A DNA stretch of 32,916 nt, taken from positions 1 through 32,916 of the forward strand of contig VGYW01000031.1 of NCBI GenBank assembly GCA_016872875.1, given 5' to 3'. Origin of the DNA: Planctomycetota bacterium. Lineage in GTDB: Bacteria > Planctomycetota > PUPC01 > DSUN01. Below the pieces are notes generated by a model. The model was not told the DNA's origin and ran no database searches. It saw only the letters and a list, made by a program, of their open reading frames with translations. The first letter of the stretch is position 1; every line of letters begins with the position of its first letter. Made by a program: the position numbers and the translations under genes. This document shows positions 1-32,916 of this stretch, one piece after another.

Positions 1-217
1 TCTTTCGCTGAAGCCATCTCACACCTCATCTATCCGAGCGGGGTTCAGGTGAGAACGCGGGCACAGGCCCCGCGCGCATCCGCTCGACATGAGTATTCTA
101 TAGCGGCGTCCGGGGCGCGTCAACAGCAACCGTGCGATCGGAACAGCGAGTATGGCCCCTAGCTATGGTAAGCACTCCCTGGCAGCGCCTCGGGCCGCAG
201 ATGGGGTCAAGCGTTCC

Positions 218-313
218 CCCCTCTCCCTCGGGGAGAGGGTTGGGGTGAGGGTGCCCGGGCCTTCTCCGCCACTGAAGCACCCTCACCCTCGCCCTCTCCC
301 CAAGGGAGAGGGG
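218..313. repeat. Imperfect palindromic repeat element (GGGAGAGGG/GGGTGAGGG type)
   Basis: Two 37-bp arms (218-254 and 277-313) are inverted copies matching at about 33 of 37 positions, separated by a 22-bp loop. Each arm contains its own smaller CCCTCTCCC/GGGAGAGGG palindrome. From memory, this architecture is a widespread dispersed palindromic repeat whose translation gives spurious peptides with a PHPNPLP-like motif; the open frames crossing it are therefore not called as genes. It lies just upstream of the MFS gene. Confidence 0.8.
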
Positions 314-401
314 ACAGAGGGCACTTCGGCGCCTCACTGGCGAGGCCATGGACACACTGGCCCACCATCGTTGGGGGTCATACTCCGGGACAGCTCCCGA
401 T

Positions 402-430
402 TTGACAGGATTCCGGCTTTCCGATAGCTT
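402..430 (+). promoter_or_regulatory. Possible sigma70-type promoter for the MFS gene
   Basis: TTGACA at 402-407 is followed by a 17-bp spacer and TAGCTT at 425-430. Transcription would start close to the chosen ATG at 438, implying a leaderless or nearly leaderless mRNA. The -10 box is only a fair match, so this is tentative. Confidence 0.35.
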
Positions 431-437
431 CCTCGGA

Positions 438-1646
438 ATGCGCCATAACGTCAGGCTGCTGTTCGTGGTGTGCGTGGGCTATGGGCTGACGAAGGGGGTG
501 ACGGACTTCGCCGTGCCGCTCTACCTGAAGGCCAAGGGGCATTCGTTCCGCGACATCGGCACCATCTTCACCATCGCGGCGGTGGCGATCTTCTTCCTGC
601 GGATATACCTGGCGCGCCTCTCGGACCTCCTCGGGCGGAAGCTGCTCTACGTGGGGGCGCTGGCACTCACGAGCCTGTCGTACCTCGGCTTCCCATTCAT
701 GGAGCGCCTGGCGGCGATGGCGGCCCTCAAGGCCGCCTCCGACCTGAGCTTCGGGGTCCGCGAGACGATGCACGCCACCGCGCTCTACGAGTCGCGTGCC
801 CACGGCTACCTGCACCTCCAGGGGATGACGCGGGGGACGGAGATGCTCTTCATGGGCCTCGGGACGCTGGCCGCGGGGTTCCTGATCGTGGCCTGCGGCT
901 ACACGCTGCCCTTCGCCGCATCGTGCGGGGTGCTATTGGTCACGACGGCGGCCTTCGCCGGCTGGTTCGCGGAGCCGGCGGGGGCCGCGGCGCCCGAAGG
1001 GCCGCCCCTGGGGCTTCTCAGGCTCCTCACAACTGCGTTCCCGCGGCCCATCCTGGTTATCACCGTGTCGGGCTTCATTTTCGGCGTGGCCATCTCGGCG
1101 AGCCACCACTACCTGCCGCCGCTGTTCTTCCAGGCGAAGTTCGGCCTGGGCGAGCGCGCCATCGCCTGGATTCAGCTCGCGCACCTGCTCTCGCACGTCC
1201 CCGCGCTCTTCATCGTCGGCTTGCTGGTCAAGCGGCGCTGGAAGGCGGTGTTCTTCTGGACCCTTCTCGTGGAGGGCATCCTGCTGGGGCTTGTGGGCTG
1301 CTTCGGGGCTCTTGGGCCGACGCTCGTCTTCTGGTGGACCCACGACATCATCGGTGCCGGGCTCTGGGCGCCCATCCAGTGGGCGCTCATTCAGCACTAC
1401 GCGCGGCGCGACTCGCGCGGCCTCGACGCCAGCGTGGTCCCCGCGGTGACGGCGCTGGGCTGCATCTTCGGCCCGCTCATCGCGGGCTACCTGGCGGAGC
1501 TGCGGGGGCTTCCCGCGCTCGGCATCGCCGCCTCGGCCGAGGGGCAGGCCGTGAGCTTGCCCATGATTGCCAGCGGCGCTATGATGGTGGTGTCGGCGCT
1601 GCCGCTGCTGTTGCTGCCGCCCGATAGGGAAAGGGAGAGAGCGTAG
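438..1646 (+). CDS. MFS transporter
   Basis: This is a polytopic inner-membrane protein of about 402 residues. Hydrophobic segments alternate with short basic loops across its whole length. The loop after the second or third helix reads RLSDLLGRK, a good match to the major facilitator superfamily signature motif between TM2 and TM3. MFS proteins move small solutes by uniport, symport or antiport; the substrate cannot be told from sequence. I chose the ATG at 438 because the frame upstream of it translates repeat DNA and is not transporter-like, while the protein from 438 starts with a short basic stretch and then TM1. The stop codon overlaps the GTG start of the next small gene by one base (TAGTG), so the two are probably translationally coupled, with miaB following. 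Confidence 0.85.
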   Translation: MRHNVRLLFVVCVGYGLTKGVTDFAVPLYLKAKGHSFRDIGTIFTIAAVAIFFLRIYLARLSDLLGRKLLYVGALALTSLSYLGFPFMERLAAMAALKAASDLSFGVRETMHATALYESRAHGYLHLQGMTRGTEMLFMGLGTLAAGFLIVACGYTLPFAASCGVLLVTTAAFAGWFAEPAGAAAPEGPPLGLLRLLTTAFPRPILVITVSGFIFGVAISASHHYLPPLFFQAKFGLGERAIAWIQLAHLLSHVPALFIVGLLVKRRWKAVFFWTLLVEGILLGLVGCFGALGPTLVFWWTHDIIGAGLWAPIQWALIQHYARRDSRGLDASVVPAVTALGCIFGPLIAGYLAELRGLPALGIAASAEGQAVSLPMIASGAMMVVSALPLLLLPPDRERERA

Positions 1647-1897
1647 TGATCTGCGATTCCTGCGGCCAGGACCGCGTGCGCACGGACACGTGGACTCTGG
1701 CCTTCCTGCGCCGGGGCTGGCCGCCCGTGACCTTTGCCCGCTTGTGCCCCGGGTGCCGCTACCGGATGGGCCGGGGCGCAATCTTCCACAGGGCGCTGTT
1801 CCTCCTCTGCTGCCTCGCCTTCGTCGCCGCCATCGCGGGCGCGGGCGTGGGAGCCGTCTACCTCGTCCAATGGCTCATCCGCCTAAGCTCCTCGTAG
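1646..1897 (+). CDS. Small zinc-ribbon membrane protein
   Basis: This 83-residue protein starts at a GTG that overlaps the MFS stop codon. The N-terminal part has two CxxC pairs (CDSC near residue 3 and CPGC near residue 34), as in a zinc ribbon. One strongly hydrophobic segment follows at about residues 50-75 and probably spans the membrane. I do not recognise a named family. Its end overlaps the start of miaB by 28 bp in another frame, which fits a tightly packed three-gene unit. The paired cysteines, the overlap at both ends and the TM helix argue that it is real, but it could be a chance frame between two genes. Confidence 0.55.
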   Translation: MICDSCGQDRVRTDTWTLAFLRRGWPPVTFARLCPGCRYRMGRGAIFHRALFLLCCLAFVAAIAGAGVGAVYLVQWLIRLSSS

Positions 1898-3270
1898 TCA
1901 CCTTCGGCTGCCAGATGAACAAGCTGGACAGCGAGGTGGCGGCCGGCCACCTCCTGGAGGCGGGCTACGCCGCGGCCGAAAGCCCCGCCGACGCCGACCT
2001 GATCCTCATCAACACGTGCAGCGTCCGCCAGCACGCCGAGGACAAGGTCTGGTCCCTCCTCGGCACCCTGCGGTCACACAAGCGGCGGAACCCCGGCCTC
2101 GTCATCGGCGTCATCGGCTGCATGGCGCAGCGCGAACGCGACCGCATCCTGGCCCGCATGCCGCACGTGGACCTGGTGTGCGGCCCGCTGGAGCTCGACC
2201 GCCTGCCCGACCTTGTCGAGGAGATTCGCCAGGAACGCCACCACATCCTGGCGGTAGGCGAAGGACACGTCGGCCGCGTCCCGCGAGTCGTGAGCCACCG
2301 CCCCAATCGCTTTCAGGCGTTCGTGGCCATCATGCGCGGCTGCGACAACTTCTGCGCCTACTGCGTCGTCCCCTACGTCCGCGGCCGCGAGGCGAGCCGC
2401 CCGCCCGACGAGATTGCCGAAGAGGTCGCTGCCCTGGTCGCCGATGGCGTCAAGGAGGTCACGCTCCTCGGCCAGAACGTCAACTCCTACGGCCGCACAC
2501 TTGGGGAAAGGGGGAATGACTCCAGGAGTCTTTTGTGCGAAGCACCCCAAGGGGCCGTGAACGGCAAAAGACTCCTGGTGTCATTTCCCCTCCTCCTGCG
2601 GCGGCTCGACTGCATCGCGGGGCTGGAACGCCTCCGCTTCGTCACCTCCCACCCCAAGGACGCCACGGACGAGCTTTTCAGGGCGATGGCCGAGCTGCCG
2701 AGCGTCTGCCCCTACCTCCACCTCCCCGCCCAGAGCGGCTCGAACAGGGTGCTGCGCGACACGAATCGCAGCTACACCCGCGAGCACTACCTCGAGCGCA
2801 TCGCCCGCCTGCGCGAGCTCGTGCCGGGCATCGAGGTCGCAAGCGACTTCATCGTCGGCTTCCCAGGCGAGACCGAGGCCGAGTTCGAGGAGACCGTTGC
2901 CCTCGTGCGCCAGGCCGAGTTCCAGAACTGCTTCATCTTCAAGTATTCCCCGCGCCCCGGCACCAAGGCCGCCGAGATGCCCGACGACGTGCCTTGGGCG
3001 ACCAAGCAGGAGCGCAACCGCCGCCTCCTGGCCGTCCAGGAGGACACCATGCGGCGCCGCAACGCCGCGATGGTCGGCCGCACCGTCGAAGTCCTCGTCG
3101 AGGGCACGAGCCCGCGCGACCCCGCCAACCTCACCGGCCGCACCCGCGCCAACCACATCGTCGCCTTCCCTGCGCAGGCCGCGCTCGCTGGGCAGACTGT
3201 CCTGGTGGAGATCATAGCCGCCACGCCCCTCACCCTTCTCGGCCGGCTCCAGGCCGTTGCCCGCCGCTGA
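1870..3270 (+). CDS. miaB: tRNA-2-methylthio-N6-isopentenyladenosine synthase MiaB
   Basis: This radical-SAM methylthiotransferase adds the 2-methylthio group to N6-isopentenyl-A37 of tRNAs reading UNN codons. The protein is 466 residues, near the usual length. The N-terminal UPF0004 domain has the three cluster-binding cysteines in FGCQMN, NTCSVR and GCMAQ. The radical-SAM motif CDNFCAYC follows at about residues 158-165, and a TRAM-like domain with TVEVLVEG and TGRTRANH forms the C-terminus. Start ATG 1870 gives MAHPPKLLVVTFGCQMN, which matches the family; the open frame further upstream does not. Residues about 214-241, between the conserved QNVNSYG and GLERLRF blocks, are encoded by a palindromic repeat and have no counterpart in ordinary MiaB, yet the frame is kept and all key residues remain. 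RimO/MtaB relatives are less likely given QNVNSYG and the overall spacing. Confidence 0.93.
   Translation: MAHPPKLLVVTFGCQMNKLDSEVAAGHLLEAGYAAAESPADADLILINTCSVRQHAEDKVWSLLGTLRSHKRRNPGLVIGVIGCMAQRERDRILARMPHVDLVCGPLELDRLPDLVEEIRQERHHILAVGEGHVGRVPRVVSHRPNRFQAFVAIMRGCDNFCAYCVVPYVRGREASRPPDEIAEEVAALVADGVKEVTLLGQNVNSYGRTLGERGNDSRSLLCEAPQGAVNGKRLLVSFPLLLRRLDCIAGLERLRFVTSHPKDATDELFRAMAELPSVCPYLHLPAQSGSNRVLRDTNRSYTREHYLERIARLRELVPGIEVASDFIVGFPGETEAEFEETVALVRQAEFQNCFIFKYSPRPGTKAAEMPDDVPWATKQERNRRLLAVQEDTMRRRNAAMVGRTVEVLVEGTSPRDPANLTGRTRANHIVAFPAQAALAGQTVLVEIIAATPLTLLGRLQAVARR
2510..2590. repeat. 81-bp palindromic insertion element in frame inside miaB
   Basis: Arms 2510-2535 and 2565-2590 are inverted copies matching at 24 of 26 positions, with a 29-bp loop. 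The palindrome is 81 bp, exactly 27 codons, so the miaB frame survives. It encodes an extra segment between conserved blocks. This resembles in concept the Rickettsia palindromic elements that insert in protein genes; sequence relatedness to them is not claimed. Confidence 0.85.
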
Positions 3271-3303
3271 GGGCCGGTGCGGTGGACCGGCTCGATGTTC
3301 AAA

Positions 3304-3317
3304 CATTCTATAGAATG
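3304..3317. promoter_or_regulatory. Palindromic operator-like site, copy 1
   Basis: Perfect palindrome CATTCTATAGAATG, preceded by AA and followed by ATTGATTAT. No plausible -35 box at the right distance, so it does not look like a promoter. Confidence 0.75.
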
Positions 3318-3420
3318 ATTGATTATCATACACGCCGCTCGCTCGCGCCTCTCGGCGCCCAGCGTCAGTGCCGCTGCCCGGCCGTCAGGGCGGAGGGAGT
3401 GGGCCGGCTCGATGCTCAAA

Positions 3421-3434
3421 CATTCTATAGAATG
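3421..3434. promoter_or_regulatory. Palindromic operator-like site, copy 2
   Basis: Perfect palindrome CATTCTATAGAATG followed by ATTGATCAT. The flank forms a second, overlapping palindrome ATGAT-TG-ATCAT, giving a composite site. Confidence 0.75.
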
Positions 3435-3537
3435 ATTGATCATCACCCACGGCAGTCACTCGTGCCTGTCGGCGCACAGCGTCAGTGCGGCTGCCCGGCC
3501 GTGAGGGCGGAGGGAGTGGGCCGGCTCGATGTTCAAA

Positions 3538-3551
3538 CATTCTATAGAATG
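3538..3551. promoter_or_regulatory. Palindromic operator-like site, copy 3
   Basis: Perfect palindrome CATTCTATAGAATG with the same ATTGATCAT right flank as copy 2, exactly 117 bp after it. Confidence 0.75.
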
Positions 3552-3654
3552 ATTGATCATCACCCACGGCAGTCGCTCGCGCCTGTCGGCGCACAGCGTT
3601 GGTGGTGCTCCCCGCCCGCAAGGGCCGACGGGGTGGATCGGCCCGATGCTCAAA

Positions 3655-3668
3655 CATTCTATAGAATG
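3655..3668. promoter_or_regulatory. Palindromic operator-like site, copy 4
   Basis: Perfect palindrome CATTCTATAGAATG with right flank ATTGATCAT. The rest of this unit has diverged, while the site itself is unchanged. Confidence 0.75.
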
Positions 3669-3779
3669 ATTGATCATCACATGCGCCAGTCGCTCAAGGC
3701 TGTCGGCGCGCAGAATCAGTGCCGCCGCCTGCCCGTATGCCCGTCGGGGGCGATGGTCTGGGCCGGCTTGATGTTCAAA

Positions 3780-3793
3780 CATTCTATAGAATG
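3780..3793. promoter_or_regulatory. Palindromic operator-like site, copy 5
   Basis: Perfect palindrome CATTCTATAGAATG with right flank ATTGATTAT, 125 bp after copy 4 and about 50 bp from the regulator's stop codon. Confidence 0.75.
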
Positions 3794-3840
3794 ATTGATT
3801 ATCATGTGCGCCGGTCCGTCGCGCCTGTCCGCGCACAGAG

Positions 3841-4122
3841 TCAGTCCAGCGTCTTGAGGAAGGCCAGGACAGCTTGCGCGCGCGGCGTTAGGCGGTGCCG
3901 CACCCAGCGCCCTTGGTGCCGCTTGGTGACAAGCCCCGCCAGGGCCAGTTTGCGCACGTGCTCGGAGGCGGCCTGGGTCCCGACGCGGAGACTCCTGCAT
4001 ATGTCCCACAACGTGAGTTCGGGCCGTTGCACGAGAAGCCGCATCATCTGAATGCGTCGGTGATTGGCGAAACCCTTGACGATCCGCTCCAGCTTCCGTT
4101 CACTTGTGGTTGCTTGCTCCAT
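3841..4122 (-). CDS. ArsR-like winged-helix transcriptional regulator
   Basis: This 93-residue protein has the ArsR/SmtB fold pattern. An N-terminal helix ends in KGFANHRRIQMMRLL, followed by the helix-turn-helix LTLWDICRSLRVGTQAASEHVRKLALAGLV and a wing with RWVRHRLTPRAQ. Such proteins bind palindromic DNA as dimers. The metal-sensing CxC of classical ArsR/SmtB is missing; the only cysteine is in DIC, so it is probably not a metal sensor. I chose the ATG at 4122 because GGGGGAG lies about 10 bases upstream; the longer frame from 4173 would start inside operator copy 6. Copy 6 covers the -10 box of its predicted promoter, so autoregulation is likely. Its 3' end abuts the five-site array. The closest known analogy for an ArsR-fold protein on a tandem array is TubR on plasmid tubC centromeres, but no TubZ is seen here. 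Confidence 0.85.
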   Translation of the reverse strand: MEQATTSERKLERIVKGFANHRRIQMMRLLVQRPELTLWDICRSLRVGTQAASEHVRKLALAGLVTKRHQGRWVRHRLTPRAQAVLAFLKTLD

Positions 4123-4170
4123 TCCTTGTTCTCCCCCAATCGGGCCTGTGGAGGGTTGCTGATGATCAAT

Positions 4171-4184
4171 CATTCTATAGAATG
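4171..4184. promoter_or_regulatory. Palindromic operator, copy 6, in the regulator promoter
   Basis: Perfect CATTCTATAGAATG with the extended flank, in the opposite orientation to the other copies, so that it reads in the direction of the regulator's transcription. It lies 49-62 bp upstream of the regulator's ATG and includes the predicted -10 hexamer TATAGA (4174-4179). Binding here would block RNA polymerase. Confidence 0.8.
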
Positions 4185-4201
4185 TTTCAGCGGTCCGCCA
4201 A
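4174..4201 (-). promoter_or_regulatory. Predicted promoter of the ArsR-like gene
   Basis: On the minus strand, TTGGCG (4196-4201) is separated by 16 bp from TATAGA (4174-4179). The predicted start, near 4167, would leave a leader of about 45 nt that includes a good ribosome binding site. None of the array copies has an equivalent -35 box. Confidence 0.5.
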
Positions 4202-4892
4202 CACCCTTGTGTCCTTCCTCAGCGGGTCAAGAAGAGAGCAGAAGCGGGAGGCATCCCCTTGTCGTCAACTGTGCCCGACGCAGCCCGTCCCCCTCTATGG
4301 CTGCGGTCAGGGGCGCGGCAGGGAGAAGACGTGCGGGCGACTGCCGCCCGCTGGCGTCGTCGGGGGGGGCGCAACGCAGGAGAGGGACGGTCCTGGTTGT
4401 CCGACCATTCCTCACCAGCCTTGTGCAGAGGGCTCAGGCCGTTGATCATATTCTAACATTCTATAGAATGATTGATCATGGCGCCCACCCACTTCTGCGG
4501 GCCGATGAGCGGACAGGGCAGGGACGCGTTGCGCCGCTGCCGGGGGAAGCAGGAACCCACGGCCGCGCCCACGCTCCTCTGCCCCCCGTTCGGCGGCCCG
4601 GAGAAGCCGCCAGCACGTGGATTCCCCCCCAAGCCGAGCCCGGCGGCCATGACACCGGCCGGGCGCGCCGCAACGACCCAGGCACAGGAGGGCCACCGGG
4701 CAGCGTGGGATTGCGCGCCCTCGCCGACCCTCCGGCTGGCACAATCTGCCGGGTCTCCGGAGAGATGGATCCGGCCTTTCCCCGTTCAGGGCAGCCTCCG
4801 GCGGCTCGCCTCTGTGATGCGGGGATTCTCCGCCCCGGAGGGGCCTGCTGCCTCCCGCGCCGCGTCCCGGTGCTTTGCGCAACAGGAGATAA
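4185..4892. other. 708-bp non-coding stretch with operator copy 7
   Basis: No frame on either strand gives a recognisable protein or a good ribosome binding site. The content is GC-rich apart from operator copy 7. A short perfect hairpin GCCCC-GGA-GGGGC (4832-4844) sits about 50 bp beyond the 3' end of the aldolase gene; it lacks a T-run, so it is only a weak terminator candidate. Decayed genes or an unrecognised RNA cannot be excluded. Confidence 0.5.
4457..4470. promoter_or_regulatory. Palindromic operator-like site, copy 7
   Basis: Perfect CATTCTATAGAATG with right flank ATTGATCAT, 286 bp from copy 6 and not next to any gene start. Its wider flanks are unrelated to the tandem units, so only the site itself is shared. 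Confidence 0.75.
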
Positions 4893-5669
4893 TCACGCCC
4901 CGCGGAGAGCTTGACGGATCTCGTCGAGGGTCGCCGTGGCCATGATCTTCAGCAGGGCGCTGTCGGCGCCGGCGACGATGACGCGCGCGCCCTCGGCGAG
5001 CCAGCGCTTGGCGTAGGCGGCGCCGGAGGTGATGACGCCAATTGCCTTGCCTGCGGCGTCGGCGGCTCGCCGCACGCGCCGAACCCCCGCCGTGAACTTC
5101 TCGCACTCCCAGTCGAGCGGTACGCCGATGTTGATGCTGAAGTCGGCCGGGCCGATCATCAAGGCGTCCACGCCGTCCACCGCCGCGATGGCCTCGGCGT
5201 TGTCGAGGGCCTCCTGCGTCTCGATCTGGCAGAGCACCAGGATGTTCTCCTCGGCGTGGCGGAAGTAATCGTTCTGGTCGGTGGCGAAGCGTATGGCGCG
5301 GCGCGGCCCCCAGCCGCGGTTGCCGCGCGGCGGGTAGCGGGTCGAGGCGACGGCGGCGTGAGCCTGCTCGACAGTGTTGACCCAGGGGAACACAATCCCC
5401 TCGGCCCCAACGTCGAGGACCTGTTTCACCCGCACGAAGTCGTTCCAGAGCACCCGCACGACGCCCGTGGCCGCGGTGTCCTTGAGCGCCATCATGTGGG
5501 CCTGCATGCCGGTGGCGGTCTGAGGGGCGTGTTCCATGTCCACCACCACGAAATCAAAGCCGACATCCGCCATGATCTCCGTGGTCGTGGGGTCTTCCGA
5601 TACCACCCAGCCGCCGACGGCGACCTTGCCTTCTTTCAGCAATTGCTTCGTTCGGTTTTCGCGCATCAT
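4893..5669 (-). CDS. HpcH/HpaI-family aldolase
   Basis: This 258-residue TIM-barrel class II aldolase resembles 4-hydroxy-2-oxovalerate/2-keto-3-deoxysugar-acid aldolases (HpaI, GarL, RhmA). Such enzymes cleave 2-keto-3-deoxy acids to pyruvate and an aldehyde with a divalent metal. Visible motifs are GFDFVVVDMEHAP near residue 40, the conserved RVLWND, the GAEGIVFPWVNT segment, RGWGP-like loop residues, CQIETQEALDN with the metal-binding Glu, and DALMIGPADFS with the metal-binding Asp. Start ATG 5669 overlaps the stop of the upstream glycosidase gene (ATGA) and has AGGAGA before it, so the pair is translationally coupled. The pairing with a secreted glycosidase suggests a role in breaking down the released sugar, with substrate unknown. 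Confidence 0.88.
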   Translation of the reverse strand: MMRENRTKQLLKEGKVAVGGWVVSEDPTTTEIMADVGFDFVVVDMEHAPQTATGMQAHMMALKDTAATGVVRVLWNDFVRVKQVLDVGAEGIVFPWVNTVEQAHAAVASTRYPPRGNRGWGPRRAIRFATDQNDYFRHAEENILVLCQIETQEALDNAEAIAAVDGVDALMIGPADFSINIGVPLDWECEKFTAGVRRVRRAADAAGKAIGVITSGAAYAKRWLAEGARVIVAGADSALLKIMATATLDEIRQALRGA

Positions 5670-7693
5670 CTTCTCCTGAGTTCCACGGCGGTGAGCGAGC
5701 AGGGCGCCAGCTTCAGCGACGCCTTGCCGCCATCGAGCTTCACTTGCTGCTCTCGGACGGCGACATTGAGCGGCTCTTGCTCATTCGTCGCGTCGCATCC
5801 GGGGCCTGCGAGCGCCCACGCCTTCGCCTCGGCAATTGGGAAGTCGTTGGCCTCGATGGCGCACGGCACCGGCTCCCGAAGGCTCTTGTTGACGATCATC
5901 AGGTAGAGCGTGCCGCCGTCGCGGCCCTTGCTTGCGTTGACGGTGAGGAGGGGCGCGGCGCCGAAGCTCTTGGGGCGGAACTTGCGGACCTCGACGCCTC
6001 GAAACCACGCCTTGCCCTTGGCCACGCCCGTGCCGCCGATGCGGCGGCAGATGGCCTGAATCTCCTTTGTGTCGCCCAGGGTCACGTAGTCCAGCTCGAT
6101 CTTCGCCCAGTCGCTCGTGCCGACGACCGACGGGGAGCAGGCGGCGGAGTGGGTGGCGGTCCAGCCGCGCCCGTCGCCCAGTTGGAAGCCGGCGCCGCTG
6201 GAGGTCGTGAGGCCCTCGGTCTTCACCCAGCCCGTCAGCCGGTAGCCCGTGAGTGGCTCGGCAGGCATGCGCTTCTGGGCGTGGTGGTAATTCACGTCCT
6301 GGCCGCCATCGAACTCGACGGCGACGGTGCCATCCTCAACCTTGTGCGTGGCGCCCTTGGTATCGGAGAGCGCCCAGTCCTGCTTCGGCAGCAGATCATT
6401 GGGGAAGAGCTGGAACGACGCGGGCTGGCCGCGGCGGGGGAGGACTCCGAAGCCGCCGTTGGATTCGTAGCGGGCACATGCCACGTCGGCCTCGATGAGC
6501 ACGTCGCCGAAGTGCTGGTGATACAGCTCGAAGACGTAGTAGTTGGGGCGCTTGACGTAGGGCGGCTTGTAGCCCCTGACCGAGCCCCAGTATTCGTTTG
6601 CGAACTGCCAGTGATTGGCCAGTGCGATGCGTTGCTCGGGCTGCATCAGGATGCGGAGCACCTCGGCGTTGAGGAGCGCGTTGCCCAGGCAGTGGCGGTA
6701 GGGGGTGGGCTTTTCCTGGACGAAGTGGCCGTTGAACTCGGTGATGGCGAGGGGGATGTCGTCGCGGCCGGTCGTCTCGCGGATGAGGGCATTGAGCTGG
6801 CGATACAGGTCGGCAATCTGCGCGTCGGCCGCGAGGGTCAGCGCGAACAGCTCCTCCGCCGGCGGCTTGCCGTCGTTCGCGGAGTAGCCGGGCACGTAGC
6901 AGTGGTGGATGGCGAAATCCAGCTCCTTCGCCGTTACCTTCAGCACCTCGCGGGTCCAGGGGCCGACCTGGCCATCGCGGGTGTTCTCGAGGACAGCGCC
7001 GAGCTTGGCGCGTGGGTCCACGGCCCGCATGGCGCGGCGGGTAGCGATGAAGCGTTCGGCGTACTCGCGTGGGGTGAAGCGCCCGCCCTTGTGGTCGCCG
7101 TGGTCGGATTCGTTGCCGAACTCGAACCAGACGACGCCCCAGGGTTCGGGGTGTCCGTCGGCGGCGCGCACCGCCGCCCAGTCGCGTCCGCCGTTGGGGT
7201 TCTTGCCGTCGTTGGGCGAGTTGAGGTATTCCACCAAGTCGGCGGCATCCTCGGGGGTGATGACGAAGTCGCCGAGGGTGATGACGGCGAGGGCGCCGAT
7301 GTCGGCACAGTTCTGCATGAACTCTGGCAGGCCGAACTTCTGGTTGGGGCGTTCGCCGAGGGGGCCGACGGTCTTCTTCCACTCGAAGCGATGCGCTTCG
7401 CAGCCGCCGGGCCAGCGCGAGCAGCTCAGGCCACAGCCCTTCGCCAGCGCCACCATCTCGGGCACCGAGGCCCGCTTCGCGGGATTCCAGATTCCAGATC
7501 CCAGATTGCAGTATTCGTTGCGCCCATTCGCGTAGCCGAGCATGTTATCGCCGAGAATCAGGCGGTTCACGGCTCCGATAGTGCGCTCGGGTGTCACACG
7601 GACTGTGGTGGGTTCGGCGGCGTGCGTGACGCGTGACGCGTGACCCGTGATCAGGAGGAGACTCACGAAGAAGGCAGCATCTGAGCGCATCAT
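5666..7693 (-). CDS. Secreted GH51-like alpha-L-arabinofuranosidase family protein
   Basis: A large secreted glycosidase of about 675 residues. A signal peptide is present (MMRSDAAFFVSLLLITG). The catalytic barrel shows RWPGG, the acid/base Glu in WFEFGNE (about residue 195) and the nucleophile Glu in LAITEFN (about residue 319), the pattern of clan GH-A GH51 arabinofuranosidases. A CBM-like beta domain and a C-terminal beta-sandwich ending in LAPCSLTAVEL follow. I chose ATG 7693 because GGAG lies four bases upstream; an in-frame ATG at 7717 adds eight residues. Two heptamer repeat tracts lie in frame: one encodes TGHASRVTHA at the end of the signal peptide, the other LGSGIWN near residue 64. 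Other GH-A families are possible. The downstream aldolase overlaps it by 4 bp. Confidence 0.8.
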   Translation of the reverse strand: MMRSDAAFFVSLLLITGHASRVTHAAEPTTVRVTPERTIGAVNRLILGDNMLGYANGRNEYCNLGSGIWNPAKRASVPEMVALAKGCGLSCSRWPGGCEAHRFEWKKTVGPLGERPNQKFGLPEFMQNCADIGALAVITLGDFVITPEDAADLVEYLNSPNDGKNPNGGRDWAAVRAADGHPEPWGVVWFEFGNESDHGDHKGGRFTPREYAERFIATRRAMRAVDPRAKLGAVLENTRDGQVGPWTREVLKVTAKELDFAIHHCYVPGYSANDGKPPAEELFALTLAADAQIADLYRQLNALIRETTGRDDIPLAITEFNGHFVQEKPTPYRHCLGNALLNAEVLRILMQPEQRIALANHWQFANEYWGSVRGYKPPYVKRPNYYVFELYHQHFGDVLIEADVACARYESNGGFGVLPRRGQPASFQLFPNDLLPKQDWALSDTKGATHKVEDGTVAVEFDGGQDVNYHHAQKRMPAEPLTGYRLTGWVKTEGLTTSSGAGFQLGDGRGWTATHSAACSPSVVGTSDWAKIELDYVTLGDTKEIQAICRRIGGTGVAKGKAWFRGVEVRKFRPKSFGAAPLLTVNASKGRDGGTLYLMIVNKSLREPVPCAIEANDFPIAEAKAWALAGPGCDATNEQEPLNVAVREQQVKLDGGKASLKLAPCSLTAVELRRR
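7484..7511. repeat. Four tandem heptamers (ATTCCAG type) inside the GH51-like gene
   Basis: ATTCCAG, ATTCCAG, ATCCCAG and ATTGCAG follow each other without gaps. 28 bp is not a multiple of three, yet the frame stays open. It encodes a Gly-Ser-Ile-Trp-rich stretch near the protein's N-terminus. Confidence 0.8.
7626..7653. repeat. Tandem heptamers (GTGACGC type) in the GH51-like signal peptide
   Basis: GTGACGC, GTGACGC, GTGACCC and GTGATCA in a row. On the coding strand they give TGHASRVTH, next to the likely signal-peptidase site. The same heptamer occurs at 9622 and 9719. Confidence 0.85.
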
Positions 7694-7838
7694 GAAGCTC
7701 CACAGGAAATGTGCCATGTTCCCCCGTCAGGTGGAACTCGGGACGCGGCACGGATAGCCCGACCATCCTCCGGCGCTTCCTCTCCGGCATCGTGCCGATT
7801 CCCATGGGCTGACTTGATGACTCGGAGATACGCAGGCA

Positions 7839-9686
7839 TCAGAAGTCCGTTTCAGTCTTGAGCCACTGAATCTGTGCATCGAGGCGGCGATCGGCCGCGA
7901 CGAACCCGCCCCTCCTGAGCATCGCCCGCAAGGGGCTCAGATCAGTCACTCTTGGACACTCGAGCACATCCACATGGCTCAGCTTGGGCAAGGAGGCAAG
8001 CGGGCTGAGGTCCCTAAGCTCCGCACAGCGGTACAGGTCCACCCACTCGAGAGCGGAGAGTTTGGCGAGAGGCGCGAGGTCGGCAACCTTTGGGCAATGA
8101 GATAGGGAGAGCTTGCGAAGAGCCTTCAACCCGGCCAAGGGGCGGAGATCGGCAAGTTTGGTGGAGATATTCAAGGAGAGGGTCTCGAGCTTCGGGGCAG
8201 AAGCCAGGGGTCGCAGGTCGGTCAGCTCATCGCAGCCAGTGACCGCCAACTCCGTGAGGCCCGTCATGCCCGCGAGGCGCGGAAGCTTCACCATCTGCGG
8301 ACTGCGCACGACGAAGAGTTCTGAGAGCTTGTCCAGGCCGCTGAGGGGCGTGAGGTCCTCCAGGTGCCGGCAACGAACTACCGTTAAGCGCCTGAGTTGG
8401 CCGAGTTTGGCTAGCGGCATCAGATCGCGCAGTTCCGGGCAGTCATCAATGTGCACCGAGCGGAGACCTGCAAGCGGCGCGATCCCGCCCAGGTCGGAGA
8501 GCTGGGCGCAGGACGTGATTCGGAGTTCGTTCACCTTCCGAAGCTCGCCAAGCGAGGGAATGCTCGCGAGTTCGTCCAGGCCTGCGAGACCCAGGGATTC
8601 GAGTTCGGTGAGCTGATTGAGGAAGCGCAGGTCCGGTTTGGCCGGACCGGATAGGCGGAAGTGGCAGAGCCTGTCCAGGCGCCCCAACGGCTCCAGATCG
8701 CGGACATTGCTCCCCACGCCGAGGTCTAGACTGAGCCGGTTTAGAGCGCCCAGCCCGCCCAGTGGGCGCACATCGTTCACGCCCGGGTGGAGGGCAAGGT
8801 CCAAGTGCCTGAGTTCGGACATCCCGGCCAGCGGAGCGAGGCTGACTGGTGCGACCTTGGCTGACAGGCTCAGCTTCCGAAGCTGCGCCAAGCCACGGAG
8901 CGCGCTGAGGTCCGCCGGGGAACGCGTGTCGTGCCCCGCGACGTGAAAGATGTTGAGCACCCTCAGTTCTGTCAGGCCTGCCAACGGGCTGAGGTCCGAC
9001 AAGTTTATGCTCCCCCAGAGCTCGAGCACCCGCAGATGCGGCATCTCGGCAAGCGCGCGGATGTCCTGGAGCAGCGGGGCCCTCGCCTTTGCTTCTTCCG
9101 CCGGAAGCATCAGGCCAACGCTCAGGGATGTGAGGTTCTTCGCCGCTCGCAGGGCCTGCGGAGACGGGGCCTCCCCCTGGCATCTCAGAAGAAGTGCATA
9201 AAGACTTGGGCACCGCGTCACAAAGTCCCCGAGTGCGTCCAAAGGGCCATCCGAGACGGTCAAGGTGGTTTGGATGGCCGCTGGCATAGGGGGCAAGGCA
9301 GCCAGATCTCTCCCTTTGCAAGAGATAGCCAATGGGCTCACGCCGTCGGCAATGGCCTGGCGCAGCGCGCCCATGCCGCCGGGCTTGTCCTCGTCAATGA
9401 CCACGCAGGTCAACCGTCGGGGGCCGCCATCCACGCGGAGGAAGACGCGGGGGCCCTCGGCCTCCAGATGCAATTCCTTACCCCTCTCATAGACGAGGCT
9501 CCCTGTCAGCCATTCCCCAGGCACGGGGTCCGAGAAGGTCCGGACTCCGTCTTCCGCATGAACCTTGACCGTGACTCCCTCAAGAGGCGGGCCAGCCGGC
9601 GCGCCCGCGGCAAGGCAATGCGTGACCCGTGACGCGTGACCCGTGGCCAGAAAAAGCCCGGCAAGAACACAGGTTGTGATTCGCAT
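7839..9686 (-). CDS. Secreted leucine-rich-repeat protein
   Basis: This 615-residue exported protein starts at ATG 9686 with GAGGG eight bases upstream. After a signal peptide (MRITTCVLAGLFLATG) there is an N-terminal region of about 140 residues without clear identity. The rest consists of many LRRs of about 21-24 residues with the pattern LxxLxxLxLxxCxxLxDLxPLAxL, as in SDS22/internalin-type repeats that form a curved ligand-binding surface. The partner is unknown. The last residues (LDAQIQWLKTETDF) form a capping helix. The TGHASRVTH coded by heptamers is present at the end of the signal peptide, exactly as in the neighbouring glycosidase, although the two proteins are otherwise unrelated. 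It is separated from the glycosidase by about 145 bp. Confidence 0.85.
   Translation of the reverse strand: MRITTCVLAGLFLATGHASRVTHCLAAGAPAGPPLEGVTVKVHAEDGVRTFSDPVPGEWLTGSLVYERGKELHLEAEGPRVFLRVDGGPRRLTCVVIDEDKPGGMGALRQAIADGVSPLAISCKGRDLAALPPMPAAIQTTLTVSDGPLDALGDFVTRCPSLYALLLRCQGEAPSPQALRAAKNLTSLSVGLMLPAEEAKARAPLLQDIRALAEMPHLRVLELWGSINLSDLSPLAGLTELRVLNIFHVAGHDTRSPADLSALRGLAQLRKLSLSAKVAPVSLAPLAGMSELRHLDLALHPGVNDVRPLGGLGALNRLSLDLGVGSNVRDLEPLGRLDRLCHFRLSGPAKPDLRFLNQLTELESLGLAGLDELASIPSLGELRKVNELRITSCAQLSDLGGIAPLAGLRSVHIDDCPELRDLMPLAKLGQLRRLTVVRCRHLEDLTPLSGLDKLSELFVVRSPQMVKLPRLAGMTGLTELAVTGCDELTDLRPLASAPKLETLSLNISTKLADLRPLAGLKALRKLSLSHCPKVADLAPLAKLSALEWVDLYRCAELRDLSPLASLPKLSHVDVLECPRVTDLSPLRAMLRRGGFVAADRRLDAQIQWLKTETDF
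9622..9648. repeat. Tandem heptamers (GTGACSC type) in the LRR signal peptide
   Basis: GTGACCC, GTGACGC, GTGACCC, then a degenerate GTGGCC. Same family as 7626-7653, in the same place in the protein (signal-peptide end). Confidence 0.85.
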
Positions 9687-9718
9687 GCGTATGCCCTCGG
9701 CACGAGGCGTGCTCTCTG

Positions 9719-9753
9719 GTCACGCGTCACGCGTCACGGGTCACGCGTCATGG
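9719..9753. repeat. Tandem heptamers (GTCACGC) between the UROD and LRR genes
   Basis: GTCACGC, GTCACGC, GTCACGG and GTCACGC, then a degenerate GTCATGG. This is the reverse complement of the heptamer at 9622, so the two tracts form inverted copies about 100 bp apart. It fills the gap immediately after the UROD-family stop codon. Confidence 0.8.
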
Positions 9754-9754
9754 C

Positions 9755-10843
9755 CTACCCTACGATTCGTCGCTTCATCTCCGTCGCATAGTGCAGATAG
9801 TTGGCCCACGACACGTCGTCGGGAATGCCGTGGTCGAGCTCGGGGATGTAGCGGCCCTTCTCGACGGCGGGCCAGATGCGGTCCAGCTCGGCGTCAATGG
9901 CCTTGGGGTCTTTGGCCAGGGCGCGCTTGTCAATCCCGCCCATCATGCCGAGCGTGGGGAAGCGCTCGCGGAAGAGATTGACGTCGCAGCCCGCGGCCAC
10001 CTCGAAGGGCCACAGGTAGTTCACCCCCGCCTCCATCATCGGCTCGATGATGAGGAGCGGCTGGCCATCGGTGTCCACCGAGAGGATGGGGATGCCGTGG
10101 GCGTCGGCGAACGCCTTGATGCGGCGGTAGCACGGCCCCATGAACTCGCGCCAGTGGGCGGGCGAGATGAGCGGCCCCTGGCGGCCGCACATGTCCTCCC
10201 AGATGTGAATCACGTCCACCCGCACCCCCGCGGCAGCGACCGCCTCGAAGATGGCGAGGTAGACGTCGGTCATGTGGTTCATAATGTCGCGGACGAGCTC
10301 GGGGTCGGTGTAGAAGGCGAGGAGGCCCTCCTCGTCGCCGAGGAGCCAACGGACGGAGCCGAAGATGCCGACGTCGGGGAAGCAGCCGAGCTGGATGGGG
10401 AGGCCCTTCTCCATCCACTCCTTGCACCGCTCGCGCCAGGGGCCGGCCAGGCGGGTGGGATGGCGGGGGTCGAGGTGTTCGGCCTTGTAGCGCTCCCACT
10501 CAGCGCGCCCGGCGACGGGGAACTTGAGGAACTGGCACATTGATTCGCCGCGCTTATAGTCCCGGCGGACGATGCCCCAGTGGTCCACGTGGACCTTGTA
10601 GCTGTCGTCCTCGGAGAGCACCTTTCGCTCGAACTGGGGGCACGGCCCGTAGTTCACGGGCACGACGCAGGGCGGGGTATCGGGGTTCATGAAGCTGCGG
10701 TGGTCTTTGACCTCGGCTGGCTTCCCCTCGCGTTCCCAGCGCTGCCAGGTGCGTCCCCACCCGCCCCAGAAGAGCCAGAAGGGCACGCGGTCAATCGGCC
10801 TCCCCAGCACGCAATTCACGAATCGCTCGCGGTCGGTCAGCAC
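9755..10843 (-). CDS. Uroporphyrinogen decarboxylase-family (UROD/MtaA-like) protein
   Basis: A soluble TIM-barrel protein of about 362 residues. It carries the family's TDRERFVNCVLGRPIDRVPF start, IWEDMCGRQGPLISPAHWREF in the middle and MGGIDKRALAKDPKAID near the end, closing with DHGIPDDVSWANYLHY. Family members are either heme-pathway decarboxylases or corrinoid-dependent methyltransferases. The Zn-binding HxC of MtaA-type enzymes is not seen (LSVDTDGQP in its place), so the reaction is uncertain and heme synthesis is unlikely. I chose GTG 10843 because AAGGAG is seven bases upstream and the family motif starts at once; the open frame extends upstream to 10981 with low-complexity, non-family sequence. 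Multiple UROD-like paralogs near sugar genes are common in PVC genomes, and a second lies at 14477. Confidence 0.85.
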   Translation of the reverse strand: MLTDRERFVNCVLGRPIDRVPFWLFWGGWGRTWQRWEREGKPAEVKDHRSFMNPDTPPCVVPVNYGPCPQFERKVLSEDDSYKVHVDHWGIVRRDYKRGESMCQFLKFPVAGRAEWERYKAEHLDPRHPTRLAGPWRERCKEWMEKGLPIQLGCFPDVGIFGSVRWLLGDEEGLLAFYTDPELVRDIMNHMTDVYLAIFEAVAAAGVRVDVIHIWEDMCGRQGPLISPAHWREFMGPCYRRIKAFADAHGIPILSVDTDGQPLLIIEPMMEAGVNYLWPFEVAAGCDVNLFRERFPTLGMMGGIDKRALAKDPKAIDAELDRIWPAVEKGRYIPELDHGIPDDVSWANYLHYATEMKRRIVG

Positions 10844-11042
10844 CAGCTTGCTCCTTCTTCGAGCACCCGGCCTCCCTGGCTCCGCATTATCCCGCGCAGC
10901 CAGTTCCGCGTCAAACCACGCTTGCCGCGCCGCCCCCGTTACGCTGTAGTGACCGGGGAAACCGTGCGGGAACTCACCCAAGGGGAGAGGGAGAGGAGCG
11001 CCCGGCGTAACTGAGGCATTACAGTTTCTGCAAAAAAAGCGC

Positions 11043-11070
11043 TTGACAAATCGGGCGGAGCCGCTACACT
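11043..11070 (+). promoter_or_regulatory. Sigma70-type promoter of the mraZ cluster
   Basis: A consensus TTGACA (11043-11048) is separated by 16 bp from TACACT (11065-11070). It is the best promoter match in the window and lies directly before the MraZ-box repeats. Confidence 0.7.
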
Positions 11071-11073
11071 ATC

Positions 11074-11103
11074 AGGGGCAAAACGGGGAAGTTCGGGGAG
11101 AAT
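11074..11103 (+). promoter_or_regulatory. MraZ-binding repeats (three 10-bp direct repeats)
   Basis: AGGGGCAAAA, CGGGGAAGTT and CGGGGAGAAT follow in exact 10-bp register. Known MraZ operators are TGGGN-type direct repeats with 10-bp spacing just downstream of the mraZ promoter, so autoregulation by MraZ is expected. Confidence 0.7.
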
Positions 11104-11118
11104 TGGAGCCAGAGCGCG

Positions 11119-11556
11119 GTGTTCCTGGGCGAGTTCACTCACACACTTGACAAGGAGTTCCGCATCGCGCTCCCCGCGCGCCTGCGCGAGGCCGCGGGCG
11201 ACGAGCTCGCCGAGGGCCTCTGCCTGACCTGTGGCGCCAAGCCCTGCATCGTGGCCTACACCCAACGGCGCCTCACCCAGCTCCTCGGGGCGCTCGACGC
11301 CGACGCCGCGCTGAGCAAGACCGAGGTGCGCGACTTCAAGCGCGCCTTCGGCAGCACCGCCGCGGAGGTGAGCCTCGACGGCCAGGGCCGCATCCGCATC
11401 CCCGATCCCCTGCGGGCCTATGCCGCAATCGAGAAGGACGTGACCATCGTCGGGGCGGTTGACGCCATCGAGCTGTGGAGCACCCCGACGTATCAGGCCC
11501 TCGCCCTGGCACGGCGTGCGGTCCACGAACGATTGGCTCCCCGCGTGTTCGGCTGA
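11119..11556 (+). CDS. mraZ: Transcriptional regulator MraZ
   Basis: This 145-residue protein has the doubled SpoVT/AbrB-like domain of MraZ. The first half is FLGEFTHTLDKEFRIALPARLRE and the second EVSLDGQGRIRIPDPLRAYA. MraZ forms a ring-shaped oligomer that binds direct repeats upstream of its own gene and usually represses the division and cell-wall (dcw) operon. The GTG start at 11119 follows GGAG by ten bases. The next gene is an ftsL-like gene, whereas most bacteria have rsmH there. Confidence 0.93.
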   Translation: MFLGEFTHTLDKEFRIALPARLREAAGDELAEGLCLTCGAKPCIVAYTQRRLTQLLGALDADAALSKTEVRDFKRAFGSTAAEVSLDGQGRIRIPDPLRAYAAIEKDVTIVGAVDAIELWSTPTYQALALARRAVHERLAPRVFG

Positions 11557-11578
11557 TCCCCGCCTGGAGGCTGCCCAC

Positions 11579-11908
11579 TTGGCGCGCCTCATCGCGTTCC
11601 TGGGCATCGTGGCACTCGGCGTGGCCGGCGCGCTCTTCCTCATCTCCGAGCGCGCGGCCATCACCGACGCCGGCTACCGCGTCGCGCGCCTCGAGGCCGA
11701 GCGCCGCGGGCTCGTGGAGGCCAACCGCAGGCTCGAGGCCCGGATCGCCGCCGCAAGGACCCCCAACTCCCTCGCGGAGAGGGTCAAGAGCCTCAAGATA
11801 GACCTCGTCTCGCCAGACGAATCGCTCGACCAGCAGCTCGCGCGTGCAAAGGAGAACGAGAAGGGGAAGACGGCCGACGCGTCGCCCCGCCCGAAGAAGC
11901 CGCGTTAG
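11579..11908 (+). CDS. ftsL: FtsL-like cell-division protein
   Basis: This is a bitopic membrane protein of 109 residues. A short basic N-terminus (MAR) leads into one TM helix (LIAFLGIVALGVAGALFLIS), then a periplasmic coiled coil (YRVARLEAERRGLVEANRRLEARIA) and a charged Lys-rich tail. FtsL-type proteins act with FtsB and FtsQ to activate septal peptidoglycan synthesis. TTG 11579 is chosen as start because GGAGG lies eight bases upstream and the protein then begins directly before the TM helix; the open frame upstream overlaps mraZ and has no membrane-protein features. Sequence similarity within FtsL is always weak, so the call rests on topology, size and place after mraZ. A generic septum-initiator protein is the alternative. 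Confidence 0.7.
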   Translation: MARLIAFLGIVALGVAGALFLISERAAITDAGYRVARLEAERRGLVEANRRLEARIAAARTPNSLAERVKSLKIDLVSPDESLDQQLARAKENEKGKTADASPRPKKPR

Positions 11909-11942
11909 GCGCTTCGGTCCTGAATCGTGCGCGTATTGGCGC

Positions 11943-12013
11943 GGATGAATGGATGAATGGATGAATGGATGGGTGGATGAATGTCAGACAATCATCCATC
12001 CATCCAATCATCC
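11943..12013. repeat. Tandem octamers (GGATGAAT/GGATGGGT) with inverted tail
   Basis: Five octamers (11943-11982: GGATGAAT three times, GGATGGGT, GGATGAAT) are followed after eight bases by an inverted ATCATCCATCCATCC-like stretch (11991-12013). The transcript could fold into a hairpin between the ftsL-like and ftsB-like genes. The same octamers occur in frame within the sulfatase gene at 27901. Confidence 0.8.
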
Positions 12014-12053
12014 TCTCTGTCTAGCCCACTGGCCGCGTTGAGAGTGACCAGCC

Positions 12054-12821
12054 GTGAGCGTGCGTGAAGTCATCCTGATGGCGTGCCTCGTCGCCCTTGG
12101 CGTGGTGAGCTACCGCGACCACAGCGAGGCGAGCCGCAGGCAGCTCAGCGCCCTGCTCCGCCGCGAGCGGGGCCTCAGGTGCGACCTGTCGGCCCTCCGG
12201 CGGAAGGGGCGGGCGCTTCGCGGCGAGGCCGAGGCCCTGGCCCACGACCGCTACTACGTGGAGCGTGTGGCCCGCGCCGACCTCGGCTGGCGGCCAAGCC
12301 CGCTGCGCGACCCCGGGCTTGCGCCGCCCGACTTCCCGGAGCCTGCCTCGGCACTCGTCCAGGCCCCGCCGCTCCCGCTGCCCCGGCTCCCCGCCCCCGT
12401 CGCCCCTGTGCCGGCGCCGCGGCCGCCCCAGCCGCCGCTCCCTGACCCGCGAGTGTCTCAGCCGCCGCCCGCGCCGCCGGCGCCCGTGCCACCGCCAGGC
12501 CCCCTTCAGCCAGTTGCGCGGCAGGCCCTCGCCTCCCTCGGCTACTCTTCCATCGAGCACTTCCAGTCCAAGATGATGCGCGGGCGGGCCGACGGGTTTG
12601 CCGACGCCGCGACGGTGGCCCGCGCCCAGCAGTTGAATGGCCTGCTCCGGAGGCTCGGCTACGAGTCGGTCAAGGCCTTCCAGCAGCGGAACCGCCTGAC
12701 GCCCGACGGCGTGATGGGCCGCCGCACCGAGTCGCGCGCGCTCGCGCTCCTCCGCCGCAGGGTGCCGGCCCGCCCCGGCGCCTTCGCGGCCACCAGCGCC
12801 AGGCACAGGAGGGGAGGCTAG
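12054..12821 (+). CDS. FtsB/DivIC-like protein with C-terminal peptidoglycan-binding-like domain
   Basis: This 255-residue protein has an unusual architecture. Residues 4-20 form a TM helix (EVILMACLVALGVVSY). Residues about 25-65 form an Arg-rich coiled coil that ends in AHDRYYVERVARADLGW, the typical end of a septum-formation initiator (FtsB/DivIC) domain. Residues about 85-155 are a Pro/Ala-rich linker. The C-terminus has two related blocks, ALASLGYSSIEHFQSK and LRRLGYESVKAFQQRN followed by LTPDGVMGRRT, which resemble PG_binding_1 domains. FtsB works with FtsL and FtsQ in the septal complex; typical FtsB is about 100 residues and lacks a wall-binding module. The GTG at 12054 or the one at 12060 could be the start. 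Adjacency to the ftsL-like gene supports a joint role. Confidence 0.68.
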   Translation: MSVREVILMACLVALGVVSYRDHSEASRRQLSALLRRERGLRCDLSALRRKGRALRGEAEALAHDRYYVERVARADLGWRPSPLRDPGLAPPDFPEPASALVQAPPLPLPRLPAPVAPVPAPRPPQPPLPDPRVSQPPPAPPAPVPPPGPLQPVARQALASLGYSSIEHFQSKMMRGRADGFADAATVARAQQLNGLLRRLGYESVKAFQQRNRLTPDGVMGRRTESRALALLRRRVPARPGAFAATSARHRRGG

Positions 12822-12844
12822 AGTTGCGAGACGGAGCGGACCGC

Positions 12845-12885
12845 GGGGGAGGAGGCCCTTCATGACAGAAGGCGTCTCCTCCCCC
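12845..12885. repeat. Hairpin between the ftsB-like and nucleotidyltransferase genes
   Basis: GGGGGAGGAG (12845-12854) pairs with CTCCTCCCCC (12876-12885), with an inner GCC/GGC pair. It ends 22 bases before the next ATG. It could be an attenuator, a processing site or a dispersed repeat; no T-run follows. Confidence 0.6.
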
Positions 12886-12907
12886 CGTCCCCTTCCCGAG
12901 GCATTGC

Positions 12908-13927
12908 ATGAAAGCCGTTCTCCTCGCCGCCGGGAAGGGCACGCGGATGGCGGGCCTGTGCGACGCCCTCCCGAAGCCGCTCCTGCCCATCGCCAACAGG
13001 CCGGCACTCGTCCACACCATCGGCCAGTTCGAGGCCGCAGGCGTCAGCGAACTCCTCCTCGTCGTCGGCCACCAGGCCCAGGAGGTGCGCAATGCCCTCG
13101 GCGACCGCTGCGGCGGGGTGCGGCTTTCCTACGTCGTGCAGTCTGACCCAAGGGGGACCGGTCAGGCCACGGCCCTCGCCGAGGAGTTCGCCGCGGGGCA
13201 GCCCTTCCTGATGATGTTCGGCGACATTGTGACCTCGCGCCGCCACGCGCCCGAAGTCCTCCGCATCTACGCCGAGGAGAGGCCCGACGCCATCCTGGCC
13301 GTCCGCTACTTCCGCGACCCGGCCTCGGGCGGAGCCGTCTACCTCGACGGCAACTGTGTCGCGCGCATCGTCGAGAAGCCCAAGCCGCGCGAGACGGCGA
13401 CCCACTACATCAACGCCGGCATCTTCGTCCTGCCCCCCGCCATCTTCGGCCTGCTGCGGAGCGTCGGCCTCTCGCCACGCGGCGAGTACGAGCTCACCGA
13501 CGCCATCCGCATGCTCCTCGACCGCGGCCTGCGGGTCCGCGCCTACGACCTGCCCGGCTTCTGGGTGAACCTGACCGACCCCACGAGCTACCTGGAGGCC
13601 CAACGCGAGCTCCTTGCGGAACTTGACCCGCGCCCGCCCGCGGTGCCGAGCGAAGTGGCGGTCGAGCCGCCCGTGGCCATTGGCTCGGGGTGCGAGCTCA
13701 GCCACTGCCGCATCGGCCCGGACGTCAGCATCGGCGGCCGCTGCGCCGTCGGCGCCGGCGCCGCCCTCCGCAACGCCGTCGTCATGGACGGCGCCTCAAT
13801 CGGCCCGGGAGCCGTGCTCGATGGCGCCATCGTTGGCCTCGGCGCCGCCGTCTCCCCGGGCGCTCGCCTCGGCGCCGACGCGGCCGGCCGGCCCGCCGTC
13901 GTCCTCCACGCCACCCGCCACCCGTAG
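12908..13927 (+). CDS. Sugar-1-phosphate nucleotidyltransferase with hexapeptide tail
   Basis: A cytosolic enzyme of 339 residues that joins a sugar-1-phosphate to an NTP, making an activated sugar for envelope or exopolysaccharide synthesis. The N-terminal NTP_transferase domain shows the nucleotide loop LLAAGKGTRM, the DALPKPLLPIANRP motif, GTGQATALAEE and the metal-binding Asp in MMFGDIVTS. Sugar-site residues are in INAGIFVLPP and the EKPKP loop. From about residue 255, repeats such as IGSGCELSHCRIGPDVSIGG form a left-handed beta-helix, as in GlmU or mannose-1-phosphate guanylyltransferase-like proteins. The acceptor sugar and nucleotide cannot be told. It is the last gene of the division cluster by position. 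Confidence 0.88.
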   Translation: MKAVLLAAGKGTRMAGLCDALPKPLLPIANRPALVHTIGQFEAAGVSELLLVVGHQAQEVRNALGDRCGGVRLSYVVQSDPRGTGQATALAEEFAAGQPFLMMFGDIVTSRRHAPEVLRIYAEERPDAILAVRYFRDPASGGAVYLDGNCVARIVEKPKPRETATHYINAGIFVLPPAIFGLLRSVGLSPRGEYELTDAIRMLLDRGLRVRAYDLPGFWVNLTDPTSYLEAQRELLAELDPRPPAVPSEVAVEPPVAIGSGCELSHCRIGPDVSIGGRCAVGAGAALRNAVVMDGASIGPGAVLDGAIVGLGAAVSPGARLGADAAGRPAVVLHATRHP

Positions 13928-14080
13928 CCGGCCTCTCCGAGGCGGACTTGTGCCGGCCAAGACGGGAGCGCCACCTCTGCCGCTGGCTCGCGGGGCCCTC
14001 CGAAGGAACTGCCCGGCCTGCGAGAAGTACCTGTTGCGGGCCTCTCCGCACAGCTCCCTGGTGAACTGGGGCATTGTGAC

Positions 14081-14112
14081 ATGATTCCACACTTGTACAA
14101 GTGTGAAATCAT
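14081..14112. promoter_or_regulatory. Long palindrome with CACACTTGTACAAGTGTG core, copy A
   Basis: 32-bp inverted repeat centred at 14096.5, with a perfect 18-bp core and a single C/A mismatch (14087/14106). The TTGTACAA centre would suit a dimeric repressor, for example of the GntR type; this is a guess. The outer bases are ATGATT/AATCAT. Confidence 0.75.
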
Positions 14113-14231
14113 CCTTACCCGACTGCGTGGGAGAGAGCTGGAATGCCCTTACAGGAGAGAGGGAGTCCCTGGTCGCTCTGGAGGCGCGGCAGCCCTCTCG
14201 CGGTTGACCCCTGAGGCGAAGATGCGTTGGG

Positions 14232-14267
14232 GGAGGATTCCACACTTGTACAAGTGTGAAATCCTCC
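14232..14267. promoter_or_regulatory. Long palindrome with CACACTTGTACAAGTGTG core, copy B
   Basis: 36-bp inverted repeat centred 153 bp after copy A, with the same core and the same C/A mismatch. The outer arms differ from copy A (GGAGGATT/AATCCTCC), but in a way that keeps pairing. It lies about 210 bp upstream of the UROD-like start. Confidence 0.75.
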
Positions 14268-14476
14268 TCCACACGCCGCGGGCGGGACCACGACCGGGAC
14301 GGTTGAAAGTGCGCTGCGACACGTGGGCGCGAAAGTCCCTGTCGCACCCAAAGCGCAAAGCGGCTTTGACACGCGCGGGCGGAGAAGCTATCCTGCTGGG
14401 GTCGCCGACACAGGCGAAGGTCCGCGCCACCAAGACAGCGACCAACCGTGGCACCTGAGGGGTCGAGCGTCCGCCC

Positions 14477-15550
14477 ATGAGCCAGATGACCTCTGCCGAG
14501 CGAGTGCTGTGCGTGCTGCGCCGAGAGCAGCCGGACCGCATCCCGCACTTCGAGTGGATCATAGACCGCCACGTGCGCGAGGCCATCTGCCCCGGCTGCA
14601 CGATGGAGGAGTTCACGGTCAGAATGGGCCTCGACGCCATCCTCACGGCGCCCGACTTCAAGAAGGAGAAGCTCGGCCCAGGCCTCCAACGCCATGAATG
14701 GGGCATGGTGATGAAGGACTCGGGCGAGGAGCACGGCGTCGCCGTCGAGCACCCCGTCCAGTCCCTCGATGCGCTCCGCAACTACCGCCCGCCCGACCCC
14801 CACGCCCCCGGCCGCTACGCGAGCATCGAGCGCGTGGTCGCTCGCTACAAGGGCAAACTCGCCGTGGGCGTCCACCTCAACGATGTCTTCTCCATCCCCC
14901 GCTACCTGGCTGGCTTCGAGATGCTGATGATGGCCTTCGCGGGCGAGCCCGAGCTCATCCAGGGCCTCGTGGACATCTCGGTGAACGCGAACATCGAGAT
15001 GGCCCGCGAGGTGGCGAAGCGGGGGGTGGACTTCGTTTTCACCGGCGACGACTACGCCTCTGCGAGCGGCCCCTTCATGTCGCCCGCCATGTTCCGCAAG
15101 TTCCTCTACCCCGGCCTCAAGCGGGTCATGGCCGCCTTCAAGGACTGCGGCCTGCCCGTCATCAAGCACAGCGACGGCGACATCCGCCCCATCCTGGACA
15201 TGATTCTCGATTCGGGGATCGACTGCCTCGATCCGATCGATCCGCTGGGCGGGCTGGACATGGGCGAGTTCAAGCGCAAGTATGGCGGCCGCATCGCGCT
15301 CAAAGGCAACGTGAACTGCGCCCAGACCCTCACCTTCGGCACCGAGAGGCAGGTGGTGGACGAAACGCTCGCCGTCATCCGCGCGGCCGGGCCGGGCGGC
15401 GGCCTTATCCTCTCTTCCTCAAATAGCATCCACTCGTCCGTCAAGCCGGGCAACTACCTGGCGATGTGGAACGCCATTCGCATGTTCGGCAGGTATCCGC
15501 TTCAATTGGAGGCCTGGAGCGATTCGGGAGCGATTGAGGCGTTCTCCTGA
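14477..15550 (+). CDS. Uroporphyrinogen decarboxylase-family protein
   Basis: This 357-residue TIM-barrel protein of the UROD/methyltransferase superfamily starts MTSAERVLCVLRREQPDRIPHFEW, typical for the family. Further blocks are FTGDDYASASGPFMSPAMFRKFLYP, PVIKHSDGDIRPILDMIL and ALKGNVNCAQTLTFGT, ending with SSSNSIHSSVKPGNY. The central HSDG replaces the HxC zinc site of MtaA-type methyltransferases, as is often seen in family members of unknown function. It is the first gene of a likely operon with an FGGY kinase, a RhaT-like transporter and a GldA-like dehydrogenase, which argues for a part in sugar or polyol metabolism and against heme synthesis. ATG 14486 is an alternative start. The two palindromes upstream are probable control sites. 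Confidence 0.85.
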   Translation: MSQMTSAERVLCVLRREQPDRIPHFEWIIDRHVREAICPGCTMEEFTVRMGLDAILTAPDFKKEKLGPGLQRHEWGMVMKDSGEEHGVAVEHPVQSLDALRNYRPPDPHAPGRYASIERVVARYKGKLAVGVHLNDVFSIPRYLAGFEMLMMAFAGEPELIQGLVDISVNANIEMAREVAKRGVDFVFTGDDYASASGPFMSPAMFRKFLYPGLKRVMAAFKDCGLPVIKHSDGDIRPILDMILDSGIDCLDPIDPLGGLDMGEFKRKYGGRIALKGNVNCAQTLTFGTERQVVDETLAVIRAAGPGGGLILSSSNSIHSSVKPGNYLAMWNAIRMFGRYPLQLEAWSDSGAIEAFS

Positions 15551-15551
15551 T

Positions 15552-15629
15552 GCGTGCCGCGTCCCGCGTCCCGCGTGCCACGAGAAGAACGGGCTGACTC
15601 TTGGTTTGGGCACGCGGGACGCGGCACGG
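15552..15629. repeat. Inverted heptamer tracts between the UROD and kinase genes
   Basis: The left tract is GCGTGCC, GCGTCCC, GCGTCCC, GCGTGCC (15552-15579). The right tract is GGCACGC, GGGACGC, GGCACGG (15609-15629). They are reverse complements and could form a strong hairpin in the polycistronic mRNA, ending ten bases before the kinase's AAGGAG. Confidence 0.8.
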
Positions 15630-15650
15630 AGCATACCCAAGGAGCACGGC

Positions 15651-17213
15651 ATGGAGTATCTTGTTGGCATTGACTTGGGCTCCACCAGCCTCAAGGCGGT
15701 CATCTACGATCTCGCGGGCAACGCGGTGGCCAAGGCCAGCCGCCCGACCGAGCGCTTCAACCCCGACCCCGCCCACCCCGACTGGGCAATCTGGAAGCCC
15801 GAGCAAATCTGGGGTGGCACCTGCGAAGCCCTCCGCGAAGCCATCGCAGCGCTCGATGTGGCCGCTCCTGGCACGCGGCACGCGGGACGCGGCACGCATC
15901 CCATCCGCGCCGTCGCCGTCACCGGCATGGGCATGGACGGCGTTCCCATGACCAAGGAGGGTGACTGGCTCTACCCCTTCATCTCCTGGCACTGCGCCCG
16001 CACGAAGCCGCAGCAGGAGTGGTGGCTGAAGAACATCGGCGCCGAAAGACAGTTCGCCATCAGCGGCAACCCCGTCTGGGCAATCAACTCGGCGCTCCGC
16101 ATCCTCTGGATGCGCGAGCACGAGCCCGCAGTCCTCGAGAAGGCCCACAAGTGGCTGCTGATCGAGGACTTCGTGAACTTCATGCTCTGCGGTGAGTTCG
16201 CGACCGACTACTCGATGGCCTCCAACACCCTGCTCTTCGACCAGCGGAAGCGCGCCTACTCCGATGAGCTGCTGAAGATTTCGGGCATTGACCGCGCGCT
16301 CCTGGCCGACCCGCGTCCGAGCGGCACCCTCCTCGGCCAGGTGCATGGGAGGGCGGCGGAGGCCACGGGGCTGCCAAAGGGCACGCCCGTGGTGCTGGGC
16401 GGCCACGACTTCCTCTGCGGCGCGCTGCCCGCGGGCGCGTTCAAGCCAGGCGTCGTGCTCTCCGTGCTCGGCACGTGGGACATCGTTGTCGCCGCCATCC
16501 CCGAGCCCGTGCTCACGCCCGAGGCGGCCGCGATGGGCACGTGGGTGGATTCGCACGTGGCCCGCGACATGTGGGCGGTGATGGGCTCGGCGGTGGCCGC
16601 CGAGATGCTCGAATGGTTCCGCGACCAGTTCGGCTCCGACGAGAAGCGGCGGGCCAAGGCCGAGGGGGGAGTTGACTGGGATTACCTGATGGCGGCAGCA
16701 CAGGCATCGCCGCCGGGGGCACACGGGGCCATGTTCCTCCCCCACATGTCGGGCAGCAGCTTCCCCATCGTGGACCCCAATTCGTCGGGGGCGTTCGTCG
16801 GCCTCCGCAACATCGTGACGAAGGGCGACATGACCCGCGCCGTGGTCGAGGGCCTCAGCTACCAGTTCCTCCAGATTCTCAAGGGTCTGGAGAGCGGCTT
16901 CGGCCTCAAGGCCGAAGCGCTCGTCGCCGTGGGCGGCGGGACGAAGAACCGCTTCGCCATGCAGAACAAGGCGGACATGGCGGGCAAGCCGATCGAGGCG
17001 CCCGAGATCGAGGAGGCCACGCCCCTGGGCGCGGCCATCCTGGCCGGCATCGGCGTGGGCCTCTACCGCGACGAGCAGGACGCCTACGGCCACGTGCGCC
17101 GCCCCGGCCGCGTCTACGAGCCCAACCCGGCCCTCACGGCGCAGTACGCCGAGTGGTACAAGACCTTCGAGCGGCTCTACCCCGCGCTGAGGCAGGTGCG
17201 GGGGCAGGAGTGA
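15651..17213 (+). CDS. FGGY-family carbohydrate kinase
   Basis: This 520-residue ATP-dependent sugar or polyol kinase has the two actin-like domains of the FGGY family. The phosphate-1 motif is GIDLGSTSLKAVIYD at the start. GMGMDGVPM lies in domain I. The likely catalytic Asp is in LGGHDFLCGALP. The C-terminal FGGY signature region reads VVEGLSYQFLQILKGLE, followed by the adenosine motif AVGGGTKNRFAMQNKADM. It is nearest in style to xylulokinase, fuculokinase or LsrK; the substrate is not determinable. ATG 15651 has AAGGAG six bases upstream. Residues about 73-83 (APGTRHAGRGTHP region) are coded by heptamer repeats and look like an inserted surface loop. With the RhaT-like transporter downstream it forms an uptake-and-phosphorylation pair. 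Confidence 0.9.
   Translation: MEYLVGIDLGSTSLKAVIYDLAGNAVAKASRPTERFNPDPAHPDWAIWKPEQIWGGTCEALREAIAALDVAAPGTRHAGRGTHPIRAVAVTGMGMDGVPMTKEGDWLYPFISWHCARTKPQQEWWLKNIGAERQFAISGNPVWAINSALRILWMREHEPAVLEKAHKWLLIEDFVNFMLCGEFATDYSMASNTLLFDQRKRAYSDELLKISGIDRALLADPRPSGTLLGQVHGRAAEATGLPKGTPVVLGGHDFLCGALPAGAFKPGVVLSVLGTWDIVVAAIPEPVLTPEAAAMGTWVDSHVARDMWAVMGSAVAAEMLEWFRDQFGSDEKRRAKAEGGVDWDYLMAAAQASPPGAHGAMFLPHMSGSSFPIVDPNSSGAFVGLRNIVTKGDMTRAVVEGLSYQFLQILKGLESGFGLKAEALVAVGGGTKNRFAMQNKADMAGKPIEAPEIEEATPLGAAILAGIGVGLYRDEQDAYGHVRRPGRVYEPNPALTAQYAEWYKTFERLYPALRQVRGQE
15870..15897. repeat. In-frame heptamers (GGCACGC) inside the FGGY kinase
   Basis: GGCACGC, GGCACGC, GGGACGC and GGCACGC in a row, the same family as 15609-15629 just upstream of the gene. 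It codes for GTRHAGRGTH in a loop before the conserved IRAVAVTGMGMDG block. Confidence 0.85.
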
Positions 17214-17220
17214 TGTGCCA

Positions 17221-17265
17221 GATCCGTCGGATCAGTCGGATCGGTCGGATCAGTCCGATCTATCC
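17221..17265. repeat. Five tandem 9-mers (GATCNGTCG) between kinase and rhaT-like genes
   Basis: GATCCGTCG, GATCAGTCG, GATCGGTCG, GATCAGTCC and GATCTATCC. As 9-mers they would encode a Ser-Asp-Gln/Arg repeat in the frame of the transporter, but the transporter's own start with a good ribosome binding site is further on, so this tract is probably untranslated or leader. Confidence 0.85.
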
Positions 17266-17283
17266 CTTTTCGAGGAGCGCGGC

Positions 17284-18384
17284 ATGGAAATCTGGCTGGG
17301 CTTCCTGTTCTTGTTCCTCGGCGCGGCGTGCGGCGGGTCGTTTGGCCTGCCGAGCAAGTTCGTGAAGAAGGACACGCCCTGGGAGGTGCTCTGGGGGCCG
17401 TTCTTCTTCTTCGTCACCATTCTGCTGCCGATTGTCCTCGGGCCGATTGTGGTGAAGGACTTCTGCGCGGTCTACGGGCGGGTGCCGATGGAGAAGCTGC
17501 TCCCCGTGCTCATCTTCGGGTTCCTCTGGGGCCTCGGCTCGATGACGCTGGGGCTGAGCTTCGCCTTCATCGGCCTGTCGCTGGCCTACGCGCTCAACTA
17601 CGGCGCGCAGATCATCTGCGGCTCGATGATGCCGATGGCGATCTTCCACGGCGGCGACATCGCGACGAGCCACGGGGCGGTGATCCTGGCCGGCGTGGCC
17701 GTCTGCGTGGTGGGCGTGATCGTCGCCGCGAAGGCCGCCGTGCTCAAGGAGGCCAGTCTGAAGAAGGACGTTGCGCCGGCCGACGCGGCCAAGAAGCCCA
17801 AGATGCTCATCGGGGTCACTATCGGCGTCGTCTCGGGTATCCTGTGCGCGTGCTGGTCCGTGGCGGGCGAGTACGCGGGGCCGGTCGGCGCCGAGGCGGG
17901 CAAGGCGGGCAACCCGCCCCACGCGGCGGCCTGGGCGGCCGTGTGCCTCATCCTCTGGGGCGGCATCCTCTCCGCCTGCGGCTACTGCGTCTACAAGCTC
18001 ACGAAGAACAAGACGTGGGGCCATCTGGTGAAGCCGGGGATCGGCCGCACCCTGGCGCTCGCCCTGGTCATGGCCGCGCTGCACGATGCGGCGGTCTTCT
18101 TCTACATCCTCAGCCTCGGCAGGCTGGGAACGCTCGGCACCCCCGTCGGCTATCCCGTCTTCATGTCCTTCGCAATCATCATCGGCAACCTCCACGGGTT
18201 CCGCACCGGCGAATGGAAGGGCGCCAGCAAGAGGAGCGTTCAGTGGATCGTCGCGGCCATCGTCGTGCTCATCATGGGCGTCGCCGTGCTCGCCCAGGGC
18301 AACGCCATGGCCGAGCGCGCGAAGAAACCAGCGTCGGTTCCCCAAGTCTCTGTCCCTCCCACCCAGGAAAAGGAGATCAGGTAA
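17284..18384 (+). CDS. RhaT-family sugar:H+ symporter
   Basis: This 366-residue inner-membrane protein has about ten hydrophobic helices and resembles the L-rhamnose/H+ symporter RhaT of the DMT superfamily. Family features are the N-terminal GFLFLFLGAACGGSFGLPSKFVK, PWEVLWGPFFFFVTILLPI, FGFLWGLGSMTLGLSFAFIGLSLAYALNYG and the C-terminal helix before AQGNAMAERAKK. RhaT homologs outside enterics may carry other deoxy-sugars or aldoses, so no symbol is given. ATG 17284 is chosen because GAGGAG lies seven bases upstream and the protein then starts like RhaT; the frame upstream translates 9-mer repeats. The next gene begins one base after its stop, so the two are co-transcribed. Confidence 0.88.
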   Translation: MEIWLGFLFLFLGAACGGSFGLPSKFVKKDTPWEVLWGPFFFFVTILLPIVLGPIVVKDFCAVYGRVPMEKLLPVLIFGFLWGLGSMTLGLSFAFIGLSLAYALNYGAQIICGSMMPMAIFHGGDIATSHGAVILAGVAVCVVGVIVAAKAAVLKEASLKKDVAPADAAKKPKMLIGVTIGVVSGILCACWSVAGEYAGPVGAEAGKAGNPPHAAAWAAVCLILWGGILSACGYCVYKLTKNKTWGHLVKPGIGRTLALALVMAALHDAAVFFYILSLGRLGTLGTPVGYPVFMSFAIIIGNLHGFRTGEWKGASKRSVQWIVAAIVVLIMGVAVLAQGNAMAERAKKPASVPQVSVPPTQEKEIR

Positions 18385-18385
18385 C

Positions 18386-19507
18386 ATGAAGTCAGTTCTT
18401 ATCTGTCCGCGGAAGTATGTCCAGGGCCGCAACGTGCTGGCCGAGGCGGGCAAGTACTTCGGCATGGTCGGCAAGAAGCCCCTCGTGCTCTGGGACCCCC
18501 GCGTCAAGGCCGCAGTCGGCGAAACCGTGCTCAACAGCCTCAAGGAGGCGAAGCTGGAGGTCGTGGACGTTGAGTTCCGTGGCGAGACGACGAAGGCCGA
18601 GGCGGCGCGCGTGCTGGCCATCGCCAAGAAGAAGCGCGCCGACGTGTCGGTCGGCATCGGCGGCGGCAAGACCCTCGACACCGCCAAGGCGGTCGCCGTC
18701 GAGGGCAAGCTCGGCATGATCACCTGCCCCACCATCGCCTCGAACGACTCGCCCACCAGCGCCGCAACCGTCTGGTACAGCGAGAAGGGCGACTTCATGG
18801 GCTTCGACTGCTGGCCCTTCAACCCCGACATCGTGATGGTGGACACCCAGGTGATCGCCGAGGCGCCCGTCCGCGCACTCGTGGCCGGCATGGGCGATGC
18901 GCTCGCAACCTGGGTGGAGACCCAGGCCGCCATGCGCACCCGCAAGGTCCTCAACCTCGGCGGCGGCACGCCCACCCTGGCCGCCGTCGCACTCGCACGC
19001 CTCTGCTACGACACGCTCATGGAGTTTGGCGTCGAGGCCAGGCGTGCCGTCGAGCTCCACGTCGTCACCCCCGCCGTCGAGAAGGTCATTGAGACGAACG
19101 TGCTGCACTCCGGCCTCGGCTTCGAGAGCGGCGGCCTCGCCACCGCCCACATGATCGGCAACCTGCTCACCGGCTACCCCGAGTGCAGGGCGCTCGGCAT
19201 GATGCACGGCGAGAAGGTCGCCTTCGGCGTCGCCAGCCAGCTCTGCATGGACCCCGACGTTTCGACGGCGGAAACCTATCGCATCATTGACTGGTGCATC
19301 GCGGTGGGCCTGCCCGTGACGCTGGCCGACCTGGGCCTGGCGGGCGCAGCGCGCGAGCGCTTCAAGCTCATCGGCGACGTGTGCGCCGGCCCCGGCTCGC
19401 TTTGCGCCAGCCACGCCTTCGAGGTCACATCCGAGGGCGTCGTGGACGCCATGTTCGCCGCCGACGCATTGGGCCAGGAGCGAAAGAAGAAACTCGGCGC
19501 ACCCTGA
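18386..19507 (+). CDS. Glycerol dehydrogenase-like, metal-dependent NAD+ oxidoreductase
   Basis: This 373-residue group III alcohol dehydrogenase of the GldA type interconverts a polyol and a ketone or aldehyde with NAD(H). The N-terminal domain has the nucleotide-binding GIGGGKTLDTAKAVA and the typical PTIASNDSPTSA block. The C-terminal helical domain has metal ligands in GMGDALATWVE (Asp), HSGLGFESGGLATAH (His) and MMHGEKVAFG (His). RBS AGGAG is 11 bases before the ATG. It belongs to the operon with the kinase and transporter. Acting on glycerol itself is only one option; related enzymes reduce lactaldehyde or dihydroxyacetone-type products of deoxy-sugar breakdown. Confidence 0.9.
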   Translation: MKSVLICPRKYVQGRNVLAEAGKYFGMVGKKPLVLWDPRVKAAVGETVLNSLKEAKLEVVDVEFRGETTKAEAARVLAIAKKKRADVSVGIGGGKTLDTAKAVAVEGKLGMITCPTIASNDSPTSAATVWYSEKGDFMGFDCWPFNPDIVMVDTQVIAEAPVRALVAGMGDALATWVETQAAMRTRKVLNLGGGTPTLAAVALARLCYDTLMEFGVEARRAVELHVVTPAVEKVIETNVLHSGLGFESGGLATAHMIGNLLTGYPECRALGMMHGEKVAFGVASQLCMDPDVSTAETYRIIDWCIAVGLPVTLADLGLAGAARERFKLIGDVCAGPGSLCASHAFEVTSEGVVDAMFAADALGQERKKKLGAP

Positions 19508-19531
19508 TCGGAGACGCCGAGGAGAGGTAGA

Positions 19532-19828
19532 ATGAGCGACTACTCGTTGGAAGTCACCTTCCGCGAAGGAAGGCCAACCGTGGCCTACCTCTGCGTACGC
19601 AGGAGCTCGGGCGAGAAAAGCTGTCGGACCAAGCTGGCGGACCCAGGCCTGGTTATTGACTTCAACCGGCAAGGGAAAGCCATCGGGGTCGAGATCCTCG
19701 CTCCCAGCATGCTCACGCTGAGGAGACTGAACCGTTTGCTGCGTGACCTCGGGCTGCCCACAGTGAAGCGAGCCCACGTGGCGCCGCTGTGGGGTCCAAA
19801 GGACCATATTCAGGACGGACGACGATGA
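19532..19828 (+). CDS. Small DUF2283-like protein
   Basis: This 98-residue soluble protein has GAGGAG upstream of its ATG. The block GLVIDFNRQGKAIGVEILAPS matches the pattern of DUF2283 proteins (Asp-X-Asp/Asn...Gly-X-X-X-Gly-Ile-Glu-Ile-Leu). Their function is not established. It lies 24 bases after the dehydrogenase stop, and its own stop overlaps the next start by 4 bp (ATGA), so it is co-translated with a secreted protein. Confidence 0.75.
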   Translation: MSDYSLEVTFREGRPTVAYLCVRRSSGEKSCRTKLADPGLVIDFNRQGKAIGVEILAPSMLTLRRLNRLLRDLGLPTVKRAHVAPLWGPKDHIQDGRR

Positions 19829-21018
19829 GGTTACCGGGTTTGGTTGTGTTGGTGGCATGGTCCTGTGCGGCGGGAGCGGGCGAGGGGCCGCCTGAGGCCA
19901 AGGCGGCGACGGAATCGCCGATCAAGTTTGTGATGCATCGCCTCGGCAACGTGCGCACCGAGGCCTGCGGCGTGGCCGACTTCAATGGCGATGGCAAGCT
20001 CGATATCGTGGCCGGCCCGTTCCTCTATCTGGCGCCCGACTTCAAGCCGCTCAAGGTGCGAACCATCCGCGGCACGGTGGACGATAAGGGCAAGGGCTAT
20101 GCCGACGACTTCATGAACCTGCCGCTCGACGTGGACGGCGACGGCAAGCCCGACGTGGTGTCGTGCGGCTGGTTCTCCACGAGCATCACCTGGAGCCGCA
20201 ACACGCTCGGCGCCGAGGGCGAATGGCCCGAGGAGGTCGCCGACAAGGGCGGGAACTTCGAGTGCGGCGACCTCGCCGACATTGACGGCGACGGCAAGGC
20301 GCTCGAAATCCTCCCGCATCACCCGCAGACGTTCTGGCTGGAAGTCGGCACGCTCCCCTCGGGCAAGCGCGGCCTCGTGAAGCACGTCATCTCGCCGAAG
20401 GCCATGAACTTCGGGGCAGGTGTCGGCGACATCAACGGCGACAAGCGGCCCGACGTGCTCCGCCCCGACGCCTGGTTCGAAGCCCCCGCCGACCCCCGCA
20501 AAGGGCAGTGGACCGAACACACCTGGGCGCTCGGAGCCAAGGACGGCAAGAAAGACCACACACCCCAAATCCTCGTCTACGACGCCAATGGCGACGGCCT
20601 GAACGACGTTATCACCAGCAACGCCCACAAGTACGGCATCTTCTGGTATCAGCAGGTCAAGGAGGGCGATGCGGTCTCCTGGAAGCAGCACGTCATTGAC
20701 GACACCTGGTCGCAGCCCCACAGCCTCGCCCTGGCCGACCTGGACGGCGATGGCGACCTCGACCTCGTGACGGGCAAGCGCTTCATGGCCCACAACGGCA
20801 GCGACCCCGGCGAGTTCGACCCCCTTGGCGTCTACTGGTACGAGTTCCGTCCGAAGCCAACCCCCACCTGGGCCAAGCACATCCTCTCCTACAACGAGGG
20901 CGTCGGCTCCGGCATGGACATCCACGCCGTGGACCTCGACGGCGACGGCGACCTCGACGTGGTGGTCACCGGCAAATGGGGCGGCCCGGCCTGGTTCGAA
21001 AACAAGCGGAAGCCTTGA
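19825..21018 (+). CDS. Secreted FG-GAP/VCBS-repeat protein
   Basis: An exported protein of 397 residues. A signal peptide (MRLPGLVVLVAWSCAAGAG) is followed by repeats with DxNxDGxxDxV calcium-binding loops: DFNGDGKLDIV, DVDGDGKPDVV, DIDGDGKALEI, DINGDKRPDVL, DANGDGLNDVI, DLDGDGDLDLV and DLDGDGDLDVV. Seven such blades fit a beta-propeller of the FG-GAP/integrin-alpha type. In PVC bacteria such proteins are common and are thought to bind or act on extracellular ligands or glycans. ATG 19825 is used because it overlaps the previous stop (ATGA) and begins the signal peptide. The next gene starts inside its stop codon (TGATG). Confidence 0.88.
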   Translation: MRLPGLVVLVAWSCAAGAGEGPPEAKAATESPIKFVMHRLGNVRTEACGVADFNGDGKLDIVAGPFLYLAPDFKPLKVRTIRGTVDDKGKGYADDFMNLPLDVDGDGKPDVVSCGWFSTSITWSRNTLGAEGEWPEEVADKGGNFECGDLADIDGDGKALEILPHHPQTFWLEVGTLPSGKRGLVKHVISPKAMNFGAGVGDINGDKRPDVLRPDAWFEAPADPRKGQWTEHTWALGAKDGKKDHTPQILVYDANGDGLNDVITSNAHKYGIFWYQQVKEGDAVSWKQHVIDDTWSQPHSLALADLDGDGDLDLVTGKRFMAHNGSDPGEFDPLGVYWYEFRPKPTPTWAKHILSYNEGVGSGMDIHAVDLDGDGDLDVVVTGKWGGPAWFENKRKP

Positions 21019-21809
21019 TGGGCACCAGCCTTCCCCTGCTTATCCTCCTGTGCGCCGCCCCCATGAGGACCGAAGTGGAGAGCCCCCCGAAGATCACCGA
21101 CGTGCCCCCCGCGCTCAAGCTGGCACCGTTCTACCGGAAGTACCTTGACTGTGACGGGCTGCCCGTGGTTGCTTCGGAGAAGGTGCCCGACGCGGCGTTG
21201 CTCGAGGCCCGCCGCATCGTGAAGGCGATGATGGGGAAGCGGCCCGACGTGCTCCAGGCCATCGCCCGCAAGGGCATCCGCCTCGCCGTCATGGCCAAGA
21301 CCGAAGTCACCACCGACATCCCCGAGCACAGCGACCTGACGCCCAAGGACTTCTGGGCCACCCGCGCCCGCGGCCTCGGCGCCACCCTCATCCGCCCAGC
21401 CGTCAGTTGCGCAGAGGAGAACCTCCTCGGCTACGAGAAGGACAAGTATTGGGCCGAGTGCATCCTCATCCACGAATTCGCCCACACGGTCCACGAGATC
21501 GGCCTGGCCGAGACCGACAAGGCCTTCGGCGACCGCCTGAAGCAGGCATACGACGCCGCGGTGAAGAAGGGCCTCTGGCAGAACACCTACGCCGGCAAGA
21601 ACCCCAACGAGTACTGGGCCGAGGGAGTCCAGGCCTGGTACAACGCCGCCAACTACGCCGACCCGCCCAACGGCGTCCACAACCACGTCAATCGCCGCGA
21701 CGTGTTGAAGACCTACGACCCGGCCCTCGCCGCCCTCATCGAGGAGGTCTTCGGCGCCGCCGAGTGCCACCCCGCCCAACGCTTGCGCTCGGGTCCGAAG
21801 AGGAAGTAG
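21018..21809 (+). CDS. Secreted HExxH metallopeptidase-like protein
   Basis: This 263-residue protein starts with a short signal peptide (MGTSLPLLILLCAAP). The zinc motif ILIHEFAHTVHEIG is at about residues 147-160, and a second acidic motif NPNEYWAEGVQAWYN lies about 45 residues later. Its Glu could be the third zinc ligand of a gluzincin, as in lethal-factor-like or related peptidases. No prosegment is obvious. Substrate and exact family are not recognised. It is the last gene of the operon and is coupled to the FG-GAP gene by TGATG. A repeat element and then the convergent glpD follow. Confidence 0.75.
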   Translation: MGTSLPLLILLCAAPMRTEVESPPKITDVPPALKLAPFYRKYLDCDGLPVVASEKVPDAALLEARRIVKAMMGKRPDVLQAIARKGIRLAVMAKTEVTTDIPEHSDLTPKDFWATRARGLGATLIRPAVSCAEENLLGYEKDKYWAECILIHEFAHTVHEIGLAETDKAFGDRLKQAYDAAVKKGLWQNTYAGKNPNEYWAEGVQAWYNAANYADPPNGVHNHVNRRDVLKTYDPALAALIEEVFGAAECHPAQRLRSGPKRK

Positions 21810-21835
21810 CTCCTCATACGGAATGCTCTGGGTTT

Positions 21836-21902
21836 GTAGTGCGGCCTCCAGGCCGTGTCTGGACTTGCGGCGAGGCGCGACACGGGCTGAAGCCCGCACT
21901 AC
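21836..21902. repeat. Palindromic repeat element (GTAGTGCGG type) between convergent genes
   Basis: Outer arms GTAGTGCGGCCT (21836-21847) and AGCCCGCACTAC (21891-21902) pair at 11 of 12 positions. Inner arms GGCCGTGTC and GACACGGGC pair at 8 of 9. It lies between the 3' ends of two convergent units and may act as a two-way terminator. A sibling half-element is in the sulfatase gene (26698). Confidence 0.75.
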
Positions 21903-21929
21903 GCACCGGGCGCGCTGAGCGGCAGGACG

Positions 21930-23645
21930 TTACGGCTGGGTGCCACCCTCAACGGCTTCCGTTGAGGGTGTGGGGGGTGTGGTTTCCTCAAGTGCGCGGC
22001 GGACCTCTTCCTCTCTCCTTCGCTCGTCCCAGGCGAGCACTCGTCCGATGACTCCGGCCAGCTCGGCGAGGGCGGCGGGGGTGGCCAGGCCGCGCAGGGC
22101 GATGGTGCTGCGGCGGAAGATGAGGTCGGCGAGATGGACGACGTGCTCCGCCGCTGCGATGCGCTCAATCTCGGCCACCGTGTAGTCGGGGAGGGACTTG
22201 AGGGGCGTGTCTGCCCGGGCGCCGTCCTTCGGCACGTAGAAAACGCAGTTCGTGCCGTAGCGGGCGAGCAGGACGGCGAGGCGCTCGCGGCTCACGCCCC
22301 ACTCTTCGGACAGCCGCGAGAGCCAGAGCTCCCTCCCACGCTCGCCGGGGGGGAAGCTCCGCCCGCCGCCGATGGCCAGGTCGCGGGTCGAGCAGCGCCT
22401 CTCGACGCCTAGGCGCCCGAGAAGCTGGTCGGCCACCTCCTCCGCGAAGGCGCGAAAGGTGGTCCACTTGCCACCGATGAGGCAGAAGACCGGGAAGGAC
22501 CTGTCGCCCTCGGGCTCGATGACGCGGATGGAGTGGCCGCGGGTGATGGTGGCGGTGACGCCTTTGGCGCTGGCTGGGAGGGGCCGCACGCCGCAGAAGG
22601 CGCAGACGATCTGGCCGCGGCGGACCTCGATGGCCGGGAAGACGCCCCGCAGGGTCGCGAGCATGTAGGCGACCTCGGCCTCGTCGCAGCGGGCCTCGTC
22701 GGGGTCCTCGATGCGGATGTCGGTCGAGCCCATCAGCACCTTGCCGCGGAATGGGATGGCGATGCAGATGCGGCCGTCGGAGTGCTCGTAGTAGACCATG
22801 CGGTCACCGAGGGCAGCGGCGAGCTCGGGGCTGTCCACCACCAGGTGTGAGCCTTTCGTGCCGCCCATGAAGCGGGTCTTCAGGCCGAGCGTGGCGTTCG
22901 CCTTGTCCACCCAGGCGCCCGTGGCGTTCACCACGATGCGGGGGCGCACGGTGGCGGTCCGGCCCGTAACCTCGTCGCGGAGGACGATGGTTCCGCCCTC
23001 CACCCTCTCAGGCCGAACGTAGTTCAGGGCGAGGCACTTATCGTTCGCGTGGCAGGCGTCGTCGAGCATCTCGATGCAGAGGCGCTCGGCCTCGGAAATC
23101 TGGGCGTCCCAATAGGTCGCCGTGGCCTTGATGCGGGGGTTGAGGCCGGGCAGCTCGGCGAGGGATTTCTTCTTCGAGGTGAAGAAGTGGCGCGGCGTGC
23201 GGCGGCTCTTGCGGGTCACGAAGTCATAGAATGAGAGTCCGAGCTTGACGAGGAGCGCGCCGCGTCCGCCTGGCCTTGCGTCGAAGCCCGCGAAGATGAG
23301 CGCCGAGCGCCACGCCCCGCCGAGCCAGGAGAAGAGCGGGATCGTGGTCTTCTGCGGGGTGACGTAGTGGGGGGCGTTGTCGAGGAGGCGATTGCGCTCG
23401 ATGAGCGACTCGCGGACGAGCCTGAACTCGCGGCACTCGAGGTAGCGCAGGCCGCCGTGGATCATGCGCGACGCCTTCGAGCTCGCGCCCGCCACGAAGT
23501 CCGCCTTGTCCACCAGCAGGCACTCGACCCCCTGGAGCGCGAGCTCGCGGAACAGCCCGACGCCGTTCACCCCTCCGCCCAGGATGAGCACGGGCACGTC
23601 GGGCTTCTGCTCGATCTTGCGAAATGTCGTGGGGCGGTCATACAT
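21930..23645 (-). CDS. glpD: FAD-dependent glycerol-3-phosphate dehydrogenase
   Basis: This 571-residue membrane-associated flavoprotein oxidises glycerol-3-phosphate to dihydroxyacetone phosphate and passes electrons to quinone. The N-terminal FAD motif is LILGGGVNGVGLFRELALQG. The family block ASSKASRMIHGGLRYLE follows, then PRIVVNATGAWVDK, and the substrate region FRGKVLMGSTDI. The DAO C-terminal helical domain begins after FRAFAEEVADQLL. The length is slightly above E. coli GlpD because of a 3' tail (TPSTEAVEGGTQP) coded by a perfect hairpin. It lies six bases after the GH32 stop, so the two are co-transcribed. With the GldA-like enzyme it could connect triose and polyol pools, but the two are in opposite operons. 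Confidence 0.92.
   Translation of the reverse strand: MYDRPTTFRKIEQKPDVPVLILGGGVNGVGLFRELALQGVECLLVDKADFVAGASSKASRMIHGGLRYLECREFRLVRESLIERNRLLDNAPHYVTPQKTTIPLFSWLGGAWRSALIFAGFDARPGGRGALLVKLGLSFYDFVTRKSRRTPRHFFTSKKKSLAELPGLNPRIKATATYWDAQISEAERLCIEMLDDACHANDKCLALNYVRPERVEGGTIVLRDEVTGRTATVRPRIVVNATGAWVDKANATLGLKTRFMGGTKGSHLVVDSPELAAALGDRMVYYEHSDGRICIAIPFRGKVLMGSTDIRIEDPDEARCDEAEVAYMLATLRGVFPAIEVRRGQIVCAFCGVRPLPASAKGVTATITRGHSIRVIEPEGDRSFPVFCLIGGKWTTFRAFAEEVADQLLGRLGVERRCSTRDLAIGGGRSFPPGERGRELWLSRLSEEWGVSRERLAVLLARYGTNCVFYVPKDGARADTPLKSLPDYTVAEIERIAAAEHVVHLADLIFRRSTIALRGLATPAALAELAGVIGRVLAWDERRREEEVRRALEETTPPTPSTEAVEGGTQP
21944..21970. terminator. Perfect 12-bp hairpin at the 3' end of glpD
   Basis: CACCCTCAACGG and CCGTTGAGGGTG are perfect inverted copies with a 3-base loop. 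The hairpin lies inside the last codons of glpD. No T-run is present, so it could be a terminator-like 3' stabiliser or a short palindromic repeat. Confidence 0.5.
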
Positions 23646-23651
23646 TGCCAG

Positions 23652-25778
23652 TTACCAGGCGGACCGGAGCTCGTGGACTTCGAGGAGAGCGAACCTGGCC
23701 GCTCCGCCCTTGCTGAAGAGCTCGAGCAAGCGATTGTCGTCGGGCGGGATGGCGCCCACGGGCATGTAGATGCGGCCACGATTGGCGAAGACCTCGACCG
23801 ACGTGCGGTCCACCAGAACCTCCAGGCGTATCTTCCCCCCTTCGGGCTTGAGAGGCGCTTTGCAGCCTTTGCAGTCCAGCTCCGCCTGCTTCGCGCGGTA
23901 GACGACAGGAGTTCCGCGGGTATTGAGGCCGATCTCCGCGGCGTCGCCAGGCTCGAACTCGGCGACGATGTGGAAGAGGTCGCCCTCGATGCCCTTCAGC
24001 GGGTTCTCGCCCTCCTTGACCAGCAGGCCCTTCCACTCGTGCTTCTTTGCGTGAAGCAGCTCGATCTCGCGGACCGGCTCGGCGAACATGCGGACGCCTT
24101 CCTCAGTGGTGCGGAGGGTGAGGACTACGGGGAAGTTCATCATTTGGTTGAAGGGCATGTCCTTGTGGCCGACGCGTCCCCAGGCGATCTGGATGCGGCG
24201 GCCGTCCTCGACCGGGATGTCGCTGAAGGTCTGCGAGGCGTAGAAGCAGTCGCCCCAGTTGAAGCGGTGCTTGCCCTGATGCTCGGGCGTAAAGGTCTTG
24301 CCGTCGAATGAGCCGACGGCATACGCCCCGTCGGCGGCGTAGACGACCCACCGGGTCTTCGCCTTGTCGCCGTCCACGGGCAGCTCGAAGATCTCGGGGC
24401 ACTCGAAGTAGCCCTCGGTGCGGCTCTGAAACGTCCAGTCCTTCAGGTTGGGCGAGGTGTGGAAGGCGATCCAGCGCTTGCCCTGGAACTCGTCGTAGAC
24501 GGCCATGACCCAATGCTTGCTCGGCGCGTGCCAGATGAGCTTGGGGTCGCGGCCCGCGTGCTTGACGACGGGGTTCTTCTCGTAGTCGGTGAACGTGCGG
24601 CCGCGGTCGTTGGAATAGGCGATGGCCTCGCCGCGGCCTGTGCTCGTGTAGGCGGCCACGAGCACGTCCTCGTCGCCCTTCTTCCAGCCGGCCGTGTTCT
24701 CCTTGTCCACGACGGCGCTGCCGCTGAACACCCAGTCGCCGTAGCGGAAGGGGTAGATGGCGATGGGCAGCTCGGTCCAGCGCACGAGGTCCTTGCTCAC
24801 GGCGTGGCCCCAGTGCATGTTGCCCCAGTTCCAGCCGTAGGGGTTGTGCTGGTAGTAGAGGTGGTATTCGCCCTTGTAGTAGACGAGGCCGTTCGGGTCG
24901 TTGTTCCAGCCGCGGCGCGAGGAGAAGTGGAATTGCGGGCGATACTTCTCCTTGTAGAGGCTCGCGGCGTCGGGCACGTCGTCCGCCTGGGCGATGGCGT
25001 CGAGGGCCTTCGATTCCTCGGGCAGTCGGCCGATGTCAATCCTGGCCTTCTGGCCCTTGTGGGCGGCCATGTCGAGGAACACCCAGAAGTCGGGCTCCCC
25101 CTCGGCAAGCTCGATGTCGAACTCGTCCACAGTCTTCTCTCCAACCGACACCTTCATTCGCTGCTTCGCGGCGCCGTTCTTGACGGGCAGGTGGAGGTAG
25201 CGCTTCTCGATTGCGAGCTCTCGCATGGCCGGCTTCTCCTCTCGCTTGCGGTCTGTCTGGATGATGTGGTCAACGTTGATGTGCCCCCAGCCGCCGGTGC
25301 GCTTGTCCACGATCTGGAGCACGGCCTCCCTGCCCGCGAGGTCGGCGACGTCCCAGGCCTGCCACGCGAGGCGTTCGGAGCCGCCGGGCTGGACGTTTGG
25401 CCCCGTGGCCGTGCGGACGGCTTTGCCGTCCACGAGAAGGGCCATGTAGGTCTCGTCCTTGTAGCCCCCGCCGCCGATGAGGAAGCAGATGAACCTGCGC
25501 TGGACCTTGAAGGGCGGGGAGGTGAGGGTGCCGGTCGTCCCATCGCCCTTGAAGTACGTGTTCACGAGACCCTTGCCCAGGAAGCCGCTCACGGGCATCT
25601 GGCGTGGGAGGGTGCCGCGGGCAGGGCCTGGCCCGAATGCCTCGCCCTCCGCCTTCCACTCGCCATAGTCCTTCCCCTCGAAGTCGGCGATGAGGACGTC
25701 CTCCGCACCGAGGGAGAACGCCGCCACAAAGAGACAGGGAACCAATGCCCCTGAAGTGCTCACGCGCTTCGTTGCCAT
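23652..25778 (-). CDS. Secreted GH32 fructosidase (levanase/inulinase/invertase-like)
   Basis: This 708-residue exported enzyme hydrolyses beta-fructosides such as levan, inulin or sucrose. After a signal peptide (about residues 1-25, ending near SLGAED) there is an N-terminal beta domain of about 240 residues with ADFEGKDYGEWKAEGEAFG and the WGHINVDHI block seen in many PVC GH32 proteins. The five-bladed propeller has the nucleophile Asp in WNNDPNG (D294), the stabilising Asp in RDPK (412) and the acid/base Glu in the EC motif of YFECPEIFELP (E460). The C-terminal beta-sandwich runs from about 560, with LRLEVLVDRTSVEVFANRG-like family sequence. The start has GGAGG three bases before, an unusually short spacing. 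Natural substrate is uncertain. glpD follows six bases later. Confidence 0.93.
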   Translation of the reverse strand: MATKRVSTSGALVPCLFVAAFSLGAEDVLIADFEGKDYGEWKAEGEAFGPGPARGTLPRQMPVSGFLGKGLVNTYFKGDGTTGTLTSPPFKVQRRFICFLIGGGGYKDETYMALLVDGKAVRTATGPNVQPGGSERLAWQAWDVADLAGREAVLQIVDKRTGGWGHINVDHIIQTDRKREEKPAMRELAIEKRYLHLPVKNGAAKQRMKVSVGEKTVDEFDIELAEGEPDFWVFLDMAAHKGQKARIDIGRLPEESKALDAIAQADDVPDAASLYKEKYRPQFHFSSRRGWNNDPNGLVYYKGEYHLYYQHNPYGWNWGNMHWGHAVSKDLVRWTELPIAIYPFRYGDWVFSGSAVVDKENTAGWKKGDEDVLVAAYTSTGRGEAIAYSNDRGRTFTDYEKNPVVKHAGRDPKLIWHAPSKHWVMAVYDEFQGKRWIAFHTSPNLKDWTFQSRTEGYFECPEIFELPVDGDKAKTRWVVYAADGAYAVGSFDGKTFTPEHQGKHRFNWGDCFYASQTFSDIPVEDGRRIQIAWGRVGHKDMPFNQMMNFPVVLTLRTTEEGVRMFAEPVREIELLHAKKHEWKGLLVKEGENPLKGIEGDLFHIVAEFEPGDAAEIGLNTRGTPVVYRAKQAELDCKGCKAPLKPEGGKIRLEVLVDRTSVEVFANRGRIYMPVGAIPPDDNRLLELFSKGGAARFALLEVHELRSAW

Positions 25779-25942
25779 AGGCCTCCAATCTCGTGGGACC
25801 GAGAACCACTTGCCTCAGGAAGGACCAATGATAGGCATGTCCCCCCTTTGGCGCAACATACGGCGTTGCCGAGCATTGCCCCCGGTTTTGGCAGATTGCC
25901 CTGTAGCCCCGACAGGGGCGTGCAATATCAGCCCGGGGCGAA

Positions 25943-26221
25943 GCCCTGATCTTTGCCCACATCTCGGGGCCTTGTAGCCCGCCGACGCGGGCGACCCAGC
26001 CGTAGCCCAGGGCGACCGCAGGGAGCCCTGGGATGGCGCGTCCCCCCCATCCAAGCCCCCGAAGGGGGCGTTTCACGCCCATTGAATCGCCCCGCTTCGG
26101 GGGCTCTACGCTGGCGGGGCCTTTTCCCAGGGCTCCCTTCGGTCGCCCTGGGCTACGGCTCAAACGCCCCCATTCGGGGGCTAAACCCCAGCCCCCAGAA
26201 GATGTGGGCAAAGATCAGGGC
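25943..26221. repeat. Large composite inverted repeat between GH32 and sulfatase genes
   Basis: Two nested pairs of inverted arms are clear. 25943-25964 pairs with 26200-26221 perfectly (22 bp). 26000-26033 pairs with 26125-26158 at 33 of 34 positions. The central 91 bp has smaller CCCGAAGGGGG-type palindromes. No protein is coded. The whole 25779-26372 gap is filled by this element and the hairpin at 26318. It looks like a dispersed PVC-type intergenic repeat. Confidence 0.8.
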
Positions 26222-26317
26222 GAAGCCCTGGGTCGCAAGCTGCGCCCCTCTGCCCGCTCCGCGGGAGTCCAAAGCGGCGACTTTGTCGCCGCACTCCATA
26301 ATCCTCCCTTGAACGAA

Positions 26318-26355
26318 GCAGGAGGTAGCCCGCTTCTCCGAGGCGGGTTCCTGCT
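26318..26355 (-). terminator. Hairpin downstream of the sulfatase gene
   Basis: AGCAGGA (26318-26324) pairs with TCCTGCT (26349-26355), and an inner CCCGC/GCGGG pair extends the stem. It lies 18 bases after the sulfatase stop codon on the minus strand. No clear U-tract follows. It shares CTCCGAGGCGG with the gap at 13928. Confidence 0.5.
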
Positions 26356-26372
26356 TATGCCCCTGCGTGCCG

Positions 26373-28070
26373 TCACTTCCCTTTCCCCTTGCCCTTCGGC
26401 GGCGCGGGGGGTGGGCCGGCCTGGGCGCGGAACTGGGCCTCAAGCTCCTGCCACTTGGCCGTCATCGCGGCGAGGCGTTCGGGCTGCCTGGCGGCCAGGT
26501 CCACCATCTCGCAGCGGTCGGTCGAGAGGTCGTGCAGTTCCCAGACATCCTTGTCCTCGCGGGCGGAGACGAGCTTCCACTTGCCCTCGATGAGAGCGCG
26601 GTTGCCCTCGTGGTGGAAGAACAAGTGCTCTCGCGTCACCGCGCCGTCGCGCGCGAAGGCCGGCACGATGCTCTTGCCCGGGAGCGGCGGCCCGTTCGTA
26701 GTGCCGCCTTCAGGCGGTCTTGCCAGCTCAAGCAATGTCGGAACGAAGTCAATCACATGGCACTGGTCGTGCCTCAGCTCGCCCGGTGCTTTGATGCCCT
26801 TTGGCCAGTGGACGATCCAGGGGGTCGCGATGCCGCCCTCGTGGACCCATATCTTGTGGCGGCGGAAGGGGGCGTTCGAGGCGCTCGCCCAGCCTGGGCC
26901 GAGGCAGAGGTACGACGCCCCCGAGCCCATCGGCGCCTTGGGGTCGTGCTTGTCCCCCCGAATCAGAATCGTCGCGTCCGCCCCATTGTCCGAGAGGAAG
27001 AAGATGAGCGTGTCGTCGAGCGCGCCCATCGCGCGCAGTTGCTCGATCACCCGCCCGATGTCGCGGTCCATGCGGTCTATCATCGCCGCGTGAATCGCCA
27101 TCTTAGTTGCCTGGAACTTCCGCTGCTCCTCCGTGAGGTTCTTCCACGCAATCGGATGAAGCTCCTCGCCGGGGCCGAGGGAGTCGAGGAACTCCTTCCT
27201 GAAGTAGCGCGGCGTGAAGGCGGTCTCGAGGGGCGAGAGGGCGCAGTTGACGATCCCCATCTCCCTCAGCCGTTTCCAGCGACGCTCGCGAACCACATCC
27301 CAACCGTCAAGGTAGCGCTCGCGGTAGCGCGCGATGTCCTCCTGGAAGGCGTGGAGGGGGAAGTGGGGGACGGTGAAGGCGAGGTAGCCGAAGAAGGGCT
27401 TGTCGGCGTGGTTCGCCGCGTGGTCCTTGAGGCAGCGGATCATGTGGTCGGCCATGTAGGTCGCCGTGTAATAGCCGTCGTCGGGCTTGGCGGGCGGGAG
27501 CGGCTGGTCGTCCTCCTGGTGGGTGCGGGGGTAGAAGTGGCGGTCGTGGTCGTCGAGCTTGTAGGAGCGGTCGAAGCCGCCGTCGGCGCACGGCTTGGGC
27601 GCGCCCATGACGTGCCACTTGCCGCTGTGGTAGCAGCGGTAGCCCGCGGGCTTCAGATAGTGCGGCAGCAGACGCGCCCAGAGCGGCAACCGGCCTTGGG
27701 GCGGGTCCATGCGCACCTGTTGGGCATAGTAGCCGGTCATGATGCACGAGCGGGTCGGCCAGCAGCGGGCGGTCGAGTAGCCGTGCGTGAACCTCACGCC
27801 CCCTGCGGCGAGCCTATCGAGGTTAGGCGTCTCGATCTCCCCCCCATAGCACCCAATATCCGAGAAGCCCATATCATCGGCCACGATGACAAGGAAGTTT
27901 GGATGGGTGGATGATTGGATGGGTGGATGGGTGTCCTTTCTTTCATGCATTCTTCCATTCCTCCATTCATCCCCTTTGCGATTCTCGGCGCCGGCGCCGG
28001 TCCTTGGCATCATCGCCAGGCCCGCCAGCCCGGCTACCCCCAGTGCTTCGCGGCGGGTGAGTCGTGCCAT
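26373..28070 (-). CDS. Tat-exported sulfatase
   Basis: A type I (formylglycine) sulfatase of 565 residues from the chosen start, acting in periplasm or outside. The N-terminus MARLTRREALGVAGLAGLA is a Tat-like signal. The metal site begins NFLVIVADDMGFSDIGCYG. The catalytic Cys is C103 in ARCWPTRSCIMTG, matching CxPxR. FFLSDNGAD holds the second metal-binding Asp/Asn. The C-terminal region ELHDLSTDRCEMVDLAARQPE is typical for the family. ATG 28070 is chosen because GAGGAG precedes it; the open frame extends to 28166 with non-signal sequence. Two stretches come from repeat DNA: residues about 33-57 before the sulfatase core, and PPEGGTTNG in the middle. Many PVC sulfatases work on algal or animal sulfated glycans; the substrate here is unknown. 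Confidence 0.92.
   Translation of the reverse strand: MARLTRREALGVAGLAGLAMMPRTGAGAENRKGDEWRNGRMHERKDTHPPIQSSTHPNFLVIVADDMGFSDIGCYGGEIETPNLDRLAAGGVRFTHGYSTARCWPTRSCIMTGYYAQQVRMDPPQGRLPLWARLLPHYLKPAGYRCYHSGKWHVMGAPKPCADGGFDRSYKLDDHDRHFYPRTHQEDDQPLPPAKPDDGYYTATYMADHMIRCLKDHAANHADKPFFGYLAFTVPHFPLHAFQEDIARYRERYLDGWDVVRERRWKRLREMGIVNCALSPLETAFTPRYFRKEFLDSLGPGEELHPIAWKNLTEEQRKFQATKMAIHAAMIDRMDRDIGRVIEQLRAMGALDDTLIFFLSDNGADATILIRGDKHDPKAPMGSGASYLCLGPGWASASNAPFRRHKIWVHEGGIATPWIVHWPKGIKAPGELRHDQCHVIDFVPTLLELARPPEGGTTNGPPLPGKSIVPAFARDGAVTREHLFFHHEGNRALIEGKWKLVSAREDKDVWELHDLSTDRCEMVDLAARQPERLAAMTAKWQELEAQFRAQAGPPPAPPKGKGKGK
26698..26723. repeat. Half palindromic element (GTAGTGCCGCCT type) inside the sulfatase gene
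   Basis: GTAGTGCCGCC, TTCA, GGCGGTCTTG: a GCCGCC/GGCGGT hairpin with the same GTAGTGC edge as the element at 21836. It codes for RPPEGGTT in frame, at a point where sulfatases usually have a loop. Confidence 0.65.
27901..27972. repeat. In-frame octamers (GGATGGGT/GGATGATT) with inverted tail in the sulfatase gene
   Basis: Four octamers (27901-27932) are followed by an inverted CATTC/CATCC-rich stretch to 27972. The tract encodes the spacer between the Tat signal and the NFLVIVADD core. It is the same octamer family as 11943-12013. Confidence 0.8.
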
Positions 28071-28255
28071 CGTCGTCTCCTCGGCGGCCTCGGTCGGCCG
28101 CCCCGCGCGCTCGCCGACGAGCCGCATGAGGAGGCCGGAGCTCTCCAGCCACACACCATGAAACAAACCAGGCCCCGAATGTCAACTTGCAGGCACTGAG
28201 GCCGGACGTACAATGGGGGCATGGGGTCCGAAGCGGCAAGGCGAACGGGGTCACG

Positions 28256-29566
28256 ATGAACGGTCCGACACGAACCGAAGGCGACGTTGCCAGGCAGGTG
28301 GACGAGCTGGTGGGGGGACTGGACCCGTCGGCGGCGAAGGAGGCTGTGGCCGAGGCGGCGGGCCGGCTCGTGGCGCTCGGGCGGGAGGGGGTGGCGTGCC
28401 TGGTGCGCGGCGCGCTGCGGCGGGGAGCCGGCCGACGCGAGAAGGCCGCGGCGCTCCTCGGATGCCTGACGGGCGAGCCGGCGCGCTGGGCGCTCCGGGA
28501 GCTCGAGCGCCTCCTCAACACCCGCTCGCCCAACCCCACCGAGCAGGTGTGGATGACGGTGCTGCTGAGGCGGCTGGAAGAGGCCACGTCGGGGGAGGGT
28601 GCGGCCCGCGGCGGGCGGGGGCTGGCCGACGACGCGCTGGACGACGAGGGGGAGCTGCTCCTCTGGCGCGAGGAGTTCGCCGCGCTGAGCACGGCGGACC
28701 AGCAGGCGGCCCTCGCGCCGGTCCTCCAGGACGGCACTCCGGCGCTCCTGCGGCTCCTCGAGGCGGCGATGAGCCTCCAGCTCCCGCACGTGGACGCGGC
28801 GATAGCGGGGGGGCTGGCGCGCTTTGCGACGCCGGAGGCGCTCCCGCTGCTGCGGGACCTCATGCGGCGGCGGGACCCTGGGGTGCGGAAGGCGGCCCGC
28901 GCGTCCCTCGTCGCGCTCCAGCGCCAGGGCGTGGCGGCGCGCGAGGTCTTCGTGGCCAGGGCCGGCTCCAGCGAGCCGGTCTGGGCCGCGCTCGCCACGC
29001 CGCCCGGCCCGGACGGCCGGATGCTCGTGGTGGTGGCGCGCGGACGGGGCCACGGGCTCCTGCGGTTCGCCGCGGTGGCGGTGGACCCCGTGGAGCTGGG
29101 CATCGCCACGGCCTGGGGCGAGGTGGGGCTGACGGCGGGGGACTTCCAGGCGCGCCTGGGCGAATACGGGCGGAAGACCGGGCAGCGGCTGGTGCGGGTG
29201 GAGCCGAACACGGCGCAGGCCCTGGTGGCCGCGGCGGAGGAGTACGCGCTGCGGCAGGGGCGGGCGCTGCCGGCCGACTACCTGGTGTGGCGGCGCTGCG
29301 TCGGCGGGCCGGAGCGGGCGGTCCAGTTGCCCGTCGTCTTCGGGCCGGCCTGCTCGGAGTGCGGCGCGCGGGTGCGGTCGGGCGACTTCTCGCGGGGCGG
29401 GGTGATTGCGGGGCGGGCGGCGGTGTGCGCGCGCTGCGTCGCCAAGCCGCTCGCGTGCTCCGGCTGCGGCCGGGCGCTCAACCGCCACACCGAGGAGGTC
29501 TTCGCCCGCCAGAGCGCCGAGGGCGCGAGGGTGGAGTTCATCTGCGAGCGCTGCGCGCGGGCCTGA
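28256..29566 (+). CDS. HEAT-like repeat protein with C-terminal zinc ribbons
   Basis: This 436-residue protein is not a recognised enzyme. Residues about 1-230 are Ala/Leu/Arg-rich helical pairs (for example EALPLLRDLMRRRDPGVRKAARASLVAL) typical of HEAT/PBS-lyase repeats, a protein-protein contact scaffold. A middle region of about 130 residues (AALATPPGPDGRMLVVVARGRGHGLLRFAAVAVDP) is reminiscent of a beta-containing domain of unknown function. The C-terminus has CSECG...CARC and CSGCG...CERC, two probable zinc ribbons. No signal peptide, so likely cytosolic. ATG 28256 is preferred by position, but its ribosome binding site is weak and an in-frame start at 28187 is possible. It stands alone, divergent from the sulfatase. 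Confidence 0.8.
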   Translation: MNGPTRTEGDVARQVDELVGGLDPSAAKEAVAEAAGRLVALGREGVACLVRGALRRGAGRREKAAALLGCLTGEPARWALRELERLLNTRSPNPTEQVWMTVLLRRLEEATSGEGAARGGRGLADDALDDEGELLLWREEFAALSTADQQAALAPVLQDGTPALLRLLEAAMSLQLPHVDAAIAGGLARFATPEALPLLRDLMRRRDPGVRKAARASLVALQRQGVAAREVFVARAGSSEPVWAALATPPGPDGRMLVVVARGRGHGLLRFAAVAVDPVELGIATAWGEVGLTAGDFQARLGEYGRKTGQRLVRVEPNTAQALVAAAEEYALRQGRALPADYLVWRRCVGGPERAVQLPVVFGPACSECGARVRSGDFSRGGVIAGRAAVCARCVAKPLACSGCGRALNRHTEEVFARQSAEGARVEFICERCARA

Positions 29567-29618
29567 CGAAGAAGAGATGACCACGCTCGCACATGGCAGT
29601 GCCTGGGTTCTCATCCGA

Positions 29619-29705
29619 TCGTCCTCGTCCCTCGTCCTCGTCCTCGTCCCTCGTCCTCGACTCTTCTCCACCTCAGGCCGAGAGAATCGAGGACGAAGGA
29701 CGAGG
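29619..29705. repeat. Inverted GAGGAC/GTCCTC hexamer repeat, copy 1
   Basis: A left arm of CGTCCTCGTCCCTCGTCCTCG-like tandem hexamers (29619-29668) faces a shorter right arm GAGAATCGAGGACGAAGGA-like (29681-29705). A second copy lies at 31133-31228. Confidence 0.8.
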
Positions 29706-29796
29706 CCTGGCCCGAGGCTTTGCGAGGGCACAAGGGACGATTGCGAAACGAAGACCAGGGTGGTTAGCACAAGGGGGACGTGCCGGAAAAAGGAGC

Positions 29797-29874
29797 GGCC
29801 AGACGGGGTGCCTCCGCCAGGCACATGGCACACCGTCTGGCCGGCTTTGCGCCCGGCGAGACTCGCTCGCCGGG
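29797..29874. other. Two tandem stable hairpins, possible structured RNA
   Basis: Hairpin 1: GGCCAGACGGGGTGCC (29797-29812) pairs with GGCACACCGTCTGGCC (29827-29842) at 15 of 16 positions. Hairpin 2: CCCGGCGAG (29852-29860) pairs perfectly with CTCGCCGGG (29866-29874) across a five-base loop. They lie about 230 bp after the HEAT gene's stop. Confidence 0.5.
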
Positions 29875-30257
29875 CTTCGAGCTGGTTCCGCGTCCCGCGG
29901 CCCGCGCGCGCCCTGGGAAGGGATCGAGGCACAAGGCGCCACGGAGCCATCGGTTCAGCGGACCGCCCGCTCAGTTGTCTGTCTGAAGTCGAGCAAACCG
30001 CATGCCGGGCCGGGCGGCGGCACGATGCCGCTACGTTTGACCGCAACTGCCGACGCAGCAAGGACTTGCGGCAGGGCGCCGCGGGGGGGTGACCCGGCTC
30101 GCGCGGGGCAGGAGAGGGGCGCGTGTTGCATCTCGGCAACGTGGCGCGGGAGCCCGGAACTCGCTGGTTGGCCTAACTGATTGGCAGCTAAGGGCTTACG
30201 CTGTGCTGCCGTTTGACAACATGGATTGCCTGCCGGTCAACACCGCCGGTCCGGCAC

Positions 30258-31073
30258 CTACGCGTCGGCGAAGAGCCAGGCAGCGAGGTCCTTGAGGTAG
30301 GCGAGTTTCAGGCGGCGGACGGGCAGCGGGCAGCGGTTCTCGCCGGGCACCTCGAAGTTGAGGAGGCCATCGTAGGAGACGTCGCGGAGGGCGGCGGCCA
30401 CTTCGGGCCAGGGGACGCAGCCGCCGCGGGCGTAGGGGAAGTTGTGCTGGTCGCCGCTGCGGTCGTTCTCGGCCAGGTGGAGCGCGCGCAGGCGCGGGCC
30501 GCAGAAGCGGATGAAGCCGCCCTGGCTCTCGCTCGTGAGGTTGAGGTGCCCGGTGTCGAGGCACACGCCCACGTGTGCCGGGTTGTCCGCCATCTTCACG
30601 AGCGGCGCAAGACTCAGGCCGGAGGGGCAGTTCTCCAAGCATATGACGAGCTGAGAGGCGCGAACGTGCTCGGTGAGCTCGCGGAGCGAGCGGAGTTGCT
30701 CGTAGAAGCAGGCAGTGGGGTCCTGGTGGCCGGCGCCGCCTGGGTGGAGCACGGCGGCCCGGATGCCGAGCGCGAGGTAGAGATCGAGCCAGCGCTTGAG
30801 GCCCTCGATGGCCGTGCGGCGGGCGGACTCGTTGGCGGGGGCGATGTCAACGGTCAGCCAGAGGTGGCCCTGGGTGAGGGACACGCCGCAGTCGGCGGCG
30901 AAGCGGCGGAAGGCCTCGCCCGTGCGGACCGGGCCGCCACGGTCGAGGAGGGCCTTGCTGTGCTCGTCGGAGAGCTCGGCGTGGTGCCAGCCGGCGGCGG
31001 CCTGCTCGCGGAGCGCCTCCTCGGGCGCCAGGTCAATGAAGAAACTCGTCCACATCGAGAGCTTGGGTTCCAT
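30258..31073 (-). CDS. Sugar phosphate isomerase/epimerase-like TIM barrel
   Basis: This 271-residue protein has the AP_endonuc_2/xylose-isomerase-like TIM-barrel pattern. Motifs are AAAGWHHAELSDEH near the start, AVLHPGGAGHQDP, LVICLENCP with a metal-binding Glu, VGVCLDTGHLNL with Asp and His ligands, LRALHLAENDRSGDQHNFPYARGG with His and Asp, and the final DGLLNFEVPGE with Glu. Such proteins isomerise or epimerise sugars or sugar derivatives with a divalent metal. The exact substrate is unknown. The ribosome binding site before ATG 31073 is weak. The gene is flanked on both sides by the same GAGGAC-type inverted repeat. Start of the next minus gene lies well upstream. Confidence 0.85.
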   Translation of the reverse strand: MEPKLSMWTSFFIDLAPEEALREQAAAGWHHAELSDEHSKALLDRGGPVRTGEAFRRFAADCGVSLTQGHLWLTVDIAPANESARRTAIEGLKRWLDLYLALGIRAAVLHPGGAGHQDPTACFYEQLRSLRELTEHVRASQLVICLENCPSGLSLAPLVKMADNPAHVGVCLDTGHLNLTSESQGGFIRFCGPRLRALHLAENDRSGDQHNFPYARGGCVPWPEVAAALRDVSYDGLLNFEVPGENRCPLPVRRLKLAYLKDLAAWLFADA

Positions 31074-31132
31074 GAGCGTCCGTTCTCAGCGAGGTTTCTG
31101 CCGCCCCCTGCGGGGGCTGGGCCGCGCCCTTA

Positions 31133-31228
31133 TCGTCCTCGTCCCTCGTCCTCGTCCTTCGTCCTCGATCTCGCTGGCTTGCCGCGAGAAGAGTCGAGGA
31201 CGAGGACGAGGACGAGGGACGAGGACGA
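31133..31228. repeat. Inverted GAGGAC/GTCCTC hexamer repeat, copy 2
   Basis: The left arm (31133-31173) and right arm (31185-31228) are near-perfect inverted copies around an 11-bp loop, giving a very stable 40-bp stem. It lies between the malectin gene's stop and the isomerase-like gene's start. Confidence 0.85.
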
Positions 31229-31250
31229 CTCAAGGGGCCATACCCGCCGG

Positions 31251-32916
31251 CTAGGGTTGGTATTCCTGGTCCTTTCTCCAGGTGCGGCCGGCCTTGTCCG
31301 TGTAGTCCTGGGTCGCGCCGCAGTTGATGAGGAGCGCGTCGCGGGGGCGGCCGCGGCCCTTGGCCAGGACCTCGATGGCGTTGATCATGGCGGCCTGGAG
31401 CTTCGGGGTGAACTCGATGGTGAGCTCGGCGTCCTGGACCTCGATGTCGAAGTCGAAGCTCACTGCGGCGAGGCGCTGGCGGGCCGCCTCCTTGACGACG
31501 TCGAGGTCGGGCAGGGCCTGCCGCTCCTCGATGGCGATGGAGAAGACCCGCTGGCCGACGCCTGTGACCCCCGGAAAGGTCTCGGCGAAGTGCAGCCGCA
31601 CCAGGTAGCTGCCGTTGGGCAGCGGGATGCGGTAGGCGCTGAGGCCGTAGCGCTCGGTGTGGTAGATGGTGGGGTCGGGGGCGTTCGTGACGTTGGCTCC
31701 CGGCCGCGCGACGGCTCGGCCGCCGACGTGGCCCCAGGTGGCCGGCTTGGGAGCGGTGGCCTGCTTGAGGAGGCGCTGGGCCTCGGCCCGGAGCGAGCCC
31801 GCGGCGGGCAGGTCGCCATGGCGGGTGAGGAAGGCGCGAAGGGCGGCCGCCGCGCCGTCGGCATCGCCGGCCGCGAGGAGCTTCTGGGCGTCCTTGAGGT
31901 CCTTTGCGGCTGCGGCGAGCCGCGCGGCGGCGTCGAATCGGCGCATGCGCTCGCGGAGTGCGGCGGCCTCCGCGTCGCCGGCCTTCAGGCCCTTCAGGCG
32001 GGCTTCCACGGCCTCAGGCTTCCCCTCGGCGGCGAGGAAGCGCGCGGCGGCGAGCGGGGCGTCGAGCGCGCTGTACTGCGTGAGCCCGAGCGCCAGGAGC
32101 TGGTCGGCGCCGAAGTTCCTGATGTCCTCGGTGAACGAGCCGCCGGGCGTGCGGATGGTGGCCTTGCCGTTCTGGACGGCGACGAGCTCGCCCTGGATTC
32201 CGCGAACGACGAAGGGCTTGCCGACGGCCTCCTCGGTGCCGCGGAGGATGCGGGCCCAGATGTCCTGAAGCCTTGCCGTCTCGGCGAGCTCGCGCTCGAG
32301 CTCCTCGCGGTCGGCAGGCGCGGCGGCCTCGATGCGCGACTTGAGGAACAGTGCCGCCTCGGGGTATTTCCTGGCCCTGTAGAGCTCGGCCAGTTCGGCC
32401 AGGGTGCGGACCTGGGCGGCGTCCCTCTCGGCCGCGGCCCGATCGAGGGCCTCCTTCTGCTGTCGGCGCGCCTCGGCGATGCGCGGCTCGGCCTCGGCGC
32501 GCCAGGCGTCCGGGACGGCGGCTCCGGCGGCCTCGTATGCCTTGAGCGCCCCGTCGGGGTCGCCTTTGGCCGCCAAGGCGTCGCCGCGTGCGAGCGCGGC
32601 GGCGAAGGCGGCGCGCGCGTCGCGCTCGACGGCTGCGCGCGCGGCGGCGAGGCGCGCGGGCCAACCCTCAGCCGTAAGCCCCGGCGCCGGCTTGTCGAAG
32701 AGCGCCAGAGCGTCCGCGTGGCGGGCCTCCTTCACCAGAGCCTCGGCGCGGTCCACGATGGCCCTTAGGGCCTCCCGGTTCTTCCGGTCCAGCTCGCCTT
32801 CGAGTCGGACGCGGAGCACGGCGGCCCGCGCGCGCCACGGGGTGTCGCGGAAGCTCCGCTCGACGTCCCGCAGGCGCGCGATTGCGCCCAGTGGGTCGGC
32901 TGGGTTTGCGGCGGCG
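31251..32916 (-). CDS. Malectin-domain protein, 5' end outside the window
   Basis: The frame stays open to the window's right edge, so the N-terminus is missing; at least 554 residues are present. The visible N-terminal part (about 360 residues) is Ala/Arg/Glu-rich helical sequence with TPR-like or coiled repeats (AEALVKEARHADALALFDKPAPG, LAELAELYRARKYPEAALFLKSR). A malectin carbohydrate-binding domain follows: DPTIYHTERYGLSAYRIPLPNGSYLVRLHFAE, RVFSIAIEERQ and INAIEVLAKG. The last 25 residues (INCGATQDYTDKAGRTWRKDQ) look like the beginning of a malectin domain, which should precede this core. Function is probably binding of di- or oligosaccharides outside the cytoplasm or as a scaffold; a signal peptide would be in the missing part. 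Confidence 0.82.
   Translation of the reverse strand, partial: AAANPADPLGAIARLRDVERSFRDTPWRARAAVLRVRLEGELDRKNREALRAIVDRAEALVKEARHADALALFDKPAPGLTAEGWPARLAAARAAVERDARAAFAAALARGDALAAKGDPDGALKAYEAAGAAVPDAWRAEAEPRIAEARRQQKEALDRAAAERDAAQVRTLAELAELYRARKYPEAALFLKSRIEAAAPADREELERELAETARLQDIWARILRGTEEAVGKPFVVRGIQGELVAVQNGKATIRTPGGSFTEDIRNFGADQLLALGLTQYSALDAPLAAARFLAAEGKPEAVEARLKGLKAGDAEAAALRERMRRFDAAARLAAAAKDLKDAQKLLAAGDADGAAAALRAFLTRHGDLPAAGSLRAEAQRLLKQATAPKPATWGHVGGRAVARPGANVTNAPDPTIYHTERYGLSAYRIPLPNGSYLVRLHFAETFPGVTGVGQRVFSIAIEERQALPDLDVVKEAARQRLAAVSFDFDIEVQDAELTIEFTPKLQAAMINAIEVLAKGRGRPRDALLINCGATQDYTDKAGRTWRKDQEYQP

What the first reader, a model, noticed from the sequence alone, without database searches (positions are those of the whole stretch)
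3283..4470. Seven perfect copies of CATTCTATAGAATG around an ArsR-like regulator, five of them in a phased tandem array
Seen: seven identical 14-bp AT-rich palindromes within 1.2 kb of GC-rich DNA. Five are in tandem units spaced 117, 117, 117 and 125 bp, and each carries the same right flank ATTGATYAT. The array lies between two convergent gene ends, where ordinary promoter operators are not expected. One more copy covers the -10 box of the regulator's promoter. Known: ArsR-fold proteins bind palindromes, and TubR, an ArsR-fold protein, binds tandem repeats in plasmid centromeres. Inference: the small regulator binds all seven sites; the array could be a repressor sponge that sets a threshold, a looping partner for the promoter site, or a chromosomal centromere-like or DNA-organising site.
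Basis: partly seen in the sequence, partly recalled or inferred. Interest (0 to 1): 0.88.

Follow-up and report, generated by a model that had tools for sequence, protein, structure and literature searches.

The report
Regulator gene bracketed by its binding sites
A tiny bacterial DNA-binding protein belongs to a family whose genes usually carry the same palindromic site at both ends, and in this genome the site at the tail end has multiplied into a five-copy array, which hints at an unusual use of binding sites at the ends of genes.

Summary
In detail: seven perfect CATTCTATAGAATG, five of them in a diverged 117-bp tandem repeat between the convergent ends of miaB and a 93-aa ArsR-like gene. 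The array is not conserved; the bracketing is. In 71 of 76 related loci a palindrome upstream of the gene recurs at its 3' end, and in 67 of 78 the 3' copy overlaps the last codons and stop, so the protein's tail is partly operator read as codons. Site core and recognition helix covary (38 of 38 against 0 of 34), also between paralogues of one genome, so the protein very probably binds the sites. Gene and palindrome co-occur (Planctomycetota 3 of 3 with, 6 of 389 without; Patescibacteria 12 of 20 with, 18 of 359 without). Dispersed copies favour gene 3' ends, sit between convergent genes or inside housekeeping genes, and some keep their position between genomes while changing core. Best reading: an autorepressor whose 3' sites act as DNA-bound barriers to transcription, the array being an amplified 3' site. 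Binding is well supported by sequence; the barrier is inferred. Looping, mobile palindrome, hairpin, sponge and DNA-organising site remain rivals. There is no experimental evidence.

The parts
3841..4122 (-). 93-aa ArsR-like winged-helix regulator gene (stop included)
3253..3845 (.). tandem array, 5.0 diverged units of 117 bp, each with one palindrome
3304..3317 (.). array site 1, about 40 bp after the miaB stop
3421..3434 (.). array site 2
3538..3551 (.). array site 3
3655..3668 (.). array site 4
3780..3793 (.). array site 5, axis 57 bp after the last sense codon of the regulator; stands where relatives have their 3' site
4171..4184 (.). upstream (promoter) site, axis 56 bp before the start codon; overlaps a -10-like hexamer
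4457..4470 (.). further upstream site
4172..4201 (-). weak promoter-like match (9 of 12)
   Evidence: a consensus match is not proof
1690..3270 (+). miaB (tRNA methylthiotransferase) ORF, convergent neighbour; its tail is in array unit 1

Best explanation
The seven palindromes are binding sites of the 93-aa ArsR-fold protein encoded between them (sequence support strong; I put it at 0.93). The site on the -10-like hexamer lets the protein repress its own promoter (inferred, 0.75). A second site at the 3' end of its own gene is a near-constant trait of the family; here it has been multiplied by tandem duplication into five sites that face both the regulator and miaB. Protein bound at gene ends most likely acts as a physical barrier to RNA polymerase, which would close the gene's own feedback and separate convergent transcription in a stretch without a terminator-like stem (inferred, 0.4). 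Shown: sites, bracketing, covariation, linkage, gene-end bias. Not shown: binding, repression, barrier.
For: Bracketing: 71 of 76 loci share a 20-mer at 17 or more of 20 between upstream and 3' region; shuffled controls, two per locus, 13-17. 3' copy over the stop in 67 of 78, 43-75 bp downstream in 8. Upstream core TTTTGCAAAA with helix N[AT]SDH in 38 of 38, TTCTNNAGAA with other helices in 34 of 34; four genomes hold paralogues of both classes, each with its own core. Linkage: 3 of 3 against 6 of 389, and 12 of 20 against 18 of 359. Solo sites between genes: 17 of 34 within 40 bp of a stop, 2 of 34 within 40 bp of a start, 10 convergent and 4 divergent. No terminator-like site in 3200-4600. 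ArsR is named among roadblock proteins in PMC10310618 (passages).
Against: No binding or transcription data. Within 100 bp the bias is weaker (24 near a stop, 11 near a start, of 34). 10 of 44 solo sites lie inside ORFs, which a gene-end barrier does not predict. 8 of 20 Patescibacteria with the gene lack an exact match, and G487 has 11 matches without a gene hit. In two Patescibacteria sets the two arms covary beyond the core, which fits a folded hairpin better than plain duplex recognition. The array is not conserved.
Confidence: 0.5

Rival explanations
1. Looping autorepression: dimers on the promoter site and on the 3' site or array join and hold the gene in a small loop; extra copies raise the chance of a loop.
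For: Two matched sites 275-423 bp apart in 70 bracket pairs; the 3' site reappears downstream where it left the coding end.
Against: Helical phasing of the 70 distances is weak (R 0.22 at 10.5 bp, about 0.12 expected; distances not independent). Does not explain solo sites far from any regulator.
Confidence: 0.22
2. Mobile palindrome: short palindromic element like Rickettsia palindromic elements or REPs, with the regulator gene as a resident between two copies.
For: Sporadic gene; paralogues; solo copies at gene ends and in frame inside genes; AtpG carries a 14-column insert that 13 of 14 aligned relatives lack; MnmA and TrmD (15 of 16 relatives lack the peptide) point the same way.
Against: Those loops vary in length anyway: 6 of the 14 AtpG relatives have other extra residues there. 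MnmE, AtpA and Dus show no insert; IleRS unclear. Sites recur at the same genes in other genomes (15 of 62 against 10 of 214) and in dus with three different cores. Y1 transposase not found in 4 of 20 genomes. The protein has no catalytic domain.
Confidence: 0.17
3. Nucleic-acid hairpin at mRNA 3' ends (or cruciform) that the protein or a host factor uses.
For: Arms covary outside the filtered stretch: offsets 15-18 paired 0.88 and 0.62 against 0.58 and 0.40 in swapped pairs (G018; G016+G017). Sites follow stop codons.
Against: No covariation in G097 (0.78 against 0.83) and little in G001 (0.77 against 0.69) at offsets 7-10. Core tracks the DNA-recognition helix. No T run. Template-switch correction of palindromes would give the same pattern (recalled).
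Confidence: 0.08
4. Sponge: extra sites soak up repressor and set a threshold for its promoter.
For: Seven sites near one promoter.
Against: Most relatives have two sites only; a sponge does not explain the fixed place at the 3' end.
Confidence: 0.05
5. Centromere-like or DNA-organising site.
For: wHTH fold with AspA (4rs8, 5k5q) in the list; tandem and dispersed sites.
Against: No ParA or TubZ among 14 window proteins scanned; several paralogues of different specificity in one genome; array not conserved.
Confidence: 0.05

Closest known systems
ArsR/SmtB-type autorepressors (SmtB, CadC, HlyU, SqrR)
   Same: winged-helix fold and sequence similarity; palindromic site at the own promoter
   Different: one cysteine only; second site fixed at the 3' end of the gene; solo sites at gene ends
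AspA/TubR plasmid centromere-binding proteins
   Same: winged helix on repeated sites; AspA in the Foldseek list
   Different: no partition partner found among the proteins scanned; neighbours such as miaB are chromosomal; TubR itself only recalled
Rickettsia palindromic elements (passages of PMC10969869 and PMC2229807)
   Same: palindromes between genes and in frame inside conserved genes
   Different: RPE are about 105-150 bp, these about 28-34; here a cognate DNA-binding protein exists; part of the sites are not insertions
REP elements with RAYT genes (recalled)
   Same: gene flanked by palindromes that are also dispersed at gene ends
   Different: protein is a winged helix, not a Y1 transposase; Y1 not found in 4 of 20 genomes
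Roadblock proteins (PMC10310618, passages); TTF-I with its terminator arrays and RTP/Ter (recalled)
   Same: would bind at gene ends and, for TTF-I, at promoter and terminator array
   Different: no barrier activity has been shown here

Membership tests
ArsR/SmtB family | ArsR-type winged-helix sequence and fold | tested here: met
   PF01022 above cut-off; NF033788 52.8 against 55; AF2 pLDDT 88.5; MarR and ArsR structures in Foldseek
ArsR/SmtB metalloregulators | metal-binding residue pairs | tested here: not met
   one Cys (42), His 21, 55, 69, 76; judged from sequence only
Autorepressor | own site at own promoter | tested here: met
   upstream site in the window and relatives; repression itself not testable
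AspA/TubR partition systems | ParA or TubZ partner nearby | tested here: inconclusive
   none among 14 window proteins scanned; other ORFs not scanned
RPE-like mobile palindromes | palindrome inserted, absent in close relatives | tested here: inconclusive
   for: AtpG, MnmA, TrmD; against: MnmE, AtpA, Dus; unclear: IleRS
REP/RAYT | Y1 transposase present | tested here: not met
   not found in 4 of 20 palindrome genomes; drafts may be incomplete
Roadblock terminators | bound protein stops RNA polymerase | not testable with these tools
   needs a read-through assay

The most novel reading that the evidence does not exclude
A family of self-labelled regulators: each gene writes its DNA-binding code twice, at its promoter and in its last codons, and a set of sites at gene 3' ends and inside tRNA-modification and other housekeeping genes changes sequence in step with the regulator. 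It would be a dedicated, evolving system of gene-end barriers shared by Planctomycetota, Verrucomicrobiota and Patescibacteria.
Probability: 0.33. Interest if true: 0.88.

Novelty: new variant of a known kind. Interest (0 to 1): 0.74.

Why it matters
Most genes of the family carry their presumed operator in their own coding end, so protein sequence and target site can be read from one record. That makes the evolution of DNA-binding specificity directly testable over many natural variants, also between paralogues of one cell. If protein bound at gene ends stops transcription, it would be a regulator-based way of ending or insulating genes in lineages that are almost all uncultured.

Tried and rejected
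Relatives of the array among plasmids: no blastn match. The 20-base pattern CATTCTATAGAATGNTTGAT in viral contigs: none. Rfam families in the window at gathering score: none. Terminator-like sites in 3200-4600: none. Helical phasing of the bracket: weak. A coherent regulon in G001: ten site-adjacent genes gave DUF6785, anthranilate synthase I, GH130, lactamase fold, amidohydrolase, aminotransferase, AAT, URO-D and two without a family. Y1 transposase as the obligatory mover: not found in 4 of 20 genomes. Pure random insertion: weakened. Pure promoter operators: weakened.

Kept only as a lead: RNA-modification genes next to solo sites (TrmD twice, Dus three times, RsmI twice, MiaA, MnmA, TsaD: 10 of 46 genes that hold a site or have one within 100 bp of the 3' end; list, names) against 0 of 30 control genes (p 0.005). 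The test was chosen after seeing the data; orthologues are counted apart; 6 of the 46 were not looked up; 9 of the 30 controls have no Pfam family and one is a generic methyltransferase; two controls are aminoacyl-tRNA synthetases.

An earlier count of shared site-adjacent genes (26 of 88 against 12 of 224) included regulator genes and neighbours of their own sites; one search repeats it with solo sites only.

Paper searches; I saw listings (capped) and, for three papers, passages. None of the listed titles and abstracts describes this family.

Full report
CHECK OF THE OBSERVATION. The seven perfect 14-mers are where stated; no further copy with up to two mismatches exists in the window, and shuffled windows give 0.01. 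Five lie in a 117-bp tandem repeat of five diverged units, so they descend from one unit, the first of which starts inside the tail of miaB. Longer imperfect symmetry surrounds each core. The site at 4171 overlaps a weak -10-like hexamer of the regulator. No whole genome is held for the window, so genome-wide scans were done on relatives.

THE PROTEIN. The product is an ArsR-like winged helix. AF2 on 31 aligned relatives gives pLDDT 88.5; Foldseek lists MarR and ArsR proteins first and AspA of pNOB8 at ranks 32 and 35. It has one cysteine. A protein search found 345 relatives, of which the best 120 were listed; those with names are Planctomycetes, Kaiserbacteria and other Patescibacteria, or unnamed bacteria. 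The gene is sporadic: 3 of 392 sampled Planctomycetota (E 1e-15) and 20 of 379 sampled Patescibacteria (profile, E 1e-12), each count including the genome used as centre. One genome can hold several (three strong hits in G001). A tree of 79 proteins mixes phyla but is poorly resolved and is no proof of transfer.

BRACKETING. A scan of genome contigs kept the best 80 matches, 78 distinct loci. In the 76 long enough to compare, 71 share a 20-mer at 17 or more of 20 between the upstream and the 3' region; two shuffles per locus gave 13-17. The palindrome has the form ATTC-N5-TTCT-NN-AGAA-N5-GAAT or ATTC-N5-TTTTGCAAAA-N5-GAAT. The 3' copy overlaps the last codons or stop in 67 of 78 and lies 43-75 bp downstream in 8; in 3 none was scored: one contig ends there (L055), one has its site at +149 (L056), one is weak (L045). 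Upstream and 3' class agree in 67 of 78; four have TTCTATAGAA upstream and TTCGTTAGAA at the end; seven could not be classed on one side or fit no class. Where the copy overlaps, tails such as VLTFLRTLE or ILVFCKRLE are the operator read as codons. In the window and in L001, the nearest relative whose DNA I had (81%), the tail no longer holds the site and the nearest sites stand at +57 and +56. L001 has four cores, two in a tandem repeat 111 bp apart. So I read the window array as an amplified form of the family's 3' site.

COGNATE CODE. Sorted by the upstream site only, TTTTGCAAAA goes with N[AT]SDH in 38 of 38 and TTCTNNAGAA with another helix in 34 of 34 (29 KTxSEH, 4 NISAH, 1 QAxSEH); six loci have no site or another core upstream. 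The motif classes were drawn after seeing the table, and relatedness inflates such counts. Against that, four genomes hold paralogues of both classes, each with its own core at both ends. Further loci add GC cores with KTIS[EQ]H-like helices (read by eye).

LINKAGE. The combined 28-base pattern occurs in all 3 Planctomycetota with the gene (4, 25 and 10 matches) and in 6 of 389 without, most of them T-rich. In Patescibacteria it occurs in 12 of 20 with and 18 of 359 without (p 5e-10). The link is not perfect: 8 of the 20 have no exact match, and G487 has 11 matches without a gene hit. The reversed pattern gave 2 hits in the 379 and 1 in the 392 genomes. With up to 3 mismatches the TTTTGCAAAA form was found in 19 of 20 genomes of that class, 1-12 copies, no control hits.

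WHERE SOLO SITES ARE. Genes were called with a simple finder of my own. Of 44 solo sites in regions fetched (palindrome at least 11 of 14; weaker ones dropped), 34 are between and 10 inside ORFs. Of the 34, 17 are within 40 bp of a stop and 2 within 40 bp of a start (24 and 11 within 100 bp); 10 are convergent, 4 divergent. In G097, 29 sites, two of them at the regulator, gave 17 tandem, 5 convergent, 3 divergent, 4 in ORFs; of those four only MnmE is a confirmed gene. In G001 the sites I looked at were between genes, some convergent. Inside ORFs the palindrome is read in frame, mostly as HSNILKNMRM-like peptides: TrmD, AtpG, AtpA, UvrC, TsaD, IleRS, MnmA, Pcm, a likely glycosyltransferase (by eye) and, in another frame, Dus.

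INSERTED OR GROWN IN PLACE. AtpG has a 14-column insert at the site that 13 of 14 aligned relatives lack, but 6 of the 14 have other extra residues in that loop. MnmA and TrmD support an insert, IleRS is unclear, MnmE, AtpA and Dus show none. In dus three genomes have near-perfect palindromes at the same or nearly the same codons with three cores (GC, CA, AT); between argG and argH two genomes have sites with different cores and a third has none (names). Genes next to solo sites recur next to solo sites in another genome in 15 of 62 cases, controls in 10 of 214 (p 2e-5); 11 remain without the closely related pair G013 and G790. I read this as sites that are kept and re-matched, or as repeated use of the same spots.

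COVARIATION OF ARMS. In G018 and in G016+G017 bases at offsets 7-10 pair in 0.94 and 0.88 of cases against 0.52 and 0.55 in swapped pairs; but sites with fewer than 10 of 14 paired bases were dropped first (2 of 14 and 4 of 21), which favours this. Offsets 15-18, outside that filter, give 0.88 and 0.62 against 0.58 and 0.40. G097 shows none and G001 little. The sets mix cores. A hairpin role or template-switch correction is possible.

MECHANISM. Shown by sequence: bracketing, covariation, linkage, gene-end bias. Inferred: binding, autorepression, barrier. I put the barrier first because sites lie at 3' ends and in convergent gaps, where promoters are not expected, and because no terminator-like stem lies in 3200-4600. 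PMC10310618 names ArsR among proteins that block RNA polymerase (passages). Looping is the closest rival. The mobile-palindrome view resembles Rickettsia palindromic elements (passages of PMC10969869 and PMC2229807) and explains sporadic spread, but not the recurrence at the same genes.

NOVELTY. Nine searches of an open-licence library gave listings without a description of this family; subscription papers and preprints are not covered. The parts are known kinds; the combination looks like a new variant.

Noticed in passing
window 2510-2590: Inside miaB, in frame, an inverted repeat with 26-base arms (2510-2535 and 2565-2590) around a 29-base loop; it lies where MiaB proteins are usually shorter (recalled). 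The 13-base arm core is found nowhere else in the window or the loci held. Looks like another palindromic insert of a different family.
   Followed up: partly
L001, L010, L065, L085, L264 and window 3304-3793: Tandem sites recur at spacings of 111-129 bp in six loci with unlike spacers.
   Followed up: partly
L273-L275 (genome G487): Eleven palindromes but no family gene at E 1e-12: missing from the draft, or a more distant regulator.
   Followed up: no
L093 / L228 (genome G001, contig C662): Broken relic of a family gene, with its 3' site, beside two ATTCTATAGAAT sites.
   Followed up: no
L252, L253, L262 (genome G097): Palindromes whose arms run on, with site-specific sequence, to about 20 or more paired bases per side.
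   Followed up: no
site-adjacent genes listed; window 1690-3270: Several site-bearing genes modify tRNA or rRNA (TrmD, Dus, TsaD, MnmA, MiaA, RsmI; MnmE in G097; MiaB beside the window array). A lead only.
   Followed up: partly
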